Below, piece by piece: positions 1 to 64,000 of a stretch of DNA of 64,000 nt. The notes beneath the pieces are model-generated. The model saw only the letters and a program-made list of their open reading frames with translations, was not told the origin of the DNA and searched no databases. Position 1 is the first letter of the stretch; each line of letters begins with the position of its first letter. This DNA comes from Sistotremastrum niveocremeum HHB9708 (Eukaryota > Basidiomycota > Agaricomycetes > Sistotremastrales > Sistotremastraceae), in assembly GCA_001630475.1 (NCBI GenBank), contig KV419396.1, forward strand, positions 744,001 to 808,000. Reading direction: 5' to 3'. A program made the position numbers and the translations under genes.

Positions 1-23
1 TTGCCGTTACAAAAACTACTAGC

Positions 24-1443
24 ATGGCTTCAGACACATCAGACTCCGAGTCCTCGAGCAGTTCATCTGGCGAAAGTAGCAAATCGGTCGTCGAAGAAGC
101 TCCCGTCCTATCTCATGCGGCCAAACGTCGTGCAAACGCTGGTAAACCCGTCAAGGGAAAGCAACCCGTCGAAGCAAAACCTGACCTTCACGGTAAACCA
201 CATCGAGAGAATTCAGTCTGGGTTGGGAATCTCGCTTTCAAGACGACCCCGGATGCTCTACGCAATTTCTTTGACGGTGTGGGAATGATTACTCGAATCC
301 ATATGCCTACGAAGGCGACGCCGGCCAATAAGTGGAAGGAGGCGCGAATTGAGAACCAAGGGTGAGTACTTCAATCCTCATACAATGCTGTATCTCTGAA
401 TTGGCTAGGAATCATCATAAGTTTTGCGTATGTGGATTTTGAGACCTCAGATGCGAAAACTGTCGCTATCACCCTGTCCGAAGGACATCTAGACGGCAGA
501 AAATTACTGATCAAAGATGGTACGTGTATTGACCTGGGTTTCGAGGTTTCGTTTGACAGGGGACTTCTCCAGGAAATGATTTCACCGGTCGTCCGGCCGA
601 ACGTCTCCCATCGACAGCCGTCGCCGGTGAAGACCCCGCAAGCTCGAAAAACACTGGGCTCTCCAAGACTGCGAGAAAGATCCTGAGCACCCAGAAACAA
701 CCTCCTGCACAAACCCTCTTTGTCGGTAATCTCAGCTTCCAAGCTACAGCAGACTCGCTGCGTGCAATGGTCGAAGCACATCGAGAGAATTCCTTCCGGA
801 AAGATAAAAAAGACCAAAAAGATCAAAAGAGTGCCTTTGCCGGCGAACAAAACGAGCAGGCAGAACCGGAGGAGGAGGCGCCTAAGCCTGAACCGACGAT
901 CTCAAAAAAGTGGTTGAGAGCTGTGCGGCTCGGTACTTTCGAAGACAGTGGCCTATGCAAAGGGTTCGCACACCTTTTGATTCCCTGTACGTTGAAGGAA
1001 CTAATGCTTGAAACAGATGGGCATTCCTTGATTTCACGAGCATCGAAGCTGCAACTGAAGCCCTGATCGATCAACGAAATCATCATATGGATGGTAGAGC
1101 TTTGAAGCTCGAGTATGCATCGCCTGATGCTGTTCGTCGAGGCGGAGGGCCTCGAGGAAATGCCCCGACCAAGAGACCTGCAAGGGCCGGCGCTGTGCCC
1201 GAAAATGAGACCGGCGACAATCCCAGAAAAAGAAAGCCTGAAACCCATGACGAACATGACCCTACGGAATCTGGCAAGGCGGCTTTAGACGACTCGGTCG
1301 AGCCGACTAGCAAACGGCAGCGCAGTGATGTCAAGTCAAAAGGCCCTCGAATACGACCGCGTCCTGGGGCTGCCTTGGCTCTCGCCAAACGAGAGAAAGT
1401 CGGTATTGTGGAAAGTCTGGGCGAAAAGATTGTATTCGAATGA
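24..1443 (+). CDS. NOP13: Nop13-like nucleolar RNA-binding protein (two RRMs)
   Basis: Four exons (24-361, 422-519, 573-963, 1017-1443) join to 417 residues. After a Ser-rich acidic N-terminus comes RRM1 (SVWVGNLAF ... FAYVDFE), a linker with the KDGNDFTGRP signature, then RRM2 (TLFVGNLSF ... KGWAFLDF) and a Lys/Arg-rich tail with KKRKP-like nuclear signals. RRM2 carries a charged insertion between its RNP motifs, as I remember for Nop13. The family is nucleolar and associates with early pre-ribosomes; its exact RNA target is unknown to me. The third intron uses the weak donor GTTCGC at 964, needed to give KGWAF. The ATG at 24 is the only sensible start; the promoter lies mostly outside the window. 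The gene converges on the TPA1 homologue with 110 bp between stop codons. Confidence 0.88.
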
Positions 1444-1553
1444 TGTTTGATTGTTTATTGCGCTGTGCACTCTGCTATGTTAACCCTCATATGTACGCAT
1501 TATTCCATTAGATTAGTCTATATAATTTTGGAGCATCGGGTCTCTACGCCCAG

Positions 1554-3647
1554 CTAATTACTGGCACCTTCGTCGTCCTCTTCTGTCACCACCACGCCTA
1601 CTTGATATTCTGCGCAAATGTCCCATCTCGAGCCTTGGGCAGCGCTTGAGAGGTATTTGACAAATCGCAGGACACGCTGGTCCCGTAAAACCAGAAGGAG
1701 TCGGTTAAATCCTGGTTGTACAGTCAGCAATGCCCCGTCTTCGTCGCCACTTTCGCTTCCATCTGCTTCGGAACCCTCTTCACTTGCGTCCTCATTCTGA
1801 TCTTCGCCTGCATCCATTATCGCATCTTCGTCGTCGTTCTCGTCTCCTTCGCTCCCATCGTTACTGGTTGAATTGTCAACGGCATCGGTCTTTGTTTCAG
1901 GATTTTTGGCGGTGCCCGAACGGTAAACGGCGGGATCTTCTTCTCCTTCGTGAGGGGCCATGTAACACTGCAATCATTCATAAGCCAGAGTAGCCTAAAT
2001 ATTCTTGGAAGGCTCACCTCCCATCCACCCCAAGCTCCGCTCGCCCATAAGGCTTCTTCCTCGTCGTTGTCACTCGGCGTCAAACCAAGAACGACATCCA
2101 GACGAGCCTCCTCTTCTTCAGAAGTAGCCAACGTATAGTCTAACCCTGGGCGGAAGCGTCGTGCCTTTACGGCATATCGTTCTGGGAAAAGAGAGCTAAC
2201 AAGTCCAAGCCATGCACGGAAGGCAGGAGACGGGAACAATTCGTCTTGTAGTGTCCTTAGCACTGATGTTGAAGCATCATCTTGAGACGTAGCGGCCTGC
2301 TCATCGTCCGAGTCCAAGATACAGTACCGGAATTTGTGAGGGGGCCCAATTGCTTTCCATCCATCCCCGAGACCCGAGGCATGGGATGGTACACATCCTT
2401 CACGAGAGCCACCGCGATAGCCGGCTTTCGTGTCTTTCTTCTTAAGCTCTTTTTTCAACCTTGCAGCAAGAGATTTTTCTAGGAACTCGTGAAGCTCCAG
2501 TGATGACTCGTCGCCAAAGCGCTCCGACAATTGTGCCAACGTATCGGGTACCAGATATACCGGATTCAGATATTTGGACAAGAAGGTTTTCTGAGATTTG
2601 GTGAGAGGTGTATCGGGAATGAAAGGCACCGGTGAAGGGAAGGGCTGAAATTCTATCGAGGATGAAGATGACTAGAAATTTCTTTGAGCCAGGCCGCAAA
2701 ACCTAAGAAATGCCACTTACCAGTTGTTCCAGCGAGCTTTTAGCGTTGTCTTGTGTCTCCCCCTCATACCCTTCTTCGCCCTCTTGGGCTTTGTGAAACC
2801 ATCCACTGATCGATAGTCGCTGACGACCGTCCTCATCAGTCCCAACCACGACCTCCTCGACGGAATGGAAGCTGTGGCCAGGCTGGACTTCAAAAAAGAC
2901 GAACTAAACAGGCATCAGATTAGTGGCATGAGTAGATCAATGAAACGCACCTGATTCCATGAAGGTGGAATCGCTTTTGAGGGGGTAGGGTTTGGCTCTT
3001 TGACGCCATTGACCACCGTCACATCGTAAAGCTCCAGTGCACCTCCCCACTCCGGTTTCCAAGCTTTCTCTTCTCCGCTTATGGGCATGTATAATATGTA
3101 GCTGATCCTTCGAGTGCCAATTACGTCGTCGTGGTTGAGGAGGTGGCAGCCTTTTTTATACGAGTTTACCGCCATGTCCCTTTTGGAGCCAGAGAGCGGA
3201 CCGCAACCCGTTACGGTTCGCAAAAATGTCCTAAATTCTTCCGAGTATAGTGCATTTCTCAGAGTGAGGAGCGAAGGCAAAAGAGCTAATTGCTCAGGTT
3301 GGAGATACGAAAGAGAGGCAAGGTCGCCCGTTTGGTGTATCTGCCCGAAAAAATTGACACAATGGACTAGAAACGCTCTGAATGGATCGACCAACCTTGT
3401 AGATATCGGTCTCTTTCTCTGTAAAACTCAACTCGTTGATGCATTCGTCCCTGACTTTTCTGAGAAGACCATCTTCAAACAATTGTGGCAAGAGAGCGTG
3501 TTTGTACGGCGACGAAGTCAGGTATTGCTGCTTCAAACGCTGAACACTTTTCGTCGCAAATAGACCATCTGCAAATGCCGACTGAGCTGTCTTTTGTTTC
3601 TTCGCTGGACGTGAGTGAGATGGAGAGCGGTTGCGAGCTGGACCCAT
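1554..3647 (-). CDS. TPA1: Prolyl 3,4-hydroxylase of ribosomal protein uS12 (Tpa1/OGFOD1 family)
   Basis: Five exons read leftward from the ATG at 3647. The N-terminal double-stranded beta-helix domain holds the Fe(II) ligands His154 and Asp156 (NHDDVIGTRRISYILY) and the distal His227 (GHSFHSVEEV), with Arg243 placed to bind 2-oxoglutarate. The second, catalytically inactive domain of this family follows (TPLTKSQKTFLSKYLNPVYL), and near the C-terminus there is a long Asp/Glu-rich loop before the final strand (WDICAEYQVG). The known enzymes hydroxylate a conserved proline of uS12 in the decoding centre and affect translation termination. All key residues are present, so the gene looks functional. 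The acidic tract near 1700-1860 is a low-complexity expansion inside an exon. Confidence 0.93.
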
Positions 3648-3797
3648 GGTGTTTGTTTGTCGGCAAATGAGATATCATTGACAAAGTTATACGGAGACAG
3701 ATGCATATTACTAGGGCTACTGGGTGGTTGAACACAATAGGAAAAGGAAGGACTATATAACGGAATACAAGTGAACAAGTTGACCAATAAAAGCTAA

Positions 3798-4820
3798 TCA
3801 AATCGCAGTCTTGTCCTCAGTATATCGAGGCAAGAGGGGCTCATCTGGAGTTGCCGGAAGACGGATGCGGCCAGATGCCGATCGGCGGTGTTGATGATGA
3901 TGTCTACTTGGGGAACGCGAGGCAGAGCTCGATCGACGATGGTGATGGTGGTGCCTTGGAGGGGGAGTGACCCATGCCTCCGTTGCGTCCAGGTCACGAG
4001 TCTCTTCTACTGACAGGGAGCTAAGTGGAACAGGGGCATATACAAGCACATCCGAATCCGTGGGAGGGGTCTGCCGGCGAGCAGGGAGGAGATAGATGCG
4101 CTGCGGCGCTGCGTCCGAATCTGACTCGCAGTCTTCCAACGAGCGTCGGTTCTGCGAGCGCACGAGTTGGGAATGCAGGCTCGACACGGCTAGTGTGAAT
4201 TGAAGCTAAACGACGGTGAGCGCTGGCCGGCGGGCGGTGAGAGCGAACAAAACGCACCCTAACGACAAGGACTACGGCCATTACACCAGCGAATGCGAGC
4301 ACGGCGCGTTCAATCCAGGGCTCGCAGTTCTCAAGGTCGAGTCCTGTCTCGGCTAGTTCCCGCATAAGGTCCGGTTGACGAGACAGCTCCTCGCAGGCTG
4401 CAGCACGAACAGCCGGCCTGAAGGAGGCGAGGGCGAAGAGAAGAGTTGTAATGGCACTAAAGGAGAGGTCGGCGACAGAATAGTCGCGGTAAAGACGAAC
4501 CCATGCCGGGTTGCGCTACGGAAAAATGCAGATGTGAGACCACGACAAGACTGCAGCGACTGCGAACGTACTTTTAGGGCGCCGAAGAAACCAATGATGC
4601 ATGCAAGGGCGGCGAGCGAGAAGTGGATGGAGAGGATGGCCCAGACGAGCTTTACGGCGTCGAGCCTGATGCTAATTGGATCGTAAGATGACTCCCATTC
4701 GGCGTCCTGGGAGTCCCAGCGAAGGGAGCGTGAGTAGGAGATGAGGTGGAGAGCAAGAGCAGCATTAGCAAGGGCTGCGAGACCGGTGAGGACGAGGGTG
4801 GTGGCCCTCTGAGAACGCAT
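3798..4820 (-). CDS. Four-span membrane protein with His/Arg-rich cytoplasmic tail
   Basis: Three exons starting at the ATG at 4820. Four hydrophobic segments are visible: near residues 8-25 (LVLTGLAALANAALALHL), about 50-75 (LVWAILSIHFSLAALACIIGF), a third after the first intron (ITTLLFALASF), and a fourth (AVLAFAGVMAVVLVVRVL) that runs into exon 3. The tail is polar, with histidine runs and Ser/Arg repeats, ending LLPRYTEDKTAI. The topology is tetraspan-like, but I see no CCG motif or large Cys-rich loop, so it is not a classical tetraspanin. I do not recognise a family with a known function; such four-span proteins are common, unnamed basidiomycete genes. The final intron (about 4206-4257) joins VVRV to LQFTLAV in frame. 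Confidence 0.75.
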
Positions 4821-4910
4821 TGGAGTGGACGAAGGAAGAGAGAGAGAACAGGAGTTAAGGGTCGGCCTGGCGCGGCTGTCTTGGCTTGATCCCCATTTGT
4901 AATCAGCCTT

Positions 4911-4948
4911 GAACACTTTTTGTACACTTTTGTACACTTTCTACACTT
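4911..4948. repeat. Short tandem repeat, about four copies of a TGTACACTTT-like unit
   Basis: Copies GAACACTTTT, TGTACACTTT, TGTACACTTT and CTACACTTT lie head to tail in the 235-bp divergent promoter between the four-span protein (start 4820) and the PP4 subunit (start 5056). It could be a microsatellite or clustered sites for a DNA-binding protein; the sequence alone does not decide. Confidence 0.6.
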
Positions 4949-5055
4949 TGTCCGTCTATTGGGCCGGTGATTACCATTCGTCCATTACACAACTTTATTA
5001 CCCGATCCGTCCTCCCTCCTCCCGCCGACGGGGCGCATGCAGTCCCCGAAGACCA

Positions 5056-8000
5056 ATGGCACATTCCCCGACTCACACCCTCACTCATGACCAGACAGCG
5101 ACCACCACCTCCCCACACAACTCACCTCCCTACCTCCCAGCCATCAACCCCAATGAAATCAGACTCGAGGAGGGTGATCCTTCTCTGCTCGCTGCCGAAC
5201 TCGAAATGGACATCGATGGCATATCCAATGACCGTGTTGACCTCGACGAGCTTCGTCGCGTCAAGGTATGCACTTCTGCTGCTCCTTTTTCTTACCTTGT
5301 GAACGTTCTGTAGGTCTACGAGCTCGTCGAGAACAAGTGGACGGACCGTGGTACCGCACTATGCATTAGCAAGTTCGACAAGGACACAGAGCAGGCCCAA
5401 CTCATTGCACAGAGCGAGGACAACCCAGAAGACACCATCCTGTCCTTTTACATACGTGGCGAAGACGTATATCAACGACAGCAGGGTACACCTCACTTTT
5501 TTCCATAGCCGAACTAATGGCTTATACTTGACGCTTAGGCACTCTCATTGTGTGGACCGAATCTGACGGCACTGACTTCGCTTTGAGCTTTCAGGACGTC
5601 GAAGGCTGCAATGATGTTTGGGAGTTTATCGAGAGCGTCCAACGTTCCATCAATGGCGGAAGCAATCAGGGCGGTCATCGTGCGTACCATCATAGAAAAA
5701 AAGATTCCATTTTTATTTCATCCTCTTCTTAGACGAAAATGACGAGCAATTCTCGTCCTCTCCCCCGCCAGATTCAGGGAGTATCACCTTTGAATCAATT
5801 GTCCAAGAAAGCCAACTACCCACTCCGCAATTCGGTATCATGGAACACGTAGAGCGTGCAATCAAGTATGTCGGACGGAATGCAACCCTGAAAGACAAGC
5901 TGGTGGAACACATCATCAACACCGTGAGGACAGTTCCTTATAAGACCATCAGTTACCGCTCAGCCCTCGTGTGCAGGAGTATGTCCGTCAAATGATCGAT
6001 CTTGCCTTGCAAGCCGAAGACCTAGAGCAACTGCACGACTTGCATGCTTTATATTCCTGTCTTCAAGCCATACGTGTGTGCTTCCTTGCGATCGTGATCT
6101 ATGCGCGCTAACCACGGTGTAACGTGACAGTATTGCTTAACGACCACACTATTTTCGATCACGTCACATCCGACGAATTGTTTCTCGGTACCTGCGGGAT
6201 TCTTGAATGTTTGTGTATCGAGATCCCATCGATGACTCAGCTGATCCCAGAGCCTAGACGATCCCGAATTTCCCAACCACAAAGCTTCTTACCGAGACTT
6301 CCTTGCTCACCAGGCACAATTTCGACAGCCTGTACCTTTCACTGATGAAAGCGTGCGGAAGAAAATTCACCAAACTTACCGTCTTCAATACCTGAAGGAC
6401 GTGGTCCTCGCTCGGGCCATGGAAGATTCGACTTTCAACGTCCTCAACTCCTGCATAATCTTCAATCAAATCGATCTGATCAATCATGTGCAACATGACT
6501 CGACTTTCATGAAAGATCTTGTCGGCTTATTTGATCTGTCTTCCAGGGACAAGGGAAAGGCCAAGGAACCGAATGGAACTCCTACGTCCTCCGATGCCGA
6601 ACCGAAGCCTAACGGAGAGTCATCGTCAGATCATCCGAACGGGATCGCCCTGGATTTTCCTGCGGATGCGGACGAGAGGCGAAGACACGTCATTTTGCTT
6701 ATTCAGCAACTCTGTGGGATGGGAAAGAATATTCAATTGACCACCCGATTACAACTCTTCCGATCCCTTGTTGAACAAGGCATCGTCACGCCACTTCAAT
6801 GGGCGCTCAGTCAAGATCGGTTAATGATATGCACTGCTGGCGAGATCCTGGGGGTCTTGCTGGACCATGACACTGGTGGTGTCCGGCAACACATCCTCAA
6901 TCAAGTCGCCAAAGACCCGGATGGACCCACTCTTCTCACTGCCCTGAGCTCTTTGCTCATCTCACACCCGGATAGTGCCGTCAAAAGTCTCATTGCAGAC
7001 TCGCTAAAGAGTCTCCTTGAAATCCCTCTGGATCAATCAGAACACGTTGCTAACATCAAGTCCGCTGTACGACAACGAGAGGATCCAACGGCCGAAAAAT
7101 TCTTAGATTATGCGTATACTAAAGGCGTCATCCGTTCGTTGATCAAACCGCTGAGCGATATCCCTGAATATAAATCCTTGGCTGGTATGTCGACTACTTC
7201 TACGATGTTCAGGCTACTCACCTCAATCTACGGCAGAGCCAAAGCTCTCTTTGTCCAACGAAATGTCATCTGTTTATTTTCATTTATGCGAGCTATTTTG
7301 TGCCTTTATGTTGCAACATGGTTTTCGCAGCAATCATCTTCTCCTGGACACTGTTGTAGCTCCCCGTATCGCGTCCCTCCTTACTACCCGTGACAAGCAT
7401 CTCCGCCTAGGTATGTGACTTCTTGATGCGCACGGAGATGAATACTGACTTCTCACGAAGTGGCATTACGTTTTCTCCGTCTGTGTCTGAAGCAGAACAA
7501 CCGCAATCTCTCCAATCATATAATGAAGCATGATATCATGGTGCCTATCCTCGATCTCACAGCGAGAGAGGCAAAACGGGACAACCTACTCAGTTCCTCT
7601 TGTCAAGAAATATTCGAGAACATGCGTCGAGTGCGTTCGAATGCACGGCCCGCAGTACCGGAAAACTAATCGGAATTTAGGACAATTCCAAGGACCTAAT
7701 ACATCACATTATGACTCGCCATGAAACAAAGATCCGTGCACTCGCAGATCAGCCTATCGTTGGACCTCGCTTCCAGGCATTTATCCGACGCTGGGAACAA
7801 AATGTCGAACCCCCGCCAACTGTCGAAGGCGACCAAAAATCATCGTAAGTGCACATCGTCCAACCAACCGTCTGTATAGCTTATTTTTTTCAGTGATGCC
7901 TCCACTTCCAAGAAGTGGGGTCAGGGTCGAGGGATGGAGGCCGAAGAGGAGGAATGGTTCAATGACTCTGATGAAGAGGAGCCACCGAGCCCTCTATGGC

Positions 8001-8569
8001 AGAATGCCCAAACTCAAAGTCCTTTGGTCGGTAAACGGAAACGACTGCCAAAGGGCGGTTCATCGACTACTTCTAATGGTCGACGCAATACTGCGCTAAA
8101 GTTGACCGGCAACAAAACTGCTCCTTTGGTGGATTACGACGAAGACGAAGAGAATGTTTCTCCAACGTCTCCTTCGATCGAAACCGCCAGGATATCTCTT
8201 ACCCTTCGGAATAGGACACCCGCACCCATTCGTCTACCCACGTTGGAGGGCGAACCAGACAAGTCTCAGGCCAGGCTCACGAGATCCAACTCACCTGAAG
8301 GTTCAGCGGAAGAGTTGAAGATACCTCGACTGGGTGAAAAACGTAGGAGGGAGGAAGATGACGACGAGATGTTCGAGCGCCTGGCACACAAAGGGAAACG
8401 CCAGTCCCTGGCAGGAGAGTCCGACTCTGATGACCCCAAACCGGCCATGAGCGGCGAGGAGGGGACGAAGAAGTTCAAGTTGAAGATCGCCTCTATTGCG
8501 CTGAATTCTGTTGGCTCGGACTCGACCGCGGGATCAGAGCCTGGCGTCAAAGACGGAGATGGCGGGTGA
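5056..8569 (+). CDS. PSY2: Protein phosphatase 4 regulatory subunit 3 (Psy2/SMEK/Falafel)
   Basis: About ten exons give an uninterrupted protein from the ATG at 5056. The N-terminus is an EVH1-like domain (VYELVENKWTDRGT ... SFYIRGEDVYQRQQGTLIVWTE), followed by the SMK-1 domain and Armadillo-type helices (DHTIFDHV, GILEYDPEFPNHK, RKKIHQTYRLQYLKDVVLARAM, TTRDKHLRL). An acidic, Ser-rich low-complexity tail ends the protein. Psy2 targets PP4 catalytic subunit Pph3 to substrates through its EVH1 domain and acts in DNA-damage recovery and metabolic control. Reading frame changes near 6.1-6.3 kb and 7.2 kb look at first like frameshifts but are explained by short GT-AG introns; the one at 6209-6257 restores ILEYDPEF. 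The start sits in a divergent promoter shared with the four-span protein. Confidence 0.93.
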
Positions 8570-8881
8570 TGCAATGTAGCATGTTGTAGTGCGTGAGTTG
8601 TTAAGTTAAGAGCTTTCTTTCTGTTTGTCGTGTTTCATTTTTGCTGTTCTTTCTTTCTCCGAGGGTTTCCGCGGACCCCAGCTAGAAGAGTGTATTACAC
8701 AGTACATATCTCTGTATAATGACTCGTGTTCAAATGTACACTTCCGGCTTCGAAGCGCCCATTCCGCACTCAATCGGGTCGGCCAAATGACGCTATAAAC
8801 TTTCAGCCGCGAATACACGGACCACATTAGCCAAGTTATAAAGCCAGGTGGATCGCTTCAGCACTCCTTCAAACTACTACA
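8570..8881. other. Intergenic: 3' end of PSY2 and promoter of RCF2
   Basis: This 312-bp gap has no ORF with coding character. Its first part is probably the PSY2 3' UTR (T-rich stretch near 8610-8660). The rest is upstream of RCF2. I see no RNA gene or repeat. Confidence 0.6.
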
Positions 8882-9883
8882 ATGAAGGTGAGCACAGACA
8901 CATTGTGGCCATCAACACTCATTCTCAACGATGATACCAGCTCGTCACCGAAGAACAAATCCAGGCTCACCAGCGTGTTGCTCTTTGGGGTGGTGTCAAG
9001 GGCTTTGCAACCGGATTGGCCGTCGCACTCCCAGGATCGTACCTTTTGCATAGAAGATGGCCATATTATAGACAGCTGCCTATTTCCTTGAAAGTGCTCG
9101 GGGTGGTGACCCTCGTTCTCCCATCCTTCGCTGTTGGAGCAGAGCACGCGAGCTTGAATTATGACCGTGCGGCATGGTACGATATTCATCGAATTCCTGG
9201 GAATTTACTCATTGGATCGCAGGACCGGTGTTGGAAAGGAGGAGATAGATGCTGTTGCTCAGAGAGAGCAAGATCGTTGGAACAACTTGAAGACAAGTGA
9301 AAAACTGTCAGAATGGGCTACCAAGCACCAGTATGGCATTATTGGTGGCAGTTGGGCAGTCAGCATGGGTATTGCATCTGCGATTGTTATGCGAGACAGG
9401 TATGTGTTGGCTTTATCCCATGAATTCGTATCCTGATCAGTTTCCCTCGCTAGAAATCAAACCTTCGCTCAAAAGGTAATGTTGCCGCAACTTTGAATAT
9501 AACACAAGCTCAACCTATCACTCTTTTGCAGATCGTGCAGGCACGTATGTGGGTGAGTATTGTCGAAAATGCATCCTGCGGAACTCGTCCTGACTGCTGT
9601 CCTTTAGGCGCAAGGCTTGACTATCAGCGTTCTGATAGCAGCTGCCGTTTTGACACACCGAAACCGAGATCGGTTGAGAGATGTCCATCATCCAGCTGTA
9701 TGTATCTCACCCCTTTGACGCGGGCTAATGCTGACTGTATTTCACAGGTTCCTGATCACTCATGGGCAGACGTGGTATGTATCCAACCGGTTATATGTGT
9801 GTGCTTGTTCTGACGATAGCTTTCAGATCGAGATTTCGGAGCGTGAACGGGCAGAGAGATTAAAACAATCGGCAGCATCATAG
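8882..9883 (+). CDS. RCF2: Respiratory supercomplex factor 2-like HIG1-domain protein
   Basis: Eight exons (8882-8887, 8941-9176, 9223-9399, 9454-9475, 9532-9552, 9608-9697, 9748-9774, 9827-9883) give 211 residues. The protein opens MKLVTEEQIQAHQR, has hydrophobic segments GFATGLAVALPGSYLL, SLKVLGVVTLVLPSFAVG and GIIGGSWAVSMGIASAIVM, then the HIG1 core in which the Q..QARMWAQGLT motif is followed by SVLIAAAVL. Rcf2 is an inner mitochondrial membrane protein that binds cytochrome c oxidase and the III-IV supercomplex. The first exon holds only two codons, and three more exons are 21-27 nt. Those joins restore the HIG1 motif exactly, which is my main reason for trusting them. Confidence 0.88.
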
Positions 9884-10044
9884 ACTTCATTGTATCGCAT
9901 TATCATAACTTAAAAGTGTAGAATTACTATCATACAATAATCAACCCCAGGAGTATATCACATGTACAGTGTTTGTACAAACGAGCTGTTGCGATTTCCG
10001 AAAATTCTTACGCTTCGTTCGCCGCGTCGATCACGAGCACAACC

Positions 10045-10994
10045 ATGGGTCAAACAGCGTCCTCGACACCCCAACCTCCACCTGCCCAATGCCCTGTTTC
10101 TCATGCATCTGCAGTAGAGACAATTGTCTCCAAACCTGCTCAATGTCCTGTCAGCCACGCTATCTTGGATGCGTCAAAACCTGCTCGTTGTCCCGTTCAG
10201 CATGATTCAACTTCAAGCTTGAACCCGTTGAATCAGATGCCTACTTTGTCCCAGACGCCTTCGTCATCACAACAATCACTATTACCTGTCGATCGTGTAA
10301 CGTCCTCAATACCTCGCCCTGCATCGCCGGAGACAGGAGAGCCGGCATCGTTGTGGGATTACCCTTCCCCTCAACAATTTTACAACGCTCTTGTGAGGAA
10401 AGGGTGGGAGACCCCTGAGGAGCATGTCGAATCGATGGTGGAAATCCATAATTTCCTGAACGAGCGTGCTTGGGATGAGGTTATCAGATGGGAGAAGCGA
10501 GTTCCAGCGTCAGTCGAATGTCCATGGTCATGATGTCCCGAGATGCTGATGTCTTATCCAGACCGCCCAACTCAGAGCCACTTCAACTGGCTCGTTTCAT
10601 GGGCAAACCTGGCGAGATGTCCCCCAAAGCTCGCTTTTGGCTCCTCGTCGGATCAATATTCCCCAAAAAATTCAAGTGAGTGCACATTCGGCTGGGTATT
10701 CTATCTGTAGTTCTGATTTGTGGTCGATACAGCTCTGAACCACCCTTTGACCGACATGATTGGATTGTCAGACGTCCATGGTCGAATGAAGAGGTCAGAT
10801 ATGTCATCGACTACTACTCTGCGCCTCCTGAGCCCGATGGTTCACCTGTCTTCTCGTTGGATGTGAGACCAGCTTTGGATAGTTTTGGGAGCATCAAACA
10901 GAGGATCGGAATGGCTACTGAAGAGGTTTGGGCCAGTTTCCGAGAGCAGAATGCCACCAACAATCGCAATGAGTCCCAGCCTTCTCGTTCCTGA
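10045..10994 (+). CDS. CYC3: Cytochrome c heme lyase (holocytochrome c synthase)
   Basis: Three exons from the ATG at 10045. The N-terminal third carries three Cys-Pro motifs (CPVSH, CPVSH, CPVQH), the heme-regulatory type found in this family. The catalytic part follows: LWDYPSPQQFYNALVRKGWETP, EIHNFLNERAWDEVIRWEKR, MSPKARFW, then PPFDRHDWIVRRP and EVRYVIDYY. Here the conserved EIHNFLNE helix should supply the heme-ligand histidine. The enzyme attaches heme to the CXXCH of apocytochrome c in the mitochondrial intermembrane space. The first intron appears to use donor GTCAGT (about 10512) and the second GTGAGT (10678). It follows RCF2 on the same strand, so two genes of respiratory-chain assembly sit side by side, perhaps by chance. 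Confidence 0.93.
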
Positions 10995-11213
10995 TTGCCA
11001 ATATCGTACCCACCACTCCAGTACTGCCTACTTTCTCAATAATTTCCACATAGCGACTTCATAGACTTAATTGATGTAATGTTTTTACTGTTGTTTTTCA
11101 CTGCACTCCCGGATTTTCGATCGGATACGTCGGATACTATATTGGATAAGCGCTCATCATTCCTTGCCATTACTATAGGTGACTTGGTCCGCCCTCGAGT
11201 CGGTTGGCGACGG

Positions 11214-13171
11214 ATGGCCCCCTCCATCATTGACTTGACAGAAGTAGACGACTCTATCGTCTATGTCTCGTCAGACGAAGGTTCCGACGTCGCCTTGTCC
11301 AATTTTCAGGTCAACAGCCCGAGAGTCGACGCCGAAGCCTCAACCGCGCCTCCCAAAAAGAAAACCAGGAGAAGGAGAGCTGTAAAGCCAATCTTCTCTG
11401 AGGGATATGCTCTCGGGAACCATGTCATATCCCAGCTATTAGCAGCCTCAGAAGCTATACCGGTTACTACTACCTCCACCAACGGTGTCGACGCGCCACC
11501 CAAGAAGAAAAAGAAGAAGAAAAACGCGAAGGCGGGTTCGGGCTCTGCGACACCTCAGACGACCTCTGAGGCAGTGCAGAAGCCTTCGAAGGGCAAAGGA
11601 AAGGAAGAATCCAAGTCTGCGGGAAAGAAGAGGGCCAAATCGCCAGTGTTGCCCTCGACACAGTCCAACGCGAAAGCTGGTCCTTCTCGTAGACCTCGCT
11701 CTCGCTCCAGGTCCAGGTCGAGGACCCCTCAGAGAGACTTACCATTTACGGTGGACGTAGTAGGAAACCCGCTTCACTCTTCTATTGCATTTACTCCTTC
11801 AAAAATTCCTGTGTCGCAACCGGATGGGGACGTTGGCCTGATCCTTCCTCCCAATGTTTCACTCTGGACCGACGCATCAGCTGTGGTTGATCAAACTATG
11901 GCAGAAGCGGAGGCGTCGTTTCTCGAAGAAGAACCTTCCGGATTTTTGGAGTACTTTGGATACGACGATGTACGTCTCCTGGCCAAGCGCATATATGTTT
12001 TCGATACTAAACGTTTCGCACAGCGTCAGAAACGTTATTTTGATCTGTCTGATGAAGATGGCGTTGAGATTAAGAAACCCGTAATCATTTGTTCCAGATG
12101 TGGCGAATCAGGACACATTGCTAGAAAGTGTCCCAACCTAATCGTGAATTTCTCCTCTGTCTGAGATGCCTTTCAAACTAACAGGAAGGCTAGTGTGATA
12201 CATGCGGGCTTAGAAATGAGCACACTACCAGGTCGTGTCCCATCAGTAAGCGCTGCTTTCGTTGCAATGGTGCAGGACATATCAGTAGGGAATGTCCTAA
12301 TTCCAGAGGAGGTTACACAGGCAGTGAAGATTGCGACCGCTGTGGATCAAACCAGCATCCGTCGAATGTAAGTTTGTTGGGATCTATACAACAATTCCGG
12401 TTCTAATTCTTACTCAAGCAATGTCCGTCTTTGTGGAGAGTGTACTCTTATGTTTCGGACGAGACTCGAGCGGCCACCCTCAGTGCTCGTGCAAAAAAAG
12501 CCACTCAGTTGCTCGGAGAGGGTGGGGAAGGATATATTGCTAGAGACGAGTGGTGTTATCGCTGTGGGAATTGTGGACACCTTGGCGACGTGAGGATCTC
12601 ATCGTCTTCTTTCCAGTCGTTCTAATTTTTCATATAGGACTGTAACCAAAGCATGTCAAGCCCTCAAATCGTTGGACCATCGGCATTCGGGTCCATGAAC
12701 GTGGCCAGCGGACCATTCGCTGATCTCGCTCTCGAACCGGGGCCGTCACGAAGTACACACCAGCGTTGGAAGCCCGAATCATCATCCCGTCCGAGCAACG
12801 GATATTCTCGAAGGGACGACAGGGACAGGGAGAGAGACCGCCGCCGGCGAAATGATGATCTTAGGCCTAGCAGAGCGTCTGAGCCGGATCGCTGGCATGG
12901 AGGAAACGGACCCCGACGTAACGACGAGAGGTATAGGCCCGATCGAAGTCAAAGTCCAGTTCCTAGGCGCCAGTGGTCTCCCCCGCCTAGTGAACGAACT
13001 AGCCCTCCATCTCAAGGGCGCCATGATGGACATCCAAGCGGATCACGTCGTCAGCGCAGTCCGCCTCGTCCCAGGCCACGCGGTCCAAACGGTCGGATTG
13101 ACCTTGGATATGATGACCCAGAGGAAGAATATGTTCCGCGACCGAGGTATAGAGGTGGATATCGCAAGTAG
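11214..13171 (+). CDS. AIR2: Air1/Air2-type zinc-knuckle RNA-binding protein (TRAMP complex)
   Basis: At least five exons from the ATG at 11214 (MAPSIIDLTE). A long basic, Ser-rich N-terminal half with a lysine run (near 11500) precedes five CCHC knuckles: CSRCGESGHIARKC, CDTCGLRNEHTTRSC, CFRCNGAGHISREC, CDRCGSNQHPSNQC and CYRCGNCGHLGDDC. The C-terminus is Arg/Asp/Ser/Pro-rich and disordered, ending RYRGGYRK. Five knuckles in this order are the Air1/2 hallmark; the family tethers the Trf4/5 poly(A) polymerase and Mtr4 helicase to aberrant nuclear RNAs for exosome decay. The N-terminal extension and RS-like tail are much longer than in yeast. The intron between knuckles 1 and 2 ends at GGCTAG (about 12192), keeping the frame. 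Confidence 0.88.
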
Positions 13172-13451
13172 AATAGAGTGCCAGTGTTTTGTAGTTGCTT
13201 TGATATCAAACCTATTTCTTCGTGTACATTATCACACTAGTACTACCAGTGTTCTATTTTGTAGAATCTGCTACAGTACGTAATATACAGACACATACAT
13301 ATCGACCGCAGAGCTCCGCATTGACTTCAAACTTGTCATCACCATTTTCTGGAAAATTGCGAGCTGGAAGCGGAAGTTTGCGACGAGAAGTCAGGATGCG
13401 CACACCCAAAACCCTTTGATCACACTGACTCCGTCGCTTTCTCAGACGACG

Positions 13452-16400
13452 ATGACAGACTGCCCCCATCTCAAAGAACTTGACTTTCTCAAACAACCTA
13501 GAGAAATTCCAGCAATTCATCGCGAGGAATGCACTCAGTGTTTCGATAATCAAGTACGTCATTCTTGGTGGTGGCAAGCTGACCTGAGTGGCTGATGGCT
13601 TGCAGGACGGAGAGGAAGGCATAGACGTTTGCCTGACCTGTTTCAACGGTGGATGCTTGGATGGGGATCGAAGACACGCGAGCGTCCATCATTCAAAGTC
13701 ATTCCATCCCTATGCACTCAACATTCGACGACGCGTAAAGGCGCGTCCACCCAGGGTACGATTCAACTCATCTATTCGATCGGGCATGAACTTGAGATAA
13801 CCTTGGTATTGATACAGTCAGACGAAGAGCCTCCACTCAAAAAGCTCGCGATTGCGGAGGAGAACGACAGCGATAAATATGAGTATGCGACGACCCTACG
13901 ATGCTGGAGATGCGATGTGAATCAAGGGAGACTACTGTACGACGGTATGGATATCCCGAAGGTCTGTCCATCACTCGCTCATTGAGTAATTGCTGATGTC
14001 TCAGTGTCGCTCAGGTCAAACAATTGACAAACTACGTTATGACATCTCTATCATCGGCACGCCAATCCGAAGTGAAATCATGGGAAGAGGAGATCACAGC
14101 ATGCGAACACACCCTTCTCCTTTCAAGTTCACAGATTCCTCTGAAAGAGCCCATTGGGAAACACTGTTCTGAATGCGATCTGCAAGAGAATCTCTGGTTA
14201 TGCATGACTTGCGGAAATATTGGTTGTGGAAGACAACAATTCGGTGGCATCGGGGGAAATGGTCATGGTCTGAAGCACTACGAGTCCAGCCACCACCCGG
14301 TTGCTGTTAAATTGGGGACAATCACCGCGGAAGGGAATGCAGGTACGTCTACGCTCCTTCTAAAGTCGAAGGCGAATTCTCATAAGAATCAGATATTTAT
14401 TGTTATGATTGTGGTGATTCTAGACTCGACCCCGAACTTGCCCCCCATCTGGCTTTCTTTGATATACACGTTGCGACCCAGACGAAAACTGAAAAGTCGA
14501 TCACAGAAATGGTTTGTTTGGTTTCTTCGTTCCTTGTCACATTTGAGCGCTAATGGGAACCATGATAGCAAATCGAGCAAAATCTCAAATTCGACTTTTC
14601 CCTGGTTGGCGATGATGGAAAATCCTTGGAGCCCGTCTTTGGTCCTGGTCTGACGGGTCTTCAAAATTTGGGCAACTCGTGTTACATGGCTTCTACGCTG
14701 CAAGCACTTTTCGCACTTCCTTCGTTCCGCAATCGGTATCTGCCTAGTGCCGGACTTCACGCATTGGTCTGCCCGCAAGCATTACCAGCCGATTGTGTAG
14801 ATTGTCAAATGCACAAAATTGCGGATGGTCTACTGTCAGGTCGATATTCAGCTCCTCGACAACGTCCAGATCCCGCCATGATTCTTCCACCCAAAGAAGG
14901 TGAACCGGTATTCCAGGAGGGCCTTCGCCCGACCACCTTCAAGGCTTTGATTGGAAAAGGTCACGCAGAATTTGCGACTATGCGTCAGCAAGATTCCGAG
15001 GAGTTCTTGACTCACCTGCTCAAGGTTCTACGTGCGCATGCTCGAAAGATCGCACGAGAGCGAACGATAGAAGAGCCTACGGAAGGCTTCAGGTTCGGTG
15101 TCGAGCAGCGATTAGCTTGCAATAATTGTCACCGTGTTCGTTATCGCGTAGACGAAGCGGATGTTGCAAGTGTTCCGGTCAGAATTACGGAGAGACCTCT
15201 GAAAGAGGGGGAAGAAGGGAAGAAGTATGAATCCGTGCAGTTGATGGAATGTATCGAAGGATTGATGGGGGAAGAAGAACTGGAATATGACTGTCCGGCT
15301 TGTCAAAAGAAAGTCGTTGCTACCAAGTATGTGCTTCAACGTGCTCTGTTGTTTGGCTCGCCGATCTGACTTTCCTAGGCGAAACCGATTTGCCACCTTC
15401 CCAGACGTACTTGTCGTTCATGCTAGAAAATTCCAGCTAGTAAATTGGGTCCCGACTAAAGTCGGTACGTTCGTCTAATACTTTTGTTCATCATACTCTT
15501 TTTGATATTTCTCACCTGATGAAGATGTGCCGGTTATTTTGCCACCCACCGATCTCTTGAGGCTGGACTCATTACTCGGGACTGGCCTCCAACCTGACGA
15601 AGAAGAGTTGACGGAGCCTGCTCCAGGAGCAAATGCCGAAGAGCCCAAGCTTCCTGAATTCAATGAAGCTGCAATGGAACAATTGTTAGGGATGGGATTC
15701 CCTCCCATCCGATGCCAAAAGGCCCTGCTAGCGACCGGTAACGAGGATCCAAATAGTGCCATGGAATGGCTGTTCGGACATATGGACGATCCAGGTGTGC
15801 TTGGATTCCTTGAATAACAATTTCATATAGAGCAGAGCTAACTATCATTAGACATTGACGATCCGATTGTTCTTCAGCCATCAGCGGGTGTCGGATCTGC
15901 AACCGCAGGGCCTGAGCCGAGTGAGGAGCAGATCGAGGCACTGAGTGAAATGGGATTTACAATTGCCCAAGCTAAGAAAGCACTGCGTGAAACAGTGAGC
16001 TCTTTTCTGTCTTTTCTTATATGTGGTGTTTGACTATAGCCAGGGCGGAAACCCGGAACGTGCCATCGAGTGGCTCTTTTCACATCCCGACGATAGTGGA
16101 GAAGACACAGTATCATCAATTGCTGAGTCTTCGGAAACGACCGCAACGACGACCCAAGGCGCGACTTCTTCCATTGGAGGGTCGAAGAACCTCCCAGCTC
16201 GTTACAAGTTGAAGTCCTTTATTTCGCACAAAGGGCCATCGGTGCACTCTGGTCATTACGTGGCTCATATTCGACTCGATAAACCTGGCGGGAAGGACGA
16301 ATGGGTTCTGTTCAATGATGAGAAGGTTGTGAGGGCAGAAGTTGAGGGAGTGGAGGAGTTGAAAGCGCTTGCATATCTGTGGATTTTCGAAAGGATATGA
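13452..16400 (+). CDS. UBP14: Ubiquitin carboxyl-terminal hydrolase Ubp14 / isopeptidase T (USP5)
   Basis: About nine exons from the ATG at 13452 (MTDCPHLKEL). In order: a Cys/His-rich N-terminal zinc-binding part (CTQCFDNQ, VCLTCFNGGC), the ZnF-UBP domain (HCSECDLQENLWLCMTCGNIGCGRQQFGG), the USP Cys box GNSCYMASTLQALF with the catalytic Cys codon at 14680, two UBA domains inserted in the catalytic fold (MEQLLGMGFPPIRCQKALLA and IEALSEMGFTIAQAKKALRE), and the His box HSGHYVAHIRL with the catalytic His codon at 16254. This is the complete USP5 architecture. The enzyme disassembles unanchored polyubiquitin; the ZnF-UBP recognises the free C-terminal Gly-Gly. No lesion seen. Confidence 0.95.
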
Positions 16401-17619
16401 AAGCATTGTGCAGTAAACTCATGTTCTTGTTGACCGAGAAGATTGAACGAATACTATCATACTCGACCAAACAGTGCTATGGATATATCAGAGCGTCGTA
16501 CTTTCGCACGGAAACACTGTTGATTCCCGATTTTCAGACTTGATTAACTGTGATTTAGGAACCAATTATCAGGTTGTCTTATCGCCAACGACAAAGTTTG
16601 CACTCAGAGCGAGATCCAAGCATGCAGATCTGTCAGGTCCTCCGGGATTCAATAAATCTGCCGGCCGGACCAATATCGAGCCATGCGGGCCGACCGGTTC
16701 GGGTTGAGCAGTGTCGCTATATACGATTTTTGGTTCGAATTTGGCAGGGCGGAGGTAGCGACACAATAGCGAGATTTTGTTGAAGCCCCATTGTGTTTCA
16801 AGAATTTTTAGCACGTCGCAGTCGTGTTGGCTGTATTTCGAGCTTCGGGGAGCGGAGTCAGATCTGTCAGGTTTGTTTGTACACACTTTGGAAGTGTTTG
16901 GCGACCTGGGGTGACGATGTGCATGTTTGGTTCCGATGTTTTGCTTCACTCGCGCCGTTTTGGCCGCCTCAGAGCTGACTCTGTCGACGCCTCTGGAGGA
17001 CTTGGTTGCGCGTTCGAGCGACGACAGGCTCTGGCGACTCGACTGGAATATATTCGCGTGCATATGGAGCAGGAAAGCGGTTGTGATGTGCCAGGAGAGA
17101 GGCGATGACATCGAGGAGATTCGAACTCCGACGCCTGGTCCGTGCACGATAGCCAAACAAGCGACAACAAATACGGGGTTGACTCGGCTGGCAGTGGCCG
17201 CTCGGTGTCCCTTCCACCTCTTCACGCTTGCTTTGCCCGGGAATCGATCATAACACGCGCCCACTCCTCTCTCTCCTCCTCCGCCTATTCTTATATTTCA
17301 TCCTCAATCTCGTCCTCAATCACCAAACTCTTACTCTACGACTTGCTTACTCCCTCCACCTCCTCGTCGCGTCACGTCCCCGTCCTCGTCGTTGTACCAA
17401 CTATACCCTACTCTCTGCATACAACCTAGATATCTGCCCATCCTGGCGTTCTCTCCCAACCAGCCTCTCGCGACCGACGAGCACCTCATCAACCGCTCTC
17501 TCCTCGACTCCATCGACGCCGATCATCCGTCTGGAGCGTCGTCCGCTTCCACCACTTCTTCCGTCGACTCTGCAACCCTCACCTATCCATACCCTTACTC
17601 TGTCCATCCTCACCCCCAA
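16401..17619. other. 1.2-kb intergenic region upstream of WHI3
   Basis: The longest gene-free stretch. It holds the UBP14 3' end, a 14-bp direct repeat (16625-16638 and 16859-16872), a 9-bp inverted repeat (16711-16719 with 16756-16764), and an isolated tRNA-T-arm-like motif on the minus strand near 17113-17130. The right third is strongly pyrimidine-rich. A 231-residue minus-strand ORF crosses 16569-17264 but shows no domain or splice structure, so I do not call a gene. No mobile element was recognised. Confidence 0.6.
17225..17619 (+). promoter_or_regulatory. Pyrimidine-rich core promoter and leader of WHI3
   Basis: Nearly 400 bp on the plus strand is dominated by C and T (runs such as CTCCTCTCTCTCCTCCTCCG near 17264), ending at the ATG at 17620. 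CT-rich blocks next to transcription starts are typical of strongly expressed fungal genes. The exact start site and whether the whole tract is transcribed cannot be told from sequence. Confidence 0.5.
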
Positions 17620-20600
17620 ATGTCATTCGCCGACCCTTTTTCACCCTCTGACGACCTCCAACGCCCATTCGCATCATCATATAGATCTTCGTTCTCGTCA
17701 TTCGGGACAAATCCGCCTCCACCCACCAGGGCGCGTCAGCCTACCATTTCTTCTTCCGCATACCGCGACAATTCCCAACCCTTCGTTGCTCCCACATCGA
17801 TCGACGTCTTTGGTCCACCCGTAAGCTCACAAGAGTCAGCGCGTCCGTTCGACACGCGAGACTCTGTCAGGGATTACACGCCCACAAATGGCCAGTCACG
17901 CGCCGGGGTTGTTGGAAAATCCCAAGTCAATAATATGACTGGCTTCGCGTCGTTCAACGCTGGGCCAGGTCCCCATCTTCCGTTCTCTGCCCAATCTCAA
18001 ACCGGGAGCACCCATACTGGTGTTCATGGGAATGGAAACAGCACGAGTGCGACAAGACAGGATGAGGAGATTTCGACGATTTTTGTCGTGGGCTTTCCCG
18101 ACGATATGCAGGTATGTCCTCATACATATTTTCAGACTTTTCGTCATATTCATTAATATTCGTTTCTACCTTCATAGGAGCGCGAATTCCAAAACATGTT
18201 CACCTTCTCCAAAGGGTTTGAAGCCGCCTCCCTCAAGATCCCTAATAAGGATGGCCCTTCATTTGGGCAGTCCAACATGGGCCTTCCCACGGCCAATCCC
18301 AATTCGAACTCCGCGCAGGCGGGAGCCTTTCGATCGCAGCCATTCATGACTCAGGGGTACGGTGGCTCACAGGACCCTTACAACGTTGTCACCGTCAACT
18401 CGGGCGGCGTGGTCGTCGATTCACGTGATGGCACCACAGCTTCCTGGCCGGCCGCTCTTCCTCCACCGAATGGGCACGAAGATGCGTTCAATCATCATAA
18501 CAGCAGCGGAGCGTTGGTCCCGCCTCGGAAGCAAATCATTGGTTTTGCCAAATTTCGAAGCCGGTCGGAAGCTCTCGAAGCGCGCGACTATCTTCAAGGG
18601 AAACGTGTCGACATCGAAAAGGGGTCTGTGCTCAAAGCGGAAATGGCCAAGAAGAATCTGCACACCAAACGTGGTGTGGGTCCGCTCGGTCTTCCATTGA
18701 GTATGGTTGGCCCTGGCGGGATGGTCGGAAACGATACACTCGCCAGCTTAACTGGACTCCCGCCAGGAGTTGGTGGCGCCGCTGGTATGCCCACCTCTGG
18801 AAGCGGTGAACTGATGCGTGAGCGCGAAAGAGAGCTCGGTACACTTGGCGCTATGGGTTTGGCTGGTACCATTGGATCCCGTGGCCGCGATCGTGATCGA
18901 GAAGTCGACGACTTGGAAAGAAAACGCGAGTCCGAGTTTGCTGTCGTCGGAAGTCGATTTGGCCAGGAAGAGCGAAGGCGTCGTGAACGCGACGCGGATC
19001 TCGATTGGGAGCAAGACCTCGAAAGAGACCGCGAGAACGAACGCGAGCGCAACTCGCAGCTTCGTATGAGCAACACTACCGCTTTCGATGCCTTTCACTC
19101 AGTGCCATTGACTTCCTTGCCAACGCTTCCGTTCATGACGCGTTCTTCGACAAACTCTTCTCAGTTCTCTTTGACTCCTGGCCCCCTACTCTCTCCGACT
19201 GAAAGTATGGGATCCCGGACGTCTTATCCTTTCCCCGGAAAATACCTTTCGTCCCCGCTTGAGCCATATGGTCAGAACAATGTCGAAGGGCATATCATAC
19301 CTAACTTTGGCGGACCTTGGGCATCTCAACCTCCGACCAACATGCAGCCGTCTGCTAATCACATGAGCGGCCCTGCCTCCTCACGCTCCACTTCGTCGAT
19401 CGACTCAAGTCCGGTCATTGATGAAACTGCCACGTTTTCTCCCCCTACGTCATCTATCGAGGGTTTTGAAAATGGCGACGCCCACGAAACACCTATCGAT
19501 CGCGTTTCGCCCTCATCCTCTCATCAACAGTTGTCTTCGTCCTACTCCCAGTCCGCCTATACTCGACCGCAGACGCCCAGCGAGAAGACTGCCGAGTCTT
19601 CGCGCAGTAACTTCTCTCGAGGGGTTGCCGAATCATCCATGCCTACGAGCAGCACGTCTAGCGTTACAGACTCAGGAAGCAGTCTTGAGGATGGCGTGAA
19701 CGGTCTCACCATAGGTACACAAACGCAGGAGAGTATATCCCCCCAGCTGCCTTCTCCCGGCTCAGGTACGAGCTCTGGCCAGACCAGCGGTGGCAGCACT
19801 GGTGGCAAAGTAAACAGTTCTGATCAAAATCCTCCGATTAATACGCTCTACGTGGGAAACCTACCAACCTCTCCTCCCCCACCCGGATACCCCCCTAATT
19901 ACCTCGAGGATAGTCTGCGACAGCTGTTCCACCGTTGCTCTGGTTATCGCAAACTTTGCTTCCGACACAAAAGTAACGGCCCAATGTGCTTCGTAGAGGT
20001 ATGTTGTGTCGTGCCTGCGTCTTCTTTCATAGTTCTGATCTTCTTCTTTAGTTTGATGACGTCGCGCATGCTTCTAAGGCGCTCAACGATCTTTACGGCA
20101 ATCAGTTGAATGGATTGGTCAAAAGTGGGATCCGCTTGAGTTATTCGAAGAACCCAGTGAGTCGAATAAATTCCGTCCTTCCCCTGCGCGTGCTGAACGA
20201 TGCTCAGCTCGGTGTCCGTCCGTCCAATGGGAGTAATGCTGGCCAGCCAACTCATCCTGCCCCACAGCATCCTAGTGTGTTGTGGGGGCCATCGAGTGGC
20301 ATGGACGCACAGAACGCCCCCAGCCAATTGAGCAACATTCCAGAATCCGCTCCAGCACGCCAACAACCCCCCGTTCTTGATTTTTCTCGCGACCCTATGC
20401 ATCGTCTCAATAGGCGCGACTCTGCCATCACTGACTTCACATCATCTACCCCTGTATCAGCAACGAGCTTCTCTCTTTCCAACGATTTGTCGGCCTCGTC
20501 GCGTTATTTTTCTCCAACGCAGCAATCGCCCTTTAATACCTTGCCTCCGCAATCATCAAACAAAAATTCCAATGCATCATTCCCGAGAGGGTCCTCGACA

Positions 20601-20702
20601 TTTTCCCCTTTCTCCAACCTCGACATTAATCCACGCGAGCATCCCCTCAACCATCCTACTTTGACGCCCTCTCCCGGATTAGAGCCAACACGGGCCGGGT
20701 GA
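17620..20702 (+). CDS. WHI3: Whi3-type RNA-binding protein, two RRMs with long disordered linker
   Basis: Four exons (17620-18111, 18178-19998, 20052-20156, 20208-20702) give 970 residues. RRM1 starts at about residue 152 (STIFVVGFPDDMQEREFQNMF) but its last strands (IIGFAKFRSRSEALEARDYLQ) come about 95 residues later, so the fold is split by a Gly/Ser/Pro-rich insertion. A charged R/E/D coiled-coil-like stretch and a Ser/Pro-rich region follow. The second, canonical RRM lies near residues 718-800 (NTLYVGNLP ... CFVEFDDVAHASKALNDLYG). In yeast Whi3 binds G1 cyclin CLN3 mRNA and forms condensates; the role here is inferred. The start was chosen as the first ATG leading into the conserved MSFADPFSP. 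Confidence 0.82.
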
Positions 20703-21215
20703 ATCCGCAAACCACCATCTTTCAGTCGCATGTCGTTATCAATGTTCCATATATCTCCCACTTGCATCTCACGCTTCATCAATATGTGCTACTCGTACCA
20801 CCCATCTCGCGTTTCATTCGACTTTCATCCATCGCATCTTGCGTCATTCATGTTTTCATTTTGAGTCATTTCTTCATCTTCAGATGCGTACAAAACTTAT
20901 CCAGAAACGCTGTTTCGTAATCACAAGTATCTCTACTGTTTTCCTTTATCGTGCATTCTACCATGTGTTTGAACTCTCCTGATTGTTCAGTTATATATCC
21001 ACGCTCTCCATTATCATTTTGCATAGCATCCTTGTAGGTCCTTTCGGTCCTCCACAGATCACCACTCGTTTTCCTATTACCATGTATATTTCAATATCCC
21101 ATCTGCCGTACACTTAATATTATATTTTGATTTGAGAACACTTTTGCTGAGCTTGTCTTGGTGGCGACATGTTTTGGGTTTGCATCCGGTTCCGAAAATA
21201 TTTCTCGGCACCACT
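20703..21215. other. Intergenic: WHI3 3' UTR and RPA2 promoter
   Basis: This 513-bp stretch is T-rich and has no credible coding exon or RNA gene. Its first half is probably the WHI3 3' UTR. An upstream open frame from 21132 runs into the RPA2 start without an ATG supported by homology. Confidence 0.55.
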
Positions 21216-24200
21216 ATGCCGCCGTCTACTTTCAAGACAGTTGAAAGAGAAAAGGCATTCAAACACCCCTCGAAAACTGGACACTCATATCCCATCCTTA
21301 ATGAGTTCGTTGCGCCACATCTAGAATCTTTTAATGCTCTGTTTCCAGAAGGCAACGATCCTGGTCTGTTAGCCTTGGGCATTAAGGACATTGGCAAGCG
21401 TGTCGTCTTCGATGGAAAGGGGTCGACAGAGTCAGGGAGTAGGCAGGCGAGCTGGGGGAACCGTTTGTCGAGTGAGTCCTACGTTTTCAACCCGAAGTTT
21501 CTGTCTTCAAACCTCGAATTCGGTTTTCAGTGTGGATCGACAGCATCAGTGTCAGTCGCCCCCTCGTCCCTGAAAAGGACAAAGCCGTGAAAGAGAGGAA
21601 GGTTTTTCCCTCAGAGGTTGTATTCATCCTATCTATTCATCAGCAATTGCTCATGGGTACCAGGCTCGCGAAAGACTATCGTCATATCGAGGCAAGCTAC
21701 AAATTTCCCTGTCATGGCAGGTGAACGACTCGACCGTTCGTTCTACCAATAAAGATTGTGGTTCGATACCCATCATGGTCCGAGTACGCGTGTCTTATTC
21801 TCTTATATTTTCCCCACTTCAACATCCAATTCCAGTCCAAACGGTGCAATATCAAAGAAACGCCCTCAGCTGAGCTCGTGCAGCGGCACGAAGAGCCCGA
21901 GGAGTTTGGAGGGTATTTCATTGTCAATGGAAACGAACGATTGATCCGATACCTCATCGTACCGCGAAGACACCACGTTATTGCCCTCATCCGACCATCC
22001 TTCGTCAACCGAGGCCCTGCCTATACTCGCTTCGGCGTGAGCATTCGATGTGTGCGCATAGACCAAACCAGCGTCACGAATACCCTACATTATCTCTCGA
22101 ACGGGAGCGCTATGATGAGATTCAGCTGGAGAAAGCAGGAATACGTGATACCCATCATGCTCATCCTCAAAGCCCTCATAAGCGCGTCGGACAAGGAGAT
22201 TTTCGAGGGTATAATGATGCACGACTATGAGAACACGTTTATGATGGACAGGGTTGAGCTACTTCTCAGAAGTTTCAAGACTTACAACTTGCAGACTGGC
22301 ACCCAGTGTCTTGAATATCTCGGCGACAAATTTAGAGTGGTCCTTGGGCAGCCAGAAGATTGGTCAAATCAAATGCTTGGTACTTGGCTTATCGACACCT
22401 TGATCTTGGTTCATCTGCCCAATCCTCGAGACAAATTTCAACTGTTGTTGTGAGTCACTCACACTCCTTGAGCTGAAATCGTCAATAAATCACCTCTTAG
22501 ATTCATGATCCGAAAGCTCTTCGCTTTAGTATCTGGCGATACTTGTGCAGACAACCCGGACTCACCCCAACATCAAGAAATTCTGTTGCCGGGATTTTTA
22601 TACGGAATGATCATCAAAGAAAAGCTCGCAGAGGCTTTGACTCAAGTGCGCATGAACATCTCAATGGATGTTGCACGAGAGGTGAGCACCGTGGACTTTT
22701 TTGATGGTACGATATTCGCATGTTCTCTCCTCGAGAAAAGGCTTTGACCCTTTTGCAGAACGATACATCAGTAAAGTCCTCAGTAAAGTTAGCTTCGACG
22801 TTGGGGCTAAGATGTCTAACTTCCTTGCCACTGGGAATCTGGTTTCGCAAACGGGCCTGGATCTACAGCAGGCTTCTGGCTTCACTATCGTTGCCGAGAA
22901 ACTGAACTGGCAACGGTATATCAGTCATTTCCGATCTGTCCATCGTGGTGCATTCTTTGCAGAACTCAAAACTACGACAGTCCGTAAACTTCTGCCCGAA
23001 TCATGGGGTTTCATATGTCCAGTCCATACGCCTGATGGCACGCCCTGCGGCTTGCTGAACCATTTGTCCAGAAGCTGTCGCATAACGACGACCACTCTTG
23101 CCGTCGATCACATCCCCGCTTTGCTATTCTCTCGTGGAATGACCCAAACACACGCCGCTGTGCTAGATGGACGAAACAACGTATGCGTTCAATTGGATGG
23201 CCGAGTCATTGGATGGGCGTCGCCCCCAATAGCAAAGCGACTTGCTACTGATCTTCGAGCTTGGAAGACACAGGGGCTGCATAAGGTTCCCCTAGACCTT
23301 GAGATAGGATATGTGCCTGCATCGAAAGGAGGGCAGTATCCCGGTCTATACCTGTTCTCGAGTGCTGCTCGCATGATGCGGCCTGTCAAATACCTACCAA
23401 ATGGACGACCCGACTCGATCGGTCCATTTGAACAAGTCTACATGGAAATCGCTTGCACCCCCGACGAGATCAATCCTGACGTGTCAACTCATGTCGAAGA
23501 GAACCCTACCAACTTCCTCTCGATCCTCGCAAATCTCACACCATTTTCTGATTTTAACCAAAGTCCTCGTAACATCTATCAGTGCCAGGTAGGCTGTCTT
23601 CCTTGCTCTTCACCCATGCATTCCTCACAATCAATCTCATAGATGGGTAAACAATCGATGGGAGTTGCCTCCACGGCCATCCGACACAGGACAGACAACA
23701 AAATGTACGACTTACAAACTGGTCAGACACCTGTGGTTCGACCAGTGTTGCACAATACGTACGGCATGGACTCATTCCCTACTGGTACCAACGCCGTGGT
23801 TGCCGTGATCTCATATACCGGTTACGACATGGAAGATGCTATGATTCTGAACAAGTCTGCACATGAACGAGGCTTCGGATATGGATCCATCTATAAATCC
23901 CACATCATCGATTTGAAAACGGAGAGGGGCGCCTCGCGCGGCTCCGCTGCCAACTTGCACTTCGGAATGGGTAGAGATATAAGACGGGACGACGACATCC
24001 GTGAGGTGATCCACGAGGATGGCTTACCTCTTGTTGGAACGAGAGTAGCTCCCGGCGATTGTATCGCAACCTACATTGATGATACAACCCATCGTACAGT
24101 GAGGCACAAATATCATAGTGATGAGGTGGCATACGTAGACACTGTCAGATTATTAGGCAAGCACTGCTCACCCTCAATCCAATTCTGGCCTGCTAACCAT

Positions 24201-25259
24201 TTTCAGGCAATGACACTGGCGATTCTGAGTTACAAAAAGTTCACATAACCTTACGAATACCTCGAGCCCCTGTTATAGGAGATAAATTTTCGTCCCGGCA
24301 CGGCCAAAAGGGTGTATGCTCTCAGAAATGGCCAGCCGTCGACATGCCGTTCAGTGAAAGTGGGATGCAACCGGACGTTATCATCAATCCTCACGCTTTC
24401 CCAAGTCGAATGACAATTGGAATGTTGGTCGAGAGTATGGCCGGCAAGGCTGGGGCAATGCACGGACTGGCTCAAGATGCCACCCCATTCACGTGCGTAG
24501 GAGTATCCCGACGTCTGTTGGAAGTTCTGACCTCCTTCAAGGTTCTCTGAAGAAGACACAGCTATCGACTATTTCGGAAAGCAATTGCGTGCTGCGGGGT
24601 ACAACTACTACGGGAACGAACCTATGTACTCAGGTATCACTGGGGAGGAGTTTGCTGCCGATATTTATATTGGAGTCGTGTACTATCAACGACTACGGCA
24701 CATGGTTCTAGATAAGTTCCAGGTCAGAACGACGGGTCCCGTCGATCCAGTCACCAGACAACCAGTCAAAGTACGTATACACTATTTGACAGTAAGACAA
24801 CGCCTGATTTCTCTATTATAGGGCCGAAAGCGTGCTGGCGGGATTCGATTTGGTGAAATGGAACGAGATGCTCTCATTGCTCACGGAACTGCTTTCCTCC
24901 TACAAGATCGTCTGATGAACTGTTCGGATTATTCGACAGCTTGGGTATGCAAAACCTGCGGCAGTATGATCACGTTAGGCTACGACGATTTGATGACGAC
25001 TACGAGATCTGGGTCATTGTCTCAAGGAGTTGGTGGTCCCGGAGGTGAATATTGTCGCGTTTGTAGGGCTAAGGCAGAGGAAGCCAAGGCCAGTCCAGCC
25101 ACGGATGGAAGCGATATTCGACTTCAAGTCCCCAGTGAATATGTCCTTCGTTCGCCAAAAGCCGGCGAGATGGACATCATCGCAGTCCCGTACGTTTTCA
25201 GATATCTATGCGCAGAGTTGGCTTCGATGGGGATTGCTATATCACTCGAAGTCGCCTAA
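21216..25259 (+). CDS. RPA2: RNA polymerase I second-largest subunit
   Basis: About ten exons from the ATG at 21216 ([15 protein letters not shown]). The protein follows the Pol I beta-subunit order: protrusion/lobe ([21 protein letters not shown]), fork ([17 protein letters not shown], then [20 protein letters not shown]), hybrid-binding core ([40 protein letters not shown]) and wall ([17 protein letters not shown]), and the C-terminal zinc ribbon clamp ([15 protein letters not shown] ... YCRVCRAKA). With Rpa190 it forms the active centre that transcribes rDNA. The intron at about 22708-22759 must use donor GTACGA and acceptor TTTGCAG to give [11 protein letters not shown]. Every conserved block is intact. 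It converges on the histone-doublet gene, 211 bp apart. Confidence 0.96.
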
Positions 25260-25470
25260 ACTCTAATTTTTCCATGGTGTTTTTATATAATTCATAATCT
25301 GTAGCTACAATTAATAAATCCCTGATAACAATGGAAGCAGTTTGAGGCTGTTGCTCAAGAGGGCACAAGAATGGGAAAGGTGGAACAATGGCCAGATCAA
25401 ATCCGTATGAGGACAGACGCGCGATTCGATCCGCACGATAATTAGGGTATCAACGAAGCAAATTTGAGGA

Positions 25471-28400
25471 TTAAACAGGAGTCCCTATTCTAGAGGACCA
25501 AGTATCAGTGGAATCGCCCAAAAGATAATCTACCAGCCCATTGTGTTCCACAGTCACGACTTGACCACGGTCATTGGACGGAACGGGGACGTTTTCGATG
25601 TGAGTATCTGTTCGCAAGCCATTTCTGGCCAAAAACATATCGACAAGGAGCCGACACTCGTCTGCACTCTTGGCCCTTTCAAGGAGCTTAGGCAGTTCGT
25701 TAAATGGTGGCATTGGCGGCTGAACTCTGCTAATACTGCGCGACGGAGCCTGCCGGATGGGCGAGGATTTTTCTCCTCGATGATCAACCGACACAGTAGT
25801 GCTGCTTCTGGCAGAAGGCGATACTGGTGACGGTTCCGGAATCTCGATCGGGTGTGAAGGCATCTCGACTATAGCTACCGGGCGCTTCGGGAATGCTGCA
25901 GAGCGAGGACTGCTTGCCGCCGATTTTGTAGACAATGGAGATGGTTGTACATAAGTGGGATCAACGACTGTTTCGCTCATTGAATGATCAGACGATACAG
26001 GTTTTCGAGCGAGAGAGGCGGTTCGAGGTGAGGGTACAATCATAGGAGGGTCTGCAGGAGCGGGAGCAGAACGGAGCGGTGGTGGTATCTGGGTAGAAGT
26101 CTGATAGATGGAGGACGAAGGGGATAAAGCAGGAGGCCGGGGAGGGCGAGGGAAATTCTGCAGATTTGAAACCGAACGCTTGCCATTCAAAGTTTGCCTG
26201 GGAGGACCGTTCAGAGAGCGTGAAAAGGTATCATCTTCGCTGGGTCGTGCAGAGGCGAGACGTTCTGAGGATCCGCGGCTCGTCAGCCTGGACACCATGG
26301 AACGGAAACGTCCGCCGGACTTGCGAGGTTCCGGTAGAGAAGAGTTATTGATGGAAGGCGCTTCGGGAGGACCATCGGCGAGAAAGTCCATCAAGTCTCT
26401 GGCGTTGCTTGAAACTGCCATAGCAGGCTTGGGAGTCAGGGACGATTTGATAACAGGTTCCTCGCTGTCAGAGCCATTCATAATGTCATCTAAATCCAGC
26501 GATTCTCTGTTGCGGGAGGGCTTCCTAGACTGTAGTTGTGGGCCGGGACCAGCTTGCATTCCCATTTGAGCTAATTTATTATTTGTGGGCATCGGAGGAT
26601 CTAGAGGGTAGAACGTTCAATAGAGCGATCGAGGTCAGAAAAAAAAATCACGAACGGAATTGAGGTTGCGGCGCTTGTGATGAACCTTCAGTACGAGATC
26701 GAGGGCGTGAAACGGGAGGCCTGTTCGGCGAAGGGATTGTAGGAAATGCCTGCGCGCCCTGGGCCATGGGCTGCTGCTGCTGCTGAGCAGACACCAAAGG
26801 ACCTCCCGGAGGTGGTCTTGAACTAGGTCCTCGATTGACTGGGGACTCTTCTTCATCTTCGTCGATAGAATCCACTGGATTCCGGACAATTCTGGTGTTG
26901 GACACGGTGCGAGAAACCGGCGCGGCAGGCTTGCGTTCTCCCTGACCAGGCCTTTCGGGACTCGCCACGTTTTCTTTCGGGGTCGCCGTTGTGTCTGCGG
27001 CAGGAGGCGGCACACGACCTAAGCGGTTCCCTCGCTTACTAGCGACCTACAAACCATGGTCAAAATCGGTCTATGGGGATGCACGAGCACCTACATCGAA
27101 AGATCTGAGTCTGTCAGGGGTCAATGATACTTTCATCGTCGTGCCAGACTTCATCAAATCATCAAAGTCTTGGATACTGTCGTCGTCCTAATGTCATAGT
27201 GGTGAGCAAGAGAAACGCCAAATCATGCTAAAAAACTCCGACCATGTCGTCAAGAATTGAACTCGCCCCATTAGCTTCAATGTGTGCGGAATATTTGCGT
27301 GAAGCTTCGCTCATCTGAGAATTAGTTCTCTTGTGAAGGGGAAGTGGTTGGTCAGTCGTTTCTTCACTAGATTCTCCATTTCCATTTCCATTCCCATTCT
27401 TGATCATCTTAATGGCTCTAGCCTTCTCGGAGGAATTTTTCGAGGAAGACGGAGAACTCGAATGGCCACTCTGCTTTGACGTTCGACCGTCCGCAGGGAC
27501 ATTGGACGGTACTGGCGAACCAGTACGGGAAGATGGTCGCGACTCCTCACTTGCTCGAGAAAACGATTTACTTCTGCGCGGATGCATGGCATTAGCCTGG
27601 GCGACGATTTGCTCTTGGACTGGAGGCATCGCGGACACTGAGTTTGGGAGTCAGGATAAATATTCAAGGAACACACCTTTCATCACTTTGAACAACCCAT
27701 AAATACTCTCGTCTTCACACAGCGCAACATACAAATCATGGACATGTGCTATGGTCCGACTGCTATCCCGGGCGACTACACGACCGACATTTGCTAATAT
27801 GTGCCTGAAGCGGCGTTTCAGTGTGATTCGGAGAAGCGGTCATGGAACTTACTGGCAGACCGATCTGTCAAAGACAAAATCAGCCCAGGAAAAATGGCGG
27901 TACCACTCGCACTCACTCTAGGATAGCAGTTAAATATAACGCGGCCGGAGCGATTGAAGATGTTCTTGGAGAAGCTGCACCCCCAGCATGAGCCATGCGA
28001 ACCTGCAACCGTGCCTCTGCTTCGTTGTCTTCATCCACGTCGTTGAGAGTGGCATAGGCCTCGCATTTGAGCCTGAGCAACTAACGTGGGAAGGGTCAGG
28101 AATACGTTTCTGAGCAGGAAAAACAGACGCACCTCAAAAGCTGGCTGCAATGGGAAGTCGTGGATGGTTTGCTCGTCTGTTGGCTGAGGAGAAGTGGGCT
28201 GAGTCCGCTCCCAATAAGCTCTGAGCTCCAATTCTGCCTCCAGAAGAGCTTCCTTCCCCAGGGGTGTTGGTAAAATTCTTAAAAGACCACTTTTAAGGCG
28301 TTGAGTGGCCAAGGAACGTGCAGAACTGATGATGAGCCATAGCAGCTCGTCTAAAAGAGCGTTGATGTACGAGAGAGCGTCTGTTTTCAGTCTAGTCGGC

Positions 28401-28521
28401 CGGATTTCGGACAGGATTACATCCGCAGAGCGGGAGGAGAGATATACAGGGACTGAAGGCGAAGACATGAGAGTTGAGCGTAAGAAAAAGACAATTAGCA
28501 CTGACCGTGGTCGGTAGCCAT
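25471..28521 (-). CDS. Tandem histone-fold (SOS histone-domain-like) protein with long disordered tail
   Basis: At least ten exons from the ATG at 28521; the first five are 28506-28521, 28133-28452, 27917-28080, 27853-27864 and 27677-27804. Residues about 14-88 form an H2B-like fold (KTDALSYINALLDELLWLI ... LPTPLGKEALLEAELELR). Residues about 155-213 form an H2A-like fold (APAALYLTAILESVCQHIL, ARDSSRTIAHVHDLYVALC, EDESIYGLFK). From memory this pair most resembles the N-terminal histone doublet of SOS, but no RasGEF domain follows. Instead come about 650 mostly disordered residues rich in Ser, Pro and Arg, with conserved-looking islands DFDDLMKSGTTMKVSLTP, DLMDFLADGPPEAP and a C-terminal helix ERAKSADECRLLVDMFLAR. 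I know no named fungal family for it. Function is unknown; lipid or DNA binding are both open. Confidence 0.8.
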
Positions 28522-28978
28522 TGAGCTAGCGACCTGAGAGTTTGGCGTCTGATTGGGAGCAGAGCTCGGCGGGATTTCAAACGTATTTTTTGATGTATTT
28601 TACAATTTCGAGCCCTATCTATGTTCCAATCAGAAGGCCATGCATCAGCCGATCCCCTCGTTTCTAATACATCAAGCACACGTTTTGGCCCCCGTCGGCA
28701 TCTCCTTTGTCTCTTTTTGTAACTCTAATCGCCCCCTGGAAACAATAGCGTGTGGCAACGCCAGATACAGAAAATCAAGTTCGCACGACGCGCACCTGAT
28801 CATCCTAGTCAACAAAGCATATTCCACCCACTCGTAGGGTACATGGTAAATACAGAATATGATAGACTGGTCCTCCAACAGTTAAATGTCCAACATTAGA
28901 CGCGCGGCAATAAGATAGCAATCACAACAATTTGAACAAATTTCCGCAGCCAAGTACAGCCCGTGGATGCGCCAGAGA
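28522..28978. other. Intergenic: promoter of histone-doublet gene and 3' end of C2H2 gene
   Basis: In this 457-bp gap only short, unsupported ORFs occur on either strand. The left part serves the gene starting at 28521, the right part is probably the 3' UTR of the zinc-finger gene. Nothing else seen. Confidence 0.55.
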
Positions 28979-31900
28979 TCAATACTCAAGTGAGGAGGAC
29001 ATCCCGGAGAGGCTTCCCAACAGCGGGTCTGCAACTGACTCTTGCCGGTTTTGACCATGATCTTCATCAAGGTCGTTAATCAGATCCAAGCTGTCGACGT
29101 CATTTCCGGGGTGTCCAAGATCTTGTTCAAACGTCACGGCGCTCGAATGGATACCTCTGAGGAAGCGATAATCGGCTCCTGATCCAAAAAGACGAGTAAC
29201 AGGATCCTCAGCCGGGTCTTCGTCTTCGTCGACATCGAATGTCGCCGGGTCCGCAACGTTCATGCGGGCAAGTGGTGGTCGAGCAGGAGTAGAAAGGCGA
29301 GTTGGACTCGGACTGGCCTGCTCGAGGTGGCGACGAGACAGACGTTCCACCTGCCAATATTATTGAACAACACACGTTACTGAGTCTAGTGAAGCTACGT
29401 ACCACCATAGATACTTTGATCCGCCGTTCTTTTGATATCGGTTTCCGTCGGACCTCTCCTGCCACAGCGATGTGAACGGGTAAGTTCTCTGGGAGCGCTT
29501 CCAAATCTGGCTCTGGAGGAATGTATGGGATAGGATCTGGAAAGGGCCTAAGAACGCCATTTTTGTGACTCCGTTTTTGATGGTCTATGAGATCGGTAGC
29601 GGCAGCAAACGCTTGGTTGCAACCTATTTGATGGTGAACTCATATTTCATGACATGGCATTGCATTTTCACCTTGGTAGCAGCAGAATAGCCGTTCGCGG
29701 ATGTGTGTGCGGCAATGTATAGACAATTTTTGAACGGTTCTGAAACTCAAGTGACAACCCTGCCAGTGACAGCTATACGACCCCTGCGCTTGTGTTACAA
29801 CTTATGCAGGACGATCGAAGGGAAGACCATACAAGAGAATTGAGACTGTCGCCTAGATGATTCTTTGACACATGTCGAAACAGTCTGTCACCAGAGTCGA
29901 GAGTTCTCTGGCATCCTTCCCATTTGCAGATGACCAGCCTTGCACGTCGCAGCGAATCCTCAGTGGCATTGCGCTCATTCGTGACTTGTTCTATTCAAGA
30001 TAGGTGGGCTTAGCCTTACGAAATGTAATTACAGGACCGCACCAGCATAACGAGCATCCTCTTCTGCAGGCGACGTCAGACTCCGACATAAATCCCGGTT
30101 CCGGAGTAAAGACTAACCAGCTTTTTCCAGCGCCCGCATTTCTCTCTTAGTCGACAATCTGTACCCTGGAGGAAGCGATGGGACGAATATATAGAATGGC
30201 TGTGATGGAGGGCTCTCAGGTAACGCAGATTGAGCCTCAAGCCCGGCGTGGCTCTGTACTGAGCCTTGGTCCGTCTGAAAAGGAGTGTCGTCTGGAGGAT
30301 TCGAGAAATGCGAACGACCGCCCGGAGATTCCGGAGAATTGAGGAAAAGAGGCACCGTGGTCTCTGAGCTCGATTGCAGAGTAGCAATTGGGGGGCTATC
30401 CGGCAATTTACTGGTGGACGCTACGGGTTGAGGTGGATCAATGGGCGCCCTCACCACTGGAGCAGAGAGCGGTTGCTTCACTGGATTAACGGCAGCTGCA
30501 GGAACGGGAGCGGAGTCAGCAGTGACATCAATGCGGCGTTTCTTTCTCTTTCTGGGTGTCTCAGTGTCACTGATCCCGTCCTCTATTAAAGCTTGGATAG
30601 CCAATTGAGCAATGTCATCCTCCGGCGCAACTTTAGATTTACGCGGACTTTTCTTAGCCGGTTTCGCTTTCGGGGCAGCTGTTGCAGCAGGGAGGGGAGC
30701 TGTTAGGGGAGCTGAAGAAGTTGACGCTGCCGTGCGCTGGTTGGGTAATTGACTGGGCGGCGTCACGTTTGATCTCATCGTCGACACCACTAATGGTGCA
30801 CGTGTTTGTCCATGTGATCCGCCATTGTGCGAAGCTTGAGGGATCTGATACCATGGAATCGATACCCCAGCTTGAGACGGGGGGACAGTAGGGCCAACGG
30901 CTTGAGAGACAGAGGCCGGAGCTTCATTGCTGGGAGCCGTAGCAGAAGGGAGAGAGGCAACACTCTGCGACTGTTGAGCATCCTTGGCAGGCTCACCAGT
31001 GCCCGTCGCAGGAGCGCTGAGGCTCGTCGGCACCGGCTGTGGCGGCGCCACATTGACGGGCTCTTTCTGGACAGTCTGGGTCGGTGGATCGATATTGCTC
31101 TGCGCAATTTCACTCGGTGCATCATCGTCGAGTGTTATAGGGGAGGCAGCGGTCCCGTTCGCCGGCAACTTCGAAGCAACACGCATCTGTACAACAGGAT
31201 TAAAATGGCTCATTGAACGGGGGAAATGACCGACCTGGGCAGTATCGGGCGCCTGACTCCCTGACGGAGGACCAAGAGCTCCTGTCAAACTACTTTCCGA
31301 GGTTATTTGACTTGATCCCGCAATCCATCCAGCATTCGAAGGACCTAAATCTATTGATAAGCACAGATCAATTCGAAAAGTTTGAACTTACGGTGGGCAG
31401 CATAGTCCGCACGATTTGCGATAACTGGAGTGGTGTTAGAACTGGGGGCTTGACTAGGCACAGGGACGGGAGCCTGAGTTTGGTGGTGGTGTGTTTGTGA
31501 GGTGGACTGAACAGCATTGTGATGCTGTTGGACATGTTGTGGTGCAATATTACTAGAGCGTTGGGGCGGTGGGTAATTCTGAACATTATTAGAGGCTACA
31601 GGTTGTGGTACCCGGTGGTGTCGGGCTATTATCTCTACTTCCTGCCGGATCATTTGAGAAGTAGGATAAGGGTATTGAAGCTGGACCTGCTGAGGTTGTT
31701 GAGACGTGCTGGGGCGATTCAGGAAGCCGTTAGGATGCGAATAGTATGGATTATATTGAGCTGGAGGGCGATTGGGCTGGTGATGAGGCTGTTGATGAGA
31801 CTGTTGATGAGGCTGAGGAGGTTGAGGGAGAGACTGTGGAGGAGGCTGCCGTGTGTGGTGTTGAGGGGGCTGCTGGCTGGTCTGCTGAATGGCTTGCTGA

Positions 31901-32525
31901 ACCGCCTGCTGAACAGGATGCGGCAACTGTTGCTGCATGCGGAGCCTGTGAAGGTGCTGGTTCTGACTCTGCTCCTGAGCCTGACGCTGATTATGATAAA
32001 ATGGCGACTGTTGGAAATTATGATTAGGCTCGTGAGGGCTTGCGACCGGGGAAGGGTGATCAGAACCGCGAGACTGTCGCGAAGAACGTCTCACAGGACC
32101 ATTGTGCCCTGGAATTTCTTCGATTCTCGCTGAAGGAACAGCATTGCGGGGAAGGGCCGAGGATGAAGCGACAGGCTGGGGTGCCTGGGGTGGAATTGGG
32201 ATCTGAACATTTGGTATATCGATGTGTTCGGGTACAGGTTGCCCCATTTCATGATAACTGATCAAACGCGTTAAGAGAAAGAAACTACCATCCAAATAGG
32301 AAGGGCTCACATTTTCTGGACCTGATGTCGATACAGAGCCTGCTCGTTCGCTATTCGAACTTGCAACAGCTTCTGTTGACCAACCTCCAAGTGTTGCTTC
32401 ATTTGCTCGTAGACATTCTGGTCGTATGCAACCTGATCTCCCCTATCCAATAATTCCTGAAGAGAGGGCACTGCATGCAAGATCTGCATAGCCCCATGGT
32501 GGGCGTTAGGTTGACCATTTTGCAT
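28979..32525 (-). CDS. Glutamine/proline-rich protein with three C-terminal C2H2 zinc fingers
   Basis: Multi-exon gene from the ATG at 32525. A helical, probably coiled-coil N-terminus (LQELLDRGDQVAYDQNVYEQ ... ALYRHQVQKIYHEM) leads to a Gln/His/Pro-rich stretch (codons between about 31700 and 31990), then disordered sequence with a KKSPRKSK basic patch and PRKRKKRRID nuclear signal. Three GLI-type fingers with four residues between the cysteines lie on separate exons: CKWEGC...H..H near 29870-29930, CHWQGCHLSFRTVQKLSIH near 29700-29780, and CCYQGCNQAFAAATDLIDH near 29565-29625. A Ser/acidic tail ends the protein. It is probably a DNA-binding transcription or chromatin factor; PacC/Rim101 and AEBP2 also carry three such fingers, but I cannot assign it to either. 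Confidence 0.78.
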
Positions 32526-32689
32526 GTCGAAGGCGACAAGTTTGAAAGCGCCTTCAGAGGCTTTCGAACCGATCGGAGTATGAATTGCAAGCTCAAGCTC
32601 TCGGAGATCCCTCTTTAGGTATCTCCGCGATTATCCGATGTCATCCGACCCGGAGTCAAATCATCTGCACTTGCATTCTATTCTTTTGC

Positions 32690-33981
32690 ATGGCACTCTT
32701 CTCGAGGTCTATTGCCACAGCCGCAACTCGCCCGACGCGAGCTGCTGTCGCGTCCCGATCAACTCCTATCAACCCGAACAGCGTTGGGCCATTCCAGGTC
32801 TTTGATAGAAATGCCAAGAGAGCGCAAAGGGATAGAGCAGCACTGCGCGATGGCGGACACCGTAGCCGAACTGTGGACTATCTTCGAAACGAAGTCGCAG
32901 AGAATATGATAGAAAGGCTTTTAGTAAGTCACTGCTACGCTTTTTATGCAGCATGCTGAAGCCATTGCGTAGGACGTGAAACGACGTTTCTCAGAAATTG
33001 TGGATGTCGGAAGTGGCCCAGGCCACTTTGCAAAGTTGCTGGATCAGAACGTCACAGACAAAGTCACCATGTTGGATATGAGTGGTGAATACAATCTTCG
33101 GTCCGATTGATTGAACCTAAAGAGAACACAGAAAAACTACTTCATCGCGATCCAGACTCGGATTTTGAAGGCAAGTTGTCCAGACCAGATCAACGTTCTG
33201 TCTCTAAAATATTTATATTAGTGGATGTTCAGCGTATGCATGCCGATGAAGAGTCCCTACTCAACTCCTTGAAACCGTCCTCTGTTCCCGCTATTACGTC
33301 ATGTCTGTCATTGCACTGGACCAACGACCTTCCAGGAGTGCTGATACAAATACGCGAGGCATTACTACCTGATGGCCTGTTCCTGGGTGCGATGCTGGGA
33401 GGGGATACTCTGTTTGAGCTTCGCACGAGCTTGCAACTCGCAGAGGTGGAGCGCGAGGGCGGTCTGGGCATTCGAGTTTCACCTATGACGGGTTTGTGCA
33501 GGGCCAACAGTCGCGAGTCATCACGCTGATTGCTCGGTCAGACACTCGAGACGTGACGAATCTCCTAGGACGCGCCGGCTTCACTCTGCTCACCGTTGAT
33601 ATCGACGAAGTCAGATTTGCGTATCCCTCCATCTTCGAGTTGATGGAAGACTTGCAGAGCATGGGCGAAAGCAATGCGGTTGTCGAGAGGTTCGCCGTCG
33701 ATTCATATCCCCGAGATCTCTTCTCATCTATCGTAGGAGACCCTTGATCAAGCGAGACATCCTGACTGCGGCTTCTGCCATTTATCAGTCAATGCATGGT
33801 CTCGAGGAGGGAGGTATTCCTGCCACATTCCAAGTCATATATATGGTACGCTGTCAAACTATCTTGAGTGGCATTGTATCTCAATCTTCTGTTTTTTTAG
33901 ATCGGATGGAAACCTGACCCACGGCAGCCGAAGCCACTGGAACGGGGTACTGGCAAGACAAATCTTCAAGATGTGCTCTAA
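32690..33981 (+). CDS. NDUFAF5: NDUFAF5-type mitochondrial arginine hydroxylase/methyltransferase-fold complex I assembly factor
   Basis: Seven exons from the ATG at 32690. The N-terminus [19 protein letters not shown] looks like a mitochondrial presequence. Then [15 protein letters not shown], the SAM-binding motif I ([16 protein letters not shown]), [53 protein letters not shown] and [17 protein letters not shown], all in the family's order. NDUFAF5 hydroxylates an arginine of complex I subunit NDUFS7 during assembly, which implies this fungus has a proton-pumping complex I. Two introns are odd: one of only 38 nt (33085-33122) and one with a GC donor (33171-33221); both are needed to keep DMSENTEK and [13 protein letters not shown] in frame. 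Confidence 0.9.
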
Positions 33982-34041
33982 CATACATCGTTTCATACCA
34001 ACCTCACTCTGCCGTTCTGCACGACACGTATATCCTCAGCA

Positions 34042-34964
34042 CTATGCGGGTATAACTTTTCCCATCCACTCTAGCAATGCTCGAAGCTCTCTGGGATCCG
34101 CCGAGTGCTGGAGCCCGTCGTACTGGTTGAAGATAACACCCGTCATATCCTCAGCCGTCGAGCTCGCGCATTTCAACCCGAATTCCGAAGTCAAGATCTG
34201 GGCTGACTTCTGACCTATCTCGAACTTTACGACGGGATCTGCTGTCCCATGCCCCATGAATATCGGGAGTTTCTTGGCATGGTCAGAGAGCATCTGACGT
34301 GGGCTTGTCACTAGCCTTTCATCGATCCAAATGACCCAAAACGCACTGATTTTAATTTGTTTCGCAACGGTGCATATCCGCTTAGAGCAACGAGCCCTGC
34401 CAACCGACGCTCTGTAGTGAGGCCGGTCAAGAGTGACATTGCCGCTCCTTGACTGAAGCCTCCCAAGACAATTCTGTCAGATTTGATTCCGGCGTCGACC
34501 TCCGCGGTGATGAGCTGGTTGATTTGACGAGAAGAAACAAGCATCCCTTTCTCATCTTCTGGCCCATCAATTTTATCCAGACTCTGAATGTCGTACCTAG
34601 CGACCTTTCAGTTAGGACATCTCCTCAGTTGTAGCGACACTCGCCATGATGGACATTCCATTCCAAAGTTGATAGTGACTGGTTGATTGAAGCTGGTGGG
34701 GATTTAGGTTATCAAGTCCTAAATATATTTCAGGATTAATTGTACACACGCATGAGGCAGAATCCATTTGACGTGTGGCAGTTTGGGAGCAAACATGTCC
34801 GCCATGAACTTCCATCCTTCCCCGGTATCGCCTAGACCCTAGGATCGCGATAATTCAAAGATGCTCGCTATAAGTACGACCTTGCTAACATGAAGAAATA
34901 TAACTGTCGCGGTATGTTGCGCAATGGGCGCGATTGATAGAAATCTGAGAGATTGGAGAGCCAT
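34042..34964 (-). CDS. APT1: Acyl-protein thioesterase 1 (depalmitoylase, alpha/beta hydrolase)
   Basis: Five exons from the ATG at 34964: MALQSLRFLSIAP, then TATVIFLHGLGDTGEGWKF (oxyanion region), KLPHVKWILPHA, VTINFGMECPSWYDIQSL, the nucleophile elbow GFSQGAAMS, GHGTADPVV with the catalytic Asp, and DGLQHSADPRE with the catalytic His. This is the complete Ser-Asp-His triad of the APT1/lysophospholipase family, which removes palmitate from cytosolic faces of Ras and G-alpha proteins. The third intron (34597-34644) seems to use a GC donor so that Trp-Tyr-Asp is preserved. It converges on NDUFAF5 (60 bp between stops) and diverges from TRM10 (53 bp between starts). Confidence 0.93.
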
Positions 34965-35017
34965 CAAGATGGTGCTTCCGGCTTCCGACTAATCTACTCT
35001 GGCTTTTAGCATTCTCG
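34965..35017. promoter_or_regulatory. 53-bp divergent promoter between APT1 and TRM10
   Basis: Both start codons are fixed by conserved sequence close behind them, leaving 53 bp for two promoters and two 5' leaders. No TATA box is evident. Start sites are probably interleaved or overlap the opposite coding exon. Confidence 0.6.
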
Positions 35018-36140
35018 ATGTCGACTGATCCTTTGACGAACTTTACACTCCCAACGCCTCCGGACCCAACTTCAAAGAATTCTCAGAAGAAAAAGGCAAA
35101 ATTGGAACGCGCAGCAGCAGCTAAAGCTGAACGAAAAGCGCGAGAGAAAGAGCGCAAAGCGCAAAAACGCAAAGCTAGAGATGAGGAGAATCCGGAGAGT
35201 TCGGTCAAGCCGGCAGAACAGGACGCTTCAGCACAACCGAAGCAAAAGAAACGGAAGCTGGATACTCGAGAGAAATTCAAGGCCAATGTTGTCGTCGACC
35301 TGGGCTTCGACAACCTAATGTTTGAGAGGGTGAATTAATTCTGCTATTGATATGCGCTAGGCTCATCAAGTCTACAGGAAATGACATCTCTCTGTTCACA
35401 GTTATCTTATTGTTACTCATCAAACCGACGTTCTCGACAACCGTTCTCTCGCTTGATCTTCACTTCTCTGGGTGGCAAGACCAAGGAGCGCCTCGAGGCA
35501 ACAAATCAAAACGATGCACATTTGCGGTGGCAAGATGTCACCTGGTTGGAGAAAGGATACGAGTCTCTGTGGGATACGGAGTTGCAGCAAGAAAATGAAG
35601 ACAACGAGGCCCCCAACCCAACCGATCTCGAGCCCACTGTGCTCAAGCAGGATGTTGTATATTTGACGGCTGATTCGACGGAAACACTGGAGGAGCTGTC
35701 GGAAGGCAAAACGTATGTGATTGGGGGGATTGTGGACCATAATCGTTACAAGGTAGATGCGTGCCATTCATTCGGTATGCAAGCTCATATCCCTACAGAA
35801 CCTATGTCAAGGAAAAGCAGAGTCACAAGGCCTGAAGACGGCACGCTTGCCAATTGGAGAGTATATGGCGCAGCTTTCAACTCGAAAAGTGTTGACAGTG
35901 AACCAAGTCAGTCATCACTCAGCATGAGTTTATGAAGCTCATTGATCTGACCAGGTGCTCGACATTATGCTGCATTGGGTGCAGGAAAGAGATTGGGAAA
36001 AGGCCTTCAATACAATTATTCCCAAGCGAAAATTAAAAGGGACGACAGACGAGCCAGACGACGACGAAGAGGAGACAGGGGACGGAAACGAGAGTAGTAC
36101 AGTGCAGTTAGAAGATGAGCATAGGGAATCACATGGATAA
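35018..36140 (+). CDS. TRM10: tRNA (guanine-N1-)-methyltransferase, position 9
   Basis: Four exons from the ATG at 35018. A very basic, Lys/Arg/Ala-rich N-terminus for tRNA contact (residues about 20-90) precedes the SPOUT domain: [19 protein letters not shown], the [12 protein letters not shown] motif, [32 protein letters not shown], then [37 protein letters not shown] and [14 protein letters not shown]. Trm10 methylates N1 of purine 9 in tRNAs using SAM bound in the trefoil knot. The catalytic-loop Asp in GGIVDHNR is present. The tail after the domain is acidic. Introns are ordinary GT-AG. The gene runs toward PAH1 with 123 bp between the stop and the next start. Confidence 0.94.
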
Positions 36141-36263
36141 ACTGTGTAGCGCTGCGACTCGAAACGTGCGATCGACTTCTGCCCCAACCCACCAGCCCGT
36201 TCGCGTTCCTATAGGGGCACGGGCCAACTGTCTGGTGGCCCAAGTACTCTCTTAAGTTCATAC

Positions 36264-39200
36264 ATGTATTATCTCCGGGGCGCTCTCAATGCTGCTTCGC
36301 AATACTACAAGGACTTGCCACCAATCAACCCAGCCACCCTCACTGGCGCAATCGATGTCATTGTCGTTCGAAAGACACAGCCAGATGGCACCCAGGAGCT
36401 TGCATGCAGCCCATTCCATGTCAGGTTCGGGAAGCTACAGCTCTTGCGGCCTGCAGAAAAGAAAGCACGTCATCGGACCTTTAGCTCGTCTTGACCAGGC
36501 TAACCTTGCGCCAGGTATCTGTTCTTGTCAATGGAAATCCTATACCCTTCGGGATGAAGGTAGGAGATGCCGGGGAAGCGTTCTTTGTCTTCGAGACCGA
36601 GGAAGATGTTCCAGACGATCTTATGACCAGTCCCCTCCTCACCCCAGCCGACTCAGAACAGTCCGTCGAAACGCCCAAAACAACTTCGCAGAACTTGCTG
36701 CCTGATGCAAAGGAAACAACTCCCCAGACTAATACAGAACATCAATTGGTCAGCCATCCCTCCTATAACTCTCGCCGTCTAATTCTTGTTCAGATCCCGG
36801 AACCAGACTTCTTCGATCTCGACGCGCAACCAGAATCCGCAGAGAGCGTCGAAACTCATGGAGAAGGTGGCGAACAGGCAACTGTCAAACATAACTCCGA
36901 GGCACAACAACAGCCTATCGGTCCATCCGCCATCTTGGATCGCGCAACCAACCTCGGGAAAGCCGTCATGACTGTCGTAAGGGAAGAAAGGGACGAGAAG
37001 CTGGATAGACTCAAAGACGCCACCCGACTTTTGCCCTCCTCGTTTTCGACTGCTCAGCCAGATCCAGACAAAATTGTTTCACCGAATAAAGCGGCGGATT
37101 TGCTCCAAGATGACGAGAATCAACCGTCTACTGCGCAGGCTCCGGATGTCAAGTATGGCAAAGGTGATGTATCTTCTCTGTCAATCGCACGGTATATGTA
37201 CTCACGAGTCATATTTGTGAGCAGAGGTTGTCGTCGACACTGCTGGATATCATTCCGGTGTGCAATCTACTCAACCGAAACGGCTGTCCGGGGATACCAG
37301 TGACCACGGGGTAGAGACTTCGTGAGCCGCTCGTTACATCTCATCTACAAATGACTCACAGCCATCTCTATTTTAGGTCTTCGTCGCACTCTCATAGGAG
37401 TTCTATGGCCAGCATCGATATAGGTCAGGCACTTTCTTCAACATATGTCAGTTATTATATTTAACCAACGCTATCAGGCGATGCGAATCAAAGACCAACA
37501 ACTCCGGAGACATCTCGTGGGTCCCGTTGTGTTCTAAGGGAATAGCAAATTAACGTTGTCATAAGTGCCAGACAGTCCAATCTCTTACGCTGAAGATTCG
37601 CTAAAAGTTCCAAAGTCAGCCCTTGTTTCATTAGCTCTTCATTTCCTGTTGCTGATCTTGTCCACAATTCTAGATTGCCGGTGATGCGTGCAACATCTGA
37701 GCCGCCCGAAGAGTCGCGCGCCTCTTCTCCACCCCCAGAATATTCCTGGGAGTGGGGCTCCTTCCCTCGAAAATCGACTCAGAAACAGAAATTTGCCGCC
37801 GAAGAACCCCTGTTTCATAGAAGCTCAAGTCTCCCTCAACGCAGTGAGACCATTGTAGAAGCTCAGAGCAGCGACGGGGTCTTTGGAGCTGGTGGTCGTT
37901 TGAACGCCGACGAGCAAGATCCTTATCGATGCCTTCTTGAGATAGAGGGTCATATTCTTCCTTTCGAGTTAAGCTTATGCGGTCAGCTAAGTGGTGACGA
38001 TGAAGTGGAGGACTCCAACAAGTTCCAGCGGAGTCGCATAACATATAAAAACTTCATGAAGCGACCTTCGATTGTGATGCACGACGACCTCGTGATTAAT
38101 TGGGAGAACAAGTGAGTCCATCCATCTTGCGAAGAACTGTGATTGAAGTTCTCCTAGATATATCACCCGCGAAGACGCGTCTCCCTTATTCGGCGCCCTC
38201 GTTCACTGGAGGGAGACTGCATTAGCTACGCATGGATTTACCTCTGAAGAGGAACCTCTGTCATCAGGAGATGAAGGATCAGGGACAGAAGATCATGACA
38301 CTCCTGTGCGCAAGGTATCAAGTACTTCGACGCCGAAAACCAACGAGAGTTCACGCTGGTCTCGATGGTGGAATCGCAGTCGTAACGACACGACGCCAGT
38401 GAAAGAGCCCCAGCCTTCTGAAAGACCCAACTTGCCCGAAGCACGATCGGAGCCATCGGTAATGAAGCCACCTTCACTTGGGAGACAGGCACTCACTCCT
38501 ATAACAGTTGGATAACGAACTTGCTTCGCCAAGCATGGGTACATCATCATCTGCGGGAACAGTGCAGCCTGCTGTCGAAGCAAAGAAATTCGCCAAGACT
38601 CTACGGCTGACATCAGGGCAATTGGTAAATGTCCAACATCCATGGCTGAAAATACCAGTGGCTCATTGAATATCAGGAGGATCTCAAGCTGCAGCCGGGC
38701 GCGAATACTATCACATTTTCTCTGTCTTCCTCTGGAGTTGTCACATGTGCGGCCAGGATATTTTTGTGGGATACGACGGACAAGATCGTTGTTTCGGATA
38801 TTGATGGAACCATCACTAAATCTGATGCGCTGGGCCACGTCCTGACCATGATCGGTCGAGATTGGACGCATATCGGAGTGGCGAAGCTTTATACAGACAT
38901 TTGTCGGAACGGATACAAGATCATGTACCTGACTTCGCGGGCGATCGGCCAAGCTGATTCAACCAGAGTCTATTTGAAAGGCATCAATCAGAACAACTAT
39001 CAGCTTCCGGAAGGTCCGGTGATTATGAGTCCTGACCGGCTAATGGCCTCTCTGCATCGGTAGGTTAGACGTGCACGCCAAGTACCGGTCCCTGACGCGT
39101 ACCTTTAGTGAAGTCATCATGCGCAAGCCTGAGGTTTTCAAAATGGCATGTCTTCGTGACATACGACGACTTTTCGGGAGTTATTCCGAAAATCCATTCT

Positions 39201-39998
39201 ACGCGGGATTCGGAAACCGAATAACGGACGCATTATCTTATCGCAGCGTTGACATTCCGAGCACTCGAATATTCACGATCGATTCCTCGGGAGAGGTCAA
39301 GACTGAGCTGCTGGAAAAGGCTGGTTATAAGTCATCGTGAGTATACACTGGCATAACTGCTCGAATAGATACTCATTGCCTATAGTTACACGCATATGTC
39401 GGATCTGGTGGATCAGCAATTCCCTCCTATCCATCGCAACTGGGTACCCGAGTTCACAGACTTCAGCTTCTGGAAGCAACCTATTCAAGAGTTTGAGTTG
39501 CCGGACCTTGGGCCCCCATCTCCTGCGCTGAGCGCTCGTTCCGATACTTCTGCTTTCACTCGCTTGCGAAACTTTGGAATCGGCCGTCAAACTAGCCGTA
39601 CCCCCGTCTTGGAAGAGCCCCGGCCGCGAAAGGATACGCCGTCTTCAAGCCCCATGAAACGATCAACAACGTCGAACGACTTGAAAGGGTCTTCATCGAC
39701 GCGTCCAATCGACATCCCCAGAGGTGACTCTGAGAGTGCCGATGAACGAGCCCTTCGACGTCTCAGTACAGGAAGCATTCCTGGGTCTTTACCCGACACA
39801 GGCTTTGCCATTACTTGGAGCCATTCTGATTATGGGTCCACGAGGGATTATAGGAACGACAACGATGTCTGGCTAGATGATGAAGAGGATGGCGACGATG
39901 ACGAAGAAGACGGAGATGAAGATTTGTCTGGTCCTGAAGAAGAGGATGATGAGATTGACGAGAGCTTGTTGGCAGAGATGAAGAATGTTCCATTTTAG
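36264..39998 (+). CDS. PAH1: Phosphatidate phosphatase (lipin; Pah1/Smp2)
   Basis: About a dozen exons from the ATG at 36264. The N-LIP domain is clear ([53 protein letters not shown]). A long disordered middle follows, then the lipin mid-region ([31 protein letters not shown]). The C-LIP/HAD catalytic domain carries DIDGT at 38797-38811, followed by [15 protein letters not shown] and [14 protein letters not shown], and [13 protein letters not shown]. The C-terminus is a highly acidic run. Pah1 dephosphorylates phosphatidic acid to diacylglycerol, controlling triacylglycerol and nuclear membrane growth, and is activated by Nem1-Spo7 dephosphorylation. The first intron (36465-36514) appears to have a GC donor. 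All exon joins keep frame. Confidence 0.93.
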
Positions 39999-40407
39999 TC
40001 GCGCATTTATCTTTATTTTGTGTACAGTTCCTGGCTGAATTGCTGTCTGTAAATTACTACTCGAAACTATTATCCTGGTTGCCCAACTGATGGACGATGC
40101 AATTCGAAAAGTGTTTACGGCGTTTACGGCCCGAGGAAAGTACATAAATGGTCATGTGATATAGACGCCGGACGCGAGTGGTTTGTTTATCTCTTTGTTT
40201 GGTGCGCTATGAGCTTTTGTGTACTCGGGTGGGTCCATCGTTTGTAGTGAAGATGAAGACGAGATGAAACTCCGATCTTGTTTCTTCTCTCTGACCAGTG
40301 TCTCTTTGACCTCTTCCTTCGTCACGGACTAACGAACCCCTCGGGGCTCACGCCATCACGCTCCCTACAACGCTCGCCTCAACGTATCCTCAACAGAATT
40401 ACTAACG
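39999..40407. other. Intergenic between PAH1 and the multi-span protein gene
   Basis: This 409-bp stretch has no coding exon I can support. A short GTTTACGGC duplication lies near 40113-40130. The right part, C/T-rich from about 40270, is probably promoter and leader of the gene at 40408. Confidence 0.5.
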
Positions 40408-43400
40408 ATGTCCACCACGGTTTTCCCCCTCGTCCCGACACTTGCACTTGCACTTGTCTCCTTCTTCTCATCTTGCTTTGTTGTAATCCAGATACTCCTT
40501 CCCATTCTTCCACCTAATCCTCTCAGTCGCCGTGTACGTCCTGTGAGTGGCCCATGTTATAATACCGCTCGCGCACACGCTGACTTTGCATGACCCAGTC
40601 TGAATTTGGGCTCCCCAACTTCCGCTCCATGTCAATTACTCACAAAGGCCACCTATGGCTCTCCTTATTCGATCTTGTCGCTCTGGGACTCTTCATCTGG
40701 GAAGTCCTTTCAGAGAATGTTGCAGATATCCCCTTCTCCCAAGACGCTCTAGACACTGGCTCGTCCATTCGTTTGTGCCTCGCTCTAACCATCAGACAAC
40801 TCTGTCTGGCTTTTATAATTCTCCTGACCCTCGTGCATGTCAGGATGGGGCGCACGAGCTCCTTTGGCCCTTGGCACGTACTGCTTTGGAGTCCAGTTCT
40901 TGTGATGGCAGCGACCTCTGCTGTAGTGTCTGGACTCCTGGCACATTATGGAGTCCCCAGTTTATTCGAGGGACTGATCGCATTCAGCTCCGCGCTGAGT
41001 CTTGGGTCTCTCATCATGTTCTGCTGTTTGGTGGGCACCCTTGTCACCATCCGCAACAACCTCATGCCGCGCTATGAACCCGAGCGAGTCGCCGAAGAAA
41101 AGCTGCCCCGTCCTTCTTTCGCTACAGATGAGATCGACGCGTTGCGCGAGGGCAGCTCATGGATAACTTCGACCACTGGCTCCCGCCGGGGATCAATCTC
41201 TGCCTTTTCATTCTCTACCTATCATTCGGCACTTCCTTCAACGACCGGATCTGGTCGCAATCCCTTCACAGGATCGGCTCCTTCTTTGGCTCCTAAGTCA
41301 TCCTTCTGGTTTTCTCCTTTGGCAGGTTCACAGGAAGAAATTCCTCCTGTCCCCCCTATCCCTTCGCCTTACCGAAATGGTGCTGCAGTGGCAACGTCCA
41401 CCTTGAGTCACGACGCAGACCCATTCCGCCGCGACGTCCCTGAACGCATTCCTAAGACATCATCTGACTCATGGCTGACATCCCCAGCCGGGTCTGTCGA
41501 AACCATGACTGCGTTCTCTTTCCCAACTACGGCTGAAAATCCCATTGCATCATCCACCCATCTGCATGAACTTGACGCCCCACGACCCTCGACTACTGCA
41601 TACTCTCCTACACCTGCATTCGCCAGTGCCAAAGTGCTGGGGGGTTATGGGTACGACGGGCTGAGTGAGAAAGGAATATCAGTCGGATCTTCTAGCACGA
41701 AAGACTTGAATGTTTCTTCCCTAAGGGCAGCTCTTTGGGTGGCGATGATTCTCTTGCCTATGGTATGTGTTCCGTACTGGTATGTTTATGCGTCTCACCC
41801 TAATTTTGTGGCCCAGGTTTTGTCTATGCCTTTCCTGGCTATGGTCATTGTTCAGCCTACGATGCCGTCTGTAGTGCCAGCTGTCCTATTTGTCATATCC
41901 GTTACAATTTCATCTCCACTTCTGTCGATAATCATACTCTGCAAGGCCCCTCTGCCCATTCCTCGCGATCTCTTCAGCCCACCTAAAGGCGGGTCGGGAT
42001 TGCAATTAGGAAAGACCTACAAGCAATCCTTCGGACCCTCCCTGGAGCAGCTCAGACCTAGAGGTATCAGCGTCGATAGTGTTACCGTCGTGGAAGGCAG
42101 ACGGAGTGGCGATGTGTGGATCGCTCAGGGTGATGCCGTCGATGGAAAGGGAAAATTCGGGCGGGCTCTTGGCTTGTTGAAGCCTTCGCCTCGTCTTGCG
42201 GTCCTTCCGATCGAAGAAGACAACACGCCCGAACTGACACCGCCACTGCCACTGCAGATGGGAGAATCTCATCCCTCTACACCTCAATCAGCATTCAGCG
42301 CCGAGATGGGAAGGATGAGAGGTGGATCTGAACAGTCGACTTACCAGTCAGCTATGGCAGAATCTCTTGCCTATGGATCACATATCATGGTTGCCCAGAA
42401 ACATTATTCAGCCATGGCGAAGACGATGGTCCTGGAGGCTTCCCCAACGAAGACCGTTGCAAGCAGTGTGCCGCAGAACATGGCAAATAAGCAGCAGCAT
42501 CTGCGATCTCGCTCAACCTCCTCAGTGTCGCACCGAGCACCGATGACACCGCCACCTTCAGAGCCACTGCCACCCACCCCCGGAACTGCACGACATGAAC
42601 ACTCTGATTCTTCCGGTCGTTCCTCTGGTCGTTCCTCTGGTTTTTCCTTCTCTCCCGTTCATGGTTCTCATCAAGTAGACAGCCTGTCTGCTGGTATGTT
42701 ACCATTGCTTGTATCGGGTCTGAAAGTCGGGACCGACGTTGAGATCACTCCTTTCTCCGAACGTGACAGCAGAGGACCTAAAGAATCACCAACGATCTCT
42801 GATTTGTTCGGAAGTAGTTTCTCGTCCCCGGATTCCCATTCAACGCCCATCCGCAAGAAGTCGTCGTTCCATCGACGGGGTCATTATAGTCTTCCTTCGT
42901 GAGTTTCACTGACTATTTTCTAATTTGCCGATTACTGACTTGATGGCAGGCTTGGTCTCCCCAAAGATGGACATGCGTCTTTCTGGAAGACTGAAACAAA
43001 CAAGGCACTGGAGAATACTGGCGAAAGTCAGAGTGACATTGACCTTAGGCGTGCAACCGTCATCGGATTAGAGAACATACCAAGCACTTTGAGCACCGTC
43101 AGAGAGGAGACCAACGAGGCCTCTTCGACAATGCCTGCCCCTCCAAACACGAACAACGAATTTGCTCGTCCTCGTTCTTCAATGTCTTTCTATCCATCAG
43201 GCGTCGATTCAGCTCGATCCAGTCTGTTGACCCTGATCAACGCACTTGACGCAGAAGCACAAGTTTCCCAAGCAGCCACTGCTTTCACTTCAGAAGCTTT
43301 CGTCGCTGCCACTCAACCTCAGCCAGTGGACGTCGAGACAGAAGGCGTGAGAAATTTCCATCTTCCAACTCAGAACCGTAAACAGTCCAGTATCAAATAT

Positions 43401-43784
43401 GCCCGATCTGACGATTCACACGATACCGAACCCCAACGACGGTCGTCTGCGACGACCTCTTCCATACCCATCAAACGCACCCAGCTTAGAAGACCCGATG
43501 GCGAGCTACCTAAGTCAAAACTGCGGCCACTTTCGCTCCTGCAGGAACGTGAGATCGATATAAATATCAGCAGCGCTGAAGAAGTTTCTCAAAAGGTCGT
43601 AACACCCTTGTCCATCAAAAAGACAATATCAAGAGGTGAAAATGCTGGAGCATTGCGACCATTGAAACTTTCACGATCCGCAACCGCCAAGGCCCGTGGC
43701 CTACTGCGAAAGAACGAGATTCTTCCGGCGGTGGTTGTACGTCCTCCATCTGGTGATGAGAGCGTGGCTTTCTCCTGGCGTTGA
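40408..43784 (+). CDS. Seven- or eight-span membrane protein with very long third cytoplasmic loop and tail
   Basis: Three exons (40408-40542, 40599-42898, 42950-43784) give 1,089 residues. Hydrophobic spans: residues about 5-33, then HLWLSLFDLVALGLFIWEVL, LCLALTIRQLCLAFIILLTL, PVLVMAATSAVVSGLLAH and FSSALSLGSLIMFCCLVGTL. A loop of about 220 Ser/Thr/Pro-rich residues follows, then LRAALWVAMILLPMVCVPYW and a 40-residue hydrophobic stretch that may be one or two spans. Basic loops (RRVRP after span 1, RMGRTS after span 3, RNNLMPR after span 5) predict an extracellular N-terminus. About 590 residues of disordered, phosphorylatable tail follow. The topology is like a G-protein-coupled receptor, but I recognise no receptor family motif; a transporter-like or structural role is possible. 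Confidence 0.72.
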
Positions 43785-44052
43785 AAGCCAAGTGGTTTTA
43801 CATGATTTCTTCGTCCCTTTTGCTTTCTTTATTAATTTTTACTGCTTCAGTCATGTGTTATCGCACTCCCCTATGTTTTATGTCCTGTTTTCTTGCTCTC
43901 ATACTTACAAACTGAACGTATCAATCGAAATGAAAACTGATGTATTCTTGTTACCAACTCAAAGACATAAATTTAAGTACCAAATGTCGTGACCCCGCTG
44001 CCAAACAAACTGAGATAAGAAGTATCTCTGCGTGGAGCATACTTGATTAGCA

Positions 44053-45532
44053 CTACAGTCCGAAAAAGCTGAGCATCGCAGCCTGAGGTTGTGAGCGTGT
44101 ATTTGGAGTGGGGTCTTGGAAGCTTTGACCACCAAATGCTAAGACATATTTCCAAGGGTGCCAAGATACAGTCTGAGACGAATTAGTCCGGCGTATACTG
44201 GGCTTACAGGGACATAACTCACCCTACATGGAGTGTTCGGCGAAGTCACTTTGTGCAGGCATTCACCAGTTTCCACCGCCCACTAAACATGACAGGATGT
44301 CAGATAAGCGTCACAATGAAAAGCAGCTCACGTACGATTTCAAGTGACGAGGCGAAAGCAATCGCCAAGAATTCGCCATCGAATGAGAAATCAATGTCAT
44401 TGACGACATCTCTAGTGAAGTGCACTCTTAGTACAGCTTCCACCCAGAGTTAAAAGATAACATACTCAGTACAGTCCAACGATCTGCTAACTCTCCAGCT
44501 TGCAATGTCAAACAGGTTGACGATGGAGTCAGGACCGCATGTAGCAATATACCTGACGCACGTCAGTGACTGGTAACTGGTTGACATTGAGGAGAAGGCG
44601 CTGACTTTCCACGAGGATCAATGGCAATGCAAGTTGCTCCGCCCATATGCGCGCCGCTTGAAGTCCCGAAGGCAAGCTCAGGGTATGTGACATAGGTCAA
44701 GAGTCCAGCCTTTTCGCCCAGAATTAAACAGTCGCCTGGATGATTCCATACAAAACTGATCACTTCCGTCTACAACGGGATCGTAAGATAAGCCTATATG
44801 AATGGTTCTAGACGTACCTCTGATTCATTATGTCCTTTGACACGCTCTTGAGAGAGTACCCAGTGGTCTTTCCCGTCCTCTTTTCTCTCCAATGTGAGGA
44901 AGACAATGAAATTAGCCTTGTCCAACACAGCCAAGACCCGGCCATTCGGTGAATATTTGACGTCCACAGGCTGCCTAGGTTTCAAACTAACAGTTTGGAG
45001 AGGAGTCTTAGCTGTTTCAGAATGGCTCAGTCTCTGCACCAGTAGGGGATGTATATGCCACCTACTTCTTGCATCCCAGAACACAATTCGCATATCTTTC
45101 GAACTTGCTGAGCAGAGCAACTCTGGATGTGTAGGATTCCATGCGCATGAATCTACGATCTCGGTATGGCCGTTTGAGAGGGCGATGGTGTTGCGGATGT
45201 CGAACTACAGCGCAGATGAGGGATACTGACAATAGAACTGATGTTGACACATACGCTCTTCTCGGGAACCCATAGTCTTGCAAGCTTTTCTGTGCCACAC
45301 ACAGCTACTTTCTTGCCATCACAACTCCATAAAGCGCGAAGCAGTGAGCCGCTGCTCGTTACTCTGATATTTTTCGGTTGGAATGCAGAGAAATTAGGGA
45401 CCTAGAGGAAACTAGTTAGGTCTAGTAATGCGAATCAAGGGTTGAGGTACATACATTGATGCCTCTGACGGTCCATGATGAGTGCAGAGGCGGCGAAGCT
45501 GAAGGTAGGACGGTGGAAGCTGTTTCGGACAT
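44053..45532 (-). CDS. TEX1: THO complex subunit Tex1/THO3 (WD40 propeller)
   Basis: Several exons from the ATG at 45532 (MSETASTVLPSASPPLHSSW). WD40 blades can be followed along the protein: LLRALWSCDGKKVAVCG, NGHTEIVDSCAWNPTHPELL, SSKDMRIVFWD, PVDVKYSPNGRVLAVLD, VISFVWNHPGDCLILGEK, GGATCIAIDPRGKYIATCG, PDSIVNLFDIASW, VNDIDFSFDGEFLAIAF and TVSWHPWKYVLAFGG. The order, and the SWHP...LAF blade near the end, match THO3/Tex1. The family couples transcription elongation to mRNA export as part of TREX. It diverges from the epoxide hydrolase gene with only 26 bp between start codons, and converges on the multi-span gene. The small nuclear function matches the Air2 and Barentsz neighbours only in theme. 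Confidence 0.85.
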
Positions 45533-45558
45533 CGCGTCGGCTGCAGGAAGCAACGATC
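45533..45558. promoter_or_regulatory. 26-bp spacer between divergent start codons of TEX1 and the epoxide hydrolase
   Basis: Both ATGs are followed closely by family-conserved sequence, so no later in-frame start is attractive. Two complete promoters cannot fit. The mRNAs must start inside each other's first exon, overlap, or be leaderless. Confidence 0.65.
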
Positions 45559-46943
45559 ATGAAACGAAACCCTTTGGATCCAACGTCGTTCAACCACAGG
45601 AAAGAGAAATTATCTACCGGTCGAACGTATCATTTTGTAGACGAATGCAATGGGACGCCGTCGTCGTCGACTCTCACTCTGCTCTGTCTACACGGTTTCC
45701 CGGATCTTTGGTGCCGACGCTCAATCAATACGACAACATCGACTTGCAGCTCATAGCTTTCATCTGACAGGTACGGCTGGAGGCATCAGATAGGACCTTG
45801 GTGTGACCAAGGTTGGCGAGTCGTTGTGCCGGATATGCTGGGATATGGAGAAACGGTTTTGCTTCCCGGACACAGCGACACTGCACCAGAATTCACAACA
45901 TTCCTTAGGAAAGCCCTCCTGAAATCGAGGCTTATTCTACCAAGAATATATGCCATGATTTGGCAGCCTTATTGGATCTTTTGAGTGTCCAGAAGGCAGT
46001 CAGTATACATCAACAGTTATGCCGTACGCATATATATTCGTCATAGGTGGTTATAGGACATGACTGGGGATCGGCCACTGCTTGGAGATTTGGATTATGG
46101 CACCCAGACCGTATTTTGGCAATGGTGAAGTAAGTTTCAACGCAAATCTCGTCGTGCATTTGATTGGACCAGCATAGTCTCGCCATCCCTTTCTATCCAC
46201 CACTCCCGGTTCTGGTCTCCGTGAACGAGATGGCTCGGAGATATCCCACCCTGGGGTATCAAGCTTATTTCGAGCAGCATCAATCGACCGGGGAAATCGA
46301 GAGCAAGGTCAGTCATGACATGCGTCGATGTGAAACGCTTGCGCCGGGCCTAAGAAACAATTGGTAGTTGGAAACCTTTTTCTCGCTTATATATCAGAAG
46401 GTCGGTGTGCCAGGCTTCGAACCAATCTTCAAAGTGGGGGAACTTCGAAAGCGCATTCTCGAAGGAGGCCCGAAGTCGGAAGTGCCAGAACTTTGGAACA
46501 AACAGGTCGGCATGATATGGCTGTGGTGGCAGAGCAACGATCTGAGCGTTGATGGGATGAAGAGTATTATATGAAGAACTTTCGAGCTTTAGGGATGAGG
46601 GGTCCGCTGAATTACTACCGAACAACGGAGTTGAGATTTGAGGAGGAGAAAGGTAAGGCTGTGCGTCCTGTGGTAGCAACCTAAAGGCAAATATTCAGGT
46701 AAACCGCTCGTCCTGCCTGCACATCTTCCGTGGATGCTTATTTGGGGGACACTTGATGATACGTGTACAACCAAACACGTCGCCAACACGAAGAAATGGG
46801 TGCCGCAGTTGGAAGACGTGCGGGTCGAGAATGCAGGACATTGGCTGATGGTTGAGAATAGCGAATTTGTGACCGGCAAGATTGCTGGATTTATTAGAGC
46901 AAAGGTGGTAGCGAGCGTGGCTGCGGGGCAGAGCAAGTTGTAG
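45559..46943 (+). CDS. Soluble epoxide hydrolase, alpha/beta-hydrolase fold
   Basis: Eight exons from the ATG at 45559. The product opens LDPTSFNHRKEKLSTGRTYHFVDE and carries the oxyanion motif HGFPDLWYGW, the PDMLGYG loop, the nucleophile elbow GHDWGSATAW (Asp nucleophile), a lid region ending GPLNYYRTTELRF with the candidate ring-opening Tyr, the charge-relay region IWGTLDDTC, and the catalytic His in VENAGHWLMVE. Two frame breaks in the raw reading (near 45.9 and 46.5 kb) are removed by GT-AG introns giving GYGETESPPEIEAYS and NKQYYMKNF. The enzyme would open epoxides to diols, for example from fatty acids or xenobiotics. No signal peptide, so probably cytosolic or peroxisomal; the C-terminal SKL is a type 1 peroxisomal targeting signal. 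Confidence 0.9.
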
Positions 46944-47219
46944 TGTCACAGGCGCGTTGTCTCGGGTTGTCTGCTGCTCTCATCCACTGCTCCTCGCCCC
47001 CGCAACGCATTCTTGCTTTCAATACCTTGTACTTGGATTTCTCAGTAACTGCATATATTGCTTTCTCGGTTCTCATTACGCAACTTGCATTTCTCCTCAA
47101 TACAAATATCAGCTTTTATTAAAGTTTTCAACTTCAACTTTCTCCTAATCGTGAGACTCCTTTCCTACTCTAATACCAATTCATCTGATCACCAGACTAC
47201 TTCAGTGCCTTCTCTCACG

Positions 47220-49607
47220 ATGCCTGCCCCTACTCTTACCATCCCTTCTTCGTCCAAAGTCGACTCGTCCGTCCAGTCGCCCTCTTCTGCCAAAACTCCA
47301 GCCTCTCGCTCCAAAGCCAAACTCAGAGCCCGTCGCCGACGTAGGGCGTCCGAGAGCGACGACGAGCAGATTGAGAGAGATTTGAGCTCTGATTCCGAGT
47401 CCGGCGACCTTTCGTTTCACTCTGCATCAGAGTCAGGAAGTGATGAAGAAGAAGAAAACTTTGAGTCACCGAACGGGCTGGACCATGGCTCTCCCCTCCT
47501 CCGCCCTGCCACCCCTGCCGAAGACTTGTCAAGCACTAGTCATTCGCAGCTGAATGAAGTTGTGGATCAAAAGACCAACGGCCACTCATTTTTTGCTCCC
47601 GAGCACGCCAACTGGTCTGACATGGTGACGGACGAAAACGCCAACGGACCCACTGACTTGCCTGTCATCGACTTCGCCGACTTCACACAAGGTGGTCATA
47701 CCGCCGCTGATGCCACTACCAGCGATGCCACAGCCCTCGCCCCTCCGCCAAAAATCCTCACTCCTCCACCCAGGACTACCGCACCTGTTGCTCCAAGTGA
47801 TGACGCCCGGGCAACCAATTCCGGCCCAGCTCCTCCCCGTAGAACAGATGGCAAGTCTGTTCGTCAGAACTACCAGCAAAGGTTACAAGAAGACCCGTCA
47901 TTTGTACCTGTCGTCGGTATGTTCTGGGGTCACGACGACCGACTCATGAATAAGGACCTTCGAAGCATGAGTAATTGGTGGAGAGGGAAATGGGGACGAG
48001 GGGGTGGGGGCGGTGCTAACTGGCAGAATCGGTCTGGTAACACGAAGGGATCTAGGAATGGTCAGGGTGCTACGAATTCTGAGGATGGTTGGGTCCCTCC
48101 TGCTTCTGAACAAGCTTGGACACATGACGGTTTTGAGCAGATGAGACAACGCGACGAGCAGCGTGCTGTTCAAACTCGTGGTCGTCGACCACAAGGCCCG
48201 TCTGCTCCTTCCGGCTCTCGGGGTCGAGGTGGCCCGCAATCGCCTGTGCATAACAATCGAGCAGCGTTGAACTCGACTGCCCATGCGCAGGCAGTAGCGC
48301 AGGCTCAAGGTCGCCCATGGTTTGTTCGTAAACCTGAGAAGCCTTGGACTCAGCAGTTTGATGCCTTTTTGCACTTTGACCACGATCTGCGTCCACGGCC
48401 TGGTCAAGGACAGGGCGTCCGCATCCATTTGAACAGCAAATCTTCGTCCATTGTGCGATTACCTCAGTCGACTACTTCTCCGAACGCTACACACACACCC
48501 AGCTCGTCTTCACCTACCAGAAGTGAATCCGAGCGCCTGTTCGTGGTTCGGCTGCCCAAACGAAAGGGGGCCACAGTAGCTCAAACTCTCAATTCCAGAG
48601 TCCCCCCTGCTACGCCTGTCGTTCCGGAGCCTATCACTACAGTGGCCGATCCTTTCGTTGACGACGAACCTTCAACTTCATATTCTGCTCCTCCATCATC
48701 TCTACCCGTAGACGATTCTCGTGGCTTACAAGCAGTGACCGAGGGAGTTTCTCAGCTGGGCCTTCAGACAGCTTCTCCTGCAGCGCTGCAGACATCTACG
48801 GCGATTCCAACGGTCTCAGCTGGGCTCGAAGAGAAACTGCCTCCGGCATTTGTACCTTCGAGTTCCACAGCCGGCATTGAGTCAAGCACTGGTATGGCTG
48901 CTGCTGATCCAAGTGCTCCTGCAATAGGTAGCATACCAAGCTTTGACCCCGCCCTCAATGCCCAACCTTCAGTATTGCCGCCTGCCCAGATTCCCACAGC
49001 ATCACCTCCCCTTTACCCACCTGGCATGGCCTACCAGCCTCAATACACTTATCATCCCGGTTTCCCGCCCGGCGTTGTGTTGGACGAGAGTGGATATCCC
49101 GTGGACCAAATGACTGGACAATACGTATACTTGCAACCTAGTCTACAAGTTCCATCCATTTACAATCCTCCGCCATTACACATGATGTCTAGTCCAGAGT
49201 CACTCATGTATGGCCACATGATGGCTGACTACATGCCGTCTTCTCCCTTTGGCGATCACCAGCAGCCCGTCCAATTCTCGCTGCCTCGTCAACGCACGCG
49301 AGTTGAGATCCGAGCACCTTCAGGAGAAGAGAGTGGTGTAGGGAAGCGTGTACAACAACAGACTTCTGGTCCCAGGCTGGGGTCTCAGCCTGCCGTCACG
49401 GATCCCGCATATTCGCCTGCAGCAGGGTATGCAGGAGTTAATGGCGAGACCATGCCCACGGGAGAGCGTCTTCCCAACGGAAGTGTATCATATGGGGGCA
49501 TGCAGTATTATTTCCCGACTTATCCCTATGCTCAGTATCCTGGTTACGATGGGTATAGTGACGGCACCCAACCTCAACTTCCTCCCCCTCCGCAATCTTA
49601 TTATTGA
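47220..49607 (+). CDS. Barentsz/CASC3-like protein (exon-junction complex, Btz domain)
   Basis: Single exon of 795 codons from the ATG at 47220 (MPAPTLTIPSSSK). A basic patch (KAKLRARRRRRAS) and an acidic Ser-rich region precede the Btz core: DPSFVPVVGMFWGHDDR, then NWWRGKWGRGGGG, and downstream WTHDGFEQMR. The spacing of FVP..G.F..HDDR and W.HD matches the SELOR motif by which CASC3/Barentsz clamps eIF4A3 and RNA. The rest is Pro/Ser/Tyr-rich and disordered (PPGMAYQPQYTYHPGF, QYYFPTYPYAQYPGYDG). Role by family: exon-junction complex, mRNA localisation and nonsense-mediated decay. The lack of any intron in 2.4 kb is unusual for this window. Function rests on the short motif only. Confidence 0.78.
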   Translation: MPAPTLTIPSSSKVDSSVQSPSSAKTPASRSKAKLRARRRRRASESDDEQIERDLSSDSESGDLSFHSASESGSDEEEENFESPNGLDHGSPLLRPATPAEDLSSTSHSQLNEVVDQKTNGHSFFAPEHANWSDMVTDENANGPTDLPVIDFADFTQGGHTAADATTSDATALAPPPKILTPPPRTTAPVAPSDDARATNSGPAPPRRTDGKSVRQNYQQRLQEDPSFVPVVGMFWGHDDRLMNKDLRSMSNWWRGKWGRGGGGGANWQNRSGNTKGSRNGQGATNSEDGWVPPASEQAWTHDGFEQMRQRDEQRAVQTRGRRPQGPSAPSGSRGRGGPQSPVHNNRAALNSTAHAQAVAQAQGRPWFVRKPEKPWTQQFDAFLHFDHDLRPRPGQGQGVRIHLNSKSSSIVRLPQSTTSPNATHTPSSSSPTRSESERLFVVRLPKRKGATVAQTLNSRVPPATPVVPEPITTVADPFVDDEPSTSYSAPPSSLPVDDSRGLQAVTEGVSQLGLQTASPAALQTSTAIPTVSAGLEEKLPPAFVPSSSTAGIESSTGMAAADPSAPAIGSIPSFDPALNAQPSVLPPAQIPTASPPLYPPGMAYQPQYTYHPGFPPGVVLDESGYPVDQMTGQYVYLQPSLQVPSIYNPPPLHMMSSPESLMYGHMMADYMPSSPFGDHQQPVQFSLPRQRTRVEIRAPSGEESGVGKRVQQQTSGPRLGSQPAVTDPAYSPAAGYAGVNGETMPTGERLPNGSVSYGGMQYYFPTYPYAQYPGYDGYSDGTQPQLPPPPQSYY

Positions 49608-49949
49608 TCACGAGTCGGACGCCTGTTCACTGTTGCACATCTTGGATCACCTACATAATTCTGTACTTAGTACTGCACTTATATCATGCATTTTCCCATT
49701 TCATGCTTACTGTATGCATCTCATGAGTCATCGCCGTCTACAAGACCACCGCCTTGTGTTTTGTTTTGTTTACCCGCCGCGTCCTCGTAGCCACCATCTT
49801 CAAAAGGGTCAAGAATTGGTGGTCTTCTGATTAGTCTCAGATATACCTATTCTGTGCGTAAATGTAAGACCTTAGCGTATTACTGATGTCTAGACCTGCT
49901 TTCTACCAAAGCTTAGCACTGTGTGCCAGCCAGCGCCCGCCGCTCCACG
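49608..49949. other. Intergenic: 3' UTR of Btz gene and TFIIB promoter
   Basis: This 342-bp gap has no coding exon supported. T-rich sequence in the first two thirds is consistent with a 3' UTR. No RNA gene or repeat recognised. Confidence 0.55.
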
Positions 49950-51172
49950 ATGTCGTTCGCTCAACCTTTCCCTTTGGCCCAACCCCTTGCGGCTTCCAAG
50001 CCATCCTTCGGTCCAGATCTCGCTGTGCGACTTATCTGTCCTGATTGTCGGGATCCCAACCCCAATATTGTCGAGGAGTTTGGGAGTGGTGACTTAGTTT
50101 GTGGGACATGTGGATTGGTCTTGGGTGACAGGATCGTGGATACCAGAAGTGAATGTACGTCTTTCTTTGTATCTCTTTGTCTACCAGCAGCTGAGATTTT
50201 GTTTAGGGAGGGTATGTCCCATTGTCGTTTCACTACTTTCTCCTATCTGACCTTTCTCAGACATTCGCCAACGATGAGGGAGATGATCCGTCTCGTGTTG
50301 GAGCAGCTTCAGATCCGTTACTTGACGGTATCGAGCAACTGGACACCGTCATCAGTTTCCGAGATGGTGGATCTGGAATTGCAAAGGAGTTGCAGCGTGC
50401 CGCCTCCAGGTCTCAGACAGGGGGCCGCTCAGAACGAAATCTCCTCACCGCATTCCGCGAGATCTCCAACATGTGCGATCAGTTCTCTTTACCGAAGACG
50501 ATCAGTGATATTGCCAAGCAACTTTACAAACGAGCTGAAGAAGAAAAGCTTTTGCGCGGAAAGAGTCTGAATGCAGTCATCGCCGCATGCATATTCATCG
50601 CCTGCCGACAGGCACATGTACCTAGAACGTTCAAGGAAATATGCCATCTCACTCGGGTACCGAAGAAGACCATCGGACAGTGTTATAAAGCCATCGAGCA
50701 GGCGTTCAACCTTAGCCAGAAGTCGGAGGAGAAAACGGGCGGGAACGTTGCCACGCCAGGAACGGAACCGGAGGACCTTTTGGCCAGGTATTGCAATCAC
50801 CTCGACCTCCCTGCCAACTTCCAACGAGTTTGTGCCGACATCATTGGAGAGGCTCGAAAGGGCGGTATCGCAGCTGGGCGAAGCCCGGTCTCCATCGCTG
50901 GTGGCGCCATCTACTTTGTGTGCCATCTCCTCGGCAAGGCGAAGAGCTCGAAAGACATCTCCGGTGTTGCCGGTACCAGTGAGGGCACCATCAAACTCGT
51001 CTACCGACTGTATTACCAGGCCAGGAAAACTATTGTTCCTAAGGAAATTCTGGAATCTGGTAAGAACAGAAGATGACCAGACACCTTCACTAAACTCACA
51101 ATCATTGACTCTTTTTCAGGCAAGGCAGATCTTGCTCGACTTCCCGTAGACAACTCGAATTCTCACAAGTGA
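49950..51172 (+). CDS. SUA7: Transcription initiation factor TFIIB
   Basis: Four exons: 49950-50154, 50207-50211, 50261 to about 51060, and the last from about 51120. The N-terminal zinc ribbon (CPDC ... VCGTCGLVLGDRIVD) is followed by the B-reader (EWRTFANDEGDDPSRVG) and two cyclin repeats (AKQLYKRAEEEKLLRGKSLNAVIAAC-type helix start; later FQRVCADIIGEARKGGIAAGRSPVSIAGG). It recruits Pol II to TBP-bound promoters and helps set the start site. The second exon is only five nucleotides, GGAGG: it completes the Trp codon begun as T at 50154 and supplies Arg of the invariant EWRTF. Both flanking introns have ordinary ends (GTACGT...TTTAG, GTATGT...CTCAG). The C-terminus ARLPVDNSNSHK is added by the final exon. 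Confidence 0.95.
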
Positions 51173-51394
51173 ACGTGGCTTGAGAGATGAGATTCTGGCT
51201 TGTACTTTTTCACTCCTCACATTCTTTTTTCTCGATATGTCATGCCCCCGACCCATATTATTATTGTAATTACACCCAGACATAGTCGAATCACCGTTGA
51301 ACAAGGAGAAGGACCATATTGGTACTTTTAAAAATGATGTACTGTAGATGCCACCGAGAAAAAATGCGCAAATAGTAGAGAATCTAGCAAAGAA

Positions 51395-52607
51395 TCATCG
51401 CTTTCCCTTCTTAAAGCTGGTCTTCCCCTTCTGTGTGCTAGCAGACCGGGCTAAGGAATGAGAGCCTTTCCCGCCGCTCGCGAACTTGACCGCCTTCCTG
51501 ACGTTTACCACATCGGAAGCCCCTTGACCGTCTTGCTCAGCGCGACGGGCTTTCTTTGCACTTGACCCCTCAAGACCAGCAAGAATGGCTAAGGAACTTT
51601 TTCGTTCGTTAGCTGCGGAGACTTCAGCGGGTTCGAACTTGAATGAAAAATAAAATAAAAATGTTATTATTCCTCCAGGCCTTGTGCAGATATATAGAAT
51701 GCACGTACCTTTCGCTTGATGCCACGGATTTTCTTCTCTCCATCCAGTTTCTTGTCAAACCTGCCAAACATGAGCGAAACAATAGCCTGAGTTGTCATTC
51801 AACTCACTTTCCCATACTTGCCGTGCTTTTCCTGGTGGATTGCAAAGTTGATTCGATTTCCTTTTTACGACTTTCTTTGGGATCGGCAGCTTTTTGAGCA
51901 CGAGCCAAATTTGCATCACGCTGTTTAGTATTCTTGGCGATGACTTCTTTACGCTTAGTCTTTGCGTCCTTTGCGGGGTCGAAATCGACGTCTGGATGCC
52001 TTTGATTCAGACGGGGTCAAAATGGAGGTGGAAGGAAACTCACCAGCATTAGCAGGAACCTCAGTCAACCATTGATCTTCCAGCTCTTTATTTTTGCCAT
52101 ATCTCCCCCATCTGTTGACCCAGTCCTGTTTCTCCTCATCCCACACCTTCTTATCCTTCACAGAATGTTGGATACCCTTCGCTGAAGCAAATCTCTCCCA
52201 TTTCGTCTGTGGTTTTGGCTTTGGTAGAGGCTTCGCTCGAGGAAGTTCGTATGTCGGTGCGGGGAGTTTTGCTACTGGGCCGTCGGGGGAAGAGTGAATG
52301 GGAAGTGAGAAGAGAGCAGCGAGAAGTGCTTGGACACCGTCTCGTGCTGTTGATTGAAGATGGTCTTCAAGATTCGCCCTTTGTGTACGATGAGTATAAG
52401 CTCGACGAATGAGATAATTTCACTAACTCGTGAGCTTCGGCGTCGATTGGGTTCAAGTCGGAGACAAGCAAGAGACCTGGGTCGATCTCATGTTCTTTAT
52501 CAACCTCTATTGATTTACTGGCAAATGCGTTTAAGGTGAAGCCATGGGTTTGTCATGTCTACTTACAATTTATCATTTTGCGCTTGAAGTAAAGTTGAAA
52601 CGTCCAT
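51395..52607 (-). CDS. RRS1: Ribosome biogenesis regulatory protein Rrs1
   Basis: About six exons from the ATG at 52607: MDVSTLLQAQNDKFKSIEVDKE, then GLLLVSDLNPID, QALLAALFSLP, and the family core PAPTYELPRAKPLPKPKP with KWERFASAKGIQ and DEEKQDWVNRWGRYGKNK, WLTEVPANADVDFDP. The C-terminal half is Lys/Arg-rich with DGEKKIRGIKRKFEP, ending KKGKR. Rrs1 with Rpf2 brings the 5S RNP into pre-60S particles in the nucleolus. Start is fixed by the conserved N-terminal helix; the last intron (about 51639-51709) is unusually long for the window, about 70 bp. TIP41 ends 90 bp upstream on the same strand, so RRS1's promoter overlaps that gene's 3' end. Confidence 0.93.
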
Positions 52608-52696
52608 GGAAGAGTTTAGTGAGTTGCGTCGCGCTTCACTTTTTTTTCGAACACCGCGTCGGTCTAACTTACAACTGCTACACATGATCACTAAAT

Positions 52697-53732
52697 CTAT
52701 TCCAACTTCACGACCTCTACTGTTCGTCCCAATCCTTTCCAACCAGTGCCAGCACCTATCACTTGAGATTGGTTTTGGTCCATGTTTGTCAGTTGTTCTG
52801 TAATGGCGGCTTCGCTCGTCAACGCGGATAGATCGTTACCAAAAGCAAGACGCTGATCTCGAGTCATTATGCGTTCCAAGAGACATGGTGGATGCTGACC
52901 TGCTTGAGAGTCTCATATGGTGCCTCCCATCCACACGTCTCCTTCACAAGGATGGCCGGACTACGATTGAAAGAATGATAAACTCGTGTGTCATGGACCC
53001 GGAACAAAACGTTGTCCACTCGTAGTATGAATCGTGCCAAAATAAAGAGACATGTTGGCATGACTCTCTGTGGAACGTTTGACGAAGAAACGCATAGTCT
53101 TTGTTGCAATGCTTACCACACGGACGGTGTAATTCGATGAGCCATTGTCATGTAGCTCGTCTTCGAATAAAGGAATTTCAGAGAAGAACAGTATGGGGTC
53201 TCTTCGTTTTAGCTCTTCCAAGGGTATGTTGTGGAATGGGTTTTCGGGGTCGGCTGGTTGGAACGAATCGGGCTGATTCGCACTCCCAGAATATGTGGTG
53301 GTATAGGTCCAATCGTATTCTTTGGTGACAACAGTTTCAGGCATAGGCAGGGAAGAGTCAGGTGCACTAGAGGAACGTACTCTAGATCATGGACGAGAAA
53401 GAGAGCAGCAAGACTCGCCGACTTGACAACCACTTGTCCGCATAATCGACTTTGACACCTCCATCTCCAGGTCGCAGCTCTCCGTTGCGCACAGCAGAAA
53501 GAGCAGCTTGTGTGTCAAGACGATACTCCCAGCCAGACGCCTTATGTTTTACAGAAAGCCAGTTGTCGCCGTAGGTCATTTCTGGCAGCGGAATTTCCAG
53601 CACATGATGGAGCTGATCGAGTCGGCGGGCATTGCTGATGGGCTTCTTGGAAGATGTAATTTCCCAAGAGTTTATAGAGATAGCAGAAACGTGAGGAGAT
53701 GGATTGGACAGTTGGTATTCTGGAATGGCCAT
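52697..53732 (-). CDS. TIP41: TOR-pathway phosphatase regulator Tip41
   Basis: Four exons from the ATG at 53732: MAIPEYQLSNPSPH, SWEITSSKKPISNA, LEIPLPEMTYGDNWL, GDGGVKVDYADKWLSSR, EYDWTYTTTYSG, PADPENPFHNIPLEELKRRD, PILFFSEIPLFEDELHDNG, then VMPTCLFILARFILRVDNV and TRVYHSFNRSPAILVKETCG with GWEAPYETLKQ. This is full-length Tip41, which binds Tap42 or PP2A-type phosphatases downstream of TORC1. PSY2 in this window is another PP2A-family regulator. The intron at 53367-53418 appears to use a GC donor. The final intron must end at GATCAG (about 52870) to keep KQRLAFGNDL in frame. Divergent partner DLIC starts 51 bp away. Confidence 0.92.
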
Positions 53733-53782
53733 CTTCTAACCAAAGCAAAAGTCATTCGACTCCGCCGACTGGCACAAACAGC
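53733..53782. promoter_or_regulatory. 50-bp divergent promoter between TIP41 and dynein light intermediate chain
   Basis: The two start codons are separated by 50 bp. TIP41's first residues are family-conserved, fixing its ATG; the dynein chain's ATG is the nearest one upstream of conserved DLWSSILDSV. No TATA box is visible. Confidence 0.55.
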
Positions 53783-55721
53783 ATGAGTCGCCAATCAACG
53801 CCTTCCCCTCCGCCTCAGGATCTGTGGTCATCCATTCTCGACTCCGTATCATCCAAGAGGTCCATACCATCCAAGTCGATATTGATCCTTGGTGAACAGG
53901 GCTCAGGTCGCTCGACCATCGCGTCTGCGCTCCTGCAGAAACAACACGGCAATACTGAAGAGCACGTACATGACTTTGCACTGGGTTACCAATGGACAGA
54001 CGTTCGAGACGATGCTGAAGAAGGTGTGTTGGCAAGCTTTCAGTTTCTGGAACCTTCTGAGCTCAGGCACTGCAGATACACTAGCACGACTGTCGGTGTT
54101 CACCGTTCCGTCCTCGTCGCCGCCATACCTTTCTCTCATTCCGCGTTTTTTGCCTCCCAAGTCATCTCTTCCAAGTACTGTGGCAATCGTCGTACTAGAT
54201 TGGACGCGTCCGTGGACTTTTCTTGAACAGCTGCTTGTATGGCTTCAATGGCTGGAACGGTGGGCATCTGGGGATAATTCAAGAGAACTTGACATTTTGA
54301 AAGAAGAGACAAGGGAAAGACGTGAGCTACCTATGTCTATAGTGATATGGTTATTCACCTATAACAGTGCAATCTTATCTCCAGCATTATAATGCAACAT
54401 CGTTAGACCAAACCTCTCCTTTGCCCCATACCTCTGTCAACACCCTACTTCCTTTAGAATCTGATGTCTTCACTCACAATTCATCTGGCATCCCCATCAT
54501 CATTGCCTGTACGAAGGCTGATTTGATTGACGACGACAGCGATTTGGTTGGCGGTGGAAACAATATTATGGTCAAGGGTAAAAGTGAGCAATGGGAGGAA
54601 CGCACAGACGGTGTCATGCAGGTATTGCGCACTATATGTATGAAATGTGAGCTCTTGTTCGTTAATACCACTGTTGCCTAATGCTCAAATAATCTGCGAT
54701 AGATGGCGCTGCACTCTTCTATACTACCCAGCAACCTACAACACTGTCAGAGCTGCGTCATTATGCACTGCATCTGCTCTTCATGCAACCCACATCCGCT
54801 ACCTCGGAAGGAGCGCTAGGCCGCAATCCTTTCCCACAGTCGCACAAACCGAATACATTGGATCGTGACCGAATTTTTGTTCCTGCTGGATGGGATAGTT
54901 GGGGCAAGATCCAGATATTGAGAGATAATTTCGAGTATAAAGTATGGAGCGAGGCCTGGGAACGTGAGATCGATCCCGAGAAACAGAATGAGTCGCCGGG
55001 ACCTGGAGCGAAACAGCTCTTTGAGACGTTGATCGGGGGTAATCAGGGGCCACAGGTGAGGCTTGATCCACCGAGTCTCTATGCTCATTCTGATTTTCTA
55101 TGATAGAAAGCCTCACTCACACCTCTGGTGTTGCCAGTCCCAGAACAAAACTTTCTCTCGAAGAACTGGGATGAAAATTCGAAGAAACCTGATAGAGACC
55201 CTCGGACATCGTTCCGAAATCTTCAGGATAACATGGGTACGGCCACTCATGCTGGGATAGTCGGTCCCCTAGGCAGTAGTAGCTTCAGCCTGCCAACAGT
55301 CGAGCGCGCGCTGTCCGAGATGGAGGGTGGATCGAGTCTCTCGGCTGACGCCAGGAGGGTCCCGAACGCAAGAAGAGTACGTATTTCAGTGATTTCATTT
55401 TAAAGAGAAAAGCGGTAACACATTCACTAGGATGTTCCTTCCCGCCCCCTCCTATCGCCCTCGCCAATGACGGGCAATTCTAGGCCGCCAGCTTCACCTG
55501 GATTAAGTTCTCCCTTAGGCTCTGCGACGGGTCAAACGCAGCACGAAGTCCTTCAGACATTCTTCCAGAGCCTGCTTACGTCCAACAACAGATCAGGAGC
55601 AAGACAATCGGCTCAAAGTCCAACAAATGTCTCAGCCACCGCCGCATCTCCTGAACCACAGCCAACGAGCCCAGGTGCCAATGGAACTAATCTTGAACAC
55701 GAAGAACGTTTAGAGAATTAG
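53783..55721 (+). CDS. Cytoplasmic dynein 1 light intermediate chain
   Basis: About seven exons from the ATG at 53783 (MSRQSTPSPPPQDLWSSIL). The Ras-like domain has a P-loop variant GEQGSGRST, then DFALGYQWTDV, STVAIVVLDWTRPWTFLEQL, the helix WLQWLERWAS, IPIIIACTKADLIDD and YGAALFYTTQQPTTLSEL; later DRIFVPAGWDSWGKIQIL, followed by the adaptor-binding tail, which is Ser/Pro-rich with a helix HEVLQTFFQSLLTSN. That tail helix resembles the effector-binding helix of metazoan light intermediate chains. The subunit holds the dynein heavy chain and links it to cargo adaptors; in fungi it serves nuclear migration and endosome transport. All joins keep frame. Confidence 0.92.
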
Positions 55722-55923
55722 AGTGGCACTTTGATTGGGTTTTGAGTAGTGATCGCTAGCTGCTATTGTTGCTGTGCCAAGTTCGGCCAAGTTTGGAGCA
55801 GCCGGTGGCGGAGGCTGAATCACCGCTGACCCAACTTTCCACCAACCACCATCACGTCCCCTTCTCCTCCTCTGTCTATACCTCTTGCTTTACCACACTT
55901 GCTATTGTCGTTTATAAAATATC

Positions 55924-57301
55924 ATGGGGAAATGGTCTCAAAATTAGCACCGCAATCTCGTATCAGAATGCTGACTTGGTGACACAGGACAGCTGAATAT
56001 ACCGACGACGTCTTCAGCTTCAAGCTGAGGAATATGGTGTACGTCACATCTTACCTACGTTCATGCATGGCATGGTTTCTGATAAATATTCAAGCTGTGG
56101 ATCGATTGAGAGGCTGAAGAAAGAGAAGGGCGACCCACAAATCACCTACGAAGCGCTCGTGGAAGACTTGGACGGGGGAGACTCCTTTTGTTCTTCTATT
56201 ATCGATGTCCTCGTTCGAGTACGTCCCAAGATAATCTCAGACCTCTATTATTGACTGATTTTGGTTTAGGAGCTCGCTGACCGTCGAGCACGTCGAACAC
56301 CTGCTGATCGCCGTCTGATCAGTGATTACACTGCCGGGAGCCTTCGTTGTCTCAGTCATTCCACTCGAGTATATCGAGACCGCACACGCCATCGGCATAG
56401 CTCTCCATTTGGTGTCCAAAACAATGGCGATTTCTTCGTCTCATCAGAGCCCTCTCACATCCGTTTCCCAGCCTTCGGCGGGAGCCCCTTATCCGACGAC
56501 GAGGAGTACATATATGTTGATGGAGAGTATGACGGAGCAAGGCTTCCTTATGAAATGTACGATGCGCACCGATATCCACATCCACTCGTCTTTGGAAGCG
56601 GCAGGCCACCGTTACCTGGATCACCTCCACCTGAAGAACGTAGCGAGCCTACGGACGTCGAAGTTGCCCCTGTCCCTCTAGGTCGTTCACAATCTGTGAG
56701 GCCTCGAAACAGCACAAACCTTGTACGACAACCCTCCATCCATCGACGAGAGCTTGAAGAAGCTAGCCGACGAAGAAGGGCTGCAAATCGCTCTTCCCTG
56801 AATCTTTCGCAGCCGGATCGTCCGACCGCCGGTGGCGACAGCTCTTCGAGTATGGACATTTCCAACCTTTTGATGAATATGGAGGATGGCGACGCAAACA
56901 CATCGAGTAGTGGAACAGCTTCGACGAGACGAACTGCCCGGCGCTTACTGAGCGCTGCAGATGTGGAAGGAAACTCAGACACCAGAAACTCTTCATCCAG
57001 GCCGTCAGCCCTCTTTCGTAGCACTATAGGCGCAATCACGCCGCTCTACCCAGACTCTGCGGGATCTCGTCCTTCTCATGTTCTCCCTCGACTCCGTCGT
57101 GGCGGTGTCCAACCGCCAGAATTCTTTGTACATCATTCCACGTCCGACGATGCTGCAACCAGAGCATCATACATGGCAGGACTCCTGGGGCGTCCTCCCT
57201 CGGGTTGGCTACCCCGTCCTGAAAATGACGACCTCAACAACCTTCAGGTTCCCACTCCTCGTTCTAGCACTTCAGAAGAGGATGGGGAAACAACCGTTTA
57301 A
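55924..57301 (+). CDS. Unrecognised protein, acidic-basic N-terminus and disordered C-terminal half
   Basis: I assemble four exons: ATGGGGAAATG at 55924, an exon giving TAEYTDDVFSFKLRNMV, one giving CGSIERLKKEKGDPQITYEA and LVEDLDGGDSFCSSIIDVLVR, and a long last exon (about 56270-57301) starting ELADRRARRTPADRRL. The last exon is Arg/Ser-rich with EEYIYVDGEYDG, two basic patches and a Ser-rich end. I recognise no domain. The N-terminal segment may be a short helical module. Codon pattern and clean open frame in the last exon support a real gene; the first two exons are the weakest part. It lies between the dynein chain and TLS1, all on the plus strand. Confidence 0.6.
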
Positions 57302-57531
57302 TTTTTCCCCGCTGGCCGACCTATGTATTGCACATTTCTCTGTGGATTGTCGACTGAGAGACTCAAAAAGATTGCACAATAGTTGTAGTAAAAGATTGTA
57401 TACGAGATGGGCTTCTTTGTATTAGTTCTATTTAATAATCACCATTTCTCCTCTTGCCACATCGCATCAGTCGCGGATTCAGTGATTGACTGCATGCAAC
57501 CTCGGCCCGAACCCGTTGTGCTTCCGCCGTG

Positions 57532-58735
57532 ATGTTCAAAAAGCGCACAAGACCTCAGTCTGTCATCGCATCTCGCACAAAAGACCCTCAAAGTGATGAA
57601 GAGACTGAACAGCAAGACAAACCTGAAGAACAGCCACCGTAAGACTTCTACCCTTGCAGCATTTCAGCTCGAGATATCGTTCTTACACGGAAATCTAGAC
57701 TTGATGACCTGATCGCGTACCGGAAATGGAAGAAGGCAAGACAAGGAATCGATGCTACGAAGTTGGTCGTTGGAGATAACAGGAGACGGAAGCGAGTTCG
57801 AGATGAAGCTGAGGCAGAGAAGGGCGCAAATGTGAAAGTCGAAAGCAAGCAAGTGGCAGCTGGGGACGACGAGTGAGTCGCACATCATATCAGTTCGCCG
57901 ACTAACATTCAATCTCACCAGTTATTCTCTCTTCATTTAGTGAATCAGATGATGATGAGGCCAAGGCACGACGAGCAGTTCGAGCCAATAATTTCACTGG
58001 GCAGACGAATACGCTTCAAGCTGATCAACATATGTTCGTATCTAATCCTATTGTGCTCCTCATTCTAACATATTTGATAGGATGCAATATATAGAAGAGA
58101 ATATGAGATTGCGCAACAAGAAAGCTGGACTTGTGGAAGAAGAACCAGCCAGTGTGCCAACGCCGGATACCGATTCTTCGCAGAAACCTGCCGAAAAGTA
58201 TAAGGGAAGCAATGCAACTATGGAAGAGGGGAGCGTCACGAACAGTGCGGCGATGCTGACAGCGATTCCTGAAGTGGATCTGGGTATGGAGTAAGTAAAG
58301 CTCCTCTGGTTCAGTTTCAAGTTTTGACGAAAGAACAGTGTTCGGCTGAAGAACATCGAAGAGACCGAGAAAGCAAAGAGACTGGTTGCGGAAGAAAGAC
58401 AGACGAGGAAGAAACCTCAAGAGACGGAAGAGGTCGTAGGCCCACAACGGCGTATGTTCGCTGTCTCTTTCTTGCTGCTCAACGCTTATATGATGCAAAA
58501 GTATCAATCCACAGGTCGTCCACGAAGACTTTGACGGATCAAGAACTTTATCGAATAGCCAAACTTGAGGCAGAGGGTCATCATGTCCCCCATCCTGAAG
58601 AACATCGAAAGCATAATGAACACCATTCCCAATCTGCTACAGACGAAGCGGTAAGTGCGTGATCGTGCTCGTCTGACTGAGACTAACACCCATCTGTAGG
58701 TGATGGAGCGGTTCAAAAAACGAATGCGGAGATGA
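57532..58735 (+). CDS. TLS1: Tls1/C9orf78 family splicing-associated protein
   Basis: About seven exons from the ATG at 57532 (MFKKRTRPQSVIASR). Family marks: RLDDLIAYRKWKKARQGID, FTGQTNTLQADQHMMQYIEENMRLR, AIPEVDLGMEVRLKNIEETEKAKR, and the C-terminal ELYRIAKLEAEGHH ... ATDEAVMERFKKRMRR. The protein is helical and charged. In fission yeast Tls1 binds Brr2 and promotes splicing of shelterin transcripts; human C9orf78 is likewise a Brr2-binding spliceosome factor. The fifth intron (about 58452-58505) joins GPQR to LSIHRSSTK with GT-AG ends. Its retention fits an intron-dense genome. Confidence 0.86.
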
Positions 58736-59092
58736 CCAGTGCATACATGTATACACAACCGGCGTCGCACTACAAGTTGTGGCCTCGAGTCGTTCGAGTC
58801 TATTTATTCTCATTTGCATTGTTCTTGTATAACGTGTATGTAGTATGTGGGTACGCCGCTGAGCAAGGCACACAATGACACCGGCGTTCAGTCTTATAAT
58901 AGTGGCTCCTTGGATCTTTCCCCAACTGATGGTTCTAAGATCTGGAAGACGACGATCGTTGCTATTTGAGAGGTTATGGCACAGTTCGCGACATGCAGCT
59001 CAACGACCATCAGTTCCTTAAGTCATTTCTTATTCTCCCGACGTGTAAGCAGAACAAAATCCTCGTCAACCCACAGAAACCTTACGACTACT
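58736..59092. other. Intergenic between convergent TLS1 and sedolisin genes
   Basis: These 357 bp lie between two stop codons, so they are probably two facing 3' UTRs. No ORF or RNA gene supported. Confidence 0.55.
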
Positions 59093-61565
59093 CTACAACG
59101 CCAAGATTTCTGCTAATTTGCGGAAGTCTGGGGTTCCTAGACCGCTGACTAGAGAGGGGTCAGCAATAGAAGTAATAGAGAATATTCGAATGGTAAAGCT
59201 TACTTGGATCCCAGCCTTTGGTCGCGTTAAACCCTTCTGTACCACACCCCGGGTTCTGGAAGAGTTAGACATATAAGTTCGAGCCAAAACGAGACAACAA
59301 AAGACGTACGTTTCCAGCAGTAATATCATTGAATGCAAAGGGCAACTTGTAGATCAAAGGGTTCAGGAATCCCAAAGGAGGCAATCTCTTGCTAAGTCTT
59401 GCATCGTTGACCTTCAATAAGCGTCAATCATGAGAATTTTTTGAGGATAGATGTATGCCGTACCAGCGAGATAATCCCGGCAAATGCAGGAGATGCAGCC
59501 GAAGTACCGCTGACTCCTCCCTGCCTTCCGTTGAAGAAGATGCGGAAATTTACGCCTTGAGCCGAAACATCTGGAATGCCCTGTTAAGGTGTGAGGAACT
59601 CAGTGCTCGACATAGGCCTCGGTGACATACCCGGCCAGCTCTAAGGGGAGATGTTAAGCCTTGTATATTCATCGGATAAGAGAAGGACATACGGATTGAA
59701 GAGACCAGCAAATTTGCCCTTGGGTAGGGTCCTTAAGAAAGTGCCCACGGCCGCATCTTGATAGCTCGGACGAGGGAACTAACAATAATGAGCAACAGTT
59801 GCCGCTATATAAGTTGTTTAGATCTTACGACGTTACTGAAGCCCCCTCCACTGAACGACACCGAGACTTCCGGAACATGGAAGGTAGCACCAACGGAGGT
59901 GACGAAAGGACATGAAGCTGGGAAAGCTGGGGCGAATCGAGTTGCGTTGCGACCATCGTTCGTAAAGCATTCTTGAGTTGCCGGATTGGCATCCCCGTCA
60001 CCGACACCTCCATCTCCTGAGGAGAATATGACCGATACTCCGCGTGCCCCTGCCCAGGATTGAATATTTATACGAACATCGATCGGACGAGAATACCTAG
60101 CTGTGCGAAGCCGTTGCACACTCGTTGAGCGAATGATAGAGGTACTAGAAGGGTGTGTAAGAAAGAGTCCTTGACCAGAGATGTCGCTCGTACCAGTCTG
60201 TTCGTCATCGCCATAAGAAGTAGAAATGGTCTGGGGTATACTCTTTTGTGCGAGGATAAAGTTAAGCCACTAGATTCGACTTTCAGCTACCTGGGGACTT
60301 CGCTGAATATATGTACCGACCTCTGTATAAGGCTCATTTGTGTCGGTGGGTGTACCCACGTCGGGAATGAAAGGAGGAGAACCGGCAGTACTCCAGAATG
60401 TAGCAGGAGCGGGATGTGAAAGACCAAAGGCGAATTGAGTATCCTATGAAGTTTAGTAGGTGCCTAGATTCTGCAACATATACATACCAGATTGGCTTCA
60501 ACACCAGGAGAAGATTGATTATTCAATCCACCTGTAGTCGTCGGTTGAAATCTTTATTCGAGGAACAGGGAGACAGTATATACCATTGACAGAAACAAAT
60601 TTAAAGCTGGACCCAACAGCGGCAGGGGTCTGATTTGCAAAGAAGAGTTGCAAATCGCTGGTGCTAGCAAACTGAGGGCCGGGTATGAGTTTTAGGAACC
60701 GAAGATCGGCGGAATATGTTCACCTGGCCCAGATATCCAGTGATCCCGATTTCGTTACCATTCTTCGCAGAAGGTTTGACTCCAACGGCATTATAAAGCT
60801 GTTGCAGACAAGTAATCGTGATCGAGGTATTACAAGCTGCGTCAACTTTGAGCCCTCCATTCGCGACGATGGCTGGCGCGTTCGGAGGAGGAGCCTCGAA
60901 TTCTTCGGTCTCGAGTCTGAAGATAGTGCTGAAAGGACCAGCACGAGCAAAGCTAGTCGTCGGTTGAATGACGTCCACATGACGATGGAGAGCGGTCGGG
61001 AGACTATAAGATGTTGTCCTTATCAAAGTGCTACCCGAGGCAATGTGCTTCCACACATGGTATTTCTGGAGCCGACGATTAGTAGAAGGACCACATGAGA
61101 TGGGATTGAATAGCATACAGTGCGGAGCATTTCTTCGGCCTTTTGGACAGGGACATGTATGCTGACCCAATCCTTGGATGGAGATCGCGACAAGGAAGAG
61201 GCGTCGAGGCCATGTGACACCAACCATTCGTCCACGAGGGTCAGACTGTCTGAGCTGGGGGCGACAAGGCTCTCGACGTCATCTTTGGAGAGGTGTAGAC
61301 CGTAGTTCTCGTGGTCTGGGTCGCTGACCTGGTAAAGAGCCTGCTCAAGCTCGTGAAAGTTGGGCTGTGGCAGGTAAATCTGCAGCTTCAGGATATGGTC
61401 TGGAGGGGCAGCGCCGTCAATTGTCCAGCCATGCGGATGATATACTTGTTCTTTGACAGAGTGAGCACAAGACTTTGTAACACCCAAGAGCGGGGAAGAG
61501 AGCACGAAAGCAGGACAAGCTGCGACGACGGCGACGACGAGCTGCGACCAGGGAAGAACGACCAT
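59093..61565 (-). CDS. Secreted tripeptidyl-peptidase, sedolisin family (S53)
   Basis: Multi-exon gene from the ATG at 61565. A signal peptide ([23 protein letters not shown]) is followed by the pro-domain ([41 protein letters not shown]) and the mature protease: [12 protein letters not shown], the GVEANLDTQFAFG segment with catalytic Glu and Asp, [10 protein letters not shown] with the oxyanion Asp, SVGATF, then the Ser motif [16 protein letters not shown] and the calcium site (NDITAGNNPGC ... [13 protein letters not shown]). The Ser-Glu-Asp triad is complete. These acid proteases release tripeptides outside the cell. Joining [17 protein letters not shown] across two introns restores the only weak-looking stretch. 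No lesion seen. Confidence 0.93.
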
Positions 61566-61603
61566 GGGGGGAGCAGCAGAGCGAGTGTGAGAGCGCCATG
61601 TCG

Positions 61604-61613
61604 CATATATATA
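61604..61613 (-). promoter_or_regulatory. Candidate TATA box of the sedolisin gene
   Basis: CATATATATA lies about 40 bp upstream of the sedolisin ATG (61565) in the 174-bp promoter shared with eIF3m. An inverted CCAAT (CCAAT on the plus strand at 61616-61620) is adjacent. Position suits the inducible secreted protease more than eIF3m. Prediction only. Confidence 0.4.
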
Positions 61614-61739
61614 GTCCAATGACGAGCACAGTCGAGAGAGTCGAAGGCAGCATGATCCACGCTTCGGGTGAGCTTCGATCGTGTCTGCCTCTCTCACGCG
61701 CGCCTCTCCAAAAAAAACTTGCACTAGTCGCCCACCAAC

Positions 61740-63326
61740 ATGGCCACCGACTCGGTCTCTATATTCTCAGAGGGCACGTACGAGGAGCAGGTAAGCAATT
61801 TTGTAATGGCACTACAACAATATTCTTACTTTTTCAAAAGACTCAGGAGCTCGTCAATTATCTTGCACGAAGGCTGCCCGAAACCGACAGACCGGCATTC
61901 ATTCGTCCGTTCCAGGATGCACTAAAATCTGCAGGCGACGAAGAAAACCATGAGCAGCGTCGTGTCGTCTTGAGTCTTGTCTTGGAGCAAGTGACTGGCC
62001 TAGGTGATGGCAACGAGCGAGGTACAGGGCAAACCTTGTTCGTCCACTTCAAGGCTGACATTTTACAGAAATCGAGGGCTTTTTCAATCTGCTTTTCTCC
62101 CATTTCATCCTGTATTTCCCTCCGACACCAGACAACGAACCGCGATACACATCTCTGCTCAAGGTGATTTCGGGGCAGGTGTCCTTGGAACACCTAGCAG
62201 TCCAATTACGAATGTCAGTCATCTGAGCGCTATAATATCTACTTCTGACACGTTGCTCTAGTCTGTCCAACCTCTTCAACGCCATCCCTCGAGAGTCACA
62301 TCTTCGCCTGCAAGTGGCAAAGGCAATCTTGCAAGCAACTAGCTCTGGCGAAGGCCTCGCAGTGCTCCAGCTCTCCAACCTGAATGTAGAGCAATGGATC
62401 TCAGAATGGGACACCACTCCCGAGGAGAAGAGTGAATTCCTCAAACTCCTCTCCGACGCGTACCTTCAACTCGAGAAACGGTACGCACACCTCCATCTCA
62501 GCGCTTACCCATTTAACGATGATTTTGCGTCAGGGATGAAGCATATGGTCTTTCCCTTCGTCATCTTCAAATCTTGCCTTCGAGCTCCCCAAATGCGCAG
62601 TCGGCAGCTATCGCCACCGTCTCCTCTGCCCTCCAAAATCCCGCCACATTCAATTTCGATCCTTTGTTCAAAATTGACTCTGTAGTACAATTGAAAGACC
62701 ACCCCATCTTGGCTCTGTTGAGAATTTTCTTGACAGGTGACATTTCAGACTACACGAAATTTGAGTCTTCACATTCCGCCTTCTTGGAAGAGTCCCGTGA
62801 GTCAAACTCAGATTTAAATATAGGCAACGTCTCACACCCAGGCTCGGTTAGAGTTATCGCAGGATGTCCTCTGCCGTAAAATCCGGTTATTGACGATTGC
62901 ATCCCTTGCGTCACATCACATTGGAGGAGAAGTCGCTTATAGCGAGATCGCTAGCGCCATCGACGTCCCAGAAGAAACCGTAGAAAAGTGGTTGATCGAT
63001 GGTATGTTTTCGACATCCTGTCACGGAATGAAGAGGTGGCAGACTGACGCCTTCTCCAAGTCATTCGAACGGGATTAATTTCCGGTAAAATTTCTCAACC
63101 TAAACGCACACTCCGCATTACCCGTTCAACAACACGGTCGTTCGAGCGCTCCGAATGGGAAGCCTTGGAGAAGCGGTTATTAGTCTGGAAATCGAGCCTG
63201 GCGGGCGTATTGGACGTCGTTAATAACGCCAGTGCAAGTCACGGTTCTTCAGCTACTATCCAAGCACCTGCTGCTCCCGCACCCTCCACCGTTCAGCCTC
63301 AGCCACAGACAACCACTGTTGCTTAA
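61740..63326 (+). CDS. Translation initiation factor eIF3 subunit m (PCI domain)
   Basis: Eight exons from the ATG at 61740 (MATDSVSIFSEGTYEEQ). Helical repeats (TQELVNYLARRLPETDRPAF, VVLSLVLEQVTGLGD, EIEGFFNLLFSHFILYFP, LSNLFNAIPRESHLRLQVAK) lead into the PCI/winged-helix part (IRLLTIASLASHHIGGEVAY, IASAIDVPEETVEKWLIDVI, RTGLISGKISQPKRTLRI). The tail is Ala/Pro/Gln-rich. eIF3m is part of the octameric PCI/MPN core of eIF3, present in most fungi but not in budding yeast. One intron (about 62800-62846) must end at GGTTAG to keep ESQLSQDVLCRK in frame. It diverges from the sedolisin gene. Confidence 0.94.
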
Positions 63327-63524
63327 TCCACTTCACGATCGATTATTTAGTCCGAAGGCAATTTATTTGGGAAAATTCGATCTTGTAGTCCATACATGCC
63401 GTATCCTACCCTACTAAGGTCCATACTGAAGTTACTTGACTCAAGCTCGGGCGCTAGAAAGTTCTTAAGTGGAGTCCATATCATGCAGTTAGCATTGAGA
63501 ACCGGAGAAAAGTCACTATCAAGC

Positions 63525-64000
63525 TCAAGAGGAAACTGGAGGCGAGCCGCCGCTGCCGACCATGACTCTGGTCCCAGTGCTCCAAGCGCCTTGGACGACA
63601 AGGAAAACCCACCCTGGACCGGGTGGATATACACCACCGTTCGGCGGTCCATGAATCGTGAGGGTTGTGCCACTGAGAGTGGATGTCAAGAAAACAAGTC
63701 GGCCTTGAGAGTGGGTTGCATGGGTCGCGAAACCAAGGTCCATGAGAGACACTAAAACACGATCAGTTTCATGGACTGCAGATCAAAAGAATGCACAATA
63801 CCTTGGATCGTAGTAAGATCTAAACCGGCGGGGATCGCTACTGTGGCTGTTATAGTACTACCAAACCCAATTTGACCGGGAAGACCAGAAATGACCGGTC
63901 TAGTGGTGGTTATGAAAGGGGGGCTGAAAAATTCTACGCGATATTCCGTCGGGTATTTTCTCGTCGAGAAGTCGACATTAGGATTGCTACCTGCGACCAT
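63525..64000 (-). CDS. Copper radical oxidase (glyoxal/galactose oxidase family), C-terminal part, cut by window edge
   Basis: Only the last two visible exons are in the window. The upstream one (to 64000) reads VAGSNPNVDFSTRKYPTEYR, then VEFFSPPF and an immunoglobulin-like segment; the last one reads VSLMDLGFATHATHSQGRLV, ending with PPGPGWVFLVVQG. This is the DUF1929 C-terminal domain. The FATHATHSQ His corresponds to the C-terminal copper ligand of galactose oxidase. The Cys-Tyr cofactor residues and the other copper ligands lie outside the window. These secreted enzymes make hydrogen peroxide for peroxidases during wood or litter decay, which fits an agaricomycete. The intron (about 63754-63803) keeps IQVSLMD in frame. 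Converges on eIF3m. Confidence 0.9.

Follow-up and report, generated by a model that had tools for sequence, protein, structure and literature searches.

Double histone folds, in which two histone-fold sequences share one polypeptide, are recorded in the consulted portion of a 2026 review (PMC13088155) for SOS (in animals and Capsaspora), ABTB2, SPT3 and the HSIH proteins, and in bacteria, archaea and viruses; SPT3 is the only one that Table 1 of that review gives for Fungi. Few are known outside chromatin. According to the excerpts of the SOS1 study on which we draw (PMC3118925), the SOS double histone fold controls Ras activation and is a site of Noonan syndrome mutations, the SOS1 histone domain has a positively charged surface that interacts with anionic membranes and, in the autoinhibited state, Asp140 and Asp169 hold Arg552. 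The same excerpts name Leu55, Leu59, Val74, Phe78, Val133 and Ile137 as residues of the SOS1 histone core. SOS folds do not retain the electrostatic features required for nucleic-acid binding, as stated in the review portion used here (PMC13088155). A precedent for docking is given in an excerpt of PMC6328564, where the SOS1 histone domain binds CSN3 of the COP9 signalosome.

Here we describe a fungal gene whose predicted product appears to carry an H2B–H2A doublet, a known kind of module (the double histone fold) in a new form that is most like the SOS domain among those compared. The gene lies on the minus strand of the window, by which we mean the whole 64,000-nucleotide stretch that was analysed (Sistotremastrum niveocremeum HHB9708, contig KV419396.1, positions 744,001–808,000), and residues 1–213 very probably constitute a double histone fold. 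Tables 1 and 2 of PMC13088155 contain no fungal H2B–H2A doublet, and no paper on one was found among the matches listed in the open-licence literature.

The coordinates of the gene model are collected in Table 1. We infer a transcript of nine exons. All eight introns (39–55 nt, a shortness that fits fungal DNA) have a GT donor and an AG acceptor, with lengths of 53, 52, 52 and 48 nt for introns 1–4, and joining exons 1–5 (28521 to 27677, minus strand) gives 213 residues. The five exons and 213 residues of the original prediction are thus borne out by splice sites and reading frames, and the motifs that it quoted, LPTPLGKEALLEAE, YLTAILE (residues 161–167) and VALCEDESIYGLF (residues 197–209), are all present. 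The model frame is the sole open one of the three sense frames in seven of nine exons, the final stop codon of exon 9 being allowed for; exons 1 and 4 are not long enough for stops to close the other frames. By codon score it is the best of the three sense frames in eight of nine exons, the exception being the 12-nt exon 4, which scores poorly. In exon 5, one antisense frame outscores the model frame.

Table 1. Features of the doublet gene (window positions; residue numbers refer to the predicted protein)
Feature	Position	Strand	Description
Whole gene	25471..28521	-	882 aa encoded by 9 exons; low end is the stop codon; splice model
Exon 1	28506..28521	-	Start ATG, residues 1–5
Exon 2	28133..28452	-	Putative first histone fold (HF1), H2B-like / SOS HF1-like, residues 6–112
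alphaC motif LPTPLGKEALLEAE	28232..28273	-	Residues 66–79; common to SOS and H2B (alignments)
Exon 3	27917..28080	-	H2A-like fold: alpha1, loop-1 insertion, beginning of alpha2
Exon 4	27853..27864	-	12-nt micro-exon within alpha2 of H2A-like fold
Exon 5	27677..27804	-	Remainder of H2A-like fold, HILANVGRVVARD...VALCEDESIYGLF
Exon 6	27243..27637	-	Ser-rich tail, predicted disordered
Exon 7	27095..27187	-	Acidic/hydrophobic island DDDSIQDFDDLMKSGTTMKVSLTPDRLRSFD
Exon 8	26656..27046	-	Pro/Ser-rich tail
Intron 8	26601..26655	-	55 nt; GTTCGT donor, CTGAC branch-like site, CTAG acceptor; inferred from sequence
Exon 9	25471..26600	-	1,130 nt; rest of tail; islands DLMDFLADGPP and ELPKLLERAKSADECRLLVDMFLARNGL

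If intron 8 is retained, translation stops at 26648 and the product is 508 aa long. The protein probably runs past this point, with removal of intron 8 joining exon 9 to give 882 aa. Were there two genes instead, only about 55 nt would separate the stop at 26648 from the following in-frame ATG near 26592. This seems short for a gene boundary, and one gene is preferred to two. At the other end of the size range, micro-exon 4 could easily be skipped by automatic annotation, breaking the second histone fold. When it is spliced in, the sequence reads YLTAILESVCQHILANVGRVVARD and aligns with alpha2 of H2A; the H2A-like reading YLTAILESVCQHILA requires these 12 nt. In place of H2A loop 1, the second fold (HF2) has an insertion of ~30 residues (roughly 124–157) with a net charge of −3.

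The evidence for two consecutive folds, H2B-like and then H2A-like as originally proposed, comes from half-by-half pairing, profile matches and hhalign, all of which support that reading. Judged by alignment scores against shuffles, each half of the doublet pairs with its proper histone partner only. Among the 990 unspliced six-frame ORFs of at least 40 aa in the window, the exon-2 ORF ranks first both against SOS1 1–100 (55; next 44) and against the core of the genome's own H2B (60; next 43), and the exon-5 ORF ranks first, by a small gap, against SOS1 95–180 (40; next 37). These ranks argue that the resemblance exceeds chance. In the comparison with H2A the unspliced exons are not prominent, the exon-3 ORF scoring 33, below unrelated ORFs at 45 and 36; the best unspliced H2A scorer (39300–39644, minus strand), for which Pfam gives nothing at E up to 1, was discarded as noise. 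Once spliced, HF2 reaches 65 with SOS1 95–180 and 57 with H2A. Identical pairs number 19 of 81 between HF1 and SOS1 and 18 of 46 between HF2 and SOS1, and, for the genome's own histones, 17 of 60 between HF1 and H2B and 17 of 49 between HF2 and H2A.

Two further features are shared with SOS1. The region around H2B L2 is shortened in both, such that matched landmarks lie 37 residues apart here and 36 in SOS1, as opposed to 46 in H2B, and the gap relative to H2B (9 residues here, 10 in SOS1) falls at overlapping H2B sites. In addition, the six SOS1 core positions named in the excerpts of PMC3118925 correspond, when mapped by hand on the alignments, to L42, I47, L62, L66, I165 and V169, all six of them hydrophobic.

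Database searches agree with a double histone fold, but more weakly than the half-by-half tests. For single sequences the results are marginal: (i) phmmer with the 213 residues against PDB gives a best E of 0.007, with single-chain H2B–H2A fusions on top (best 60 of 145 matches up to E 10) and two designed TIM barrels also present at E 0.35–0.38; and (ii) BLASTP with SOS1 1–194 gives E 0.002, the aligned region being mainly the second half. In five phmmer alignments to PDB entries the score comes largely from the H2A half, with a further 3.5–6.5 bits from the H2B half, in the correct order. With a profile built from this protein and SOS1, 16 of the best 60 of 255 PDB hits, all H2B–H2A fusion chains, align over two distinct stretches, and E reaches 8.9e-12 for 7ybf, where the best stretch is the H2B half. 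When SOS1 is the sole query, every one of the best 60 of 210 hits aligns over a single stretch, with 7ybf at 2.6e-8. Against a combined SOS1 and H2B–H2A profile, hhalign aligns residues 21–210 with a probability of 89% (E 2.2e-6 for this single comparison).

The weak single-sequence E-values would also fit an unrelated helical domain that resembles histones by chance, and three other results point the same way. The first is that Pfam returns no family for the 882 aa at E up to 10. SOS1 1–194 is likewise without a match at this threshold, whereas the genome's H2A and H2B both match, and the Pfam histone model as scanned thus does not detect such divergent doublets; we have therefore set Pfam aside as a judge of the fold. 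The second is that genome searches miss the gene: it is not among the four places returned with SOS1 1–194 (judged from the ORFs, three of these are H2A or H2A.Z genes, and the remaining one coincides in part with a PF00125 match), nor does any of the 17 PF00125 matches listed across the genome fall within it. The third is a poor structure prediction for exon 2 alone (pTM 0.31), for which Foldseek gives one match, a non-histone at E 7.1. This model is too poor for comparison and only its helix pattern was used, with three helices at residues 12–21, 27–65 and 69–89; one half of an obligate pseudodimer would not be expected to fold alone. Against chance stand the specific pairing of each half with its own histone counterpart, which holds relative to both shuffles and window ORFs, and the hhalign match across both halves, and we consider a chance resemblance very improbable.

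Taking residues 1–213 as a double histone fold, we think it fairly likely, on sequence grounds, that they stand nearer to SOS than to any other double histone fold in the comparison. The resemblance to SOS that was first suggested is upheld by whole-length scores, in which the SOS1 histone domain (PDB 1Q9C, 3KSY) is the best of those compared. In both proteins an H2B-like sequence with a short HF1 is followed by an H2A-like sequence in a single N-terminal chain, and HF2 ends with C-x-D ... F. The fungal protein differs from SOS1 in its loop-1 insertion, a longer inter-fold linker and a 669-residue tail, and in having no DH, PH, REM or Cdc25 (RasGEF) domain by Pfam over 882 aa. The lack of a RasGEF domain had been anticipated, and each of the 14 matches to RasGEF listed across the genome is on a contig other than that of the gene. 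Identification as an SOS protein was rejected on the absence of the downstream exchange-factor domains.

Other families were compared in the same manner. Each half is recognisable next to the genome's own H2B and H2A, but the doublet is a single chain with a net negative charge, the H2B L2 region is missing, the acidic patch is partly lost, the basic histone tails are absent, and the basic core and DNA-contacting loops of nucleosomal H2A/H2B are not found. HSIH double histone folds are defined by at least 60% identity to nucleosomal histones, whereas the doublet is 28–35% identical to H2B, H2A and H2A.Z of the same genome. SPT3 of SAGA is also a double histone fold in one chain and occurs in fungi, but this protein has no PF02269 (TFIID-18kDa) match; SPT3 membership was rejected on this basis, the three PF02269 matches listed for the genome all being outside the gene. 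ABTB2/Cca3 of animals was rejected as well, there being no ankyrin repeat or BTB match in Pfam and the whole-length score being best with SOS1 instead.

What might such a doublet do? Its net charge is −7, compared with −2 for SOS1 1–180 and +6 for each of the genome's own H2A and H2B cores. The SOS1 basic run KRKRR (96–100) aligns with AYWER and, of the two acidic residues named in the excerpts of PMC3118925, Asp169 is kept (D202) and Asp140 is not (H172). With the basic run and Asp140 lost and the charge negative, nucleosomal, lipid-binding and GEF-gating roles are all unlikely, and the SOS mechanism should not be transferred to this protein. A membrane sensor as in SOS, with the doublet binding phosphatidic acid or PIP2 and anchoring the tail at the plasma membrane, would suit the best whole-length match being a domain whose basic surface meets anionic membranes (PMC3118925, as excerpted). 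The substitution of AYWER for KRKRR and the overall charge argue against this at the sequence level, and we regard such a sensor as improbable. A chromatin or DNA-binding doublet, with a role like that proposed for ABTB2 or as an unusual nucleosome component, is slightly less probable again; the surfaces that hold DNA appear to be gone, since the H2B L2 region is missing, H2A loop 1 is replaced and the charge is −7.

The chances that the doublet is a docking head rather than a lipid or DNA binder seem to us evenly balanced. In the reading that we prefer, to which we assign a probability of roughly 0.5, an SOS-type H2B–H2A pseudodimer serves as the docking head of a disordered, cytoplasmic adaptor. 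Residues 1–213 would form a single-chain pseudodimer of stable structure whose rigid helical surface binds one or more protein partners, and the tail would bring in further partners through its short motifs and phosphorylation sites. The tail (residues 214–882; Ser 15.7%, Pro 13.5%) is long and predicted to be largely disordered, in line with the original proposal: of the 16 windows that cover the protein from residue 201 onward, 13 lie on the disordered side of the charge–hydropathy line, several only just. Beyond residue 213 are 16 of the 19 SP/TP sites, and two of three [RK]xxPxxP motifs are in the tail. The hydrophobic islands in exon 7 and exon 9 (DLMDFLADGPP and ELPKLLERAKSADECRLLVDMFLARNGL) may resemble binding motifs. 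Motifs like DLMDFLADGPP and SADECRLLVDMFL may occur in other uncharacterised fungal proteins. The nuclear-signal pattern K[KR]x[KR], the sole pattern tested, is absent from the protein.

Two origins can be considered for an SOS-type pseudodimer in a fungus. The doublet may predate SOS, in which case the fungus–animal ancestor had a free-standing, non-chromatin H2B–H2A pseudodimer on an adaptor, Holozoa fused a RasGEF to it and fungi kept the adaptor; we entertain this tentatively. Alternatively, an H2B and an H2A gene may have been joined separately within fungi; on leaving chromatin the doublet would then have lost the H2B L2 region and its charge, and its resemblance to SOS would have arisen without shared origin. 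This is a credible scenario at somewhat under even odds. A search of the genome for paralogues of the doublet returned three exons of the same gene and two weak matches (E 0.07 and 0.7); by eye (2,000 of 3,177 bases), the E 0.07 match, on contig C61, appears to sit in a gene of another kind, which may encode a P-loop NTPase. The same search with the tail (exon 7 onward, E up to 0.01) gave only the gene itself, and no homologue was confirmed in collections of viral contigs and prokaryote genome contigs, which contain no eukaryotes, so that this absence carries no weight. A fungal SOS-type doublet without an exchange factor would reveal the module's own activity and could place its origin before the fungus–animal split. 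A separate origin would mean convergence on the same loss of a DNA-binding loop, and with either origin there would be a genetically tractable setting in which to test the doublet's own function.

Several features were noted in the surroundings of the gene. Exon matches to PF02269 of the SPT3/TAF13 type lie on the same contig (C3:725396–725690), ~18 kb to the left of the window, the remainder of those listed being on contig C1. ORFs at 28979–32630 (minus strand), some of them long and rich in Gln, Pro and Ser, may constitute the next gene upstream; within them, 29776–29994 (minus strand) is C2H2-finger-like, with a Zap1_zf1 match at E 1e-5 that is below its cut-off. TFIIB repeats (PF00382, E 3.1e-42) at 50207–51076 (plus strand) mark an ordinary transcription factor gene.
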